64,000 nucleotides of DNA from Anthracocystis setariae (lineage: Eukaryota; Basidiomycota; Ustilaginomycetes; Ustilaginales; Ustilaginaceae): contig CAKMXJ010000001.1 of NCBI GenBank assembly GCA_928724745.1, forward strand, positions 496,001 through 560,000, in the 5' to 3' direction. Position numbers and translations under genes: made by a program. The notes below the pieces were generated by a model, which worked only from the letters and a program-made list of their open reading frames with translations, was not told the DNA's origin and ran no database searches. Shown here in pieces: positions 1 to 64,000 of this stretch (position 1 is its first letter; every line of letters starts with the position of its first letter).

Positions 1-54
1 GTGCCGTGCTTTCCTCTCGATTCGCCAGACCTTGCCGAAACTAAATGTACTTAC

Positions 55-504
55 CCTCACGGGTGATCTGAACAGAGTCACCGAGGTTACCGGCCTTGCC
101 ATCAACCTTGATGCGGTCGTGGAGGAACTTCTCGAAAGCGGCGGCATCGAGGATACCGTCGTTGGCGGGGCCAGAGAAGTCGATGAAGAACTTGTGGGCG
201 GTCTTGCCCTGCTTGGCGGAAGCCTTGGTGTTCTTGGTAACAGCCTATTTGGTAAGAGGTGGAAGAAAGGACGGCGAGAGTGTCAGACGCTGCGTTGCTA
301 AAAGGCAATATCGAATCGTGCATCTTCGCATCGTCGAGGTTGGAGGGATGTTGTCCTAACCATACGGTCGCATTTCGTTGACCTGCCTCATCTACCAAGT
401 TGAGAATCGTGTGGAACTTGTGCGACAGGTGCTCTGGCCTGTCCGATGCGAGACGCTTGCAGCTTGGTAATCGATGCCGATGCTGTTGATGTAATACGTA
501 CCAT
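55..504 (-). CDS. RPL22: 60S ribosomal protein eL22, 5' part of gene (3' end outside window)
   Basis: This encodes a structural protein of the large cytosolic ribosomal subunit. On the minus strand an ATG at 504-502 is followed at once by a donor (GTACGT, 501-496). The acceptor TAG at 247-245 opens an exon at 244-55 that translates to AVTKNTKASAKQGKTAHKFF, continuing with the family-typical IDFSGPANDGILD and KFLHDRIKVDGKAGNLGDSV segments. The exon ends in a GTAAGT donor (54-49). The first coding exon therefore encodes only methionine, a layout seen in other fungal ribosomal protein genes. About 64 of an expected 120 or so residues are present; the rest lies beyond position 1, with bases 1-54 read as intron. 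Family identity is clear. The Met-only exon is inferred from splice signals and frame. CBF5 lies divergently upstream. Confidence 0.88.
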
Positions 505-1102
505 TCTGATTGATATGTAGCCTACTGGTAGATCAGCAAAGCGAGATTAGGATGATGTGGAAAGGAGTAGGGTATCGATCAGCGGCTCTCGTCGACACAA
601 CGCTGCTTCTAGCGTGTGCTGACAAGACAGAGACTGAATTCTCGAATCCGGACATGGATCGGTAGACAGCCTGCCAGCCTGGCCACAACCAGCAATTTTT
701 TTTTGCATTTTTGCGAAAAAGTCACGTGTTCATCTTTTCCCGAAACAAAGATATTGAACTATGAATGTTAGACCAGGTGAAAGATAACAAGAAGGAAACG
801 TTCTGATGACATAAGCAACAGTCATCAGTCTTGTGCAGGATCCTTTCAGTCAGGAAAGATTTTTCTTGTAGCCGTCGCTGCGCCGAGCCACTCTGCAGAG
901 GGGAAAGACAAAATTATTGGTTATTGGTCGCCATCAGATTGCTCCCATCGCTGTTCCTTCCTACCACCTGCCGTCATCTCCCTACCGCCCCAGCTGCTTC
1001 AAACACTAGTGCACGTCTAGTCGTTGGCATCTCGCAGCTTGCATCACCTCCTTTCACTCGACACCCTTTCCCGACATCTGTCTCATTTGCGTGGTCGACA
1101 AC
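505..1102. promoter_or_regulatory. Divergent promoter region between RPL22 and CBF5
   Basis: This non-coding interval holds T-rich and A-rich stretches near 697-720 and a CACGTG E-box-type hexamer at 723-728, placed between two ribosome-biogenesis genes. A shared bidirectional promoter is inferred from gene orientation; no TATA box is obvious. Confidence 0.45.
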
Positions 1103-2581
1103 ATGTCTCTTCCACTCGGAACCTCGGTGGCCGAGGCCCAGGAGAAGGGCGACTTCATGATCAAGCCCGAGAACTCCGGTCCTAAGCTCAGCACTGCCGA
1201 CTGGCCTCTTCTGCTCAAGAACTACGACCAGCTTCTTGTTCGTAGCTCTCACTTCACCCCCATCCCCCATGGATGCTCGCCTCTCAAGCGAGACCTTCAG
1301 TCTTACATCAAGTCCGGTGTCATCAACCTTGACAAGCCCTCCAACCCTTCTTCGCACGAAGTCGTCTCCTGGCTTCGTCGTATCCTTCGCGTCGAAAAGA
1401 CCGGTCACAGCGGAACTCTCGACCCCAAGGTCACTGGCTGTTTGATTGTATGCATCGACCGTGCTACTCGTCTCGTCAAGTCCCAGCAGGGTGCCGGTAA
1501 GGAATACGTTGCCGTCCTCCGCCTTCACGACAAGCTCGATAATCCTAAGAAGCTCCCACGCGCCATCGAGACCCTTACCGGCTCGCTCTTCCAGCGACCT
1601 CCTCTGATCTCGGCTGTCAAACGTCAGCTTCGTATTCGTACCATCTACGAGTCCAAGCTGATCGAATTCGACAACGACCGTCATCTCGCCGTCTTCTGGG
1701 TTTCTTGCGAGGCTGGTACTTACATCCGAACGCTGTGTGTTCATCTCGGTTTGCTGCTTGGTGTCGGTGGTCACATGCAGGAGCTTCGTCGTGTTCGTTC
1801 CGGTGCGCTTTCCGAGAACGACTCGATCGTGACCATGCACGATGTCCTCGATGCCCAGTGGCTTTACGACAACCAGCGTGACGAGACTTACCTCCGACGC
1901 GTCATCCGCCCTCTCGAGTCGTTGCTCTGCGGCTACAAGCGTATCGTCGTCAAGGACTCGGCTGTCAACGCCGTCTGCTATGGTGCCAAGCTCATGATTC
2001 CCGGTCTCCTTCGTTACGAAAAGGATATCGAGTGCCACGAGGAGGTCGTTCTCATGACCACCAAGGGTGAAGCTATTGCCCTTGCTATCGCCCAGATGTC
2101 GACCGTCGACCTTTCCACTTGTGACCATGGTGTGGTTGCCAAAGTGAAGCGTTGCATTATGGAGCGTGACACCTACCCACGCCGATGGGGTCTGGGACCC
2201 AAGGCACAGGAGAAGAAGGCCATGATCAAGACCGGGAAGCTCGACAAGCATGGCAAGGCGATCAACGGTGTTACCCCTGACAAGTGGAAGAAGGACTACG
2301 TCGACTACTCTGACGCCGCTGCTCCTGCTGCTGCTTCGGATGTCGTGGCGGTTGCAGCTGTTGTTGAGCCAGTCACACCGAAGAAGGAGGACAGCGAGAG
2401 CAAGAAGAGGAAGCTCGACGAGACTCCAGGTGCCGCCACGGACGGTGAGACCGAGGAGGAGAGGAAGAAGAGGAAGAAGGAAAAGAAGGAGAAGAAGGCG
2501 GCCGAGGCTGCGGCAGCGGGTATCGAGACTCCCAAGTCGGAAAAGAAAAAGAAGGACAAGAAGGACAAGAAGGACAAGTGA
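1103..2581 (+). CDS. CBF5: H/ACA snoRNP pseudouridine synthase Cbf5 (dyskerin)
   Basis: This is the catalytic subunit of box H/ACA snoRNPs, which convert uridine to pseudouridine in rRNA and snRNAs in the nucleolus. The 492-residue product has a dyskerin-like N terminus and a TruB domain with the catalytic motif [12 protein letters not shown] (Asp near residue 106). A PUA RNA-binding domain follows at about residues 278-345 ([20 protein letters not shown]). The C-terminal tail has long Lys/Glu and KKDK repeats typical of fungal Cbf5. The ATG at 1103 is chosen because the four codons before it begin with GTG and the protein then starts MSLPLG. It is a single exon of usual family length. A 553-codon open frame runs antisense across it but is a composition artefact. 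Confidence 0.97.
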
Positions 2582-2982
2582 GCTTTGGTCTCCCCGCATC
2601 CTGCCCCCCCCCACCCCCCGCTCCAAGAACTGCATTGTTTTCTACCCGCGAGATTTTGGCTGCAGCTCCCGATTATCCTGCCATGGTAGATGGTACAGAG
2701 AGGATGGGATGAAATCATCACATTCCAGCGTGTTCCGCAATTTCGACACTCGCGTGCAGGTTGTAAGGAGGGTCTCGTCGATGTCGTTGTAAAGTCGCCA
2801 GCCAACAGGATGAAGGTGTGTTGACCTTCATGGCTAGGCTCGACTGTCAGCGGTGTTGATGCCAGGGGCCTTCACCACCTCGCTCTTTCCGTATCCGTTC
2901 CGAAGCTCTTCCACATACTCGCCGAGTTGGAGACAGCATTTCAGCGGCAACCCGCGTATGCACTGTCCGTTCCCTCGCACTT

Positions 2983-3001
2983 CTCTCTCTCTCTCTCTCT
3001 T
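2983..3001. repeat. (CT)n microsatellite
   Basis: An uninterrupted alternation of C and T lies in the intergenic region between the convergent genes. Confidence 0.8.
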
Positions 3002-3146
3002 CTTTCCATCATTCCTGCCTGACTCGCTCTTTTTTCATGGTATCCTTTCGGTTTCGTTCATTCTGTACTCTAGCATTTTAATTGCGCGTTTTGGTACGTG
3101 CTCTCACCGTGCATCCGAGGTTGAATGTGTGAATATGTAGGCAGAG

Positions 3147-3162
3147 TGTACTGTACAGTACA
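3147..3162. repeat. Perfect 16-bp palindrome TGTACTGTACAGTACA
   Basis: The sequence equals its own reverse complement over 16 bases. It lies about 20 bases beyond the stop codon of the minus-strand EEP gene. Related TACTGTAC or GTACAGTAC cores recur elsewhere in non-coding parts of the window, mainly 38.8-43.7 kb and near 63.9 kb. Its function is unknown. Confidence 0.75.
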
Positions 3163-3181
3163 AGTACGAAAGGCTGATTGT

Positions 3182-4747
3182 TTATGCTACAGTGGAAGAA
3201 GGTTTGAAGGTCTTCTGGATCCTTGCCATGATGGGACGATGGTCGGAGATGAGGAATCCAGCATCGCCCTCGCTCCAATTGGGCAGTGTACCGAACGATT
3301 GGATGCGCCATCTCCCTTGACTCTCTGCACGATCTCTCCTCTTGTCTCCCTCCGTGGTGGGATCTACACGCGGGTCAGGGTCGGAAGAGGATGGCAGATC
3401 TCTGGTCCACTTGAGACCGCCGAAAACGCCTTTAGTTGGCGGAGGAGGCGATTTCGAATGATCCAACTTGGTGTCTTGCCTAGTCTCATCGTACACGGCG
3501 TTGTTGGCGAGGAGCAGGATAAAGTCGATCCGATCATCGATGGCGTTTCGTGACGACGGCTGGAAGTCGGTAAACGTTCGAAGAGGGCCGACGATTTCGG
3601 ACAGAATCCCAGCTGACTTGAACTCAACGGCGCTATCCGAGGGAGGCGGTCGACGACCCGATGCGTATTCGGCACGCTTGGGATCCTCGTTGTCCGTCAA
3701 GATGGACGATTTGAATTTGGTGGGGACAGATAGAGCGGTGTCGAGGAAGCTGGCCCCACTCGAGTTGGCATGCAGTCCGTAGTGGGGCGAGACGAGCGTG
3801 GACCAGGAACCTTGATTGCGCGGGCTGTTGAGGTCGCCTATGAGCGCAACGAGAGGTTCGGATGCGGTGAGGGAGCGAGTATGCGCCGCGGCTTTGCGTG
3901 CACGATCGACGATGAGCTCGCTGGACTTGGCGCGCGCGTTGACACCAAGATGGTCGTAGTGCGTCGAAAATACGTGGACGATCTCGTTGGTTGCTCTGAG
4001 GCGGAGGGAAACATGCGTACACATTCGAGTGAGCGCAGCATCCCAGCCAACACTGCCAACCACTTGCGGTGTGGGAGATAGCCAGAAGTGCGCAACTCCG
4101 TCCTTACCAATTCCTCCCTGCTCGTGATTGACGAGCTGAAAAGTGTCTCGACGCCAGAACACAGGAACCGCTTCACCTTGCTTATCACCATCATCCCTAC
4201 CTACTCCTGCATGATCGTACTCATCACCGAGCCACGAGATGAGGTTCTGATACTGGCCATGCAGAACCTCTTGAAATGCGAAAATGTCCCAGTCATTGAA
4301 CAAGACTACATCGGCGATCTTGGGTCCGCGCAGTAGCCAACTTCGTTCACCTCGATACCGCCCCATGATATAGGGTGAGCCTTGTGTGGCTGCAAGGCGG
4401 GATGAATCGTCGTTGATGATGCGGGTGGAAGCAAGGCGATCCAAAGAGTCGAAGTAGTCTGACATCTGGTCGAACGCCGGATCTGAGGAGAAGCGAATGT
4501 TGATCGATCCGATCGACAACGATACCCGACCTCGCTTCGTGCCAATATTGAGCGTATCGTAGGGGTCAGACGAAGCTTGAGCCATTTTGGTCGTGGAAGA
4601 AGCTGATGTGCAAGGAGAAGCGAAAGGCGCGATGCGACACAAGCCAACGGAAACAAAATCGGAGGTGCGGAGGCGGACGTAGAGAAAGAGGCCCAGGCCA
4701 AGAATCAATACGAGTACGATGGCAGGTGGTCGACGAGCACGCATCAT
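3182..4747 (-). CDS. Membrane-anchored endonuclease/exonuclease/phosphatase-fold protein
   Basis: This is a 521-residue protein of the DNase I-like (EEP) phosphohydrolase superfamily. It begins with a short basic stretch (MRARRPPA) and a single hydrophobic segment at about residues 10-26, suggesting a type II membrane or signal anchor. Superfamily motifs appear in order: SIGSINIRF, FQEVLHGQ (metal-binding Glu near residue 159), STHYDHLGVNARAKSSE (His near 260), IGDLNSP (near 305) and the C-terminal SDHRP with the catalytic His. The ATG pair at 4747/4744 is chosen because the open frame upstream starts with a non-ATG codon and runs through a poly-T/F stretch encoded by the promoter poly(A) tract. 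The substrate cannot be read: a DNase, a sphingomyelinase-like enzyme or a phosphoinositide phosphatase are all possible. Confidence 0.88.
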   Translation of the reverse strand: MMRARRPPAIVLVLILGLGLFLYVRLRTSDFVSVGLCRIAPFASPCTSASSTTKMAQASSDPYDTLNIGTKRGRVSLSIGSINIRFSSDPAFDQMSDYFDSLDRLASTRIINDDSSRLAATQGSPYIMGRYRGERSWLLRGPKIADVVLFNDWDIFAFQEVLHGQYQNLISWLGDEYDHAGVGRDDGDKQGEAVPVFWRRDTFQLVNHEQGGIGKDGVAHFWLSPTPQVVGSVGWDAALTRMCTHVSLRLRATNEIVHVFSTHYDHLGVNARAKSSELIVDRARKAAAHTRSLTASEPLVALIGDLNSPRNQGSWSTLVSPHYGLHANSSGASFLDTALSVPTKFKSSILTDNEDPKRAEYASGRRPPPSDSAVEFKSAGILSEIVGPLRTFTDFQPSSRNAIDDRIDFILLLANNAVYDETRQDTKLDHSKSPPPPTKGVFGGLKWTRDLPSSSDPDPRVDPTTEGDKRRDRAESQGRWRIQSFGTLPNWSEGDAGFLISDHRPIMARIQKTFKPSSTVA

Positions 4748-4967
4748 CACAACGACTTTCTGAACCGGAGACAAGTCTAGATGTGCTGATGATGGAGAGG
4801 AGGAGGAGGACAAGGTGGTGCAACAGCACTTTACCGGCGGCTTCTTCGGGTGCAGCTCCGAAAAATGTGGACCCTGCACACCGCAGCTTGCACAGAGTGA
4901 AAGTATCCAAATTTGTTGTTCAATGTCACAAGTCACAAGTAACGATCTGACAATGAATGCAGAAAGC

Positions 4968-5000
<33 letters not shown>

Positions 5001-5138
5001 AAAACAAAAACGCCGATTTCCGCACACTCCTCCACACACACACAAAGCAATCAATCCTTTCTTACTCGAAATCAACTTGTCAGACATACCTCGACTCTTG
5101 CTTCTTTTCTTTCTTCTTGTGACCGATTCAAATCCATC
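4748..5138. promoter_or_regulatory. Divergent promoter with a 31-base poly(dA:dT) tract
   Basis: The EEP gene and the flavoprotein gene diverge from this interval. It carries an unbroken run of 31 A at 4969-4999, then CA-rich sequence near 5030-5046. Long poly(dA:dT) tracts are known to exclude nucleosomes in fungal promoters; that role here is inference. Confidence 0.55.
4969..4999. repeat. Poly(A) homopolymer, 31 bases
   Basis: The run is read directly from the sequence and lies midway between two divergent genes. Its length is likely to be variable between strains. Confidence 0.9.
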
Positions 5139-6500
5139 ATGCTGACGCCTACACACACCATCGCTCGTATTACAATACTGCCAGCTGCTCGGCGCCGTCT
5201 CGCTTCCACCTCTCGCGGGCTCCATGCTTCATACAGGCGATATGACCTCAACGCTTCTCCCACTACGCCGCAGTCTTCGTCCTCCAAATCGAGTGCCGGA
5301 CCCTCATCATCGAAGCAAGCTGGGTTGAGCATCGTCGGCATCCTCATCGCTACAGTATCTATAGTTATCGCAGCACCCTCTGTACTGAAAGCATACGGTG
5401 CTCTCACCGACACATCGCCTAGGCGCTCAACGTCGTCTTCCATTCCGGGCAAGCTCGAACCATACAAGCACCACCCGCTCGCTCTGGCAAATTCGAGCTA
5501 TTACCCTGACCCCGCAGTCGCTTCGAACCACAAATTGCTTCAGATCGCATTGCCGGCCTCTGTCTCGTCTGCGCCCATTTCTGGTAATGTCGAAGAGGAG
5601 CTGAAGAAGAGGTTGCGCATCAGAAGCATCTACATCAAAGAGCCCAGCTTGGTCATCGAGCGAGCCTACACGCCATTGTACGATACACTACCTGGATCGA
5701 ACTCCAAATGGCTAGAGGGAGCAAGCAGAATCGAGAGGCAACGTCTGGATTTGCTGGTCAAGAAGTACCCAGACGGAGAGCTTGGCAGGATGCTGCACAG
5801 GGCCAGGCCGGATCCTACCTTACCGCAGCTTGAGGTGAGAGGGCCGGTGGATACTTGGTCTTTCGAACGTGATTCGGCTGATCAGGTACCTGATAGGATC
5901 GTGATGGTGGTGGGTGGGACAGGCATCACACCAGCTTATCAGCTGCTTACCAACATTTTTGGTCGTACCACCACGAATAGCGCAGCTAGCGAATTGCCCA
6001 AAATTGACGTCCTCTATGCAACTCCGGACATTGACAATTCACTCCTCGTACCGCAACTGCACGCGCTGGCAGACGCCAACAAGGATAAGATCAACATCAG
6101 TCTCTTTGTCGAGCATCTTCCTCCATCCCTCCCCTCACCCGCCTCTACAGCTGCGTTAGGCCAGCTCGTCCCCAAAGCGCTTTCAACTGGACGATCCTGG
6201 ATCCCCTTTCTAGCCAAATCTAGCTCAGGCACCCAGGCGAAATGGACACTAACCTCTCCCGCCCCATCCAACTCCTCGACCCTCATCCCCGTCTACGAAT
6301 CTCGAGTTAAACAGCACCACCTCGAACAAACACTTGCCCTCTCTGACCCGGCTAAACGAACGCTGATCCTAGTCTGCGGTCCAGACGCAATGGTTGACTC
6401 GCTCGCAGGACCCAAATCTCGCGACGGCCAATCCCAGGGCACCCTCTCAGGCACACTGGCCCGGCTCGGTGCTCGACAGGAAAACGTATTCAAACTGTAG
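5139..6500 (+). CDS. Mitochondrial cytochrome-b5-reductase-type flavoprotein, Cyc2-like
   Basis: This 453-residue NAD(P)H/FAD oxidoreductase is predicted to sit in the mitochondrial inner membrane. The N terminus is basic and Ser/Arg-rich (ILPAARRRLASTSRGLHAS), resembling a presequence. A transmembrane segment follows at about residues 66-82 (IVGILIATVSIVIAAP). The ferredoxin-reductase fold shows the FAD motif ERAYTPL, then YPDGELGRML and LEVRGP. The NAD-binding glycine motif GGTGITPAYQLL lies near residue 260 and CGPDAMVDSLAG near 412, with the family C terminus ENVFKL. The single membrane span plus this domain matches yeast Cyc2, which supports haem attachment to cytochrome c; an Mcr1-like b5 reductase is the alternative. 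The ATG at 5139 gives the presequence; the open frame further upstream runs through the poly(A) tract and lacks a suitable ATG. Confidence 0.85.
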   Translation: MLTPTHTIARITILPAARRRLASTSRGLHASYRRYDLNASPTTPQSSSSKSSAGPSSSKQAGLSIVGILIATVSIVIAAPSVLKAYGALTDTSPRRSTSSSIPGKLEPYKHHPLALANSSYYPDPAVASNHKLLQIALPASVSSAPISGNVEEELKKRLRIRSIYIKEPSLVIERAYTPLYDTLPGSNSKWLEGASRIERQRLDLLVKKYPDGELGRMLHRARPDPTLPQLEVRGPVDTWSFERDSADQVPDRIVMVVGGTGITPAYQLLTNIFGRTTTNSAASELPKIDVLYATPDIDNSLLVPQLHALADANKDKINISLFVEHLPPSLPSPASTAALGQLVPKALSTGRSWIPFLAKSSSGTQAKWTLTSPAPSNSSTLIPVYESRVKQHHLEQTLALSDPAKRTLILVCGPDAMVDSLAGPKSRDGQSQGTLSGTLARLGARQENVFKL

Positions 6501-6566
6501 CACTACACTCGCCATCTCCAATGTAACTTGATTATCATTATGATTGATTATGGGGTATAATTTTGG

Positions 6567-7712
6567 CTAGACACCGGATTTCTTGCGTTGGCCGTCGCTC
6601 ATGACGTTGTTGTTCGCATGCTGGTGGGGCGAGCGAAGGGATTCTGTATGAACGAGTGAGGCTTCTTGTTGCGGATCCTCGTATCCGTCTGCTGTACGTT
6701 GCTGTACACCGACGAGGCTGAGATGGTGACGCAGCAGTGCAGCGAGTTGCGAGCGCGCTATAGCCATACGACCCTGTTGGGTCTCGGTGGAATGTGTGCG
6801 CAGCAGCGCCGTGGTATCCCACTCTGTAGCGACCCGGTTCGGAATCGATCGATCATCCTTGGCCGTACTTTTCAGATCCAAACTCGACGGCAGCAGACGC
6901 AATTGCTCCGGCAGCAGATGTTGCGGCGGCAAATCCGAGCTCAACTTGATCGCCGATAGGATGGGTTCCAGTTCGTGGCTGATGGGTTCGCCAAAGTTGA
7001 TCGAGACGTCCTGCCCGAGGCGCGGGAGGAATTTGGGTTTGGAACGGGGTTCAGGCATCATACGATCGAATCCGGTGATGTAGATTGGAACGACAATGGG
7101 AGTGGTTTTGGATTCGAGAAGCATGCGTGCTATCCCCCATTTAAAGCGTCGCAGTTTGGTACTGGTGGACACATTGACATAGCCTTCCGGGAATAGATGG
7201 ATCCAATCACCCTGGTTGAGCTTGGCTATCGACTCGTCGATGGCGTTCTGATGGATTCCTCCACCGCGGATCGTCTCAATGCACTGACCGTTGCGGAAGA
7301 ATTGCGATAGGTACGGGTTGGTGAACATGACGTCGCTGGCTCCCAACGTCCAGCGAACGGTACGGCGGTTGCGAAAGGTGGAGGCTGGAAGTGTGCCCCA
7401 TATTGTCGGTTCGTCGAGGACGGAAATGTGGTTGCAGTAGGTAAGAAGGCCTCGATTGGATGCCAGACGTTCCTGAGAGTGTAGGTGGGAGAGGAAGCGA
7501 TCGAGTCCGCGGACGGTGACGTTGCGACAGCCGAAACGAAGAAGGTTGCGTGCGAAACAAGCGACTGCGCGGATGGTGTACGTCGAAGATGAGGCTTCCG
7601 AAAGCGAGGAAGAGGAGCGCATGGTGGAAGCCGTGAAGGAGGAGGCGGCAGCAGCAGCAGAGGAAGCTGCGGCGCTGAAGGGCTTAAGAACCCGTGCTGT
7701 CGCCAAAACCAT
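6567..7712 (-). CDS. TAZ1: Tafazzin-type cardiolipin transacylase
   Basis: This 381-residue phospholipid-lysophospholipid transacylase remodels cardiolipin in mitochondrial membranes. The acyltransferase HX4D catalytic motif appears as NHISVLDEP near residue 93. The family-typical RWTLGASDVMFTNP, GQCIETIRGGGIHQ, WIHLFPEGYVN and RFKWGIARMLLES blocks follow, and the PIYITGFDRMMPE block ends the conserved core. The N-terminal 50 residues are Ala/Ser-rich and may form a mitochondrial signal or membrane insertion segment. The C-terminal hundred or so residues are divergent, with a basic tail. The ATG at 7712 is the first in frame. The gene is convergent with the flavoprotein gene, separated by 66 bases, so the 3' untranslated regions probably overlap. 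Confidence 0.93.
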   Translation of the reverse strand: MVLATARVLKPFSAAASSAAAAASSFTASTMRSSSSLSEASSSTYTIRAVACFARNLLRFGCRNVTVRGLDRFLSHLHSQERLASNRGLLTYCNHISVLDEPTIWGTLPASTFRNRRTVRWTLGASDVMFTNPYLSQFFRNGQCIETIRGGGIHQNAIDESIAKLNQGDWIHLFPEGYVNVSTSTKLRRFKWGIARMLLESKTTPIVVPIYITGFDRMMPEPRSKPKFLPRLGQDVSINFGEPISHELEPILSAIKLSSDLPPQHLLPEQLRLLPSSLDLKSTAKDDRSIPNRVATEWDTTALLRTHSTETQQGRMAIARSQLAALLRHHLSLVGVQQRTADGYEDPQQEASLVHTESLRSPHQHANNNVMSDGQRKKSGV

Positions 7713-8471
7713 GCTTTGTTGGTGTGTTGTATGGCTCAGCCGTTAGAGCGGTGAATGTCGCCAGGCGACAGCCTTGTCGTATGTGACGCCAATGAGCGTG
7801 CAATTCTGGAGGGAGTGCAGGAATGAAGCAACTCGCCTCGTCCTGCAGCGTTGGAAATGAGCCGGTAGTGACAACGACGAAACCTCCGAGAAGATGCCGA
7901 CGATGCCGCTGGGATCGATGTAGGATCTATCGCGCAGCTCCTACTTGGAAGGTGCGTTCTTGAGAAGACCACTCGTATGGACCGATTGTACCTCGTGCGA
8001 GACTGGATCAGGAGGTTGGGTGGCGATGGTAGCTAAACAAGTTGGGCATTGATCCGACGACGATCTCAACCACCACCTCGGCTCAAATCGGACGCTGCAC
8101 GTTTCGCTGAAAAAAAAATCCCAACTCTGACTGCGCAGATCGGATCTGACGAATGATTGCCGGAAGCTCAGCTGCTGTGCTTAACCTTACCATAAGCGGC
8201 AGTCAGGACACGTTCCTATTCGGACATTTTTTCTTTTCTTTTCTTTTTCTTTTTTTTTATTCAACGTCTTCCTAAGTGGAGGGAAAACGAGCATGTGCGG
8301 CAGACGGACAGATAGGAGGCTGGCATAAGCATGACATAAGCAAGCAAGCAGTGACAAAGTTGAGAAGACGCCGACGTGATTGCTCCTTCGTCTAATCCTC
8401 ACGCTTAACATCATATCGCTTTCACTGGACTTGCACATCACACTTCGTTCTCGTACCGTAAACCTATCGAC
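7713..8471. promoter_or_regulatory. Divergent promoter region between TAZ1 and TIM13
   Basis: This is 759 bases without a supportable gene. It has a T-rich pyrimidine tract at about 8226-8260, roughly 215-250 bases before the TIM13 start, and a short A run at 8109-8117. No clear TATA box is seen. Confidence 0.5.
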
Positions 8472-8916
8472 ATGGATCTCAGCTCGTTAACAGGAAAGGG
8501 TGCCGGTGTCGCCGGTGCTAACTCTGCCACCTCGGCTGAGCGAAAGGAGGCTATTAAGCAGCAAGTGTAAGTGTCTCCTCCTCCTTGTCCTCTTGAAGGC
8601 TTATGTGACTGACTCTATCCCCTCAACCGTTCATTTATAATGATATGAATTTCATCTTTATATCGGCGACAACCATGAATTTAGTTCGTCTGAGCTCGCC
8701 ATGGCCAATGCACAGCAACTCATCACAAAGGCAACGGAAAAGTGCTACACCAAGTGCATCCCTGCTCCCGGTGCCAGTCTGTCAGGCAAGGAACAGACGT
8801 GCCTAACAAGGTGCATGGAGAGGTACTTTGAAGCTTTCAACATTGTTTCCAGCACCTATGTCCGCCGAGTTGGTAACGAGAGGGCCGCTGGTACCGTCGC
8901 TGAAGCCGGCCTCTAG
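8472..8916 (+). CDS. TIM13: Mitochondrial intermembrane-space chaperone Tim13 (two exons)
   Basis: This small Tim chaperone forms the Tim8-Tim13 hexamer that escorts hydrophobic precursors across the intermembrane space. Exon 1 (8472-8566) encodes MDLSSLTGKGAGVAGAN and a linker. The intron has a GTAAGT donor (8567) and ends in TTTAG (8684). Exon 2 (8685-8916) continues in frame as VSSELAMANAQQLITKATEK with a twin CX3C signature (CYTKC and CLTRC, 14 residues apart). The product is 108 residues, slightly longer than yeast Tim13. ELAMANAQQLI is typical of Tim13 rather than Tim8, Tim9 or Tim10. Splice junctions are inferred from consensus and frame but are strongly supported by the restored family sequence. 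Confidence 0.95.
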
Positions 8917-9223
8917 AACGCAACACGGCAAACAAAAAGCAATATTTCTCCCCCCCTTCAAAAACAGCTCATAGTACATAGCTTATTGCAAAAAAAGTCG
9001 CACACAATCGCATACACTCTACTCATCAGCCATTCAAGCTCCTGCCAGCTACGGGTGCTATGAATCTGTGTGCACTGGTACAAGATTTCGTAGCATGGTG
9101 GTCGTGAGTGCTTGATGGGTGCAAAGGCGGGGTTTTTTTTGCGAGTAGGCAAGGAGCGTGTGGAAGAAAGAGAGATAATCTCCTTGCGCTGAGCTGTAAT
9201 CGGCTTCGAGATTCGCTGCAGAT
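8917..9223. other. Intergenic region between convergent TIM13 and APC10
   Basis: A 307-base 3' flank shared by two convergent genes. It has a C-run near 8951-8957 and short T and A runs. No gene is seen. Confidence 0.6.
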
Positions 9224-10235
9224 TCAACGGATGTTGCCAAAGAGGTTGAGCGTGGTTCGACGCAGCGGTGTTGCATCCTCTGAATCGTCTGCTTGGTCCT
9301 CAGCGCTTGCTTGTGTCTGCAACGAGAGCAATTGCGCCAGCGTCACATCCTGACCGGTGCCAATGGCTGCCAGTCCAGTCCTTGGCCTACCGACAACCTC
9401 ATTTTGAGAGAGACTCGCAATGGGCCCTCGCTTAAGCCCGTTCGACCCGCTTGCCGCACCCGCGCTCTGCTTGGGTCCAAACACGATCAACCGCCGAATG
9501 TGCGTGTCCTTACCATTGAGGTGGTTCGCCAAAATACACATCTGCAGCAACCAGACCCTAATACCGTCCCCGTCCCCTCCCTCTCCCTCCTCTTCCTCAT
9601 CGTCGTCAAGCGCTCCCTTTTCCTCACCAACCTCCGCATCGTCGCCATCGTCTGCCTCTTCATCCTCCTCATTCGTCACGGCATCCACACTGCCCATCGT
9701 CATACTGAAATGCTTCCATCCCTGCGGCGAATCGAAACTCCTCTGCCTCACCAGCGTCAGATCGTGGTAGTTGGTGCCGGCCTTGATGGCGATCTTGGTG
9801 GGAGTGTACGAGTCGTCCTGTTTGACATCGAGGTATACAGAGATGTGGGTTACGCACGTTCGACGCGCGAATTGGATGTTGATCAGATGAGGTTGGTTTC
9901 CATCCGATTGCCAAAGTTTGCTAAGGTCATGAGAGCGAAGTTCAGCGACTCCCGAGCCGGGTTTGTACGAGGAAAGCGTCCACGACGTGCCCGGCAGAGA
10001 ACCCACGTCGGTCTTAGTAGTGCGATCTAAGATGGTGGGGACAGCGCAGGGACGACGAGGGAAAGGATGAGAATGTCAGGAATGTCAACTCTAAGATCGA
10101 GATCGCGGCGAGGATGTCAGGATACCTACCATGGATATCGTACATGCGACGAGGTCGTTTGCGCGCGGTGATTGCGGATGCGATCGCAGAGTGAGGTGGA
10201 CCCCGACTCGAGCTGGCTCCCACCTCATGCTCCAT
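9224..10235 (-). CDS. APC10: Anaphase-promoting complex subunit Apc10/Doc1 (two exons)
   Basis: This is the processivity and substrate-receptor subunit of the APC/C ubiquitin ligase in mitosis. Exon 1 (10235-10130) encodes MEHEVGASSSRGPP through RRMYDIH. The donor GTAGGT (10129) and acceptor TTAG (ending 10027) lead into exon 2 (10026-9224), giving 302 residues. The DOC (galactose-binding-like) domain is clear: WTLSSYKPGSGV, LWQSDGNQPHLINIQF, THISVYLDVKQDDSYTP and later RRLIVFGPK. The C terminus ends LFGNIR, keeping the conserved Ile-Arg tail that docks on TPR subunits such as Cdc27. An Asp/Glu/Gly-rich stretch of about 38 residues (153-190) interrupts the DOC domain; yeast and human proteins lack such a long acidic insert as far as I know. 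Confidence 0.92.
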
Positions 10236-10639
10236 CTTGTCGATCGGAAGTGTTAAAGTAGATGCCGAACCAGAACCAAGCTCAGACTTGGCAGCAGCTG
10301 ACCCGCTTGCTGAAGTGAGCGTAGTGGAGCAACAGTATGAGTGTAATTGTGAGTGTTGGTGGAAACAAGACGGCCCGGTGGTTTGGAGATGCACGTCGAA
10401 CCGAACAAACACAAACCAACACTTTTTTGAGGAACCAACCGAATGCAAAGTCGCGCCAACGCGTAGAGTGGAGGAGATTATTTTTAAGCTCCTTTCACCA
10501 TCCAGGCAGAAACCACCATCACTTTTCTAGGGACCATTGACGCTAACATGCTACGCTATTCTTTTCACACGAGTGCTTGTCGTCTATCGCTGTAGTACTG
10601 ACATGGCAGAGCTCTATGTAATACATCTGTGGTGCACTT
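10236..10639. promoter_or_regulatory. APC10 upstream region and 3' flank of transporter gene
   Basis: Two minus-strand genes follow head to tail here. The 404 bases contain no supportable ORF or clear promoter element and serve as the 5' flank of APC10. Confidence 0.4.
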
Positions 10640-12385
10640 CTATTGAGCATCGTCTCCATCTGTCTCCTCATCCGATGCTGGCTTGGCATGTTCGTAGTTG
10701 GGCAACTCCTTGTCCTCGATAAAGGCACTACCAATCACCGTTCCCACACTTGCAACAGCAATCATAATAAAGACCCACCTCAATGCATACGCATAAGATG
10801 CCACCGCAGCCTCACGTAGCTCGTTCGGCAACTCAGCAACGAGCGAGCTCTTATGCCTGATGTCGGAAATGATCTTATCCGCATGCTCTCCTGTGATCCT
10901 CTTCCTTAACTGACTCTTGAGAATGGCTTGGAACAGCGTCCCTCCACCGGAGACACCCAGAATCTGACCAGTGTTGCGAGCCATGTATGACATGCTTGTC
11001 GCCACAGCAACATCGGAGCGCGGGACACAGTTGATCAGGGCGATCAGCGTGCACGTGAGCACACCGGCTGTGCCAAACCCGTGCGGCGCGATGGAAGCGT
11101 AGGCGAACCATTCCGGCACGGATTGGCCGTAGCTGGCGATGGCAATGATGGAGATGGTAATGATGATGGCGTTGACCAGGTTGTATGTGTAGTAGCGGCC
11201 CGAACGTTTCATGACGATGCCAGCGAGTACCGAGCCTACACTGAGAGCAATGCTGTTCGGGATCAAGTGAAGACCTGCGAGCGATGGCGACTCGAGCTTG
11301 ACTGCTTGAAAGAAAAGCGGGTAGTGGTAGAGCGTGCCGTATGTCACAACGGAGAGACAAAAGTTGGCAACCGCGACAGCGGCACCCGTGCGCTGCTTGA
11401 TGAGACGGAGCGGCAGAATAGGGTTGCGGGCAATCTTGGCTTCGGCGTAGAAGAAGAAAGTGAGACTGACAAGACCGATGACGAAGCCACCCCAGACGAC
11501 AGGATGGGAGATAGGCATGTCGTTGGCGCTCATCAGACTGAGAGCAATCAGCGTGCTAGATAGACCCAGGACGAGCGAGAATGCACCGACAAAGTCGATC
11601 CCCTTGAGCTTGTCCCAGTTGGACTGATGTGCAAGCGCGTTGGGCGTCTTGACATTGACAAAGATGTACGCGAGCACGTAGTCGGCAAGCAAGAACGGCA
11701 CTTGAATGAGGAAAGCTCTCCTCCAGCCCATCGTGTCATTCATCCATCCACCAATGGGACCACCCAGACCAGAGCCCAAACCAAAGACAATGTTGGTCAA
11801 GCCCTGAAGCAGACCGCGGTTCTTGAGGGGAACAATGTCCGAAAGGATGATGCTGGTATTGGTGGTGAGGCCTCCACCGCCCATACCGGCGAGTGCACGG
11901 GCAAAGATGAGCATGTTCATCGAGGATGCAATGCCGCATAGCAGGGTGCCCGCGGTGAAGAACGTGAGCGCAATATACATGCAATTCTTGCGACCTACGA
12001 TATCGGCAAGACGACCGTAGAGCGGAGTAAAGCAGGCTACCGAAAGGAGATAGGCAGAGCCAAGCCACTGCGCCTGCTCGGATGCATTGAAGGAGCTGCT
12101 GATCGACGAAATGAGCGTCGCCGTGACAGTGCCGTCCATGCTAGCAACAAACACAGGCACCCATACGGCTGTGAGGATAGGCACAAGCGTGCTCAACGGC
12201 GGCATGAGCTTGACATGTCCTTCCTGGTCCGTCTCATCCTGTGACGAGGTCAAAGAGGTTGAGCCGTTGCCGTTTCCATTGGAGTGTTGTCGACCGTTAT
12301 GGTCCGATGTTGAGCGGTAGTTAGAGTGCTGTTGGGATGTGAGCAGAGAAGACGTCTCGTCGACGTCACTTGGCCGTGATGCCAT
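10640..12385 (-). CDS. MFS transporter, Vba/Fnx-type vacuolar amino acid or drug:H+ antiporter
   Basis: A 581-residue major facilitator of the DHA2-like branch, with an estimated 14 membrane spans from about residue 75 onwards. Signature blocks are SMDGTVTATLI (motif C-like region of TM1), the TM2-3 loop GRLADIVGRKN, ALAGMGGGGL, GLGSGLGGPIGGWM and WRRAFLIQVPF. The hydrophilic N terminus carries DETSSLL, which fits an acidic dileucine vacuolar sorting signal (ExxxLL), supporting a vacuolar location like yeast Vba and fission yeast Fnx proteins. The substrate cannot be deduced; basic amino acids are the family precedent. The ATG at 12385 (MASRPSDVDE) is preferred because the open frame upstream begins with a non-ATG codon. 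The tail is acidic (DEETDGDDAQ). Confidence 0.9.
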   Translation of the reverse strand: MASRPSDVDETSSLLTSQQHSNYRSTSDHNGRQHSNGNGNGSTSLTSSQDETDQEGHVKLMPPLSTLVPILTAVWVPVFVASMDGTVTATLISSISSSFNASEQAQWLGSAYLLSVACFTPLYGRLADIVGRKNCMYIALTFFTAGTLLCGIASSMNMLIFARALAGMGGGGLTTNTSIILSDIVPLKNRGLLQGLTNIVFGLGSGLGGPIGGWMNDTMGWRRAFLIQVPFLLADYVLAYIFVNVKTPNALAHQSNWDKLKGIDFVGAFSLVLGLSSTLIALSLMSANDMPISHPVVWGGFVIGLVSLTFFFYAEAKIARNPILPLRLIKQRTGAAVAVANFCLSVVTYGTLYHYPLFFQAVKLESPSLAGLHLIPNSIALSVGSVLAGIVMKRSGRYYTYNLVNAIIITISIIAIASYGQSVPEWFAYASIAPHGFGTAGVLTCTLIALINCVPRSDVAVATSMSYMARNTGQILGVSGGGTLFQAILKSQLRKRITGEHADKIISDIRHKSSLVAELPNELREAAVASYAYALRWVFIMIAVASVGTVIGSAFIEDKELPNYEHAKPASDEETDGDDAQ

Positions 12386-12949
12386 GCTGGAGGGTATAAA
12401 CACCGGACCTCGGGCTGAGGCAACGATGGTAGATTGACCAGAAGGAGAGATTTGAGATGAGGCAAGGGCGAACCAGTGGTGGGGACCCTGGCGTGATAGG
12501 GTGAGCGGTCCCACTTTTCTCCGAAACAACGGCTACATATCGTATTATACCTGTATAGGCCTGTGTGTGCGGATCTGCCTGGCATTTAACCGGGATTGTA
12601 CCGGCGAATAATCCGCCAACATTCCGCCTTCCGCCTTCCGCCCTTGGCCCAAATAAAATCCGATTGTTACGCCTGCGGATAATACATGCTCTGAAAAATC
12701 GTTACATCCTCCGTTTTCCGACGATTTTTTTTTTTTTTGTCTTCTTGGACTTTTTGAAGTTGGCTGCGAAACAAACCCAAAAAAAAAAAGTTTCGCTTTT
12801 TTACAGAGTACCTTTTTTGACGCTTCTCGGCGTTGAATTTGAGCAGCTGTGCAACCTTGAACTAGACCCTTCTTCCTTTCGCTACTCTTTCTACTTGTTG
12901 CCACTGGTCATTCACACCTTCACCTCTTGAAGACCGGATCAGATCCAAA
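12386..12949. promoter_or_regulatory. Divergent promoter region between MFS gene and RRP5
   Basis: A 564-base interval with a T14 run at 12725-12738 and an A run at 12778-12789, about 160-225 bases before the RRP5 start. Pyrimidine-rich sequence precedes the RRP5 ATG. A nucleosome-depleted bidirectional promoter is inferred. Confidence 0.45.
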
Positions 12950-15900
12950 ATGCCCGGCATCAAGCGTTCAAGGCCATCAGAGGATGTTGCTGCCTCTTCC
13001 GCAGCCAGCTCCTCCAAATCTTCACAAAGTAAGAAGACCAAGAGCGCACCCAGCTCTGTCCCATCTACCTCGCTTCTTTCCGCTCAGGAAGTCGATTTCC
13101 CTCGTGGTGGAAGCTCTGGACTCACCCCGCTCGAGTTCAGAGAGGCAAAGCGCGAGGCCCGATCCGAGTCTGCTGCCAACGAGCTCCTCTTCAAAGATGC
13201 CAAGGACGAACAGGCCGAAGCTAGGCGCAACAAGATGAAACAAAAGTTCAATAGGGACAAGCGCAACGACACAAAAAAGAAGCGTTACACCACCACCACT
13301 TCAGCTGCCACAACACCAGCCCAAGAGAAGGATAGCATCCGTATCGAACACATCAACTACAAACGTCTGGTCCCTGGCTCGAGATTACTCTGCTCCGTGC
13401 TGGCCATCCACCCTCTCGCTCTCGTCGTCTCGTTGCCCAACCAGATGCTCGGCCACATTCCCGTCACACAAATCAGCCCTCAGTTCACAGTTCGCCTTCA
13501 AGCTGCTGCCGATGCAGCGGCTGCCGATACCGATGACGACGAGAGTATGCACCAAGACAGCGAAAGCGAAGACGATGACGATGACGACCAGGACGCCAAT
13601 GGCGCTTCCAACAACAAATCCAAGAAGGATGCAAACAAGGTCCCTGAGCTGCGTGAGCTCTTCCACGTCGGACAGTGGCTCATCGCCAGCGTTGTTCAGG
13701 TGCGCGGTGCTGATGTAGCCAAGGGTCGTCCTACACGTGAGGGCGGTGAATACGAAAAGGAATCTCGCCGCGTTGAGCTTTCCCTCGCCCCTCACCTTGT
13801 CAATGCCGGTGTCTCTGTTTCAGACCTCGATGCCGGTGCCACCCTGTCGGCAACCGTCTCCAGCGTCGAGGATCATGGTTACATGCTCGACTCGGGCATC
13901 AATGAGCTTCGCGGTTTCGTCGCTTTCAGCGAGGCCGCCAAGCTGCCTTCCAGCTTCAATGCGGGCAAGAATGGCAAGTCTCTCCAAGTTGGAAATGTCG
14001 TCTTTGCCAAGATCACCAAGATTCCAGAGAACAAGCGCAGCTTCGAGGCCACTCTCGACCCCAAAGCCGTTTCCACCAGCCCCATCAAGCACGCTCCAGG
14101 TATCACCGCCATCCTTCCCGGAACGCTCACCAAGGTGCTCATCACTGCTGCCCTTCCTACCGGTCTCAACGTCAAGCTTTTCGGCATGTTCGACGCTACC
14201 ATCGATCGATTCCACCTTCCACAATTGCCCAAAGGCAAGGACATCCCCGATGTATACAAGGAGGGCTCCAAGCACGTCGCTCGTGTTCTGTGGGACCTCT
14301 TGAGCCCTCCATCCACTGCGCTCCAGGGTGAAAACCCCGAGCACGAGCGCAAGTTTGGCCTCTCGCTCGCTCCTCAGGTGCTCTCCCTCGAAGCTCCCCT
14401 TGCTCAAGACCAGCAGCTGCTCCAGCATGCGTATCCCATCGGTGCCGCGCTCAAGATCACAGTCGCGCAGACCGTCAACGACTGGGGTCTGATTGTTTCT
14501 GTTCACGCGACCGACCTTCGCGGATTCGTCCATATCTCGCAAGTCTCGGACGATCACGTTGTCGCTCTGCCACCCTCTTCCGGTCCGTTTGCCAAGGGCA
14601 CCGAGCACAAAGCTCGAGTGGTCGGCCACTCTCCTACTGACCGCACGCTCCAACTCTCGCTCAAGCAATCCGTGCTCGACCGTAAATTCATGCGCGTCTC
14701 CGAAGTCGAAGTCGGCGAGGTCGTCAACGCCAGCATCGTCAAGCTGGGCCTTCCCAATGCCATTTTCCTCCAGCTCAATGGCCATGTCGATGGTGTCGTC
14801 TTCGCCAACCACTTTGCCGACGTCAAGCTTACAAAGCCCGAGCAGCGCTTCAAGCCTGGACTCCAGGTCAAAGCCAGAGTCATGGACGTCGATCCGAACC
14901 GCAACAGGATCGTGTTGACTTGCAAGAAGTCGCTGGTCAAATCGGACCTGCCCATCGTGGCCTCGATGCAGGATGCTCGTGTCGGTGTGGTGACCAACGC
15001 TACCATCTTCCGCGTCCAGACTAACTCGGTCATCGTCAGTCTCTTCGGTGGGCTCAAGGCGCTCATTCCTGGTCGAGAGGTTGCCGAGGATGACTTTAAC
15101 GACGTCAAGGCCAACTACCCCGAGGGTAAGGTTGTCAAGATGCGCATCACTGAGGTCGACTACGAGAACGAGAGGATCGTCGGCAGCATGAAGCAGGCTT
15201 CGCCCGAGTTCTTGGCTAAGCTCAACGTGGATGCTGTCGAGGTGGGCGAGAAGGTGACGGGTAAGGTAGCTGCGGTGCACAAAGAAGTGGTTGTATTGAC
15301 GCTTGTGCCTTCGGGCGTGCGTGCGCTGCTGTCGCTTTCTGTGCTCGCTACTATGAGGGGAACGACGTCGGAGGAGCTGCAGGACACCCTTGAGGAGGAC
15401 CAGGAGATCGAGGATCTCGTCGTCTCGGTCAAAAACCCCAACAAGGGTCTCGTGATTGTGGCTGACAAGGTGCGCGCAAGCAAGAGCGATGCCAATGGCG
15501 GCGCCGTCACATCCGCCCAGGTCAAGGCAGGTAACGTTGTACAGGGCCGTGTCCTTCAAAAGAGCGACAAGCACCTCGACTGCACGGTTGCTCTTGGCAC
15601 TGCGACTCGAGCCACCCTCGCCATCACTGATGTGGCCGATGACTTCACCACCAACACTCTCCCTTCGCCCGGCCAGACACTCGCCTGCTACGTCGTCTCG
15701 CTCAAGCCCAACGGCAAGAGCGCCGTCATCTCGACGCGACCTTCGCGTGTCTCTCCGTCCGACACGACCACCATCGTCGACCCCGAGATCACCACCATCG
15801 CCGACCTCACCAAGGGTCAAAAGGTGCGCGGCTTTGTCAAGGCCATCACCAACGTGGGACTGTTTGTCACTGTCGGTCGTAAGCTCGATGCGCGCGTCCA

Positions 15901-17665
15901 AGTGCGCGAGCTGTTCGACGAGTTCGTGCGTGACTGGAAGACGCGGTTCACCGTCGGCCAGGTGGTGGAAGGTACCATCATGGATCTGAACGCCAACCGG
16001 AATGAGATCGAGATGTCGCTCAAGTCGACGCCTGGCTCGATCAAGCCACGTGCTGAGTTGCAGGGCGAGCGTGCCGCTACGGCCGAGAGCAAGCGACCCA
16101 GGAGGTACTCCGATTTCAAGGTGGGCGATAAGGTCAAGGGCTTCATCAAGAACATCATCGAGTTTGGTGTGTTTGTCCAGATCCAAGGTACCAACGTTTC
16201 GGGTCTGGCTCACATGAACGAGCTGAGCGATGGAAAGGCGGATGAGGCGCTCAAGGCGTTCAGGGTGGGCGACAAGGTTCGCGCGATCGTGCTGAGGAAG
16301 AACGAGGAGAAGAAGAGGATCAGCTTCGGATTGAAGCCGAGCTACTTTGATGTCGCCGACTTTGAGGACAGCAGTGATGAGGAGGAGGAAGAAGAAGAAG
16401 AAGAAGAAGAAGAAGAAGAAGACGAAGATGAGGACGAAGAGATGGATGATGTCGATGGCACCCAGGAAGATGATGACGATGATGAGGAGGAGGAGGACTC
16501 CGACAAGGACAGCGATGATGAGGGCGATTTTGTCGAGATGGACGAAGATGATTCCGATTCCGAAACCGAGGCAACCACTTCGAAGCCCAAGAAGTCGTCG
16601 GTGCCATCTCTTGCTCTCTCCGGCGGCTTCTCCTGGTCTGCCGGCGCTAACGACGACGTTGAGACGGACAACGCGCTTTCGTCCGACTCTGAGTCGGACT
16701 CCGACTCGGACAGCGATTCGGTTGCCCGCAAGGCCGCACAGAAGAAGGAGAAAGCCAAGTCGAAAAAGAACCGCAAATCAAACCTCGAGGAAGACCTTAC
16801 GGCGGATCTTGCGAGCAAAGCGCCCGAATCCGCCACCGACTTTGAACGTCTCCTTCTGGGTTCGCCCAACTCGTCGTTCCTGTGGATCCAGTTCATGTCA
16901 TTTGCGCTGCAGCTGTCGGATGTGGACAAGGCTCGAGAGATCGCGCGCCGTGCGCTCAAGGTGATCAACTACCGCGAAGAGCAAGAACGCATGAATGTGT
17001 GGATTGCGCTGCTCAACCTGGAAAACACGTATGGAACCGAGGAGACGCTCGACGCGACGTTCAAGGAGGCGGTGCAGGCCAACGATGGGTTCACCATGTA
17101 TCTCAAGATGGTCAACATCCTGGAATCCTCTGGGAAGGTGGAGGTGGCCGAGGAGCTGTTTGGCAAGGCCAAGACGAAGTATTCGACGACGGCTGAGTTC
17201 TGGATTGAATATGCTCGGTTTTATTTGCGTACTTCGCAGCCGGATGCTTCTCGTGCGTTGTTGCCGCGCGCCATGCAGGCTCTGCCCAAGAGGGAGCACA
17301 CGCACACGATCACGGCGTTCGGCATCAACGAGTTCAAGCTCGGCGACGCTGAACGAGGCAGGACGATCTTCGAAGGGCTCGTGGATAGTTATCCGAAGAG
17401 GCTCGATTTGTGGTGGCAGTATATCGACCAGGAGTCAAGACTGGAGGAGAACCAGGCGAGGGTCAGGGGTCTGTTCGAGAGGACGATGACGTTGAAGCTG
17501 ACGGCTAAGAAGGGTAAGAGTTTGCTCAAGAAGTGGTTGGAGTATGAGAAGAAGACTGGAGATCACAAGAGTCAGCAGAAGGTGCTCAAGAGGGCCAAGG
17601 AGTTTGTCGAAGAGATTAGCAGGAAGAATGAGCAGGAGGGGAGCGATGATGAAGATGACGAGTAA
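12950..17665 (+). CDS. RRP5: rRNA biogenesis protein Rrp5 (S1 repeats plus HAT repeats)
   Basis: A 1571-residue nucleolar factor needed for cleavages of the pre-rRNA that yield both 18S and 5.8S rRNA. The N terminus is basic with lysine clusters. About residues 130-1130 contain a long series of S1 RNA-binding repeats (for example KVKGFIKNIIEFGVFVQIQG, and GFVKAITNVGLFVTVGRKLD before it); yeast Rrp5 has twelve. A strongly acidic low-complexity stretch (about 1140-1210) and a Ser/Asp/Lys-rich linker follow. The last 300 residues are TPR-like HAT repeats beginning ATDFERLLLGSPNSSFLWIQ and ending in an acidic tail. It is a single exon, starting at 12950 (MPGIKRSRPSED). The length is close to yeast Rrp5 (1729). 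A 797-codon antisense frame across it is a shadow. Confidence 0.97.
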   Translation: MPGIKRSRPSEDVAASSAASSSKSSQSKKTKSAPSSVPSTSLLSAQEVDFPRGGSSGLTPLEFREAKREARSESAANELLFKDAKDEQAEARRNKMKQKFNRDKRNDTKKKRYTTTTSAATTPAQEKDSIRIEHINYKRLVPGSRLLCSVLAIHPLALVVSLPNQMLGHIPVTQISPQFTVRLQAAADAAAADTDDDESMHQDSESEDDDDDDQDANGASNNKSKKDANKVPELRELFHVGQWLIASVVQVRGADVAKGRPTREGGEYEKESRRVELSLAPHLVNAGVSVSDLDAGATLSATVSSVEDHGYMLDSGINELRGFVAFSEAAKLPSSFNAGKNGKSLQVGNVVFAKITKIPENKRSFEATLDPKAVSTSPIKHAPGITAILPGTLTKVLITAALPTGLNVKLFGMFDATIDRFHLPQLPKGKDIPDVYKEGSKHVARVLWDLLSPPSTALQGENPEHERKFGLSLAPQVLSLEAPLAQDQQLLQHAYPIGAALKITVAQTVNDWGLIVSVHATDLRGFVHISQVSDDHVVALPPSSGPFAKGTEHKARVVGHSPTDRTLQLSLKQSVLDRKFMRVSEVEVGEVVNASIVKLGLPNAIFLQLNGHVDGVVFANHFADVKLTKPEQRFKPGLQVKARVMDVDPNRNRIVLTCKKSLVKSDLPIVASMQDARVGVVTNATIFRVQTNSVIVSLFGGLKALIPGREVAEDDFNDVKANYPEGKVVKMRITEVDYENERIVGSMKQASPEFLAKLNVDAVEVGEKVTGKVAAVHKEVVVLTLVPSGVRALLSLSVLATMRGTTSEELQDTLEEDQEIEDLVVSVKNPNKGLVIVADKVRASKSDANGGAVTSAQVKAGNVVQGRVLQKSDKHLDCTVALGTATRATLAITDVADDFTTNTLPSPGQTLACYVVSLKPNGKSAVISTRPSRVSPSDTTTIVDPEITTIADLTKGQKVRGFVKAITNVGLFVTVGRKLDARVQVRELFDEFVRDWKTRFTVGQVVEGTIMDLNANRNEIEMSLKSTPGSIKPRAELQGERAATAESKRPRRYSDFKVGDKVKGFIKNIIEFGVFVQIQGTNVSGLAHMNELSDGKADEALKAFRVGDKVRAIVLRKNEEKKRISFGLKPSYFDVADFEDSSDEEEEEEEEEEEEEEDEDEDEEMDDVDGTQEDDDDDEEEEDSDKDSDDEGDFVEMDEDDSDSETEATTSKPKKSSVPSLALSGGFSWSAGANDDVETDNALSSDSESDSDSDSDSVARKAAQKKEKAKSKKNRKSNLEEDLTADLASKAPESATDFERLLLGSPNSSFLWIQFMSFALQLSDVDKAREIARRALKVINYREEQERMNVWIALLNLENTYGTEETLDATFKEAVQANDGFTMYLKMVNILESSGKVEVAEELFGKAKTKYSTTAEFWIEYARFYLRTSQPDASRALLPRAMQALPKREHTHTITAFGINEFKLGDAERGRTIFEGLVDSYPKRLDLWWQYIDQESRLEENQARVRGLFERTMTLKLTAKKGKSLLKKWLEYEKKTGDHKSQQKVLKRAKEFVEEISRKNEQEGSDDEDDE
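16379..16440. repeat. (GAA/GAG)n coding microsatellite in RRP5
   Basis: A purine-only run of GAG and GAA codons encodes a poly-Glu stretch of more than a dozen residues in the acidic linker between S1 and HAT regions. It is a likely site of length polymorphism. Confidence 0.8.
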
Positions 17666-18040
17666 GGGAGCAGATCGTAGTAGCGAGGTGGGTATGTTTT
17701 TTGGTTTTGAATGATATGTTCAGTCTCAAAGTGTTTCGCCTGTTTGCTGCTTCTGAGTGGTCGCCCTTTTGTTTGAGTCGCTGAAAGATGCATCAGGGAT
17801 TCGCATGTGTTGAAGATGGATATGAGAAAGCACAGACTGAGCATGGTAGCTTGGCCAAGGATGCAACAAGAGCTTTTGATTCTGGGTGGAAAGTGATGTT
17901 GTTACGGACACACGATTTTATCAGCGATCAACACTTGTTCAGCTACCATCGAGAGAAGGTGTGTATCCTTTTATCAAGGAACTTGGGCCTGTGGTAAATC
18001 GTCTTGAAAACCTTGAGCTTGAGCGCAGGCTTGTCGCCTT
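17666..18040. other. Intergenic region between convergent RRP5 and TOM5
   Basis: 375 bases of 3' flanking sequence. Nothing coding is supported. Confidence 0.55.
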
Positions 18041-18339
18041 TCATGCAATGTGGCGACCGAGCAGCTCGTTGACGTAGTACAGAACGACCGGGGCTATCAT
18101 TGCGTAACAGCAATTTTAAAGACATGAGGTATATGTCAGCTCATGGTCTCGCTTCGCTCTCATCTGAAATGCCTCTCTTCTAGGGAGAAAGAAGATAACA
18201 AGAGTGTCCTTGGGGAGCAAAACTTACCAGACCACAAGCCGGCAGCGTAGACAGCGAATGACCTCAACGTGTTCCTTGCAGCCACACGGGCTTCGGCAGC
18301 TTCCTGAGGAGTGGGTTGATGTGGTGCGCCTCCGAACAT
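18041..18339 (-). CDS. TOM5: Small TOM-complex subunit Tom5 (two exons, 54 residues)
   Basis: This is a tail-anchored subunit of the mitochondrial outer-membrane translocase. Exon 1 (18339-18228) encodes MFGGAPHQPTPQEAAEARVA and continues to GLWS. A GTAAGT donor (18227) and an ATAG acceptor (ending 18094) join exon 2 (18093-18041), which adds APVVLYYVNELLGRHIA and a stop. The MFGG start, an acidic/Ala-rich helix, and a C-terminal membrane helix with a proline (SAPVVLYYV) match the fungal Tom5 pattern. Neither exon is long enough to show up as a sizeable ORF. The call rests on splice signals, preserved frame and overall resemblance. TRM44 lies divergently upstream (266 bases). Confidence 0.85.
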
Positions 18340-18605
18340 TTTGCGTAGTGTTGATTTGAGCTGGGATCAATAGTATCAACGTTGGACGAGGAGAGCATAG
18401 GCAGCTTCGCGATGACGATGTCAAGTGGAGTGAGTGAGTGAGTGAGTGAGTGGAGTGGAGAAGAACAAAATATTTTTGAGTGCAGTCCATCGGGTGGATC
18501 GGGAAAAATAGTCAAGATTTTAAGGGTCCAAACCAAATTAATTGGCCGAACCGGACGTTTCTTCTCTTCTCAAACTACCATAACAGACCAGCACGGCAAG
18601 CAAGC
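18340..18605. promoter_or_regulatory. Divergent promoter between TOM5 and TRM44 with (GAGT)n repeat
   Basis: This short shared upstream region includes a GTGA/GAGT tetranucleotide repeat at about 18428-18452. No TATA box is obvious. Confidence 0.45.
18428..18452. repeat. (GAGT)n tetranucleotide microsatellite
   Basis: About six consecutive GTGA units are visible in the TOM5/TRM44 divergent promoter. Confidence 0.8.
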
Positions 18606-20246
18606 ATGTCGAGTAGCAATGGGGAGAGCAGCCAGGGGCCCAGACGGATCGCGGTGCAGCATCAGAAGCTACCGTCGCGGCCGATTCTGCTTGCGCACTA
18701 TCCTTCAGCGCATGTGCCCACCCGTCCCTCCTATTCCAATAGCCAGGACGAAGGACTACCATGGGCCTTGTCCGGCTTGCCCGCGCACCAAGCATCGCAA
18801 GATTGGATCGCAGTCATCACTGCTCCAGCCTATGCACCGTTTCGAAGCTGGCTGGTGGTGATGCAGAACTTGATTCGACATCCCGAGCGCAATTCTTCCA
18901 ACATCCTGCGTGCCGACATACTCGACGAAAGCACTGTGGATGGAAAAGAAAGGCGAGGTGCGGGATGGAGAAAGCAATGGAGCATCAAGAGAGCCTTGTT
19001 ACCAAGACGACCTAATCTGGATTGGAGCATGGAACAGAACTGTAGCCTTCACTATCGCTATGCTCGAACAAGCAGGGCACCGGAAGAGGAGCAACATGAA
19101 GAGGACGACGAGGCAGAGATGGCCGAAGCGGTTGTCATCTATACCCCGCTGATCGGACAAGTGTCGCATGCCAAGCTCAACCTCGAGGGAGAGCCACCCG
19201 GACAAGTGGGTCAAATCCCACCGAGCCAAGCCTACGTACCTTTCTATCATCCCAAAGTACGGGCATTGGCATTTCACTATCGACCCAACCCCACCCCTGA
19301 TTCGTCCTCAACCGATGACACCATCTACGGTACGCTCGGGATATCTCTCATCCCCTTTACACCGGCCGAAACCTTCGGTCCCACCCACCGTCTCTCTCGC
19401 GTGGCACTCTCGCTGATAACCACGCTGCACATGCACAGCTGGGGCGATCTCCACTCCTATCGCAAGCGCGTCCACCACGACACCGTGGTACCGCGCACTC
19501 TATACCAAGACGTGTACCTGTCACTCAAGGCACGCTACGCTTCCGACCTGATCGCTAGCTGGGCAGAAGCTACGGACCCAGCTAAGCATGTGTTTGAAGA
19601 AATGGGCATTGCTGCATTCCTCATCGCGCTCTGGAGGCTGCACTACCAGGGTCGTGAGAAAGACGAGGTCAAGTTCATCGACGTTGGCTGCGGAAACGGC
19701 TTACTCACCTACATCCTCGCCAAAGAAGGCTTCCGTGGAGTTGGCCTCGATCTTCGACAGCGCAAAAGCTGGCCTTACTATCGTGCCGGTGGAGCCATCC
19801 TGCGCGAATGGACATTCGATCCTACTCAACTTCTACAACGCACTTGCCATGACAATGACGATGACTGGGCGGGTGCATGGCTCCTCGGCAACCACGCCGA
19901 CGAACTCACTCCGTGGATCCCAATCGTCGCTACACACTACCACTGCAGTGGGTTCATCAACCTCCCCTGCTGTTACTACGCCTTGGACGGAACGAGGAAC
20001 TTGCCACTGCTCCTCAAAGGTGCAGAGGTGTCGCGCAACGAACAGTACCTAGCGTACGTGTCGGAACTGCATAAACGGTTTGGCTGGAAGTTGGAGTTGG
20101 AACCACTAAGGATTCCAAGTACAAAGAATTGGTGCTTGGTCGCCCGACACCGATCGGCTGACTCGGATCGGGAGCGGCTGGAGGGTTTTGTACAGGAAGC
20201 TGTTCAACAGGCTCGGAACAGCAATTGGGTCGCCCGCACCAAGTGA
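18606..20246 (+). CDS. TRM44: tRNA (uracil-O2'-)-methyltransferase Trm44
   Basis: This AdoMet-dependent enzyme 2'-O-methylates U44 of serine tRNAs in the cytoplasm. The 546-residue product has a divergent N-terminal half and a Rossmann-type domain with the AdoMet motif KFIDVGCGNGLLTYIL near residue 356, followed by GFRGVGLDLRQRKSW. The Trm44-specific blocks LLGNHADELTPWIPIVA and LPCCYYALDGTRN, and the C-terminal WCLVARH, are present. The ATG at 18606 (MSSSNGESSQG) is preferred because the frame further upstream begins with GTG and reads promoter sequence. It is a single exon of typical family length. Confidence 0.92.
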   Translation: MSSSNGESSQGPRRIAVQHQKLPSRPILLAHYPSAHVPTRPSYSNSQDEGLPWALSGLPAHQASQDWIAVITAPAYAPFRSWLVVMQNLIRHPERNSSNILRADILDESTVDGKERRGAGWRKQWSIKRALLPRRPNLDWSMEQNCSLHYRYARTSRAPEEEQHEEDDEAEMAEAVVIYTPLIGQVSHAKLNLEGEPPGQVGQIPPSQAYVPFYHPKVRALAFHYRPNPTPDSSSTDDTIYGTLGISLIPFTPAETFGPTHRLSRVALSLITTLHMHSWGDLHSYRKRVHHDTVVPRTLYQDVYLSLKARYASDLIASWAEATDPAKHVFEEMGIAAFLIALWRLHYQGREKDEVKFIDVGCGNGLLTYILAKEGFRGVGLDLRQRKSWPYYRAGGAILREWTFDPTQLLQRTCHDNDDDWAGAWLLGNHADELTPWIPIVATHYHCSGFINLPCCYYALDGTRNLPLLLKGAEVSRNEQYLAYVSELHKRFGWKLELEPLRIPSTKNWCLVARHRSADSDRERLEGFVQEAVQQARNSNWVARTK

Positions 20247-20290
20247 CAGATCCAACGTAGAGGTGTTTGCAAATTCCAACCTTGATCTCT

Positions 20291-20311
20291 AAACATACAT
20301 ACATACATACA
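20291..20311. repeat. (CATA)n tetranucleotide repeat
   Basis: About five CATA units lie between the convergent TRM44 and CQD1 genes. Confidence 0.75.
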
Positions 20312-20328
20312 AACGACGACGGGTGGAT

Positions 20329-22683
20329 CTACTCGGAATGCCATCCGTAGCGCATAAACGCATCGACGGTACTGACTTTGGCATCGGTAAACGCACTGAG
20401 GATCCCCCTGGCTTCCATATACAGCCACACCTTGATCATGGGCAGCATGCGTTTGATCTCGTCCTTCTTGGGCACGTGCATTCCGCCTCCGTCCTGATGC
20501 TGCAACTCCCTACCCAAATGACGCAGGATCGGCAGCGCCGATTTGAACAGATCCATATTCGGATCCAATTGCCTACCGATTCCCTCGAGCAGCAGGATCG
20601 AGATGACGGTATTGACAAAGTCGGCCTCCATCTTGACGTGATGGTCGCGCACCGCCATGAGCACCTTGTTGAGCACGTCGGAGATCTTGATCTTGGCGAG
20701 CGAGAACGTCTTGGACTTGACACTCAGCACGAGATCCTGCATCTTGATGGCAAACACGTCTTCGTCCACGACTAGATCGGGCATCCTACATCGCTCGACC
20801 ATCAGATGTCCCGCCAGAGCGCCGTCGAATTGGGCCACGGCCGAGAACAAGTCCAAAAAGTTGCGCCTGTTGAGCGGCGTCAACTCGACGGTGAGTCCAG
20901 CATCGAGCAGCACGATTTCGGGTTGGTAGCCTTGCGCATCGAGCCGATCGAGCTCGTCCAACCACCGATCCTGGTCATGCTTGAGCGGTCGAAGCCGCTG
21001 CACGATGCTCTCATCCACCTGGTCGTCCGGCGTCGCGGGAGCCTTACGATGGCCAGGCGCATAGTCACTGTCGAACTTGCTGAGGATGCGCGCAAACAGA
21101 TCCTGCAGCAACGACTCGGTGGAGGGCTTGTAGAACTTGATCATGATGTTGCCCGGATGCAAGTCTGCATGCGTAAAGTTATCGATGAGAAGCATGTTGA
21201 GGAATGCATCCAGACCGAGGTTGGCGATACGATGATCGAACTTGGCGCCTCCGAGCGACAGGAAGTGCTTGAGCGGCAGTGCGTCCTCGAACTCCTCGAT
21301 GAGCACCTGTTTGGTCGAGAACTCGGTGAGCGGGCGTGGGAACGAGATGGCGGAGCGCCTCTTGGCAAAGTTCTCTTCAAACCTCCTGAGGTTGTTGGCT
21401 TCGTTTCGAAGGTCGAGCTGGGAGAACATCATCTCGGCAAAGACATCCACTTCCTCCGGGAACGACAGCCATTCCGCGCCAGGAATGAGGTTGATCATGT
21501 TGGCAAAGAACCTCATGATCTTGATATCTCTTCCGATCGTCTTCTCGACCCGCGGGTGGAGGATCTTGATGGCGACGCTGTTGGTGGGGATCTGAGGCGG
21601 GGCGACATCCTCCTCGTACGACAATGCCAATGTCTTGGAAAGCTTTTGCTGTGTCTCGCCCTTGGTGTTCTCTTTCTTGGCCCTCCTGTAGCCGGGTGGA
21701 AGAAGGTCGTGCTTCAAAGTCGCCTTGTATACCTGAGCCACGGCACCAATGCCCATGGGCTCGTGTTCGAACTCCTCGAAGATTTGGTGAAACGGCCTCT
21801 GGAAGACGCGCTCGATGACACGTTTGGTGTAGCGGAATGAATGCGGCTTTCCGTTGGAATGCAACCTTCCGAGACGTTGGCAGAGTTCATCGGGGAAGAG
21901 ATCCTGACGACTGCCCGCCCATTGCGCGAGCTTGATAAAAGTGGGACCGGCACGCTCCATTTGCTTGACGAGGAAGCTATACCACCAGATGGCGCCCCAG
22001 CGATCGCCTTGTTCGTCCTTGCGCACTTTGCGACCTCGGCGGCGTCCCTTTTCGCGTCGACTGCCGACGAGTAGCATGGGTGCCGTGATGATGACGGGAA
22101 GGAAAAGGATGAGCAGATAGAGGAAGCGTCGACCGGTTCCTAGAGGCTCGATGATGACGGCATGAACGACGTTGCCGATCTTGATAAAGGTGCGGACGAT
22201 AAAGTTGCGACGATGGAGGTCTAGGTCCTCTTCGGGAACAGGTGGAGCAAAGCCTTTGTGCTCTGGTTGCGGCTGTTGTGGATGAGATTCTGCTTGGGGT
22301 TGGGACTGCAAGGGCCCTTGCGATAGATACCAGTCGATGAGATAGGCGGCACCGAGACCCGAGATGGCAATGGAGGCAATGTGACCATTGCTGAAGCGGG
22401 GAGAGGAATGACGGGCAGTTGCAGACGAAGCATGTGAGCTGAATGAAAGACTCTGTAGATGATTCGAGCGTACTTGCCGGAGTGACGAGGGATTTGAGCT
22501 TGACAGACTGTTGAGGAGCGGTGAAGTGTTACAGGGCTTGATGAATGAGGACGATGAGGCTTGGCGCTGAGCTGAGCTGAAGCAGTATTGGCGTGTGGAT
22601 AAGCAAACTTGTGCGTTCGGCAAGTTGACAGCTGTTGGCACCCTTTGCGCTGATCTTAGCGTGCTCCTTGACAATGATAGCAT
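20329..22683 (-). CDS. CQD1: Mitochondrial UbiB-family atypical kinase, Cqd1/ADCK2-type
   Basis: A 784-residue ABC1/ADCK/UbiB-family protein, predicted to reside in the inner mitochondrial membrane; yeast Cqd1 affects coenzyme Q distribution and membrane lipid homeostasis. A long Ser-rich N terminus with Arg suits a presequence. Hydrophobic segments lie near residues 100-120 and 190-205. The UbiB N-terminal block reads FIKLAQWAGSRQDLFPDELC, an ADCK2-like variant of the KxGQ motif. The modified glycine-rich loop is GIGAVAQVYKATL, the invariant lysine sits in VAIKILHP, and the catalytic and metal-binding region is FTHADLHPGNIMIKF near residue 504, with LLDAGLTVEL as the DFG-like element. The ATG at 22683 is the first in frame. 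The gene is convergent with TRM44 (82 bases apart). Confidence 0.9.
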   Translation of the reverse strand: MLSLSRSTLRSAQRVPTAVNLPNAQVCLSTRQYCFSSAQRQASSSSFIKPCNTSPLLNSLSSSNPSSLRQVRSNHLQSLSFSSHASSATARHSSPRFSNGHIASIAISGLGAAYLIDWYLSQGPLQSQPQAESHPQQPQPEHKGFAPPVPEEDLDLHRRNFIVRTFIKIGNVVHAVIIEPLGTGRRFLYLLILFLPVIITAPMLLVGSRREKGRRRGRKVRKDEQGDRWGAIWWYSFLVKQMERAGPTFIKLAQWAGSRQDLFPDELCQRLGRLHSNGKPHSFRYTKRVIERVFQRPFHQIFEEFEHEPMGIGAVAQVYKATLKHDLLPPGYRRAKKENTKGETQQKLSKTLALSYEEDVAPPQIPTNSVAIKILHPRVEKTIGRDIKIMRFFANMINLIPGAEWLSFPEEVDVFAEMMFSQLDLRNEANNLRRFEENFAKRRSAISFPRPLTEFSTKQVLIEEFEDALPLKHFLSLGGAKFDHRIANLGLDAFLNMLLIDNFTHADLHPGNIMIKFYKPSTESLLQDLFARILSKFDSDYAPGHRKAPATPDDQVDESIVQRLRPLKHDQDRWLDELDRLDAQGYQPEIVLLDAGLTVELTPLNRRNFLDLFSAVAQFDGALAGHLMVERCRMPDLVVDEDVFAIKMQDLVLSVKSKTFSLAKIKISDVLNKVLMAVRDHHVKMEADFVNTVISILLLEGIGRQLDPNMDLFKSALPILRHLGRELQHQDGGGMHVPKKDEIKRMLPMIKVWLYMEARGILSAFTDAKVSTVDAFMRYGWHSE

Positions 22684-23355
22684 GTTGGTGAAGCTCGAAG
22701 CTGAATGCGGTTTCGCAGATAAGATGGCAGTAATCTACGATGGCATGCCTGCTGGGGGGGAGGGGGGTCGCAGTCGCGTTTGATCGACCTGAGTGACTTG
22801 TTTGTGTTTTCAGGGATGGATGAAAGGGTGTGATCGATAATAGTACGAAGAAGGTTAAATGGAATCAACTTGATCGTGGTGAGAGTTGAGAATGTCAAGA
22901 GATGAGAGAAGGATTAAGGATGAAGGACACTCTTGCACGGAATCATCGGATTTCAGGCTTCAGGCACCGGGAAATTATTGTGAAAGGACACCAAAACTAC
23001 GTCGCACTGCATTTGCACACAGTCAGCCTTTTTGCCGCCTTTGAATGCTCACAGCACCTCCACTTGCAATCATAATAATTATTCACGCTTTTCCGCACAC
23101 AGAGCGCACGCGCCCGCTTCATCACTACACTACTAACTACTCTTTGACTTTGTTAGTGCTCTGCAACGCGCCACGCCAAACCAAAATTAATTTATTAATA
23201 CTCAGAAGAACGCGTCTTTTGGATTTGGATTTTGAATGGATTTTTTTTTTTTTTTTGACATAAGCCAACCAACGTTGCTTGCTGCACGTTGCGACGGACC
23301 CTTGGACTCACTCCACTCACACCATACTAGAACTTGGCCGCAGCAGCGCACGACC
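22684..23355. promoter_or_regulatory. Divergent promoter region between CQD1 and CMR1
   Basis: 672 bases including a T16 run at 23241-23256 about 100 bases before the CMR1 ATG, an AT-rich patch near 23072-23084 and a G-run at 22754-22767. The T-run is read through by an open frame that has no ATG before 23356. Confidence 0.5.
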
Positions 23356-25296
23356 ATGAACGAGGCAAACGACTATGAGCAAGAGCGGCTCAAAAACATC
23401 AAGGAGAATGAGCGGCTCATGAAAGAGCTCGGTGTCATGGCGGGTTCCTCCGCCATCGGCGCACCTCCCAAAAGAGCCACCCCATCCAAACCCAAGAAGC
23501 CCACCACTCCAAACAAGAAATCCGATACCACCCCCACTCGAATCATGCCATCCCGTTCCAGTGCACGTCTAGCTGGTCACGAGGCCGATTCCGAAACACT
23601 CAAGAGAAAGTACGAGCAGGAAGCCCAAGAGGCTAGAAAGCTAGCCGAAGCTGCAAAAAGGGCCAGGCACCAGCAATTCGATCTCTCCGCAATGACAGGC
23701 GGCGAGCTTGAAGAGCAAGCCATCTTGGCGTTAGAGGCAACTCTCAATGGTCTGGCCAACAATAACTCCGAGGTGGCAGAGTTGGTCGATATCAAGCATC
23801 AAACCAAGCGCCGCTCATTCAAGACTGAACACACAACCAATTCTGCACAGAGACAGCAACTCGAAGATATTCTCAATCAGATGAGCCTCAAGTCGGCTGC
23901 AAAAGTTACGCCCAAGCGAGTCTATTCCATGGCTTACCACCCCGCCCTAGATAAGGATCTGGTCTTTGTGGGCGACAAAGAAGGATCAATCGGCGTATGG
24001 GATGCTGCGCCCACCGCCTCCTCCTCTAGCGTGGTGAACAAGACCGACGACGACGACGACCAAGAGGAGCAAGACCCAGACACCTTTCCCGAGGGCAAAG
24101 CCTGGACGCTGCAGGTACACGGTCGTTCTCCCGTTACTTGCATCAAGTTCGACCCGGTCAACTACAATTCTGTCTTTTCCAGTTCCTACGACTCTACCAT
24201 CCGCAAACTCGACCTAGCCTCGGCAAAATCAGACGAAGTTTGGGCGGGAGAACAAGACGTCCTCCTCTCCATCTTTGATGTCCTCTCCCCCTCTACACAT
24301 CCAAGTGCTTATATAGACACCCCTACTCCATCCTTGGACGAACGCTCAATCTGGATCGCAGACCACCGTGGAGGTCTCCTCCACATCGACCTCCGTGAAA
24401 AGACGAGAAGAGGCAACAGTACGCGCCGTTGGCAGGTGTGCGAGAAAAAGATCGGCGCTATGTCTGTCAACCGTCTCGCACCCCACTGCATCGCCACGGC
24501 TTCCTTGGATCAGCACATCCGCTTGTTCGATGTACGAGCACTGGCGTCCTTTGTCAACGAGACTGCCGATGCGCCTTACAACTACAAGGCCGTCGACGAG
24601 CAAGACCTCGAATCGGCCCAGACAATGGCGCAATTCGCAGCCAACAAGGCGAGACAGGCATGCACCTCGGTTGATTTCAGTCCTAGGGGAGATCAGTTGG
24701 TGGGTGTCTCGTACGATGATGTAGTCAAGGTGTGGAATGTCGAGCCCAGCTGGCTGTATTCGAAAGATGGGTTGAAGAGTAAGGCCACTCTCACCAAGGC
24801 TTCGGCGAATGGTACTGGTCGCGGCGGGAGGAAGAGTTCCAGTGTGGTCAAGAAGGAAGACCCAGATGAAAGCGAGTCCAAGGCCGGCGCACTTTTCAAA
24901 TGGCTCAAAGGTGCCAAACCGCTCAAGACCGAGCAAGATGTCCAGGCAGCCATCAAGCAAGAACACGACACTACAGCTGAACCTCTGGCTACCCGACCCG
25001 AGGACGTGCTGGCCGACCCCATCCGTATCCCACACAACAACCAAACTGGAAAGTGGCTAACCCTCTTCCGAGCCAAATGGAACCAAAACCCTTTGCTTGA
25101 ACCCCACTTTACCATCGGTAGCATGACCCGAAGAGCCGAGATCTACGCTTCCGACGGCACCCTCTTGCGCACCCTCTGGGACGAAAACTTGGTCACAGCT
25201 GTCCCCGCAGTCACCGCCATGCATCCCATCCTCCCCGGTCGGTTAGTCACCGCAAACGCTTCCGGCAGATGCACCTTCTGGTCGCCAGACACCTGA
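23356..25296 (+). CDS. CMR1: WD-repeat DNA damage response protein Cmr1 (WDR76 family)
   Basis: A 646-residue nuclear WD40 protein. Yeast Cmr1 binds chromatin, sits in a stress-induced intranuclear quality-control compartment and helps replication-stress recovery. The N terminus starts NDYEQERLKNIKENERLMKE, the conserved family opening, and is followed by a basic Ser/Thr/Pro/Lys linker. The propeller begins near residue 195 (KRVYSMAYHPALDKDLVFVG) with repeats recognisable at SIGVWDA, VTCIKFDPVNYNSVFSSSYD, TIRKLDL, ASLDQHIRLFDVRAL, ACTSVDFSPRGDQLVGVSYD and VVKVWNV. It ends with the RFTFWSPD-type block GRCTFWSPDT. An insertion rich in Lys/Glu lies around residues 480-550. The ATG at 23356 is the first real methionine codon in frame. 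Confidence 0.93.
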   Translation: MNEANDYEQERLKNIKENERLMKELGVMAGSSAIGAPPKRATPSKPKKPTTPNKKSDTTPTRIMPSRSSARLAGHEADSETLKRKYEQEAQEARKLAEAAKRARHQQFDLSAMTGGELEEQAILALEATLNGLANNNSEVAELVDIKHQTKRRSFKTEHTTNSAQRQQLEDILNQMSLKSAAKVTPKRVYSMAYHPALDKDLVFVGDKEGSIGVWDAAPTASSSSVVNKTDDDDDQEEQDPDTFPEGKAWTLQVHGRSPVTCIKFDPVNYNSVFSSSYDSTIRKLDLASAKSDEVWAGEQDVLLSIFDVLSPSTHPSAYIDTPTPSLDERSIWIADHRGGLLHIDLREKTRRGNSTRRWQVCEKKIGAMSVNRLAPHCIATASLDQHIRLFDVRALASFVNETADAPYNYKAVDEQDLESAQTMAQFAANKARQACTSVDFSPRGDQLVGVSYDDVVKVWNVEPSWLYSKDGLKSKATLTKASANGTGRGGRKSSSVVKKEDPDESESKAGALFKWLKGAKPLKTEQDVQAAIKQEHDTTAEPLATRPEDVLADPIRIPHNNQTGKWLTLFRAKWNQNPLLEPHFTIGSMTRRAEIYASDGTLLRTLWDENLVTAVPAVTAMHPILPGRLVTANASGRCTFWSPDT

Positions 25297-25505
25297 TCTC
25301 CTTCACACTTTGAACCTTTATACCCCACACCACATCACCCTTGCCCCCAATCCAGTACACATTCCCATCTCACAGATTATTCACCCTCAGCCATGATGAT
25401 CTTTTTGTTTACAGGTGTATCGATTTTCAATTCGTCACGTCACATTGGGGGCTAAGCATGGCGTTCGCAACCAACCAACATGCTGCTGACAAGACAGGAC
25501 AAATT

Positions 25506-26764
25506 TCAGAGCTTTCCATCGGAACCGAGATCGGCGAAAGCCTCCTTGCAACGAGTGGCCATGGTCTTCTCTCCCTCCCTAACCCAAACACGGGGGTCGA
25601 AGAACTTCTTGTTGGGCTTGTCAGCACCGTCAGGGTTACCGACTTGCTTCATGAGGTAGTCCTTCTTGTTGAGGATGTAGTCCCGGATGCCAAGCAGGTA
25701 TGCCCACTGGGTGTCGGTGTCGACGTTCATCTTAACCACACCGTGCTTGACCGCCGTGGCGATTTCGTGCTTCTCGGAACCGGAGCCACCGTGGAACACA
25801 AAGAACACCGGGTTCTCCTTGTCCGTCTTGATCTGACCACGCACGTACTCCTGGTGCTTGCCCAGAAGGTCGGGCTGCAGCGAAACGTTACCGGGCTTGT
25901 ACACACCGTGAACGTTACCGAAACCAGCAGCAATGGAAAAGTTGGGCGTGATCTCGGAGAACTCGCGGTAGATGTCCCAAATGTCCTCGGGCTGAGTGTA
26001 AAGAGCCGAGTTGTCGACACCCTCGTTGTTGACACCGTCCTCCTCGCCACCGGTGATACCGATCTCCATCTCGAGCCAGATGCCGAGAGGAGCCATGCGC
26101 TTGAGGTACTTCTTGCAGATCTCAATGTTCTCCTCCTTGGGCTCCTCGGACAAGTCGAGCATGTGCGAAGAGAACAGAGGCTCGTTGTGCTCCTTGTAGT
26201 ACTCCTCGTCAGCGGCGAGCATGCCGTCGAACCAAGGCAGAAGCTTCTTGGCACAGTGGTCCGAGTGCATGATGACGGGGACACCGTAAGCGGGGGCAAC
26301 GGCTCGGATGAACAGAGCAGCAGCCTTGGCACCGACGATGGAAGCCTCCTGGTTCGAGTTCGAGAGACCCTTGCCGGCAAAGTTGGCGGCACCACCCTGC
26401 GAAACTTGGAGGATCAGGGGCGACTTGGCATCACGAGCAGCCTCAAGAGCCGAGATGGCAACGGACGAGGACTGGAGTAGGGCAAAAGTTCGGCAAAATC
26501 CCGCCACAAGAAGGTGCAAAACGATGCGCAGAAACGGAAAGAACATGCATCAGAACAATAGAAGCGGTCAGCACTCGGTTTCAGCAATCATGCCAAACAG
26601 GCACCTTTCAAAGACTCGGGAGCATGCGAATGCAAGCTAAGAAAAGTACTTACGGTGACGTTGAAGGCGGGGATGGCGAACTTGTTCTCGCGGGCGTAGT
26701 CGAAGACCTTGTAAACGTCCTTTCCGGAGACGACACCGGCGGGAACAATGTCAATAACACCCAT
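25506..26764 (-). CDS. FBA1: Class II fructose-bisphosphate aldolase (two coding exons)
   Basis: This zinc-dependent aldolase splits fructose 1,6-bisphosphate in glycolysis in the cytosol. Exon 1 (26764-26654) encodes MGVIDIVPAGVVSGKDVYKV through FAIPAFNVT. A 182-base intron (GTAAGT donor, CCAG acceptor) precedes exon 2 (26471-25506), which resumes SSSVAISALEAARDAKSPL. The product is 358 residues, against 359 in yeast Fba1. Zinc-site motifs include MHSDHCAKKLLPWFDG, EMEIGITGGEEDGV, FGNVHGVY and VFHGGSGS; the substrate-loop VKMNVDTDTQWAYL and C-terminal KKFFDPRVWVREGEKTM are intact. An acceptor-like CAG ends one base before the ATG, implying a 5'-leader intron. A 379-codon open frame on the plus strand is an antisense shadow. 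Confidence 0.96.
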
Positions 26765-26765
26765 T

Positions 26766-27019
26766 CTGTCGGCAGAAAGAAGCGCAAATAGTAGAAAAAG
26801 CGTGGATTCTGTCAGCATTGCCTTGGCCAGATCTCTAGCATCCATTGCTGGTCAATCCCAACACTTGCTCGTCGCCCGTCGCAACATTTTGCAATAGAAT
26901 TGGAGCGATGCTGGATGTCGTAAGACCTGGCATCTTCCTACGATGGGAGAGAGGCGAGGCCGACGGACGGTTGAGGGCGTAGAGTAAGAAAAGGAGACAG
27001 ATGTGGGCGGTTTACTCAC
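26766..27019 (-). other. Probable 5'-leader intron of FBA1
   Basis: On the minus strand a GTGAGT donor (27019-27014) follows a pyrimidine-rich leader without ATG. A polypyrimidine tract and CAG (ending 26766) lie one base before the FBA1 start codon. Leader introns are known in highly expressed fungal genes. Without this intron several upstream ATGs would precede the start. No transcript evidence is available. Confidence 0.6.
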
Positions 27020-28337
27020 TTTGAAAGCGAAAGTGCAGGGGAGGATTAAGTGATGGTAAAGGAGTAGTGATGGTGGTGGAGAAAGAGAGAAGGGAAGAAG
27101 TGGAAGAAGGTCGGGTATGTGCATGCAACTGGCGGTGCGAGAGCTTGCCAAGTGTTGAGCTCGAGCCAGGCAAGTTGGCAGGCGGACGGCCGGAAGGACA
27201 CATGACGGCTTTCTGCACGGACTTGAAATCGATCAGCCAAAGCTTTTGGGCGCAGAGCCTGCCACCGCGCAACACGATTCCCAATTATCTTTTTTTCTTT
27301 TTTTCTTTTTTTTTTTTATTCTACGATTGGAATCACATGGTATCTCTCCCGCTCGTTTCAACACAGCACTGCATTGCGACACACATAGATTCACACATTC
27401 TCGATCAAGTTAGCCAACAAAGATTCGGAGACGATCTCTGAATGAAAGGATAGTGGTAAGCAAGTACGTCGGGTTGTCTATGACTGCGATGGCAACAAGA
27501 TGCGGTGTAGGTGTTGGGTTGGATCAAGTTGTTGTTGTTGCTGCATTTTTCAACCGCAATTAGACTACTGTAAAAGCGCGGCGCGATCGCTCTAATCAAC
27601 TCACCTAAGCAACCTTGGCAACCGCTCAAACATCTCCACGGGCCCTCCCCGCCTACGGAAACATCCGCACCTTACCCACACTCTCATAGAAGTGCATCGG
27701 GAGCCACCGTGAAAAGGATACGGCCATTCACGGATCCAGCTCAAAACTAGCAGCCAAAAGCCGTAACCTCCGCTAGCCACCGGTTCTTCTTGAAGATCGC
27801 CAGACCAAGGGTCACAAACAAATCATCCCTTCCATTCGTCGCCCACAGATGGCGACAGTTGAGTCTTCTGCTCCGTAGAACAAAGTCATCTCTCACTTAA
27901 GCCAACACAAGGAGCGACTTCGGTGCATCTTGTTATCGATTGATAAAAAAAAAAAAAAATCATGAGAAACGAGTCTCGCCGTCCAGTGAAACTCGTCGTG
28001 GACTGTGGAATTAATTTCACCGAGAAAAAATGGCAGCAAGCAGCGCTCTCAAACAAATCAGATTGCCCGGGTGTAACACCGAACGAGACGCTGCCGTGTC
28101 AACCGCTTGTTGCCAGACAGCATCGGGTGCCGATCCACTACAACGATCCAGCCTCGATGCCGGTCTGCTTTAGCCCTCGGTAACTTCATGTATACTCATT
28201 CAGAGACCGGCACTGCTCCGCTCTCAAGGTCTACAAACGGATAAAGATACAAGCTGGGCAAAAATCCAAAGATCAATTTCGTATGCCATTGACGATGCTG
28301 ATGCTTGCCTCTGTATCTATGCTTCCAGACACCCCCT
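27020..28337. promoter_or_regulatory. FBA1 promoter and long intergenic region
   Basis: About 1.3 kb without a confident gene. It contains a T-rich tract at about 27290-27319, a GTT trinucleotide patch at about 27527-27541 and an A15 run at 27945-27959. On the minus strand a very short ATG exon (near 27627) followed by GTGAGT can be spliced to give a product of about 50 residues, but nothing supports it beyond the splice signals. Confidence 0.4.
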
Positions 28338-29181
28338 CTAGAAACCCTTGTCGTACTTGCCCGAGCTGTAGACATCGATCAAAGTCACAATGCATGGTGG
28401 AGTGGGTAATAGGATAACGAGCAAGGCAAGAATCCAAGTGTCAGCGATCATTCTCTTAGCCATGTGTCAGCTCCAGTGGTATACTTACGCGTAGAAAGCC
28501 TTCATGTGAGCCACGATCTTCTCCAAAGCACTCAACCATTTCTCCAACTCCTCATCCACCTTGTCCTGTGGACCCAGCTTGGCGTAGAAGTCCTTCCTGT
28601 ACGGGCAAGCCTTCATTGCCAACGAGAACACGGGGCGAATGAGCATACCGTGATGTGGGCGAAGCGAAGTGCCGTAGGCGTTGGTGAACGAAGTGGCAAG
28701 TTCCTCGTTCTTGTTGTCGACCGAGTTGCGCATGGCTTGTGCGGTGAAATCAAGACCACGAAGGAGCCACATGAGACCCTCGGTGGCCGGGCGGTTCTTG
28801 GTGCCACCTGGACCTTCGCTTTGAATCAGCTTCTCAAGCGTGCCAGATTGGGCAGCACCAGTCTGCGTAAGCCGAGTGTTGACTTTAGCAATGTTGCCGT
28901 TCATGTCGTTCTGAACCACCTTGAAGGCTGTGTTGCCAAGCAGGTCGAAGAGCTTGACGAGACCCTCGCATGCCTCGAGGAAGGCTGCCGTGTCAACACC
29001 GTCTTGGGTAGGGACATCAGCGAACGACTGCCTCGAGCGTCCATGGTTGTGCAAATCCAGCAACCAAGCAAACAAGCAAAAAGGTCAGCATCACCATCTT
29101 CTCTCTGAACTTTGGCACCAGGTGAATCATTGGTCAGATTGCACTTACACGCTTGCACTGCTCAAAGTACGTAGTAGCCAT
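28338..29181 (-). CDS. Glycolipid transfer protein (GLTP domain), three exons
   Basis: A cytosolic sphingolipid-carrying protein of the GLTP/HET-C2 family. Exon 1 (29181-29149) encodes MATTYFEQCKR. Exon 2 (29027-28489) restores SFADVPTQDGVDTAAFLEAC and the rest of the domain. Sugar-headgroup residues are visible: D, N and K in VQNDMNGNIAKV, W in EGLMWLLRGLDF, and H in LRPHHGMLIRPVFSLAMKA. Exon 2 ends at a consensus donor GTAAGTAT that overlaps an in-frame TAA (28487-28485). Splicing to 28365-28338 adds ASGKYDKGF and gives 199 residues; retention stops at FYA with 191. The three-exon form is preferred because donor, acceptor and frame agree and the length is nearer the usual 200-210. Confidence 0.9.
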
Positions 29182-29883
29182 CTTCTTGATCTATGTCTAT
29201 TGTTTAAATGTAGGATGGGTGTGGAGAAAAGAGAACAAGCAACAGTGACCAGTAAACTCTGACAGCTGGAACGTCACGCGAGGAGAGCCAGCGCCGAGCG
29301 AGAGCTTGGGGAACAGCTGCACTTTACACTGCATCGACAGCCACGGGGAAGCGAGCAGCATTAGCCCCGCGCCCGCACGCGCACACACACACACACACAC
29401 AGAAAGAGAGAGGGTGTTGCTTGCGAAGAATCGGCCAATTTCCGCTGGGCTTTTTCCTTGAGTCTAAATTCAGGAGACGCGCACAGGCCGATCCAGCTCG
29501 GCGCGAAGCTCAACACCAAACCACTAACTGCCTCGAGCTCGTCCTTGAATTAGAGTTCTCCGACAATGCACCCTGCAGACCACAATGGTGTCCGTATATA
29601 AAAGTGGACTACCCCTGTTGATCATCCAAAGATCACCATCTTGAAACTCAGCTTTTTGTCAGGTGTTGAGCCCATTCGGCTTCAATACACCTTCATGGCT
29701 CTCTTCCAACCACTTCATTGCGTTTCAAGCTACTCGAAGGATTTTGAAAAGTGGACAGATGACAACACAACGTCGAACCGATACTGCAAAGTTGAAGACG
29801 GGATGGATACCTCGGAAAACAAAGCCGAGGTTTGAACTACAGTACGCTAGCATAGAGCGATGCGGCTTGCACAACACGACTCT
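29182..29883. promoter_or_regulatory. GLTP promoter and uricase 3' flank, with a plus-strand TATA-like site
   Basis: 702 bases hold a (CA)n microsatellite at about 29380-29400 and a strong TATATAAAAG element on the plus strand at 29595-29604. About 90 bases further on an ATG opens a 46-codon frame (29695-29835), which is not convincing as a gene. On the minus strand this is the upstream region of GLTP. Confidence 0.45.
29380..29400. repeat. (CA)n microsatellite
   Basis: About ten CA units lie upstream of the GLTP gene, next to a GA-rich stretch. Confidence 0.85.
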
Positions 29884-30867
29884 CTACAGCTTGGCCTTTG
29901 GCGAACGCTCGATCTTGGCCTTGATGAGACCACTTGGGTGTGCAGTGGGAAGGAACACTTCGGCGTCCTTCTCGTCGAGGTTGCTGAGACCCTTGAAACC
30001 TAGGTCGATAGGGATGTAGTGCTTGTTGGGCAACGCGAACGAGACGTCCTGGACAGTTTGGTTGCCAGCATCACCAAGGATCGCTTCGCCCATGCGGTAC
30101 ATGGTGGCCTGCACACTTGCCGAGTCGTCGAGCGCAAAGACACGCAGAACATGCGCCTTGACCGAGTCTTGGATTGCGCAGAATTTTGGCAGAGACGAAG
30201 GGCTCTTGAGAACAGATGTGAGCCCGCCGTTGGGCAACGAGATGGAATAGGTGCATTCGACCTCGGTGGAGAAGATGCGATCGCGAACTTCCTTGAGTGT
30301 AGTGAAGCTGTCGCGGTGGAAGCCGTAGAATGCACTGCCACTGCTCTTGAGCACAAGAAGACCCTTGATACCGCCCTCGAGCGTTGTCACCTTGATCTCG
30401 CTGCCAGCGCGCTCACCCAGAGCTCGCACAGTGCGTTTCTCGTCACCGTCGCGGACGAAGCTGTGCTTGTGGGCACCGCCGTCCTTCTGATCAAGGACAA
30501 TGCGCGTCCACTTGTGCTGGATGAGATCCACCTCAGTCTTTTCGATGTGAGAGTAGGTCGTGAGAAAGTGATTCACCACGTTGAGCGCGTATCGCTCAGG
30601 GCACAGGACGTCTTCAGCAGGAAGCACCTTGGCGAGGTAGTTGAGTGTGTTCTTGACGGTGTCGGTGGCGACGACAGGAGAGTTATCCGCCTTGGTGTAC
30701 GAGGGAGTGAGGCTCTCACCGTGGAGCAGACATCGCACCGTGTATTCGGCGACACGGTGTGAAGAAGGGTCGTTGCTGTCGCGGACGATGCGGAAGATGC
30801 GCACAAGGTCCTTGCCGTACGAGGAGGATGCGAGACGCACATTTGAGGAAGACGCCTTGGACGACAT
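29884..30867 (-). CDS. Urate oxidase (uricase), peroxisomal
   Basis: This cofactor-free oxidase converts urate to 5-hydroxyisourate in purine catabolism. The 327-residue product has both T-fold domains. Motifs include SYGKDLVRIFRIVRD, the active-site Thr region VVATDTVKNTLNYLAK, HFLTTYSHIEKTEV, the signature LKSSGSAFYGFHRDSFTTL, and the C-terminal block KHYIPIDLGFKGLSN. It ends in AKL, a PTS1-type peroxisomal targeting tripeptide, as is usual for fungal uricases. The ATG at 30867 is the first in frame and the product is one exon. Length and motifs match the family fully. Confidence 0.95.
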   Translation of the reverse strand: MSSKASSSNVRLASSSYGKDLVRIFRIVRDSNDPSSHRVAEYTVRCLLHGESLTPSYTKADNSPVVATDTVKNTLNYLAKVLPAEDVLCPERYALNVVNHFLTTYSHIEKTEVDLIQHKWTRIVLDQKDGGAHKHSFVRDGDEKRTVRALGERAGSEIKVTTLEGGIKGLLVLKSSGSAFYGFHRDSFTTLKEVRDRIFSTEVECTYSISLPNGGLTSVLKSPSSLPKFCAIQDSVKAHVLRVFALDDSASVQATMYRMGEAILGDAGNQTVQDVSFALPNKHYIPIDLGFKGLSNLDEKDAEVFLPTAHPSGLIKAKIERSPKAKL

Positions 30868-32438
30868 TGTGATGGAAGAAGCTGCGGTTGAATGTGTTAT
30901 TTGCTGTCTTGAGAAGTATGTGTCCGGGGGAGCTTGAAGGTGGGATGAGGTTGATGTTGAAAAACACCAGGCGAAGCGACGAGCGACGACGAAGATTTGA
31001 CGAAGGCGAGCTAAGGGCTGGAGAATCTGCCTGAATAGGGATGGACCGAGGAGTGGGGAAAGGAGAAGACGTTGGGTTCAGGTTGCTGTTATGGGCGACT
31101 ATATGTAGACATGGCCAGAGATCCGGGCGAGCGAGGATTCAGACAAGATTGATGCGGACCGGCTATGCCAATCCTCAGCGAAACGGTGGAAGGCTGAAAT
31201 GTGCAAGCGATAAGGGAACGCATTTAATATTTCGGCGCAGGGCTACAGTGCCAAAACTATCCGTGCATGTTGCCAAATCGCCAATCTTACTGCCATTTGC
31301 GTTATCCTTTTTCTCTCTCTTTTCCTCTCCACCGTGCAGCCCCACAGTGGGGAAGGACCCTCTTGCCAATGCCTTGAATCAGACTTTGACGCACATTAGC
31401 AACGGATCACGCCGTTTGCAGATCTAGTCGTGGTACGCAAGTCTTGCCAATGTGCCTTACAAGCTTGAGTCAAAGTCAAAGTTTGCAGAGAATATGCCGC
31501 GGATCGCCGCGGGACTTGGTTAGCAAGCAGACAAGCATGGAGATGGCCGAAACCTTTCAAGAAGCCTTACTTTGTCGGATGGCAAAGCACCACGTAGCAA
31601 GATCATCTGTGAAGATGGCAGAACTGTTCAACAGACCCTGCCAACTTATTCTTGACAGCTGGACGAGATCGCCTGATCTTGCAGCAACTGTCAAGACGGA
31701 AGCTTGCGCTTCTATCTCGCAAGCTGTTGAGCGAGTCTAGGTGACACAGATATCCCACCACCCTGACTTGCCTGATGTCTACTGTATGAGCATGGAGCTC
31801 GATAGCGTACTTCATGATGTACACCGTAAGCCCAAACCGCATATCGAGCGCTGACATGACCAAGCGATGCCTTGAGCAGCCTGCTTCGGACAACGCCGAA
31901 AGCTCAAAAATAATAAATTATATTCAAGTCTCTTTCGAGTCTCGCTGCCAACTCGAACCGTGGATGCTCGGCCATTCCGAACAAGCGAATCACGATCTCG
32001 GCCATCTCCGAACTCGTTTTCTCACAGTGCGTGTCGATCTGACAAGACCCTGAAAATCTCCAGGAACATCTGAAACCGAAATGCCAAATCGCTGAATCGG
32101 GAGATCATCATCGTCTTGCGATGTGTTTGTGCTCTCAACACGTTACACAACAGAGACCGTACGCGCGTGAAGGTGAAGGGTCGTGTCACAGAATCCACTT
32201 TTTGACCGTCCGAGGGCTGCAGCAACAGTGCGAATCCAACACACCATCGGCACACACGACGATATCGACGCCGAAGCATAACCACCCGATCAAGACTACT
32301 ATCGCAGTCGAGCGCAACATGTCTACAACCGCATCGTAACATCATCATGGACTCGTCAACCACAACCGCAAATACAGGAATCCTTTCATCGCACGCAACG
32401 CTCTTTGAACACCGAACCTAAGCACACTTGACCCTTAC
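30868..32438. promoter_or_regulatory. Long divergent intergenic region between uricase and large disordered-protein gene
   Basis: 1.57 kb. Only short overlapping ORFs of random character are present, with AT-rich patches near 31224 and 31909-31925. It is read as the upstream region of both flanking genes; no RNA gene or clear regulatory site is recognised. Confidence 0.45.
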
Positions 32439-35400
32439 ATGTCTTCTCCAACACGATCCCTTGCACGGGATGAAGCTCCAATCCAATCTCCCTTTCGGAC
32501 CTCCTCTGTCTCCGCAGCAAAGTCGCCTGCCCACAGTCCCTTCCTCGTTCGCCGTCATCGCCCCTCACCTTCCCACTTCGCCCACTCAATACCTCGACCA
32601 GCGGCAGCTGTTGATGCGATCTCGACCTCGAGCAGCACCCTCGTCAACGCCGACAATCTTTCCGATTACCGACCTTGGGAGGTCCGCACCGAATCGAGCA
32701 CCTCCTCACTTGCGTCGGCGACCGTGAGTGGGGCTGCCAGAGCATTGTCAAGCTTGCCAGGGCTGGAAGAGCCGGAGACGTTGCCGAGCATACGCAAAAC
32801 CCCCCTTGCCCAACGCCGAATCCGATTGGACCCGACAGCGAGTGCGCACAAGAGGAAAGAGCGACACGTGTGTCCCGTCGACTGTCGCTGCTCAGACCCA
32901 GAGGTAGACTTGGAATCGTGTAGGAGGGTTGTTGGCAGCTCAAGTTCGGGCTCAGCATCAGAAGCAGGCTCGTTGTCTGTCGGAGTCCATGCGATGGCAC
33001 CTCGAACCGCCACTCCTCAGCCCAGCATGGACGACTCTCGGCATTCATCCGAACCAAGATCGCAGGCTCGTGACTTCGATAGAGACCCCATCTTGGTGCC
33101 TCGCTCCACACGCCGCAATACCCCTCGTTCGTCAAATGGTTCGTACCAACGCTCCTACGATCAGCTCCAACGCGGACTCGATACGCTGGATCAAAACGAT
33201 AGCGATGCCGAGTCTGATGCCGAGCAACTGCTTGCTGCTCAGCGACGCGCCGAATCCATGGCAAGATGGACTGCACGTCGTACATCACTCGAGTCTCGCT
33301 CACAACGGTCACCGCCCACCGCGACCGAGTCAATATCAGCTCCGAACAGCCAATCCATCGGCTCGCCAAAACGCTCGGAGCTGTCGCTCACACGGCGAAC
33401 ACCACGAGACCGAGCACAAGATGAGCCGGTCAATACAAGTTCCTCGTCGCCGCTCAAAGCAACTCCAGGACGGAAGAGCATAGCTGCCGTCTTCGAGTCC
33501 ATGCAAAAAGAACGCGAATTGAGGGCCGCTGAGGAGCACAAACAGTGGCAGGAGAAGGAGGCTAGGAGAGAGAGAGAACGTGCCGCCCGTGCATTCGGCA
33601 TTCCCAACCGCAGACGCACTTCGGCTTCGAGCGGTCAATTCGACAGTCCCACGCCTTCATCCTCAATCGTCGACACACCAATCAATCAGCAGACCACACC
33701 CAAGACCTCGTCAGTGGCCAGCTTCGCCGCCTCTCCAGGGTCTCCAAAGATCGACGAATCCGCACCGTTGGATGCACAATCAAGACATTTGGGTGAGGAA
33801 GCGGCGGAGCGCATCCCAGAAACGCTCGTTGAAGAGCCCGAAGCCGACGCCATCGAGGAGGCGCAAGAGGATCAGGTTCAAGTGCTGGAAAAAGTCGATT
33901 CGCCACAACCACCTTCGCCCTTCGCCTTTAGCTCCCAACCGATGGCGGTTGACCTTTCGCCCGTCCACACCATGTCGAGTTTTAGCAGCCCCGCTTCGTC
34001 CCCGAGGAGGAACGCGCATCGTCGACAGAACACCAATACCGTTTCCGTGGCGACGAGGCTGCCGCCGGCTTCGCTCGGAGCAGCTCGCGACAGGTTGAAT
34101 CGTGTTCTCGGAGAGGATCCAAATACGCCAGAGAGGGTCAAGAGCGAGCAAGGAGGGCGAGGGCAAGGAGAAGGAGAAGGGAATAAGGGGTATCCTCAAA
34201 CGCCGGTGGCGGGGATTCTATCGTCAGCGAAGAAAGGGGGCGTTCTGGCAAAGAGGGTCAATCACAGTGTCAGATTCAGTCCCAAGCCAGATTACAGATC
34301 TGATTCAGGATCTTGGGACGAAAGTGGTACGCAGCAGAATGTGACAAATGCGGATGCGGACGAGTCAAGGGATGCAGCTGTGGAGCGATTGTTGTTGCCT
34401 GCGAAGGAGATCACCATTCCGGAAGTGTTGGCTTCGGCTTCGACGCCGTTGATCAGTACACCTTCGCCGAAGAAGCACAAGGTTGAATCCCAGATCAAGG
34501 AAGAGAGGTCAAGTCAACCGCATATACTCGTTCCACCACTTGCGCCGCATCTTGTCCATCCAAGCTCCAACGATGCTGAGGTGGCGTCGTTGTCGGCGTC
34601 CGTCCGCTTCCCTGGCGCCTACACGGGGACACCCATCAAAGCAGCCGAACCGAGCCAAACCAGCTACTCTCGTCACGTCATCAAGCCTTCACCGCGAAAA
34701 CGGCTGCCATTACCCTCTCCGTACCCGCATTCGTCGTTGTCGACTCCAGCCACATTTGGGTTGTTCCCAGTGCCCAGTAATCCCGAGATTCCCCGCTCGT
34801 CAACTCCACCGCCGAGTAAGGGCTTTATTCCACCTGAGGACCCGAGAAACTCACCACGGAGTCCGAGACCGGCCAACTTGGGTAGCGATAAGTTCGGTCT
34901 GTTCCAAGCAACCGACTCGAAGTCAGACGACGACGAGGAGGAGGAGGAGGAGGAGGAACGAGATTCAGGTGGCGAGTTGGCGAGGGAGAACATGCTTGTC
35001 AATGAAAGACGCACGAGTGGCGACGACTCGGTTAACAGTACGATTGGGAAACTTCTCAAGAATATAGAGGTGTCACACTCGTCGCGGATGCAGAGGGCTG
35101 CTTTTGCGGACAAGTTGGATCAGGTCAGTGCTAAGGTGAGGGATGTGGGTGGGGGTGGGTTTGATTGGCCACGGGCTAAGGTGGTAGAGGGGTGGAGGGA
35201 GAGGGAGCGCGAGGTAGTGGAGGAGGTGGAGGAGGATAGGGTTAAGATCGACGAGTTGCGGGCTGAAGTTTTGCATGCGCTTGCAGTGCTTGCTGAACGA
35301 ATTGGTCAATTGCCAACGGCTGGTAGTACTCTGGGGGATATCTCTTCGGTATCTACCTCGCCTTTGATTGCGGGAATCAATTCGAGCTCGAGCAGGAGCT

Positions 35401-35810
35401 TACCCAAATGGGCAATAGTCCTACTGGTAATCGCACAATGCACACTGATGGCCTACTTTATGGCACTCGCCGAAAGAAAGGCACAACATCTTCGCATGTA
35501 CTCGACCCCACTCGATCACCGTCTACTCTACCACACGCCATCACCGGAAATCCATTGGAACGCAATAGCCCAAGACCCCCTCTTCCCCTTCCCCATCCCT
35601 CTCCTCTCCCACCTCTCCCTCTCCTACCCTCCCCTCCCAACCCCCCTCCACCTCTCCACCTCCTCCTCCTACATCTCCCTCAACGGCCTCCCCACCTTCA
35701 CCCTCCAACTCTTCCTCTACATCCTCAACCACCTCCTCTACTACCTCCTCCTCCTCCTCCTAGCTCCCCTCCAACTCGCTTCCATCCTCCTCAACCCTGC
35801 CCAATTCTAA
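32439..35810 (+). CDS. Large disordered protein with C-terminal membrane anchor, function unknown
   Basis: I do not recognise a family for this 1123-residue protein. About the first 900 residues are Ser/Pro/Thr-rich and probably disordered, with SP and TP sites suggesting phospho-regulation, and a Cys cluster (HVCPVDCRCSDPEVDLESC) near residue 145. A basic block GILSSAKKGGVLAKRVNHSV followed by RFSPKP near residues 590-620 resembles docking motifs of phosphoproteins. An acidic poly-Glu run and predicted coiled coil (about 830-955) precede a membrane span (KWAIVLLVIAQCTLMAYFMA, about 988-1007). The last 40 residues are again very hydrophobic (LLYYLLLLLLAPLQL). The layout suggests a membrane- or nuclear-envelope-anchored scaffold, which is inference only. 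The C-terminal 75 codons are encoded by an almost purine-free tract. Confidence 0.78.
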   Translation: MSSPTRSLARDEAPIQSPFRTSSVSAAKSPAHSPFLVRRHRPSPSHFAHSIPRPAAAVDAISTSSSTLVNADNLSDYRPWEVRTESSTSSLASATVSGAARALSSLPGLEEPETLPSIRKTPLAQRRIRLDPTASAHKRKERHVCPVDCRCSDPEVDLESCRRVVGSSSSGSASEAGSLSVGVHAMAPRTATPQPSMDDSRHSSEPRSQARDFDRDPILVPRSTRRNTPRSSNGSYQRSYDQLQRGLDTLDQNDSDAESDAEQLLAAQRRAESMARWTARRTSLESRSQRSPPTATESISAPNSQSIGSPKRSELSLTRRTPRDRAQDEPVNTSSSSPLKATPGRKSIAAVFESMQKERELRAAEEHKQWQEKEARRERERAARAFGIPNRRRTSASSGQFDSPTPSSSIVDTPINQQTTPKTSSVASFAASPGSPKIDESAPLDAQSRHLGEEAAERIPETLVEEPEADAIEEAQEDQVQVLEKVDSPQPPSPFAFSSQPMAVDLSPVHTMSSFSSPASSPRRNAHRRQNTNTVSVATRLPPASLGAARDRLNRVLGEDPNTPERVKSEQGGRGQGEGEGNKGYPQTPVAGILSSAKKGGVLAKRVNHSVRFSPKPDYRSDSGSWDESGTQQNVTNADADESRDAAVERLLLPAKEITIPEVLASASTPLISTPSPKKHKVESQIKEERSSQPHILVPPLAPHLVHPSSNDAEVASLSASVRFPGAYTGTPIKAAEPSQTSYSRHVIKPSPRKRLPLPSPYPHSSLSTPATFGLFPVPSNPEIPRSSTPPPSKGFIPPEDPRNSPRSPRPANLGSDKFGLFQATDSKSDDDEEEEEEEERDSGGELARENMLVNERRTSGDDSVNSTIGKLLKNIEVSHSSRMQRAAFADKLDQVSAKVRDVGGGGFDWPRAKVVEGWREREREVVEEVEEDRVKIDELRAEVLHALAVLAERIGQLPTAGSTLGDISSVSTSPLIAGINSSSSRSLPKWAIVLLVIAQCTLMAYFMALAERKAQHLRMYSTPLDHRLLYHTPSPEIHWNAIAQDPLFPFPIPLLSHLSLSYPPLPTPLHLSTSSSYISLNGLPTFTLQLFLYILNHLLYYLLLLLLAPLQLASILLNPAQF
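35575..35800. repeat. Homopyrimidine-biased tract (CT/CTC-rich) at the 3' end of the disordered-protein gene
   Basis: Over more than 200 bases the plus strand is nearly all C and T with occasional A and very few G. It encodes the terminal hydrophobic region of the upstream gene and continues into CTCC repeats; a C-run follows at about 35820-35830. Confidence 0.75.
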
Positions 35811-36257
35811 TTATACCCCCTCCCCCCCCCCACTACACCATTAGCCCTTGTACTACTACTCCCACATTTCAAACCAACATATTGCACCATCACCACCTGC
35901 CGCTAACCTTCCAAGGTCCCCCACAGCACAGAAGAGTTTCTTCAATATGAATGCATGCACTGCCAAGAGATTGGAAATGTTTTTTGAAATTTGAAATATG
36001 CTATTTGGTTGAGATGCGGTGACTTTGTGTGTCTTTTGATGAGTTGGGGTGTGGTTGAGCAACAGTGACAATCATGATGATTGGGTTTTTGAGTAAAAGT
36101 ACAGAAATGCTAGAGAGTCGGGCAAACGATTAGGGTGCGTCAAAAACATGCTGTGAATCCTTACGAGAGTAGTGAGTTGAGTGGGGGACCGTCATAAATT
36201 TTCCTAGAGCTCGAAACAAGCTGATCTTCTGAGTTTTGGTTGTTTTGCTGTGCGCTC
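35811..36257. other. Intergenic region between convergent genes
   Basis: 447 bases with a C-run near the upstream stop codon and otherwise AT-leaning 3' flank. No gene is seen. Confidence 0.55.
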
Positions 36258-38366
36258 TTAAGCACGCAGAGAAGCGCTTCCACGACGACCACTGGCAGAC
36301 GAGGAATTGAAGCTGCCACCGGACGAGACCGATCGAGACTCTTCACGCTCGTCATCGCCATCGAGTTCGAGTTCAACATCGTCAAAGCCCGGATCGGTGA
36401 ACTCGACCATGTTTCGGCCACGAGAGCGAGGCGAGATGGGCTTTTTCTTGGGCTCAAACTCGCCGCGATCCGAGGCAACATGGCCGTAGCCACCCCAAGT
36501 AAGCTCGCAGTCCTTATGCACCCAGTGCTGACGCGATCGCGACGTAGAACCACGCTCTTGCGACCCGCGACCGCGACGAGTGCTGCGTCCACGAGCGCGA
36601 CCGCGAGCGTCTACCAGAGCCTCTTCAACAGCAACCTCCTTTTCCGAGATCAAGGCGAGAGGGGAAGGACGCTGTGCCACCACGGATCGGAAGTCCTCCT
36701 CGGGATTGTAAGCTTCCTCCTTGCTCGCGCCTCGACCTTCGGCAGCCATGGCCGAGATAGAGATAGGTTGGGAGCGAGGCGAGATGGGTGCGGGCGAACC
36801 TTGGCGGGTCTCGACCAAGCTAGAATCGCGCCTAGCTGCTGCGCGAGGTGGGCTAGGGCTGCGACGGTGCGAGCTCCTGCCACGAGCCTTGGATCGACCA
36901 CGAGGAGGCGTAGCACGTACATCCTGCTGGCTATCTTCGATGACGGTAGGGCGAGCGATCCTGTTGCGGTCAGCGCGGCGGCCCTGACGTTCGTCACGCT
37001 CGGCTTCGGCGCCATCGATCGACCTGCGCGACTCCATGTGAGTGAAGAAGAGCCCAGCAGCAGCACTGTGCGAGTGCTTGTGGTGCTGCTTCATACTACG
37101 GTAGCGCTCATCGGACTCGAGGCGTGGGGATGTGGAGACTCCTCGTGATGTGCTCGACTTGAGACTACTGCCGTAGACATTGTGCTCTCCAGACATGTTC
37201 GAGATGGTCCGGCATCGATCACAGCCAAGCTCAGTGCTGCGAGGACTGAAGGCTCGCAAGCTCAGAGGGCTGCCACCGCGCAGGGTCTTTCCCGCGGAAG
37301 AAGCGACTGAGTGAACAGGCGGTGGGGATCGAGTGTCACTCTGCTCGCTGCGTGCTCGACGTGCTACAAAGCTACCGCCAGTGGTGGTGTTGGTTGACGA
37401 AACAACCGAGGGAAACGCCTGTGAGAGGAGCTCCTGGGCAGCTCGGCCGGTCAACGTAGCTTGAGCGTCATGAGAGTGCGAGCGGGAATCCGAGGCGACC
37501 ATGGACGAAGAAGCTGCTGACCGGTGGTCGTGGCCGGTAGCTGTGACCATGGTGGTGGCTGTGATGGCAGGAGAGGTGTACCAGCTTCCATGCGAGTTTG
37601 TGTTGCTGGGGCGACGAGCATACCACAAGGGAGACTTGGGCGTGCGACCGTCAGCGTTGATAGGACGAGGCGCTGCCTGCGATGTGGATGGCGAAGCCGA
37701 AGCCTTGGAGCTTCTGCGAAGCATGACGGCGCTGGCAGTGCTGACGGAGGGGGGAAGCTGGAAATCGTGGGCATCGAGGTCGCTGGACTCGTCTTCGGTG
37801 GGCCCATATGCAGGCGATGGTGTTGAGGGATCGGTGCTGGCAAAGGCGCTGTGGCTGGCGTTGGATTCCGAGATAGAGGAAAAGGTGGACTGCGAGCTAC
37901 TTCGCTTCTTGGTTGGCTGTGCGCCATGTGCGACAACATCGTTGGATGCCAGCGAGGCGCTGAGGCGGCCGCGAGAGACTGGTAGCGAGCTCTGGTAGGC
38001 GGCCAACGCAGGGGAGGTGAGGTGTGTGGCGCGGAGAGGTGCTGACATTTGGGCGAGGAGGCTGGGGGAAGGAGGGCAAGGGTAACGGAACTTGGAGTTG
38101 TCATCTAGACGAGCGAACTCGTCGCTCTTCGGGAGGGGCGAGGCAAGGCTCTCGATCAGGGAAGCGTCTGCCATCTCCTTGGCGTCTGCGAGCTTGCAGG
38201 CCTCCGAGCAGAAGAGCTTTCCGTGTTGTGTCGAAGCGCCGCAGTTGGTGCAAACATCGTCTCCAAGCCACGAAGAAAGCTCGTCGGCTGGGGTGGTGCG
38301 AATCTCTGAGATGTCGCTCTCCTTGCGGCCAAAGCGAGCTAGCGAACGGCGATAGATACCAGCCAT
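36258..38366 (-). CDS. Ecl1-family zinc-binding protein (lifespan-extension factor type)
   Basis: A 702-residue protein whose N terminus carries the four-cysteine Ecl1-type motif CTNCGASTQHGKLFCSEACK at about residues 39-58 (CxxC...CxxxC). Fission yeast Ecl1 proteins are small nuclear factors that extend chronological lifespan and respond to sulfur or metal stress; larger basidiomycete members have long disordered tails. Here the rest is Ser/Arg/Pro-rich, with RGRSTRRGRGS-type basic repeats and many potential phosphorylation sites. The ATG at 38366 (MAGIYRRSLARFGRKESD) is the first in frame. The upstream flank is unusually long (7.6 kb to the next gene), which could mean complex regulation. 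Family assignment rests on the cysteine motif only. Confidence 0.82.
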   Translation of the reverse strand: MAGIYRRSLARFGRKESDISEIRTTPADELSSWLGDDVCTNCGASTQHGKLFCSEACKLADAKEMADASLIESLASPLPKSDEFARLDDNSKFRYPCPPSPSLLAQMSAPLRATHLTSPALAAYQSSLPVSRGRLSASLASNDVVAHGAQPTKKRSSSQSTFSSISESNASHSAFASTDPSTPSPAYGPTEDESSDLDAHDFQLPPSVSTASAVMLRRSSKASASPSTSQAAPRPINADGRTPKSPLWYARRPSNTNSHGSWYTSPAITATTMVTATGHDHRSAASSSMVASDSRSHSHDAQATLTGRAAQELLSQAFPSVVSSTNTTTGGSFVARRARSEQSDTRSPPPVHSVASSAGKTLRGGSPLSLRAFSPRSTELGCDRCRTISNMSGEHNVYGSSLKSSTSRGVSTSPRLESDERYRSMKQHHKHSHSAAAGLFFTHMESRRSIDGAEAERDERQGRRADRNRIARPTVIEDSQQDVRATPPRGRSKARGRSSHRRSPSPPRAAARRDSSLVETRQGSPAPISPRSQPISISAMAAEGRGASKEEAYNPEEDFRSVVAQRPSPLALISEKEVAVEEALVDARGRARGRSTRRGRGSQERGSTSRSRQHWVHKDCELTWGGYGHVASDRGEFEPKKKPISPRSRGRNMVEFTDPGFDDVELELDGDDEREESRSVSSGGSFNSSSASGRRGSASLRA

Positions 38367-38756
38367 TGTGGTTCAAGTGCTGTCAAGGCCCGTCAGTACG
38401 GGTCCTAGGATGGTAAGATGGATTACTGATGTTGTGTAGTAGTAGGTTGGGGACCTGCGATGAGTAGAGGTCTAGCAGCCAAATGACGCAGATGGTGTTG
38501 CTTGGGTAGGAGGTAGCAGTGTAGGGTGGGTGCTGGGGTCAAGGTGAGGCTGGCTAGATAGCGGAGGGCCAAGGCGTCGTTTTCAGAGTATCAGGGGGAA
38601 GAAAGAGGTCGATCCGAGACTGTTTGACGGTTGCTTTTATCTGGACTGAGAAAGAAGCCAAGCGCCGGAGGAAGATTCAGATGATTTCTGATCGAAGGTG
38701 TGACTGTTGTGAGCCGTTGATATGCGGACGGCTGAAAGGGGTGTGGCGTGGAGTGG

Positions 38757-38780
38757 CGTTGTGATGTGATGTGATGTGAA
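38757..38780. repeat. (GTGAT)n pentanucleotide repeat
   Basis: About four imperfect GTGAT units lie upstream of the Ecl1-type gene. Confidence 0.65.
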
Positions 38781-41700
38781 TGGCGAGCGAGACAAAAGTA
38801 GTATGTACTGTATGCTTGTCAAGTGCAGCTAAATGTGACGGCCAAAAGTGTGATGAAGGTGGGGGGGTGCGTGCAGCAGCAGTGCTGTTCGGTGCCGCCG
38901 ATTGGAAGGCTGGTTTTGAGTATGTGCAGTAGCGCGCGTATTGCAGCCAGAGTATGGTATCGCTGGACAACAGTGGCGTTCAAGAGCAACGGTAGAGGGC
39001 TGAGTGGGTGTTGTGATGTTGTTGCTAGCGTAGTGGTGGAAAGGTAGATAACGTTATCGAGTAAGGGGCTGTAGCAATCAGCAAGGCTCGCAAGAGGACG
39101 AGGCTATGGCTCAAGATAGGTCGTGATACGCTATGCAGTTGCAATGTGCAGACACTGCATCTAGTTACAGTCACAAGTCGAGGTAGGCGCTGTGGACGCT
39201 GTACAGTACGGCGAGCGGCAGAGGCGGAAAAGGGGCAAGGGCGAGGGGGATCGAAGAAGCTGAGGGAGCCAAGCGGAAAAAAAATCATGAAAGAAACACG
39301 GTCATGCACAGCATCCAGGATAGTCTAAATGGAGGTAGACGATGATGAGCGTGTACAGCACGCAAGCGGCATCAAGTATAGACGGGAGGGGTACTGTAAC
39401 CAGCATGACGAGACGCAGCCAAGGCTTGCACAGCTCACAGCACGCAAGCACGAAGAGGATGAAAGGGTGAGTCAGAGTAAGGTCTTGGAACTCTGAGACC
39501 GACTCGAACTCAGTAGAGGTGTAAAGGGTCGCACGTTGTGCTCAATCGAGCTGTCACAGATGCAAGCGTACAGCGAACCAATTGCCGTGGTGTAAGACGG
39601 CGTCGACGGGATAGTGTGTGCGTGTGTAGTTAGTTGTGTGACAGCCAACTGAGCCAACACCCCTTTTCCTTCCAATTAAGAAAAAAAAAAAAAACATAAA
39701 GCATTTTTTCTTCGCAAATATCTTCTGTAAAATAGAGTGAAATCATACAATTTATAAAGTTAACCAACAATGCCTCGAAAAGACGCCATACAGAATGAAT
39801 TTTCGGAATTACGGTAGGGTATGTCGACTCATGCGGCGTCAGGTTACAGGGTGTACCCTTTCGGCTTGAATTTACACTGCCCGACAGGGTTTCGTGTGCT
39901 TGCGTCGACGCGCCCACTGGTGGAACGATGGTTGCTGACGTGCTTTGGCTGCCGTCCAATGATGACTCGGGCCTGAACTCCCCTCCACTAACTGGGTTTC
40001 GGCATGCTTCGTCCGGCTTGTTCTGAATCACTAGGGCTATGCAGTAATGAAGCATCAGGAGCATGCCATCAATGTGACCTGTTCGATCCGAGTGTAGGTG
40101 ATATGCTGGGATTGCTTCATCCTGAGAAACTGGAAGGTACTCGATCTTCGATGGACGCACCGATAGAAAAGGTGGAGCTAGATTCGTTACTCGGCACTAA
40201 AGAGACGCCAAAGGAACACAGGTCGTGTCGTTTCGGCAGAGGACCGTGATCCCGAGCACGTTCGAATTTGGATGCTCTTCTCTGGCCTTCGAAACCGAAC
40301 CACTTTTCTGTAGCCCGAGCGGAAAAAGGGCCATTGGGAGTGGAGCCTGGAGATGATCCTGCAAAACGTGTACCGCTCAAGACACATCCAACAGTCACCA
40401 GCGTTACGTTATAGTCGTGGAGCCCAACGACGATCGAGAACCGCTTCCACGTTTTGCTCTCACGTAACCTTACACCGGCTTGAAGGCGCCACGAAAGCTT
40501 CTGAACGAGGCGTCAACCATTCCATTGGATCTTGGTGACCTTGAAGGCTCCCGTCTAAGTAACTAGGACCTCCTTTATGGTACTTTACAGAATGCAATGC
40601 ATGCGGCGATCTCGGAGTTGAGGGGTCCCGATCTCGGCATCTGTGACACGTTCAGCTAAACTTCAAAAACTACCCCGATCGAAGCATACAGCACCGTATT
40701 GAATTGTATTGTGCTGTGCAGTACGGCATTTTGTTGCAGCATGAGTAAGAAACGTCTCGATCGAGCCAAACAGGATCGTACGTTAACATTTTTCGAGTGA
40801 CCGGCGCTAATTAATTGTTAGACAGTGAGAATGCATTTATTGGATGCTGCTGCCTGCAGTTGCAAATTTTTTTTCCACTTGCGGAGGTCTGTCATCCGTC
40901 GCCTCCTTGCTGCGATCTTGCGATCTCACTTCGCTTGCAAGGTTAACTTGGTTGAGTTGCCAGTGCAGCTCGATGTTGGCGAGATTCACAAAGAACGTCC
41001 CCGGTTGTTGGAGGCCAGTAGGGTCACCCTGAATAGAAAAACTATTTGCAAACAAAAGGATGGAGCTCCGAGGCGGCAGCAAACCGGAAGAAATCTATGG
41101 ACATCCACGTCGTTCCAACAGGTCTGCATTGTTGTGTTTTCTCCCTGCCTAACAAAGCTGCATCGTGACCATGTCGATAAAGGAACCAAGCTCAACTGTA
41201 TAGAGCAAAGCAGATTAATGTGAAGCAAGGCAAAGCACATGCCACCGTGCCACGAAGGAAGCATTGTGGTTTGGAGTACTCTGTCCAGACTTGAATGGCA
41301 GATCGCCTTGCAGCACCATGAGGATCAAGCAAACCAGAACGTGCTCTAGCAACGTCGGGATGACAGCTCCGAAATTCCGTGGAATTCCTGAGATTTAAAA
41401 AAAAAAAAAATTGAGAGCGCGGAACGACCTTGCCAGTCAGTCTCTCGGCCACCGAGTCCAAAAACGTTCCCTCCACTTACCCTACGTCGCTGTTGCGTCA
41501 GAATATGAGATTCCTGCGTCGACAAACCGCACGCAATCGAATCGTGAAGGGATCGGGCCATGGATGGTCGATCCTGCCTGCGCCCCTTGCTAAGCCCAGC
41601 AGGCCAACGAGAAGCATGTGAAGTTCGATATGGCCAGGAATCGTATCGTACCCAACCATTATCCTGTTCTACGGCTTTCCATTTTTGCACCGTCGGAGCT

Positions 41701-42685
41701 TTCAGTCAAGCGCTTCGCTTCGATGTTCGAATCTCGCTCCAGTTCCGAAGTGGCAGAATCTTGGCGCCAGTGCAGTCTGCAATCGACGAATTCGCAATTG
41801 CAAGTACTGTACTGTAGTTTGTGTCTTGAGCTCACGACAGCACCCATTGGAATCCGTAACAACACTCTTTATTTCGCTTGGCTCAAGTCGCCTTGCCATT
41901 GAGACAGGATTTCGATGGACAACGTTCAGAGATGAACACAGGCAGAGAGGGTGACAAGCCAAGATAGAAGACCCCTTGCCGCCACGAACAGAATGTTGTG
42001 CGTTCTCCTGAGCGAGTTGTGATGCTCCTGGCAAGCCACATGCAGCCTACTGCTTCCCCAACATTTTGTGTCGACACCCGTCGACTTGTAAGAAAGGTTA
42101 CATGCTTACGACGCCGGGTGTCTTTGCAAAGCCGGACTTTAGACTCGTCGACAATTTGTTGCACTCGTCGTACGAGAACAGACTAGGGCAGTACGAGCGA
42201 ATGTCTCAACTTGTCTCCCCGTGCGCGCGTGGACACTCAAGAGTCAAACCCCGCAAATTGTTCTGACCGTCACCAGGAAAAGGTCTCTTTTTTTTCAGCC
42301 CCCGCCCATCTTATTGTCCATCTTGCTGAATTCCACTTCCGGCTATCCTTTGTGCTGTACATTGCTGTACTGTTATCGCTTTGCCCTCAAGCCCTAGACT
42401 AGTATCCTTTGCAAGCGACTGTCTCGCGATCTGAGAAGCACTTGGATTGTTGCGATCAACGAAATCTGCTGTTTGACACAAAAGGTGGCCGAGCAGCACC
42501 AATCGCAGCATTACGAACTGAACAGCGCAGAAACTTTGGAGCCAATTAAGGCTGACGAGTGCCTCCGACCTGGAAGAACAGAGAATTTTGCTCGCGTTGA
42601 GTATGCGGTCAAGCAATGTCAGTACAGTAGTGGGGTCGAGAACTTGTCACCCAATGAGCATAGCCGCCCGCTTTGGATGGTGCTA

Positions 42686-42715
42686 CTGGGCTGGGCTGGG
42701 CTGGACTGGACTGGA
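42686..42715. repeat. (CTGGG)3(CTGGA)3 pentanucleotide repeat
   Basis: Three CTGGG units are followed directly by three CTGGA units within the gene-poor region. Confidence 0.85.
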
Positions 42716-45700
42716 CTGTATTGTAGATGTGCGCTTCTCCGAATGGTGTGCTTCGCGGTGGAACCCGTCGCTCGCACTTGTGCAGCTACGTGTCGAAGCA
42801 GATTTGCCGAGAGCGATGCGAGTTGGAAAATTCGAAATGCGGGGTAAGCTTGAAGATGAATGCGCTTATTGGCAAGCCACAGGGTGCGAGGGGAAATCCC
42901 TCCTTTTTTTTTCAGGCTCGCGAATCGAGCTGCACAGTGTGCGTTCGCCCCGACCGAATCTGTGGTTGGTTCAGCGAATTGGACTAGGAGACGAGGTCTA
43001 CAGTATATCGCTAGCAAGGCGCTGGTTTCTACCCATGCAGTCGTGCAGAAATCGGTTGTAAAGCCGTTCTTGGATGCATCCCCGCGTGAGACACCAAACG
43101 CTCATTCAGCCAGACGATCAAGGTTCGTTCGGTCTGGTCTCTCTGCATGCGCAACATCGACGATTTGGTCCCTGAAATTAGACACTATTATAGCGCCCGA
43201 GTTCCCGAGAGACAATACGCAATCATTGTTGTGATAGGCCGATACCGTCTTTGGGCCCTTTGTGATGCTCGGAATATCACAACGGTGGTCCTGTAGTGTT
43301 CTGCACTGTGCAGTACAGTAGGCTGAATGGTTCAGTCGGTGCAAATGCTTGAGTCGACGCATCAATGTGCTTGCCGTGTTGCAAGTTTGTGCCGTCCCTA
43401 GTTTTTCGAATGGATTTCGCCTCGAGCTACGCGAGCTTCGCCAAGATGTCGTGGCTTGAAACTGGGCCAAAGCGGAGTGGAAGCATGCCGTCGTCCAACA
43501 AGACTCGGCTTGTCGCTGTACACAGTACGCTTCAACGTGGTCGCTGAATCACCAACTGAGACGGAAACGTGCCACACCGCATTCGAGAGTCCGACGTTGT
43601 TTGCCAAGATCACGTACTTTTCTTGTCTTGCCAGCAATCCCAGGTCAAAATGTTTGCAGCGTTTTGCTCATGCACAGTACCACCGCGATCTTCACGTTTT
43701 TAAACCGGCCGAAAATCCAACTGCAAGGGCAGAAAACCATTTTCGCTTTCTGTGAATGTTACGTCGTGTCAAAAACACATACGTGCACCGCAGCACACGG
43801 CACGTCAGGCACGATCGGGTTCGTGCTGCGGCTTGGAAAAGGCAGAAGCGATGAAACTTCACCTTTCTTATCTACCCAAACTTTTTACTGTTCACTCTCA
43901 TCCTCTTCCTATTTGGATGTAGGACCTCGTTGGTCAATGTCGGTTGCTGTTTCTTTTTTAGCGTCGATCTTGTTACGAAGCCGCAAACCCAACCAGAACG
44001 GAGCAGGCGCTATTCTGGGAACACGGCGGGTTCCTAGAAGAAAGAGAAAAAAAAAAAAAGGAAAATAGAAAGGGAAGGGACGGGACGGGTTTCAAAAAGG
44101 CGCATTTTTTTCTTAACACCGCCTCGGGGCGATCTGACGCGATGACGTGAAGTTTCCGGTCATTAACCGGGATCTGCTTCTCACCCACGCGACTCGCTCA
44201 CCACATCGAGGCATTTCTCGATCCTCGTTGCCTGCATCGATGACGCCAACATACCTTGATCCATCCGTTCAAACGAAGGGTAAAAGGCAATAATAATAAT
44301 CGCGCAACACAGTCGAAACTCTCGTCGAAATTGTACCAAACAAAACGTGATAGCTCTACGAACCCGTAGCTAACCAAGCGAGACATAGGGTACCGAACCA
44401 ACCCGTCCCCTGCCCCGCCATCGGAAGGCTCCTTCATATCCATGAGCTATATCGATGCTGCCGTAGCTGTTTGCCGAGAAGCCCCTTGCCAATCCTATTG
44501 CTACTCCGCCAGGATTAGGCTGAGTGCAACCGAAACGCTCTTCGATCAGAAAGAAGCATCAACGGGGTGAATACGTTGGCCATCCACATCAACGCCAGGG
44601 TTAGGTGATACTGCATACAACACGGCAAACCGATTGACTCAAAGCTTGGCACTGCACTCATTTACCTTGGACCTAAGCATTGAATGTATCATGTGACGAT
44701 CGGAGTTGCACTGCTCATGATCCATTCATACCTGCCAACCAAGCTTTCCGGCGGAGTCGCAAGTCGATCTCAGGTCAAGCTAGCAGCGTCGAGCATCAAT
44801 CGGGCATTGTTTTCATGCCGTCCGGAGTGTGCGCGATGGTAGCATATGGACGGAAGTCAACTCCCGGTTTCTACATTTCGCCAACTCACCTTCTGAGACA
44901 CAACCCGGCGACCGTAATCCTCGTCTTCGATCGTGGACCATTAGGCAAGAGAAAAAGTGCAGCAGGTCAACCTGTCCCCACACTTTGCGAAGAAGAGCCT
45001 ACAGCCTTGTGACCTGGGAAAGCCATGGCAATGCACGCAGAGATCGACCTGGTACTGTTCTGTCTAAGCCTCGAGCTTCCAGTACACGTAGAGTGTGATT
45101 GCGTGAGCTGAGGCTACGCTTGCCGACGGAAAACCTCGATGGGGTTGAAAGCCACACTTTTTTTTTTTGGTTGCTCATCCTAACCCCTCCACTACCCCGC
45201 CCGCCTTAGGGATGTGTTTGTTGACCACCAGTTCAGCACAGCATGATCTGAGGTGCCGCGAACATCTGCATGCTCAGTCATGCGTCACGAGACTTTTGCC
45301 TTGGCAAGGTTACCACTTCCGCTAAAATCCACACATATGCTCGATCGACTTTTCCCCGGCACCGCTGTTGGCAAACCAAAACCACCCCTCCAAATTGCGA
45401 GGTAGAGTGCCGGACTATTCTGCATGAGTGTGCTGAGCTGTACACGATCAACAAACCCCACACTTTCCTATTTTCTTGTTATGACTACAGTATTGTGGTG
45501 GGAAAGCGACGTACGATGGGGGAAGCTCTCGACCAATCTAAGATGAGCACAACCTTTGCCGTGTCGAGGAACCCAAGCTGCGGTGACCTTCGGATGAATA
45601 CATCCGCATTGATTGCCTCCTCCCTTACTGTAAGTCAGACAGTGCGACTCCTCCTACCAGTAAGCAGCTGCATAATCTGCTGCTGTCAGCTTAGACTCCC

Positions 45701-45981
45701 AAGCTCTTGACCAAGCCATCGAAATCCACCTTGCAATCTTGGAGTCCCAAAGTGGGAGCTGGTCACCTCGATCGCTCTCCACCGTCAGATCGCTCATGGA
45801 TTTGGCAGCCAACCAAAGCCGTGCTGGCTCGCAACTGGTCGGTGGAAGATGCATCCTCCCACTCGTGCGAAATCAAATCACTCACTCAAAGACAAACACG
45901 AACTTGCATCAGAACGCTTTGGAACCAGTTTATGAAAACAGCCGTCCTTTGAACACCTTGAGACTTGCGCTGTAAAGAAGC

Positions 45982-48681
45982 CTACGCTTCGACATCCTCC
46001 CTATCGAGCACCTCTGTACTAGCAACATCGAACTGGATGAGTTTCTTCAACAGCGTGTAGACGATCATGAACGGTTCAAATGGCAGATAAACCAGAATGA
46101 AGCGCATCGTGAACACAAACGCATGTATACATCCGTAGATGGAAGCGACGTGACCAAGGATCGCACCGAACAAGCCCATTCGAGCCTCCTGGATGAACGG
46201 ATCGTTGAGCAATGCCTCTGCTACCGGTTCTACCGGAGCCGCTGCCGGTGCCGCTGCCGCCTGCTCTGCAGCTGCATGCCCTTCGCCAGCACCATCGTCA
46301 GCTTGGTTTTCTTGTCTCGTCAAAGTCTCTTGTGAAGTTGACGCCAAATCGTGCGTGTTGCCACGGTCGCAAACGATCACCCTACTGGCACTGCGGACAA
46401 GCTGTCTCGCCGTCGCTTTCGCCTTTTGAGCAGTATAGCGTGCGACAAATCGCAACATGTCTCTCGTCTGTCGCCACATGAATCGGAAAGTGTCGCCAGA
46501 GTTCAACAGCAACTGATAGATGCTGACCACCGACCGCCAGGCCTGCCTTGCAAAGTGCGAAATCGTCGTGTCCCATGTAATCTTTGTCGCAACCACCAGT
46601 GCGGTTGCGATGGTGAGCTGGCAACCAAGAAGCATGATCGTCTTCCATGTGTTCAGCCTCGGCATCAAGGCCATCTGAATCGGCTTGGTTCGACCAGGCA
46701 GCAAACGCTTCCCTTCCACTTCGAGCCAAAGGTCGTGCAGCGACGCCTTGGTGGCTTCCTTGTCACCAAGCAATGTAGCGATCATGCGACGGTAGCCTTC
46801 CGAAGCTGAAAACTCGTTGTGCACCCAGTCAGCCTGCGTCCATCGCTGCGTGTGCGACTTTTGGAACCGTGCCGCGCGATCACTGAACGTTCCAAGACCA
46901 CTAAAAGCAACATCGATGAGCAGAGTGACAGTAGGGGCAAACACAGCTGCTAGCTGCGTCATCTCGACTAGCTCCGTCGTCATAAACTCTCTCGGGCCGA
47001 GATAGACCGATAGAGAATAGCCGCCCCACCAGTTGAGCCATAATGGACCAAAGACGTTGTCTGCGGCTCCCACGATGAGCTCCCTAACAATCGCCGCAGC
47101 GTTACGACGAAGCGTTCTTGCAGGTCCAATCACGATTGCGTTGGCCGGATTCGACTTGACAGGCTCGAACTCGACATCGATATAGGCGACCAATCCAGCC
47201 ACTGCAGCTTTGCTAGCGCACCACAGCAGCTCGCGATGCGACTTGAGCAACAGCAGAGCCAGCTGCAATGCCGATCTGGAAATGGACGACCACCACGGTT
47301 GAAAGACGCTGGCGACAAAGAAGAAGCGGTCCACCATGGCAAGTACGAAACCGTAGACGACGTAGCGCATGAATCCGAGCCAGTCGGGAAGCCAACGCAC
47401 CAAAAAAGGCTCGGAAAGATTTGGATAGTCCATCGGGGTTTCTTCGTATTCGAAGAAGATGGTCATGTTCTGCCTTTGCCAAATCTCGACTTTGGCCGTG
47501 GTGTTGGTTGCATCGTCGTGGTCTTGATCCTTGGGCGAAAGGAAAGGAAGACCGAAGCTTCCAGCCAATCGGTCTCGGAGGGATGGAAGCAGCTTGAAGG
47601 GGGTCTGCAAGCCGTCGATAGGCTTGCGAGCGTCCATTCGCGTGCCAGCAACCTTCTTGGGCGTGAGATGCTGCTTCGAGACGTTGCCTGTTTTGTCCGA
47701 GTCGGGCAAAGGGAACAGAGGCAAACCGGACGACAGTCGTTCAAGCTCCCAAGTGACATCTTCGCCAGCCCTAAGCTTGGAACGTACGATGCCTGCTTCC
47801 GAGAAGTTGGCTCGGTACGACGATAGCTCACGGTTGACACGTTTCCAGTATATAGGGTTGTCCATCTGCTGCTGTCTGACACGTGAGAATACTTCGAGGT
47901 CGGCGCGGAGGTACGTCTCCGGATCAATTCGAGCCGCTGAGGCAGCCCCATTGCGGTGCCAAACGGTGGCAGGCATCCAAACCACCGCACGAGCCTCATC
48001 TTGGTGCAGTGTGATGTTCCAGTCGATCTCTGGCACGCGTACTTGTCGCAGCACCGTTTCGCGAACAAAGTTCAACGGCGTTCCCTCGAATCTGGCCACT
48101 GTCTTGAGTGTCAAAAGACTGAAGACGCCGAGAACAGCGGACAAGGCAAAGATGAAAGCTACGCAGACGAGGATGCGTAGCAGTTGGCTGGCCTGAATGA
48201 AGGCCATCAGGTCAGAGTATGGGCTGCGTCGAAAACGGTAGGTGGCGTGGCACTGTCCGCACACACGCGCTGCTTCAGAGGCTGCGGACTTGCGACGCCA
48301 TTGGTCAAGACAGGTGTCATGGACATAGCGCATACTACCATCGCAGTGGCAGGGTGCTATAAGACGTCCCAAGGACATGCCGTCGTCCCCGAGCTCGTTC
48401 TCCGAGGAAAAGCACATGCGGCATACCTTCTCGCCTGAGCCTTCTTCGTCGTTTGCGGGTGCATCAGGTGAGGTTGCAGTGTCCTTGCGACTCGTTTCGC
48501 CAGCACGACATGGGAATCCATCTTGTTGGGTTGCGTCTTCCTCCTGAGCGGCCCTGTGATAGCCGAGATCTCGAAGTACATTTTGCGTGTTGTGCCAAAT
48601 GGAAGGCAGGGCGCCCAAAATGAACTCGACTTCCTCCTCTTCGCGCCTCTGCTCTACGCCATCGGCGACTTCGTGATCCAT
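45982..48681 (-). CDS. RINGv (MARCH-type) multi-span membrane E3 ubiquitin ligase
   Basis: An 899-residue protein with a RING-CH zinc finger of C4HC3 pattern: CRMC, then APCHCDGSMRYVHDTCLDQW, then CGQCHATYRF, at about residues 88-145. This domain recruits E2 enzymes for membrane-protein ubiquitination. At least five hydrophobic segments follow, including LLRILVCVAFIFALSAVLGV, RYVVYGFVLAMVDRFFFVAS, TIMLLGCQLTIATALVVATK, and a C-terminal pair around FGAILGHVASIYGCIHAFVF and ILVYLPFEPFMIVYTLL. The yeast relative by domain is Ssm4/Doa10, but the span arrangement and length differ, so orthology is not claimed. The ATG at 48681 (MDHEVADGVEQRREEEEV) is chosen; the seven preceding codons begin with TTG. 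Confidence 0.88.
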   Translation of the reverse strand: MDHEVADGVEQRREEEEVEFILGALPSIWHNTQNVLRDLGYHRAAQEEDATQQDGFPCRAGETSRKDTATSPDAPANDEEGSGEKVCRMCFSSENELGDDGMSLGRLIAPCHCDGSMRYVHDTCLDQWRRKSAASEAARVCGQCHATYRFRRSPYSDLMAFIQASQLLRILVCVAFIFALSAVLGVFSLLTLKTVARFEGTPLNFVRETVLRQVRVPEIDWNITLHQDEARAVVWMPATVWHRNGAASAARIDPETYLRADLEVFSRVRQQQMDNPIYWKRVNRELSSYRANFSEAGIVRSKLRAGEDVTWELERLSSGLPLFPLPDSDKTGNVSKQHLTPKKVAGTRMDARKPIDGLQTPFKLLPSLRDRLAGSFGLPFLSPKDQDHDDATNTTAKVEIWQRQNMTIFFEYEETPMDYPNLSEPFLVRWLPDWLGFMRYVVYGFVLAMVDRFFFVASVFQPWWSSISRSALQLALLLLKSHRELLWCASKAAVAGLVAYIDVEFEPVKSNPANAIVIGPARTLRRNAAAIVRELIVGAADNVFGPLWLNWWGGYSLSVYLGPREFMTTELVEMTQLAAVFAPTVTLLIDVAFSGLGTFSDRAARFQKSHTQRWTQADWVHNEFSASEGYRRMIATLLGDKEATKASLHDLWLEVEGKRLLPGRTKPIQMALMPRLNTWKTIMLLGCQLTIATALVVATKITWDTTISHFARQAWRSVVSIYQLLLNSGDTFRFMWRQTRDMLRFVARYTAQKAKATARQLVRSASRVIVCDRGNTHDLASTSQETLTRQENQADDGAGEGHAAAEQAAAAPAAAPVEPVAEALLNDPFIQEARMGLFGAILGHVASIYGCIHAFVFTMRFILVYLPFEPFMIVYTLLKKLIQFDVASTEVLDREDVEA

Positions 48682-50426
48682 GCTTACTGTTTCGGTCAGC
48701 AAAGTATTGTAAGATGCTGTTATCGAAACAGGAAGTCGTATTTGCGCTCGCTACCGTTGGGACGGAGGCTGCTAGATCGGAGTGGGAGTCATACCCAGCC
48801 TTGGAGGTTCTTTGTCTCTTGCGTGCAAAGGAACTCGAAAGATGAGAGACTTTGTGATGGCCAGATGGCCGTTGATGGTGTTTGAAGTGATGTCTTCGAA
48901 CGACAGTGCTTCACCATTTAATCAGAGCTGTTGGCCCTCCACGTCAGGTCAGCTCCCAAGTGTAGAGACCCGTGCGCAGCGGTTCAGTGCGCCGCTTTCC
49001 GAGAGCCGAAGCCTCGAAAAGACCCCTTTTTTTTCTTTTTTTTTTTCTTTTTTTTTTTTTTTTCTTTTTTCATACACAAGAATATGGTTTCGCTTCAGGC
49101 ATCTTTTCAATACGACATCTCTATAGATTAACTATGATGATGATCAACAAGAGCAGAGAAAGGATGATTGTTAGCGGCATTGTCCATCTTTAGCACGATT
49201 GTACGCCTCTCCCCAGCCATGCGAGGCATGTTCAGCATTGCCTTTTACTCTAGGCAGCTCAATCGTTGCTCATAGAGCCGGTAGTCTGCCTGACACGTGC
49301 ATCGAGACAGCCACTGCGTTGTTCTGAGTAACACACAGGTGGCGACCGTTGCTTCCTGGTATGTTGATGTTGTTCATCTTCTATGTTGCATCGAAATTCA
49401 AGGGAGGATGAGGAGGAGTATACTCACTTGTGATTGAAAATGGCACCTGACCGCACCAATCTGTGTAGACGGATGCTGGCATAGATATCAAGAATTACAT
49501 TGGACAGCAGAGCACTCTCAAAAGATACCAAAGCCGAGGGGAAATGAGGAAGGGAGGAATGTCGGGACTATAGGTCATCCCCAAATCATGGGCAGCGCGC
49601 TCTGTTGAGGGCGCCTCCTGACGATGGTTTTAAAGGCCCGAGAAGAATAATCTTCCGCAAATGATGTCGAAGTGAGCGTCATCCTCACCCTAACTGAGCC
49701 TCTCAACTGCCCATGATCCAGATCTACCGAAGCTCACGGAGAGCCTCAAAGTAGTGCCGCACCACGGGAACAGATTTTGTAACGAGACCAGCTGGGCCTC
49801 CATTGCGAGAATGGAGGGATGCGTCACCGAGCTTGCGGTTGGAGGAGGGAAAGGGAACGTAGAGAAATTGATCGCAGAATCGAACAAGGAACCAAGGGCG
49901 ATGAGCAACGGAACTAAGGTAGTCGAAGGGCCATGCCATGTCGGAGAGAAAGAGAGTAGCTGCGTAGCATTGATGGCGAGCCGGAGACAGAGATGAACAC
50001 AGCACAGACGGCTGATTTATTTGACATATCGAGCCTTGAGCTCAGTACCATGCGACGTTGGGACATGAGAGAGAAAGAGAAAGAGAAAACAGCGATTGTT
50101 GACGAGTGGCAAGTGGTGAGAAGGAAAGCCAGAAGAACCAATTCGGAAGGAATCATTTCTGCATTCAGTTTCAACCAAAAAAAAAAAAAGAAGAAAAAAG
50201 GCGACAAAAGTGGCTCGCTTTGCCGCACGTGACTGCAGAATACGCAAAATGCCCCTACTGTAGATGCTCCAGCTCAGCTTAAGCCACGCTGCACCTCCAC
50301 CTGCCAACAGCGCAGGGTTCACACGACAGCCAAAGTAAGACAGACTAGTGGTACTTGCACTTCCATACGTGAGGTTCGACCTCCATCTCGCATTTTGACC
50401 TTCCATACGGCAAAGCCACAGCCACG
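48682..50426. promoter_or_regulatory. Long divergent intergenic region between RINGv gene and TFB3
   Basis: 1.75 kb. A T-rich pyrimidine tract spans about 49027-49070 and an A13 run 50177-50189. A minus-strand pair of segments (49482-49428 and 49355-49270) can be spliced through GTGAGT/CCAG into a 46-residue product, unsupported by any recognised homology. Otherwise no gene is seen. Confidence 0.45.
49027..49070. repeat. T-rich homopolymeric tract
   Basis: 44 bases of T interrupted only by single C residues, in the intergenic region upstream of the RINGv gene. Confidence 0.9.
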
Positions 50427-51626
50427 ATGTCGGCGATGCGAAGGACAGGAACCGGCAACGGCCGTCCTTCCAATTCGAGTACTCCTTCCAGACCAGGCGG
50501 ACCCTCTCGACCTACTGCCACAGCTTCGGCAGGTCCACGTGCCATCTTCGACAAGTCCCGTCGCATTGAAGAGTTCTCCTCAGCCGAGGACAAGTGCCCA
50601 CAATGCAAGACAGACCGATACCTCAATCCTCGTCTTCGACTGTTGGTCAGTCCGTGCTACCACAAGATGTGCGAATCGTGTATCGACCGCATCTTTTCGC
50701 TTGGTCCGGCCCCTTGTCCTGAGTGCGGCAAGAAAGTATCCAAGAACCAGTTCACAGCGCAGACTTTCCAGGACCTAGGTGTGGAGCGAGAAGTGGCTGT
50801 TCGAAGGCAAATCGTCAAGCTCTTTAATCGACGAGAGGAAGACTTTGTCGATCCGAAAGCATATAACGATTACTTGGAAGAGGTGGAGGAGATCACGTTC
50901 AATCTGATCCATGAAATCGATCTACCACGTACCAATGCCAAACTCGAGCAGTACCAAGCAGCACACCGATCCGCTATCGCCAACTCGGCAAATGCGTCAC
51001 AGCAAGAGTCGGATCGACAAGCTCGCCTGGACCAAGAAGCCAAGGCTGCAAGGAAAGAGCGTGTTGAGCGACTACGCAAGGAAGAGGAGCTCGAGAGACA
51101 AGAACGAGAAAAGGAGCGTCTGGAGATGATGCGCGAACTCGAGAAGGGGGCGGATCCGGAAGAGATCCTGGACAAGCAACGCAAGCGGCGTCAAGAGCGC
51201 GAGGAGAGGCAACGCCTACACGAGCTCGAGGCTCGTAGACGCGAAAAGGAAGCGATTCAAGCAGCAACCAACGGCAACGGCGCAGCTGATCTGGACCGCA
51301 GACCGTGGAACTTGGACATGATCCTTGATTTCGAAGGCCCTTTGGCGTATCTGGACGATGCAAGTGCCTTGTTTGACGTACGAAGAGCCCCGACTGCACT
51401 GGGTGGTCTCGAGGGTGTCAAGGGAGCTTCCGGATACGAGGATCCTTGGCTCAAGCCAGCCTGGGTCACCAAAGAGCAGATCGCTCGCTATCGCGCTGGA
51501 GGCTTCGACTGGGAACGTCAGGTGTGGACACGTGGCATCCGTGCGGCCTGCCAAGGTATCGGTGCTGCACCTCTCACGGATGATGCCGCTACCGAAGCGC
51601 TTCCAAGCATCGAAGTGGACGCATGA
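50427..51626 (+). CDS. TFB3: TFIIH/CAK assembly factor Tfb3 (MAT1)
   Basis: A 399-residue RING protein that links the Cdk-activating kinase to core TFIIH for transcription initiation and repair. The N-terminal C3HC4 RING is complete: CPQCKTDRYLNPRLRLLVSP, then CYHKMCESCIDRIF and CPEC at residues 57-99, followed by the MAT1-typical KNQFTAQTFQDLGVEREVAVRRQI cut here to its core, RREEDFVDPKAYNDYLEEVE and EEITFNLIHEID. The centre (about 170-280) is a long charged coiled coil, and the C-terminal region with RPWNLDMILDFEGPLAYLDD is a divergent CAK-binding part. It is one exon and slightly longer than yeast Tfb3 (321). The ATG at 50427 is followed by a Ser/Pro/Gly-rich leader. Confidence 0.95.
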   Translation: MSAMRRTGTGNGRPSNSSTPSRPGGPSRPTATASAGPRAIFDKSRRIEEFSSAEDKCPQCKTDRYLNPRLRLLVSPCYHKMCESCIDRIFSLGPAPCPECGKKVSKNQFTAQTFQDLGVEREVAVRRQIVKLFNRREEDFVDPKAYNDYLEEVEEITFNLIHEIDLPRTNAKLEQYQAAHRSAIANSANASQQESDRQARLDQEAKAARKERVERLRKEEELERQEREKERLEMMRELEKGADPEEILDKQRKRRQEREERQRLHELEARRREKEAIQAATNGNGAADLDRRPWNLDMILDFEGPLAYLDDASALFDVRRAPTALGGLEGVKGASGYEDPWLKPAWVTKEQIARYRAGGFDWERQVWTRGIRAACQGIGAAPLTDDAATEALPSIEVDA

Positions 51627-51830
51627 TCCATGTTCTCGGTCTCAGCTCGAGCGTGCCTTGTTCATTAGCAATTTGTATTTGTATCGTAGTCATGCTTCCC
51701 ATCGCAAATCGCACGCCTCGCACTTGTAAGCTCATTCCATTCCACGACATATCAAACTATCACGCATGGATGTACGGGTGTTGAGTTTCATCCATACGCA
51801 TTGGTGCGCATCGCAGGATGCAAGCATGCT

Positions 51831-52148
51831 TCACGATTGCTCGCGATCATCAAGCTGCTGCTTGACAAAGTCCTTAGCGCCAGAGACGGGTGCGAATCTG
51901 TCAATCGAGAAGCCAAACGGTCAAAGACGTCAGCAGTCTGATACAACCGACAAGGATTCCAAAGTTGGTTGAATTGGTTGAGCTCACCCTGAAGCGCCAG
52001 TCTCCTTGTTGGCATCCTCGATACCTTTGCCGTGCTGGAAAGTAGTTTGGCCTGTTTGGCTCAAGTCGTGCGAATCGTGCAAGTCGCCCAGGTCCTGCTG
52101 AAGCTGGCCTGCGGCTTTCTTGGCTGCTGCTGTATCGGCGGATGACAT
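51831..52148 (-). CDS. Small hydrophilic disordered protein, two exons, function unknown
   Basis: Exon 1 (52148-51988) encodes MSSADTAAAKKAAGQLQQDL, then GDLHDSHDLSQTGQTTFQHG and KGIEDANKETGAS. A GTGAGC donor (51987) and a GACAG acceptor (ending 51898) join exon 2 (51897-51831), which adds GFAPVSGAKDFVKQQLDDRE, QS and a stop. The total is 75 residues. The composition (Ala, Lys, Asp, Gln, Gly; no Cys or Trp) resembles stress-related LEA-like or Hsp12-like small proteins, but no family is recognised. Frame is preserved across the junction and the pyrimidine-rich acceptor fits, so the gene model is plausible although the role is unknown. It lies convergent with TFB3, 204 bases apart. Confidence 0.72.
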
Positions 52149-53712
52149 GCTGTTCAAAGGTGGATGGGTCGAGAGAGATGGTCTGATGTGGCAGCTGATG
52201 AAGGAGGAGGGGAAGTGAAGCTCACTTTTATCAATGTCTTGATCACAGAGACACAGAGACACACACACACTTGCTCACAAGACACGCTACAGGCAGGACG
52301 TAAGAAGCCAGACACAGCCTATCCCAGTCGCTTAGCAGGAAATTGCATCACTTGGACGTTCAAGCCAGCTTCGAGAAGACTTCTGGGGAAGGATGAGGAC
52401 AAAGTTGGGGCGCATACGAAGCAAACATGGGTCCCTTAAGATGTCATGGACAGGAGGATCTGTCATATAGATAGACAATTGGCGTCAAATGACGCACCTT
52501 GTTGCACAGTCTGACTCAACACTTGAATTACAGTGGCGAGCCTGACCTTGGCACGTATTTGTCAACACTACTCGAGTTATCCGGCCCAACTGCGTAAACC
52601 TCGCATGCGAGTTGGACACGATACAGCTTGATCGGTGAATATCGACAAGCAGACAAGGGCTGACCGTCGGCGCAAGTTAGGTCCGAGATATGATAATCAA
52701 GCTGGGAAGTCTTTGGTACTCGAGGTATGACTGTGCCAAAGGGAGAGAAATGTTAGGCTCTGTTTGCTAACAAGTATTGACATGAGCCTCCGTTTGAAAG
52801 CCATGGCAATGCACTGTACCTGTCTCGCTTTTGGCGCTTGCAGGGCGTGTTGAGAGGAAAATTAGAGCGCATTTGGTCGCCATCTGCAGTGAAAATCGAG
52901 TCAAGTTGGCTGCATCAGTGACCTGCATGAACTGTGCAGCCCGATTGTGGAAACCTAAAATCGAGGGGAAATGGCAGCGTCGTTCGGGCGTTCGATTCAC
53001 GAAATCGGACAATGGCTTCGCCCGTGCGTAGTGCGTCGTGGGGAGAAGGCGGGATACTGTATCAGCGAAAGCGAATCGCATCATGATCGCATCATGATTC
53101 GCCTACCATCTCGAAACCTTCAACCCCGCCCTAACTCGTCTCCACAACCTTGTTCGTTGCATTGCTCATCTTTTCCTGCTCATCAAGCTCAATTGGGCTC
53201 ATCGAGGATTAAGGTGCCACCTCCGTCGTACAGTCCTCCCTTGCCGGCTAAGTTTCGGTCTCGATTGCAGCATATTCGATCATCGCGATTGCTTCGACTC
53301 AGCGATCCGGCAAAGCGCAGACCCACAACTTCTCACAAGGCTCAATCACTCTGGTTCCACCAGATGACATCTGCATAATCAAGAGCTGCTCGTCAACACC
53401 ACTTCCACCGACAACCTTCTCTCGACCAGCTGTCGACATTCGACACAGCTCAACCTCCACAGTGATGAACCCATAGAACACCACAATCACTTTGAGGCTT
53501 CTGTATACCCTTACGAGCCCCGCTTCGCAGCATTTGGTATCTATCGGCTACATCGACTCAGCCTTTCGTTCCACAACATCTCAACATCCTGACTCACCCA
53601 TCAGTCTCGAGAGCCTCTTGCGCACCTTTCCTATCATCCAGCCTCATCATTGAATTTCAAGCTGCTGTAATCTGCATCCGACAGTCCGACAGTCCGTGGT
53701 CTCGATTCAAGC
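52149..53712. promoter_or_regulatory. Divergent intergenic region upstream of SNF1 beta gene
   Basis: 1.56 kb. CA-rich repeats lie near 52249-52270. A nested inverted repeat with GCGAATC (53071-53077) and GATTCGC (53096-53102) arms encloses two ATCATGAT palindromes. The last 600 bases are C/T-rich and probably form a long 5' leader. No gene is supported. Confidence 0.45.
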
Positions 53713-56469
53713 ATGGGTAACACCAACTCCGCCCCCGTCAAGCCAGGCGACTTGTCGACCGAATCAAATGCTGGTTCCCCCATCAGGCGCTATCACAGCA
53801 ACCAATTAGGTCAAGGTCAGCCTACCGCCCAAGGTGCCACCGCTGCTGGCATCGCAGCTCCTTCCACAGCCGCACGATCTGGCTCAGGCTCAGGCCGACT
53901 GGTCAGAACCGCTTCTTCGCTCTTTGGCCGCGCAAGCAGCCACGATGGCGCCTCAACTCCTCAGCGTAATCGAGCTCGCAGTGGCAGTCACACCGGTTTC
54001 TTGGCAACGCAACGTAGAGGTTCTGCTACGGCAGGCTTGGTCGCTGAAGATGCTCCTGCAACTGTCAAGGAAGATCGTGAGCCCATCATCGCTACCGCTT
54101 CTGTTTCGTCCCCACTCGCTAGACAGCAAAACGGCGACTTTGCCAATTACGAGATCTCCAATCCATCTGACAGCTCAGGTATCGAGACAACCATACGATC
54201 AAATCCTCGCACACGTCGACTCACCGAAGGCCTTCCCATGCCTTCGTCTCCCAGCGGATTCAATCCTCGCAACTTTGTCTCGCCTCATCCCAGCCCTTCC
54301 GTTGCTACACATGCACATTACGCCTCGGGCATGCCAAGCCACCATGCTGCCGTAGGTGTCTCTAGCGGCCTCCGCGTGTCTTCCACTGGTCTCGAGGCTG
54401 CCATCGCTCCTGTCTCAACTTACACGGGGTCAGAACCTCAGCAGGTGCCTGGCACCACTTCGAGAGCACCCCACCGTCACCCACTATTCGGCGTCGGCGG
54501 AACTAGCCTCTTTCCCGGCGGCACTGGAACGAGTCTCGGCGCTACCTCAGCGGCGTCGCCTCCCATTGGCGGTTCGAGTCCCGTCATGTCCTCGCAGCCC
54601 ATGCTGCTGGGCGATACAACGGATGCACCTGAAGATTCTCGCAGAGTGCCTGTTGCAATTCCATCTTATCTCAAGATCCCGACAGCGATCCCCAGCTCTC
54701 ACGTCTCCCCGAGCTCTCCACCTGCCAGCATATACTCGCAGCATTCTGACCGTCATCAACATGCCTCGGGACGTCAGCGTTCGCCTTCCCCCTCGCTCAT
54801 GCTTCCTTCCGACGACACACATCCAATGCATGTCGTCGCAGGAGCAGGCGCGGCCGCCGCCGTTCTCAACACCGAGGATGTGGTCATCCCACCTGGAATC
54901 GCGAGCAAAGCAAGCTCGCCGATCGAGGATCGCACATTCTATGGTCCAAACCGAGGCAGCGACAGAGATGACGAAACTTCTGCTGAGCTCAGCGTGGAAG
55001 AAGCCCGGGCTGCCGGCATCGACGTGACAGATCTGCCTAGCAGCCCATTGCAAGACTCTGAATCGACGACAACCATCCATGTGGCCGAGGCAGGCGAGCC
55101 AAGCGATGACAACGAGCGAGAGTCGCGAGGCATGGAAAGGACTGCAGACGCTCCGACCAGCAGCGTCGGCGGTGGGAACCAGACCTCTCGCACGCCGACA
55201 CCTTCTGGCTTTGTTACTCGCGCTCTTACACCCACACGCAAAGATGCTTCAGGTGGATTGCGCTCGCTTTCACCGGCCGCAGGGCCATCTACCTCGACAG
55301 GCCCGCCCACTCTACCCATTGCTGCCAAGCGCCCCCATGTCGATGTGCAGACGGGCGGCGAGAGTGGCTACAATACACCGCTTTTGCCTCCCGGACTAAC
55401 GTCAGCTCCTCCAAGTGCATCGATCCCAGGCGTCACGCCGCTTTCTGAGATCAAGTCGTCATCTGCTACTCCAGGCACGCGCAGTCGCGCATCTGAGATT
55501 CCACATGCGTCGACCATGGCCAGCGGATCAGCCAGTGCAAGTCAGCCTTCCACCCCGATCAGCAGCAAGGCCCCAAGCATACACCAGCACAGCCCGCGTA
55601 CGCATCATATGCAGCTGCAGATGAGCCAACAGCAAACCCCTCTCATGCCCATCGTGATTACATGGCGCTCAGGCGGCCGCGAAGTGTTTGTTACGGGCAC
55701 CTTCGCCAACGAGTGGCGATCCAAGATCCTCTTGCACAGATCCAAACGCGACCATACTTGCGTACTCCATCTTCCGCCGGGTACGCACCGTCTCAAGTTT
55801 ATTGTGGACGACCGTTGGCGAGTGTCTCGTGATTTACCGACGGCGACGGATGGAGATGGAAATCTGGTCAATTACGTCGAGATCCCCAATGTGGGGCCGG
55901 CTCACCCTGGACCGTTAAGTGCGCCCGGCGAGGATCTTCCTGGAGGTGAGGGTGACCACAATCGAAGTGAACGCAACTCGAAGATCGAGTCGAAAAGGAC
56001 GACGATGAACTTGGTTGAGGAGGCACGCAGAGCTGAAGCTCAACGTCATGGTCTGGATGATTTGTTCGATGACGAAGATAAGGAGGAGGAACCTTGGACT
56101 TCGGAGATTCCTAGCGCGCTCATCGAAGCGCAAGAGGCGGAAGAGGCGCAGCGAGAAGCGGAGGAAAGTGGGCACAAGTCGTCGTCGTCGTCGCATTCAG
56201 ATGGGGATGCCGCACCGCTTCCGAACCCACCGGCTTTGCCACGACAGTTGGAAAAAGTGATCCTCAACTCGTCGCCCGCCAATCCGAGTAATGGCAGTAC
56301 GGCAGGGAGCATCGTGGATGATAACAGCATTCTGCCCGCGCCAAACCATGTGGTACTCAACCATTTGACGGCAAGCAGCATCAAGGGAGGCGTGTTGGCC
56401 GTCGGGACTACAACGAGGTACAAGAGGAAGTATGTCACGACGGTTTACTACCGCCCTGTCCAGGTTTGA
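53713..56469 (+). CDS. SNF1/AMPK complex beta subunit (Sip2/Gal83 type), greatly extended
   Basis: A 918-residue scaffold and glycogen-binding subunit of the SNF1 kinase complex, which controls the response to low glucose. The start MGNTNSAP is a classical N-myristoylation signal, as in yeast Sip2 and mammalian AMPK beta. The CBM48 domain begins near residue 646 with ITWRSGGREVFVTGTFANEW, then LPPGTHRLKFIVDDRWRVS and NLVNYVEIP. The C-terminal ASC domain ends with LNHLTASSIKGGVLAVGTTT and RYKRKYVTTVYYRPVQV, the gamma/alpha-binding strand. The 640 residues between are Ser/Pro/Thr-rich and disordered; yeast beta subunits have 415-815 residues. It is one exon starting at 53713. Confidence 0.93.
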   Translation: MGNTNSAPVKPGDLSTESNAGSPIRRYHSNQLGQGQPTAQGATAAGIAAPSTAARSGSGSGRLVRTASSLFGRASSHDGASTPQRNRARSGSHTGFLATQRRGSATAGLVAEDAPATVKEDREPIIATASVSSPLARQQNGDFANYEISNPSDSSGIETTIRSNPRTRRLTEGLPMPSSPSGFNPRNFVSPHPSPSVATHAHYASGMPSHHAAVGVSSGLRVSSTGLEAAIAPVSTYTGSEPQQVPGTTSRAPHRHPLFGVGGTSLFPGGTGTSLGATSAASPPIGGSSPVMSSQPMLLGDTTDAPEDSRRVPVAIPSYLKIPTAIPSSHVSPSSPPASIYSQHSDRHQHASGRQRSPSPSLMLPSDDTHPMHVVAGAGAAAAVLNTEDVVIPPGIASKASSPIEDRTFYGPNRGSDRDDETSAELSVEEARAAGIDVTDLPSSPLQDSESTTTIHVAEAGEPSDDNERESRGMERTADAPTSSVGGGNQTSRTPTPSGFVTRALTPTRKDASGGLRSLSPAAGPSTSTGPPTLPIAAKRPHVDVQTGGESGYNTPLLPPGLTSAPPSASIPGVTPLSEIKSSSATPGTRSRASEIPHASTMASGSASASQPSTPISSKAPSIHQHSPRTHHMQLQMSQQQTPLMPIVITWRSGGREVFVTGTFANEWRSKILLHRSKRDHTCVLHLPPGTHRLKFIVDDRWRVSRDLPTATDGDGNLVNYVEIPNVGPAHPGPLSAPGEDLPGGEGDHNRSERNSKIESKRTTMNLVEEARRAEAQRHGLDDLFDDEDKEEEPWTSEIPSALIEAQEAEEAQREAEESGHKSSSSSHSDGDAAPLPNPPALPRQLEKVILNSSPANPSNGSTAGSIVDDNSILPAPNHVVLNHLTASSIKGGVLAVGTTTRYKRKYVTTVYYRPVQV

Positions 56470-56603
56470 GTGGCGGCGGATGATACCAGCATGGTTTCCG
56501 ATTCAGATGACTATGTCATTATCAACCTTTTTTTTTTTTACGGAATATCGATTGAGTTAAGTCTTACTCGTAGAAGTACAGAGATGTGGTGGTAGGGGAA
56601 TGT

Positions 56604-57590
56604 CTAGGCGTCGTTGGTGGATGTTTGTTTCTTCTTTTGAGGTCGACTTCTACCCCATGTGAGACGCACTTGTTTTTCGCCGATGAACATTTTTGGGGAG
56701 CAGTTGTTTGCGGTGGCTTCTGCGTGTTGACGAGAGCGAAAATTGACGAAGGCGCATTTGGATGCGGTGACGAGGGTGATGGATTTGATGCTGTCTGGTT
56801 GGGAGTGTGGTGTGAGCGAGGTGAAGAATTCGCGAAGGGATGTTTCGGTGGTGGTATCGGGGAGGGAGGAGATGAAGAGGGAGAGGATGGTTGGATCTTC
56901 GGGTGGTGGTAGGCCGGATGGGGAGGATGTGGATTTGATGGTGGTGGGTTTTGCGGACACTGGCGAGGGGGTGCTTGATGAAGCCTCTTGTAATGGGGGT
57001 TCCGGTAATGCGGGGAATTGGTCTTCGGATGGAAGCTCATGCTTGAATGGACACTTGTCTCCCCTTGGACAGTTGCCTCTTGCAAAGGCTGCACAGTATT
57101 GCGGTCGATGCTTCTTGTAGTCGATCTCCTTCCTCGCCGCCTTTCTTAGCAATTCCTGCCCCGCTCTCACGGCGGCACCACTGGATCCAACCAAGCTCGT
57201 TGGCCCTTCGAGCTGCTTGTCCATGTTCTCGGCAAAGTATTCTCGATTTTTATCGCTGGTAGGTCCCCCGGATTGAATGCCAAGCGCAGCATCCCTCACC
57301 TGCACCGGCAATCCATACTGCAAATCCAGAATGCACGTCTGACACACATTCTTGACCTTTGCACACGTCGTGCAGATCTCGGTCTTCTTGAATCGGGAGC
57401 CCGCGCCTGGATTCCATCGAAACACGGTGAAAGGTCGCGTACAGACTTTGCACACCTTGCCTTGGGTGTCTTTGGTCATGCGAATGTAGGGGTTGGGACC
57501 GAGACACGATTCGCACAGGATGGGTGTCTCGGCGGTCTCGGAGCCGGAAACATTCGAGCCGAGCTTGCCATGGGCCGACCAAGCCGGCAT
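56604..57590 (-). CDS. SLT11: Pre-mRNA splicing factor Slt11/Ecm2 (RBM22 family)
   Basis: A 328-residue spliceosomal protein that contacts U6 and the 5' splice site region during activation. The N-terminal zinc-binding region reads ILCESCLGPNPYIRMTKD, CKVCTRPFTVFRWNPG and ICTTCAKVKNVCQTCILDLQ, the diagnostic RBM22 pattern. A CCCH zinc finger follows (YCAAFARGNCPRGDKCPFKH, about residues 160-180), then a Pro/Ser linker and a C-terminal RRM (LSLFISSLPDTTTETSLREF, and KCAFVNFRSRQHAEATA). It is shorter than human RBM22 (420), lacking the Pro-rich tail. The ATG at 57590 is the first in frame. The gene is convergent with the SNF1 beta gene; a T12 run (56528-56539) lies between them. Confidence 0.94.
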   Translation of the reverse strand: MPAWSAHGKLGSNVSGSETAETPILCESCLGPNPYIRMTKDTQGKVCKVCTRPFTVFRWNPGAGSRFKKTEICTTCAKVKNVCQTCILDLQYGLPVQVRDAALGIQSGGPTSDKNREYFAENMDKQLEGPTSLVGSSGAAVRAGQELLRKAARKEIDYKKHRPQYCAAFARGNCPRGDKCPFKHELPSEDQFPALPEPPLQEASSSTPSPVSAKPTTIKSTSSPSGLPPPEDPTILSLFISSLPDTTTETSLREFFTSLTPHSQPDSIKSITLVTASKCAFVNFRSRQHAEATANNCSPKMFIGEKQVRLTWGRSRPQKKKQTSTNDA

Positions 57591-57983
57591 CTTGTTGCGC
57601 TTCTAGTTGTGGTTGTTGGTGCAATAGGTTGGGAAGAGAGTTGTCAGTGGGCCGAGTGTGGTCAAGAAGATGTGGTTGCTGCGCAGGTGCAAGTGGGCTG
57701 AGTGGAGGGATTATTCACTGTCACTCGACGCTCAAATTTCACAAAAGTGTGGAACTCGGAACTCACCCCGACTCCTGCACAAGTCGACAAAGACCTCGAG
57801 TTCAGACGTGCACTTCCCTACCACTGAATCTGCAACATTCTCAACCTATCTCACGACTCCAACACGCAAGAGAGCATACATCCCCGCTCAATCGGCGAAT
57901 GCGAATGAAAGCGGCTGCCTGAGGATCGGGCATTGTGAAGCTCGTCCTTGGGCCCCCGCCCACCCCTTCCAACCTAACTGATC
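57591..57983. promoter_or_regulatory. Divergent promoter region between SLT11 and ERI1-type gene
   Basis: 393 bases with no clear TATA box and no ORF of interest. A pyrimidine/CCAAC-rich stretch precedes the downstream ATG. Confidence 0.4.
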
Positions 57984-59258
57984 ATGGCATCCTCGCTCAC
58001 AGTCGAGGAGCTCAAGTCGCGACTTCATGACTTGGGCTTGGATACGAAGGGCAAGAAGGCTGACCTCAAGCTGCGACTCAGAAAAGCGCTCCGAAATGGT
58101 AGCAGCAGTCCTACGACCGCTGCTCACGGTACGGAAACTCCCGGTGTCGAGTGGGAGCCCGAGTTCGACACGTTCCTCGTGCTTGACGTAGAAGCGACCT
58201 GCGAAGCCACGCGCAAGTATCGCAATGCTTCGCACGGCTATGAAACGGGATGTTTCCAGTACCCCAACGAGATCATCGAATTTCCCGTCGTGCTGCTCAG
58301 GTGGAATCAGGATACGAATACATTCGAATCGGCAGGCGTTTTTCACTCTTATGTCCAACCGACCTTCCGCCCGCGCCTAACCAAGTTCTGCACGGACCTC
58401 ACCGGCGTCACGCAAGCTCAAGTCGACTCGGCACCGCAATGGTCTACAGTAGTCGAACGCTTCTTCCAGTTCCTTCGATCGCACGACCTCGTAGAAGACA
58501 CTTCGACCGGCAAATCTCACCTGCACAACTTTCGACTGCGACGAGGCGTGACATGGATCAATCACGGTCCAGCCGATTTGCGGGATTTCGTCATCAAGCA
58601 ATGCTGGATCTCGGCCAAATCTGAAAAGAACGAATCTGGTGCACCGCCCATCTTCCTACGTGGCCCGTTGATTGATATCAGGAAAGGAATAGCGAGTTTG
58701 TTCAAATGGGAGCAGGACTTGAAGGCGGACCAGGCCAGAGCGAGCGTTTCTCGTGCTAGTCCCTTTCCGGATTTCGGCGGCGAGGATGGATTTCAAGTGA
58801 TCCCGCCATCGTCTCAGAGCATCGGACACGGAAGGGTGAGGGAGGATCCAAGATCCAGTGGGCTGTCACCGCACGAACAGAGTTTGGCGGGTTTGCTGGA
58901 TCTATTGAATATAGGTCCTTTCCAAGGAAGACAGCATTGTGGGATGGATGACACGCTCAATATTGCCCGTCTTGCTATCGAGGTCGCTCGCCGCATAGCC
59001 TTGGCTTCAAGAGGGACGCAGGTGCTGCTTTCAAAGAGCTATGAGTCCGTAGATGGACAAGTGGAGTCGACAGCCGCAGTGATACAGTTGGACTCGAAGA
59101 CGGGACCGATCCGGGCCAATCAGATGGAGAAGCTAGCACTCAAGCCGAACGTCAGGCTGGACGGATTCACAAAGAGGTTCTTCTGGATGGGCAAGACGGT
59201 GGGTGAGGTTCGATGGCCCTTCCCTCCTAAGGTTGAGCAGGAAGATGCTCCCAACTAG
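57984..59258 (+). CDS. ERI1/3'hExo-type 3'-5' exoribonuclease with SAP domain
   Basis: A 424-residue DEDDh exonuclease. In other eukaryotes Eri1 trims the 3' end of 5.8S rRNA and histone mRNA and can degrade small interfering RNAs. An N-terminal SAP motif (LTVEELKSRLHDLGLDTKGK, residues 5-38) precedes the nuclease. Its catalytic residues are visible as LVLDVEATCE (D68, E70), the Asp in NHGPADLRDFVIKQC, and HCGMDDTLNIARLA (H318, D323). NEIIEFPVVLL and FCTDLTGVTQAQVDSAP are family hallmarks. An insert of about 60 residues before the His motif (around 245-305) is Ser/Arg-rich. It is one exon and the ATG at 57984 is the first in frame. The SLT11 gene lies divergently upstream. Confidence 0.92.
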   Translation: MASSLTVEELKSRLHDLGLDTKGKKADLKLRLRKALRNGSSSPTTAAHGTETPGVEWEPEFDTFLVLDVEATCEATRKYRNASHGYETGCFQYPNEIIEFPVVLLRWNQDTNTFESAGVFHSYVQPTFRPRLTKFCTDLTGVTQAQVDSAPQWSTVVERFFQFLRSHDLVEDTSTGKSHLHNFRLRRGVTWINHGPADLRDFVIKQCWISAKSEKNESGAPPIFLRGPLIDIRKGIASLFKWEQDLKADQARASVSRASPFPDFGGEDGFQVIPPSSQSIGHGRVREDPRSSGLSPHEQSLAGLLDLLNIGPFQGRQHCGMDDTLNIARLAIEVARRIALASRGTQVLLSKSYESVDGQVESTAAVIQLDSKTGPIRANQMEKLALKPNVRLDGFTKRFFWMGKTVGEVRWPFPPKVEQEDAPN

Positions 59259-59721
59259 CCCTCACATTGCAGTTTCCTCCCTCCGAATGGTCACCTTGTC
59301 CAGATAAAGCTCGCTCGCCTGTAAAGAGACATCATTATTACCTTGCAATTCTCATAGAAGCAAGTCATCGCCATGGAAGCCTCACCGTTATGAAGTCAGA
59401 AGTATATCTAGCAGGCGTCTGTTGAACAATCAAAGCATGCTGCGATTTTTACGCTTCTGTTAGATCATTTTATCGCACGTGATGCGATCCGGCCAAAGCT
59501 GGAGCTGGACAAGTCGCAATTCCATCATCTCCATTTCCAACCGCCCTATCCTTCGTCGTCACTTCGGCTCTCTCCCCATCACTGCAACCTCACCATACCA
59601 TTCAGGTGTGTACACCTCCATCAGCATCCAATTCAATCATCTCAGCAGGTGAATTCTGACCCTTTGTTCCGTCACATTTCGTCTGACTCGACCGAACTCG
59701 ACTCGTTCTACAGATTCAGAC
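59259..59721. promoter_or_regulatory. Upstream region of small mitochondrial-type gene, probable leader intron
   Basis: 463 bases. A GTGAAT donor-like site near 59649 and a CTACAG acceptor ending at 59713, eight bases before the ATG, suggest a short 5'-leader intron with CTGAC-like branch sites. Otherwise no gene is seen. Confidence 0.4.
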
Positions 59722-60075
59722 ATGTCGGTCGCAGCAAGCGTTCTCGGTTACGCCGGTCTCGGCTTCATCACACGTTGCTACGCTCTTGGTCTTCAGAAGC
59801 GTAACATCTTCGAAAGTGAGTATGACTCGGATTCAACATCATCTTTACCACATACTCTATCTGGATGCATGGGGTGGAGTTTGTGAACGAGTATTGCTGA
59901 CAATGCTTCGTCTTACTTTGCAGATCTTGGAGGCCATGCTATGATGATGGGCGCTTTCGGTACGCTTGGATACTACTTGCACGGCTTGGAGGGAAGACAG
60001 TTGGAATTGATCGCAAAGAAGAAGGAACAGATCTTGAAGAACCGCGAACGTCTCGCGGCTTCCAACGACGAGTAA
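59722..60075 (+). CDS. Small mitochondrial-type membrane protein, complex I accessory (NUXM-like) candidate, two exons
   Basis: Exon 1 (59722-59815) encodes MSVAASVLGYAGLGFITRCY and then ALGLQKRNIFE. A GTGAGT donor (59816) and CAG acceptor (ending 59923) join exon 2 (59924-60075), which continues NLGGHAMMMGAFGTLGYYLH and ends with a charged helix (AKKKEQILKNRERLAASNDE). The 81-residue product has two hydrophobic helices and a basic C-terminal helix, typical of small subunits of inner-membrane respiratory complexes. From memory it resembles fungal proteins annotated as the complex I subunit NUXM, but I cannot verify this. The gene model is firm (frame, splice signals, composition); the function is tentative. 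Confidence 0.8.
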
Positions 60076-60589
60076 AGCTCAGTAATCTGCTCACCAACAC
60101 ATACAGCAATCACATCCTTTTCCAGATACTAGAAGCGACTGTGGACGTCTCAGAAACGGAAAGGATTGCAAGAAGCCTCATGCGTGCTAGGTTGCGAGGT
60201 TCATTTCGATGTTCACGTATCGACTCGTTGCTGTTCCCCCCGCCTTGGAAACCTAAGGAAGTAAGCAGCATCGGGTCAAGTGATAGAAAATTCGATCCGA
60301 AGATCAGACAAACGGATGCAAGAGGCTCTTTAGGAGCCGCTGTCATGGAAGTGGAGTTGAGAAGGCTCATGAGAAACCGACGTCGGCTCTCCTCGTTCGA
60401 TTTCACACTTCCCTTACAGCATTGCGCTTGAGCCCGAATTCAACAACCGTCCTAGAGTAAAATCAAACCGTTTCATGAGCCTTAATCACAGACAACAGAG
60501 ACGGGATCAAGTCACGCACATCCATCGATGAATATTTCGCGGGTGTTGTACAAAGTAGAGAGCAATCACCTTAGGTTCGACCCTCACGT
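60076..60589. other. Intergenic region between convergent small gene and MZM1-bL31m
   Basis: 514 bases of 3' flank. Open frames here start inside a neutral sequence and show no recognised domain. Confidence 0.5.
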
Positions 60590-61611
60590 TTACTTTCGGC
60601 CCTTACCCTTGGCTGCCTTCTTGGAGATAGGCGTACCAGCCCTGGCCTCCCTACCACCGACACTCATCCAATCCAGATCTTCCTGACCGAACTTGACGTT
60701 TCCACCGCTAGCCCCAGCCTTAGCTCCGCTTGGCGGAGCGGAGGCTTCCGTCTCCTGGAACCTCCTCATGAACCTACCCAGCCTACCGCTGTCATCCCCG
60801 GCATCTCCACCCACCTTTCGTTCCTGACCGGGATTCCAGAGCGGGTGGTTGGTCGGATCTCTTGTCAGACGAGTCAAGCGACGCGGCGAAGTAGTGGTGA
60901 GCTGAATCGACGAGCCATCGGCGAGAATGGTGGTGGACGAGAACTTGGGGACCGGACGAGGCAGAGGAGACTGGACAAGCGCTGATGGGTCACGCGATTG
61001 GGCGGTGGAAGATGTAGCGAAACCACGAGCCTGGGAAGCGATGCAAGAAGTAGAATAGGCACGAACAGTGTTGAAAGCCGAGGAAGAGGCGGTCGCAAAG
61101 GAAGCGGAAGAGGAAGCGGCGGCGGTGGCAGCCTGGTATTGAGCAGCCATTTCGCGACAGCTCTTGCGTTCGGGCTTCTTGCCAGCCTTGAGGTCGGCGA
61201 TCTGCTTGGCTCGTGCTTGTTTGATGCTGTCATTGTTGCCGAGCTCCGTTTCTTTGGTCATGCGGAGTTCTGGTGGACAGAAGAGTGCAGCAGAGGGAGA
61301 TTCATCAGCTGAGCTCTGCATACATACTATGAGAGGCTCTGTCTGTACTTACCGTATGCGTTCTTGTCCTGCTTCCACTTGCCCTGGACGACATTCTGGC
61401 GAAGTACCGACACGATCTCGTCACCCATTTTGAGTCCTTCATCGATCTTGGCAGCGTCGGTTTCCTGTGAAGCGATCTTGAAGCGACGGCGAGTCTCGTC
61501 CCGAGCAGCCGAGACGGCATGATGATCGCCTTCGAACGTCTTGCGCGATGTGCGCAGAAGGCGCTTGTAAAGGCCAATGGCACGTTGGCGCTGTGCCACT
61601 GTAAACGACAT
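60590..61611 (-). CDS. Fusion of complex III assembly factor Mzm1 (LYR family) with mitochondrial ribosomal protein bL31m
   Basis: Exon 1 (61611-61353) encodes an LYR-family head: RAIGLYKRLLRTSRKTF (LYK at residues 13-15), later EGLKMGDEIVSVLRQNVVQG. The GTAAGT donor and CCAG acceptor (ending 61270) lead to exon 2 (61269-60590), where ELRMTKETELGNNDSIKQAR completes the Mzm1 C terminus (yeast has HKDTELGDNETI). Without any stop the frame runs on through an Ala/Ser/Arg presequence-like segment (about residues 127-180, starting at M127) into ILADGSSIQLTTTSPRRLTR and LTRDPTNHPLWNPGQ, then GRLGRFMRRFQE, matching yeast Mrpl36/bL31m. The total is 312 residues. Mzm1 stabilises the Rieske protein in the matrix; bL31m is a mitoribosomal large-subunit protein. 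Internal processing or alternative initiation at M127 could release two proteins. Confidence 0.88.
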
Positions 61612-62329
61612 TGTTGCTGCTAGTAGTTTGGATGAGGTCGTCTAGAAGCTGAGCCGTTTCCAAAGCAGACTTATGATAAGTGGAGGGTGTGAAGCTCGAT
61701 CGTGTACAGTTTGAGCAGCGATGAGGTTGGATGTGAAGCCATGCAACGATGCGATCGAGTGGTGGGCAAGAGTGGTCAAGTTACAAGATAGAAGAAATGT
61801 TCTAGGCGAGCCGATTTTGGTGGCTCCAAAAATTGGTCGGAACGAGGCCATCGTCGAAAATCTTTCGGCCGTGTTTTTACTGTTAAGCCGATATCGATAT
61901 ATCGGCAGGCGTTCATGTCGGATAGTGCCACGGATGCCCTTCCGTGCCTCATCCTTGACCTCAGCCTCGATCGCTACCGTGGGCAACCATACAAGCTGCA
62001 AAGCGGGAAAAGTCGCAGCAATGTAACCCTAGTTCAATGCTTCGCTAATGTAGCGCCCACCCCGGTGCCACCGAGATTGATCCGATTGGCTCATATTGAA
62101 TCAAACTGATTGTGCGACTGTCGTCCTGGCGACAAGTTGTGAGATGAAGGTTGTGTGGGAAGTTTGCAGGCTGCCGCTCTCGGACTAGGAGGCAGGGAGG
62201 CAGTGAAGAGGCTTGTAAGAATATAAATACCCACGACGTACCTCCCCTTAACAACTCCATCTCTGAACAGCTCGGAAGATCTTCGATCTCTTTGCATAGT
62301 AGCTTCGCTCCGCATAGATACAGGGCAGT
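61612..62329. promoter_or_regulatory. Divergent promoter region with TATA box for the secreted-protein gene
   Basis: 718 bases. TATAAA at 62222-62227 lies about 103 bases before the plus-strand ATG at 62330, and few other TATA boxes in the window are so well placed. The part nearer 61612 is the upstream flank of the MZM1-bL31m gene. An AT-rich patch with CGATATCG-like palindromic sequence lies at about 61890-61902. Confidence 0.55.
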
Positions 62330-63280
62330 ATGCGAGTTTTGGCAGCATTCAATTGGCTGCTCATCACGTTGCAGATCGTTTCTGCGACTCAGCAGTATCA
62401 TCTACATGAACATGGATTCGCCAAGGCAAAGCGAGCAGTGATCGGCCAAAAGCGCGGATCTGTTCAGGGTCAGGTTAAGCTCATCCGGCGTGCGGGGGGC
62501 GAGGGAGCGGGTACGTACAGAATGCAGCATGATTGCACTTCCGCTTTAGTCTCAACCCACTGACACTTTGATCTGATCTATGCCAAACCATGCTGACCAT
62601 GGCTAGTCAACGGGATCCGTGAGATCGTCGAGAAGTTTGAGGGGACAGGCGCACGCGAAGCTACGCAGCACCATGTTCCTACAGACTCGAGAAACGCCCT
62701 CAATGATCGCCTGATACCTGAACCCTCAAGACCATTGACTGGTTTTGTCAGGCCAGCAGAGATTTTCTCGAGCCAGGAACACACAGCGCGTCCCTTGACT
62801 GCCGAGGAACTCGATCGCGTTAACGGCCATCAGCATTCAGATTACAGAGCGACACTTCAAATGCATGGACAGAGGCTCGACGAGCATATAGATCTGATTC
62901 GAAAGCAGCAGATCCTGGACGAATTGAACCACCAACAGATGGGGAGTTACGAGCACAGGCTCGCGACACTGGAAGAGGTCGCCGCGGCGAACAACAAGAA
63001 GCTTAGCTCGGTGTCAAAGTCACGTTTGTCGAAGACCGCAATCGCTGCTCTGTTTGCGATGGCTGGTGTCGATGGGGTTCTGAGCATCGCTTCAACTCAC
63101 AGTAATGCCAAAGCGCTCAAGGCACAGTCGGACCAGATCGCGGAACAAGGCAAGGAGATCGACCGTCTTCGCGCAGCTCAGCCGCCTTCGACTCTCGCTT
63201 CAAATGCTGGTCTGGCTCAACCTGGGGCAGGCGCCGCTACCACAGGCTCGGGTGCAGCTACCGGTGGAGGACTGGTTTAG
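62330..63280 (+). CDS. Predicted secreted protein with dibasic cleavage sites, candidate effector (two exons)
   Basis: Exon 1 (62330-62510) encodes a signal peptide (MRVLAAFNWLLITLQIVSAT) and then a basic region with three dibasic sites (KR at 34-35 and 41-42, RR at 53-54), possible Kex2 sites. The GTACGT donor and GCTAG acceptor (ending 62606, with CTGAC branch site) join exon 2 (62607-63280), giving 284 residues. Exon 2 is polar with a predicted coiled coil (ELDRVNGHQHSDYRATLQMH through HRLATLEEVAAANNKK), a moderately hydrophobic stretch near 203-222 (KTAIAALFAMAGVDGVLSIA), and an Ala/Gly/Thr-rich tail. No domain is recognised. There are no cysteines in the part I read, so it is not a disulfide-rich effector. 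It could be a secreted effector, cell-surface protein or pro-peptide. Confidence 0.8.
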
Positions 63281-64000
63281 GATGCGTGACAATCACGATT
63301 CTCTTGGCCATCGTGCAAGACCGAATCTCCTTTTAGAATCTTCGAAGGGGTTTTCGTTGCAGCACTCGCACTTTGTTTGCCGAGTGCATGGCGTCACTAA
63401 GGCTGACCAAGGACCTCGTATCATGAACGACTTCGTTCCGTTTCCCATTTATGGCTCTTGCTCTATGTTGTGGATTGTGCTGCTTGTGAAGTATCTTTTG
63501 ACAGGCTGCCACCTGGAGGGGCCAGGTCTGGAAGAATGCGGCGGCTTGCATCAAGAAACAGCGCAATGCGACGTTCCGTGGTCCCAGCCGCGGAGATGTG
63601 AGATTTCCAATACGAAACGCGGTGGGAGCCTTAAAAATTGCCGGCGCATATTGCAGAACATTGACAGAGTACTGTAACGCAGAGAGGACCGTAAGCAGAG
63701 AGGGATATGCATCACACAGTGCACACGACGGCGCATTTGAACGTATTCTGGCGATTCGGGGGGGGTTTTGCAAACCAAAAAGATAGAAAATCGAACGATT
63801 CACCGATTCGAAAACGGCCGCCTTTCAGGGAAGAAGAATGAGCTCGGCCATAAAATTCAAAATTGTAATTCCGCTTGCGATTGTACTATAGCAGTGAGTA
63901 CAGTACAGCAGTGTGCTCAGACCGGCACGAACGCAATAGAAAAAGAAAAATGAGGGTAACATCTGTCAGCAATCAAATCAATCCAACACTCGAACAGATC
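63281..64000. other. 3' flank and intergenic sequence to window end
   Basis: 720 bases without a supportable gene. A GTACAGTAC-containing element lies at 63897-63910, related to the palindromes in the 38-46 kb region. Short open frames on both strands are unremarkable. Confidence 0.5.

What the first reader, a model, noticed from the sequence alone, without database searches (positions are those of the whole stretch)
60590..61611. One reading frame joins Mzm1 (complex III assembly) and mitochondrial ribosomal protein bL31m
After the single intron the Mzm1 C terminus (TKETELGNND...) runs with no stop into a presequence-like Ala/Ser/Arg stretch and then a complete bL31m domain (NHPLWNPGQ). These are separate genes in yeast. 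The linker begins with an internal Met (residue 127) and looks like a second mitochondrial targeting signal, so a polyprotein cleaved by the matrix processing peptidase, or leaky initiation, could give two proteins. It would couple respiratory-complex assembly with mitoribosome supply. Fission yeast has comparable mitochondrial fusions (for example Cox11-Rsm22).
Basis: partly seen in the sequence, partly recalled or inferred. Interest (0 to 1): 0.75.

Follow-up and report, generated by a model that had tools for sequence, protein, structure and literature searches.

The report
Cleavable Mzm1–bL31m mitochondrial tandem precursor
In smut fungi and their relatives, one gene makes a respiratory-complex assembly helper and a mitochondrial ribosomal protein as a single chain, most likely cut in two inside the mitochondrion at a conserved targeting-signal site between them.

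Summary
A two-exon minus-strand gene (61611-60590, intron 61352-61270) encodes 312 aa: an Mzm1/LYRM7-type LYR domain, a probably disordered Ala/Ser linker, then bL31m. Each half has one place in the genome. It is no lost stop: all 30 retrieved rows bearing an Ustilaginomycotina name (smuts, Exobasidiomycetes, Malassezia) carry both parts. The Agaricomycotina rows seen are separate proteins; Papiliotrema laurentii has the two on different contigs. A tree of 48 chosen bL31m cores parts fused from stand-alone with 99/99 support, so one origin in Ustilaginomycotina is likeliest. Linkers vary from 31 to 114 aa, but 71 of 79 keep R-x-[FYL]-[SAT]-[ST], the matrix-peptidase (MPP)/Icp55 presequence cleavage pattern; shuffles average 4.3 (maximum 11). 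The window has two such sites; the second lies 34 residues before the bL31m core, as in eight agaric-type stand-alone bL31m, so the linker looks like bL31m's own retained presequence. Met127 is not conserved and six further AUGs follow the start codon before it, so leaky initiation is disfavoured. Best reading: a cleaved tandem precursor like Rsm22-Cox11 or Arg5,6. Cleavage itself is untested. I found no description in the open-licence papers searched. New member of a known kind, unusually well conserved.

The parts
61353..61611 (-). Exon 1: start codon and residues 1-86 of the Mzm1/LYRM7 part (codon 87 is split by the intron)
   Evidence: Complex1_LYR 61587-61420
61270..61352 (-). Single GT-AG intron, 83 nt, inside the Mzm1 C-terminal part
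   Evidence: sequence, frame, homology across the junction; no RNA data
60590..61269 (-). Exon 2: Mzm1 C-terminal signature (TELGNND...), linker and bL31m, with stop codon
61154..61269 (-). Mzm1 C-terminal tail, residues 87-125 (TELGNNDSIK..., Cys124)
   Evidence: a Cys within 36 aa after the TEL[GV] signature in 67 of 78 fused rows
60962..61150 (-). Linker, residues 127-189: Ala/Ser-rich, one acidic residue; reads as bL31m's retained presequence; starts with non-conserved Met127
   Evidence: corresponding stretch has low confidence in the model of orthologue P0001
61049..61063 (-). Candidate cleavage site 1, R156-A-Y-S-T160 (MPP after A157, Icp55 removes Y158, new N-terminus S159); 46 residues before the bL31m core
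   Evidence: a strict motif 46-61 residues before the core in 22 of 24 Ustilaginomycete-type rows
61013..61027 (-). Candidate cleavage site 2, R168-G-F-A-T172 (new N-terminus A171); 34 residues before the bL31m core, the position seen in agaric-type stand-alone bL31m
   Evidence: a site of R-x(1-2)-[FYLI]-[SAT]-[ST] type at 34-35 in 16 of 24 Ustilaginomycete-type rows
60593..60961 (-). bL31m part, residues 190-312, including the DLDWMS...KGKGRK tail
   Evidence: bL31_N 60946-60830

Best explanation
The gene encodes a mitochondrial tandem precursor. The LYR protein Mzm1 (which stabilises the Rieske Fe/S subunit of complex III) is N-terminal; the once stand-alone bL31m, with its own cleavable presequence, became joined in frame to its C-terminus in an ancestor of Ustilaginomycotina. 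The chain is imported as one precursor. In the matrix MPP cuts at the internal presequence end (after A157 and/or G169), Icp55 trims the exposed Tyr or Phe, and the result is free Mzm1 with a tail plus mature bL31m (from S159 or A171 to 312) for the mitoribosome. Shown: one frame, two kinds of domain, single copy, wide conservation, conserved cleavage-type motif. Inferred: import as one chain, the cut, which site, the trimming and separate function.
For: Motif R-x-[FYL]-[SAT]-[ST] in 71 of 79 fused rows versus mean 4.3 and maximum 11 in 1000 linker shuffles; after collapsing similar linkers 20 of 21 (60% identity) and 8 of 10 (50%), shuffle means 1.1 and 0.5. T160 is the only position between residues 99 and 190 listed as at least 90% conserved in an alignment of 45 chosen rows. 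Other low-complexity region of the same proteins: 0 of the 39 rows in which it could be delimited (shorter, mean 34 versus 71 aa). Distance to the core: exactly 34 in eight stand-alone agaric-type bL31m, 34 for the window's second site, 34-35 for a relaxed-motif site in 16 of 24 Ustilaginomycete-type rows, median 32 (24-48) for the strict motif in the other fused rows. Of 70 rows measured, 58 have no acidic residue in the 25 aa around the first motif. Each half is single copy. A low-confidence stretch lies between two folded parts in the orthologue model. One aminopeptidase-P-family AMP_N gene (the family of Icp55) and M16 peptidase genes are present. Precedent: internal MPP cleavage of Arg5,6, and RX(F/Y/I/L)|(S/A)(S/T) as the plant ICP55 consensus, said to be very like the yeast and mammalian sites (PMC8847149, passages).
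Against: No proteomics, import or RNA data. Eight of 79 rows lack the strict motif: four Tilletia rows keep FST without Arg at -2 (a fifth Tilletia row, P0069, has RSFSS), Meira P0056 has TFSTS without Arg, P0009 has RAYHT, P0085 RSFSI, P0058 looks like a damaged model. The strict motif does not keep one distance: in 22 Ustilaginomycete-type rows the last strict motif has median 58 (34-61), so there it is an extra upstream site or a shifted one. Most stand-alone Tremellomycete rows lack the motif (R-A-A-S-T style in several). The acid-free run of the window linker is not unusual by itself (53 aa, reached in 7% of shuffles). The M16 and AMP_N hits were not assigned to MPP subunits or Icp55.
Confidence: 0.82

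Rival explanations
1. Leaky or internal initiation: a second start at Met127 makes bL31m with its own N-terminal presequence, while the long product supplies Mzm1.
For: Met127 has G at -3 and G at +4 and directly precedes the presequence-like stretch; many Ustilaginomycete-type rows keep it.
Against: Replaced by Val in P0006, P0008, P0014, P0018; no Met anywhere in the linker in 30 of 79 rows; the start codon plus six further AUGs, four out of frame, precede it on the spliced message.
Confidence: 0.07
2. The chain stays uncut and works as one protein, so that a LYR domain (able to recruit mitochondrial acyl carrier protein and Rieske) sits on the mitoribosome's large subunit.
Against: The cleavage-type motif is the conserved element of otherwise diverging linkers; it has the position of a presequence end in stand-alone bL31m.
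Confidence: 0.06
3. Two transcripts or alternative splicing separate the halves, and the joined frame is a minor form.
For: No RNA data were available; four rows on the fused side of the tree (P0076, P0078, P0081, P0082), and the long-branched P0092, are called without the Mzm1 part.
Against: No intron is needed in the linker: second-exon frames run without a break from the Mzm1 signature through bL31m in many different rows (for example P0010, P0014-P0019, P0022, P0026). P0076 and P0081 share longest-contig lengths (7252, 7248) with the Mzm1 first exons P0161 and P0156, so they look like pieces of one gene.
Confidence: 0.05
4. Assembly error or gene-model artefact (lost stop codon).
For: None found.
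Against: Both parts in one protein in 30 of 30 named Ustilaginomycotina rows and in unnamed rows (79 rows in all with the window protein).
Confidence: 0.01

Closest known systems
Rsm22-Cox11 tandem protein of fission yeast
   Same: One precursor joins a mitoribosome-associated protein and a respiratory-complex assembly factor, cleaved after import (PMC12375894, passages)
   Different: Rsm22 serves the small subunit and Cox11 complex IV; here bL31m of the large subunit and Mzm1 of complex III; cleavage here is only predicted
Arg5,6 tandem precursor of S. cerevisiae (internal MPP cleavage)
   Same: MPP cuts inside the precursor to give two proteins (PMC8847149, passages describing Friedl 2020; the original paper was not held)
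   Different: Arg5,6 also loses an N-terminal targeting sequence to MPP; here the Mzm1 part starts directly with its LYR helix (LYR helix from residue 5 in the orthologue model)
Mzm1 / LYRM7
   Same: LYR-family domain (here L-Y-K), NVVQG and TELG signatures; profile match to Huiozyma Mzm1p
   Different: Carries bL31m at its C-terminus
bL31m (yeast Mrpl36 / YmL36)
   Same: Sequence kinship to solved yeast and Neurospora bL31m
   Different: Made as the C-terminal half of a larger precursor
LYR multi-domain proteins listed by Angerer 2015
   Same: LYR proteins joined to other domains, including LYRM7 with a CS domain (PMC4381221, passages)
   Different: No bL31m fusion in the passages and table text seen; the author warns that many entries may be annotation errors

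Membership tests
Mzm1/LYRM7 (LYR protein, complex III assembly) | Complex1_LYR domain and LYR-type helix bundle | tested here: met
Mzm1/LYRM7 (LYR protein, complex III assembly) | Mzm1-type NVVQG and TELG signatures and profile kinship to a named Mzm1 | tested here: met
   invariant columns of A2; hhalign to P0171, named Mzm1p, probability 98.4. That these signatures are Mzm1-specific is my reading of the rows
Mzm1/LYRM7 (LYR protein, complex III assembly) | Stabilises the Rieske subunit | not testable with these tools
   needs biochemistry
bL31m | Sequence kinship to solved fungal bL31m | tested here: met
   E 2.3e-12 to 3j6b_V by profile; the Pfam bL31_N match is below its own cut-off
bL31m | Part of the mitoribosome | not testable with these tools
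   needs proteomics or structure
MPP-processed mitochondrial tandem precursor | Two separately folding mitochondrial proteins in one uninterrupted reading frame | tested here: met
   fold confidence along orthologue P0001
MPP-processed mitochondrial tandem precursor | Internal presequence-like segment with an R-2/R-3 type cleavage motif | tested here: met
   71 of 79 rows, shuffle mean 4.3, maximum 11; exceptions listed there
MPP-processed mitochondrial tandem precursor | Cleavage by MPP into two products | not testable with these tools
   no proteomics or import assay
2A-peptide polyprotein | NPGP motif at the joint (recalled motif) | tested here: not met
   absent in 79 of 79 rows

The most novel reading that the evidence does not exclude
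The joint is kept because it does something: co-import of the two halves fixes the supply of a complex III chaperone to that of a mitoribosome subunit, and a regulated uncut fraction places the LYR domain, with acyl carrier protein, on the assembling large subunit, gating translation by Fe/S or fatty-acid state. With Rsm22-Cox11 it would be a recurring fungal way of tying mitoribosome proteins to respiratory assembly factors.
Probability: 0.08. Interest if true: 0.85.

Novelty: new member of a known kind. Interest (0 to 1): 0.55.

Why it matters
If cleaved as predicted, this is a mitochondrial tandem precursor kept across a fungal subphylum, in plant smuts and Malassezia yeasts alike, with a natural series of diverged linkers that shows what MPP needs at an internal site. 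It also means that records named for Mzm1 in these fungi hide their bL31m, which surveys of mitoribosomal proteins may miss, and it adds to Rsm22-Cox11 as a pairing of mitoribosome and respiratory-assembly proteins.

Tried and rejected
Leaky initiation, uncut function, separate transcripts and assembly error are treated under the rivals; 2A skipping under the membership test. No Rfam match in the window; the bacterial promoter/terminator scan says nothing for a fungus. NCBIfam gave only L31 matches under the curated cut-offs, and nothing for the Mzm1 part. VIA-align tested mainly model residues 2-81, so it says nothing about bL31m. Literature on this pair: 'Mzm1, L31, fusion, mitochondrial' (1 paper, the Andalucia genome, listing only), 'Mzm1, Ustilago' (0), 'LYRM7, bL31m' (0), 'zinc maintenance protein, ribosomal protein L31' (0); 'bL31m, mitoribosome, fungi, presequence' (0); broader searches (4 papers; 5 papers) were seen as listings only, none with a title on this subject. 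PMC8998825 has none of the words bL31m, fused, fusion or Rsm22. The library is open-licence only, so this does not show that the fusion is unpublished. The acid-free run of the linker was tried as evidence and is not unusual by itself. A Cys in the Mzm1 tail (67 of 78 fused rows) also occurs within the last 15 residues of 5 of 12 Mzm1 rows without a bL31m core; suggestive only.

Full report
What is there. On the minus strand, ATG 61611 to stop 60590 with one 83-nt GT-AG intron (61352-61270) gives a 312-residue protein. Residues 9-64 match Complex1_LYR (E 5.4e-6) and 195-233 bL31_N (E 8.6e-5, below the curated cut-off). The second assignment is secured by solved structures: the whole protein matches yeast and Neurospora bL31m, and a profile of 11 bL31m parts does so at 2.3e-12 and 1.7e-11. 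A profile of 10 Mzm1 parts aligns to a named Mzm1p (probability 98.4). In the window's genome (21.5 Mb, 36 contigs) each half has a single place, this one; the other Complex1_LYR places are different proteins, since the Mzm1 query finds only this gene, exon by exon.

How widespread. Of the 80 rows of the first protein search, 75 carry both the Mzm1 signature and the bL31m core; three more come from the second search, and with the window protein this makes 79 rows among the 175 sequences examined. 62 of the 79 also include the N-terminal LYR part. All 30 rows with a visible Ustilaginomycotina name carry both parts; one of them (Thecaphora, P0020) lacks the LYR part in its model, and two are both Tilletia horrida. 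They include relatives from Ustilago, Sporisorium, Testicularia and Violaceomyces, from Exobasidium, Meira, Ceraceosorus, Tilletia, Sympodiomycopsis and Parajaminaea, and nine Malassezia. Class and subphylum were looked up for Sympodiomycopsis and Malassezia and are recalled for the others. Two classes of the subphylum, Moniliellomycetes and Peribolosporomycetes, were not seen by name.

Outside the subphylum the parts seen are separate. The bL31m search (only the candidates sharing most words were scored) returns Tremellomycete and agaric-type proteins of roughly 130-200 aa without Mzm1. The Mzm1 search returns first exons of fused genes and, from outside, short Mzm1 proteins (Papiliotrema, Tephrocybe, Pseudohyphozyma, Huiozyma, Apophysomyces and unnamed rows). 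Papiliotrema laurentii (Tremellomycetes) has bL31m P0119 and Mzm1 P0166 on contigs of different size (1,333,109 and 1,939,404). One Pucciniomycotina Mzm1 (P0170) is without bL31m; that subphylum is barely sampled. In a tree of 48 chosen bL31m cores the 18 stand-alone rows are one side of a branch with 99/99 support and all 25 fused rows lie on the other side. Five rows on the fused side are called without Mzm1, so the label 'fused' alone needs five changes on the tree: P0076 and P0081 share longest-contig lengths with Mzm1 first exons, P0078 and P0082 are unresolved, and P0092 is a long branch of unsure place. Holding the fused rows together with P0076, P0078, P0081 and P0082 is not rejected (p-AU 0.40).

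The linker. Linkers, as cut, vary from 31 to 114 residues, yet 71 of 79 contain R-x-[FYL]-[SAT]-[ST]; 1000 shuffles of the same linkers gave a mean of 4.3 and at most 11. After collapsing similar linkers the counts are 20 of 21 and 8 of 10. In an alignment of 45 chosen rows T160 is the only listed position between residues 99 and 190 that is at least 90% conserved. The low-complexity stretch in the bL31m tail has the motif in 0 of the 39 rows where it could be delimited (a shorter region). [quoted passage not shown]

Where the site lies. Eight stand-alone agaric-type rows have R-x-[VI]-S-S exactly 34 residues before the bL31m core. In the 49 fused rows outside the Ustilaginomycete type that have the strict motif, the last one lies at a median of 32 (24-48); in 22 of 24 Ustilaginomycete-type rows it lies at a median of 58 (34-61), but 16 of those 24 also have a strict or relaxed motif (R-x(1-2)-[FYLI]-[SAT]-[ST]) at 34-35. 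The window protein has strict motifs at 46 (R156) and 34 (R168). So I read the linker as bL31m's own presequence, retained when the genes were joined, with R168 the likelier old site and R156 an additional, or alternative, site of the Ustilaginomycete type. Of the 32 stand-alone-looking rows, four are or may be pieces of fused genes, and most Tremellomycete rows lack the motif.

Against. Eight of 79 rows lack the strict motif; four Tilletia rows keep FST without Arg at -2, while a fifth has RSFSS. The acid-free run is not unusual by itself. No experiment shows cleavage.

Known or new. The kind is known; this pair I did not find in the searches made. A 2015 survey of LYR fusions lists LYRM7 with a CS domain and others, not bL31m (PMC4381221, passages and table text). 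Databases name the whole protein 'Mitochondrial zinc maintenance protein 1' or 'related to MZM1', or in two metagenome rows 'ribosomal protein L31', so each name hides the other half. The idea of regulatory coupling is open; a LYR protein acting in human mitoribosome assembly (PMC7312649, passages) makes it worth testing, no more.

Noticed in passing
about 59700-60075, + strand: Two-exon neighbour, 81 aa as joined by eye, weakly like complex I subunit NDUFC2 (PF06374, E 0.09, below cut-off); it converges on the fused gene.
   Followed up: partly
P0080 (Mucor flavus, protein record): A 268-aa Mzm1 record with an unrelated hydrophobic C-terminal part: another possible Mzm1 fusion, or a gene-model error.
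   Followed up: partly
P0078 and P0082: bL31m records on the fused side of the tree that lack the Mzm1 part; P0078 begins with a presequence-like stretch. Possible re-split gene, extra intron or truncated model.
   Followed up: partly
window 60590-60745 and alignment A1: bL31m in these fungi ends in a conserved tail (DDLDWMS..GGREARAG....KGKK), partly shared with stand-alone Tremellomycete bL31m; function unknown.
   Followed up: no
window 61063-61013 and rows: Ustilaginomycete-type linkers often carry two presequence-end motifs about 12-25 residues apart, the rest mostly one: a possible gain of a second cleavage site.
   Followed up: partly
window 62330-62563, + strand: ORF beginning with a signal-peptide-like stretch (by eye) on the opposite strand, upstream of the fused gene.
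   Followed up: no
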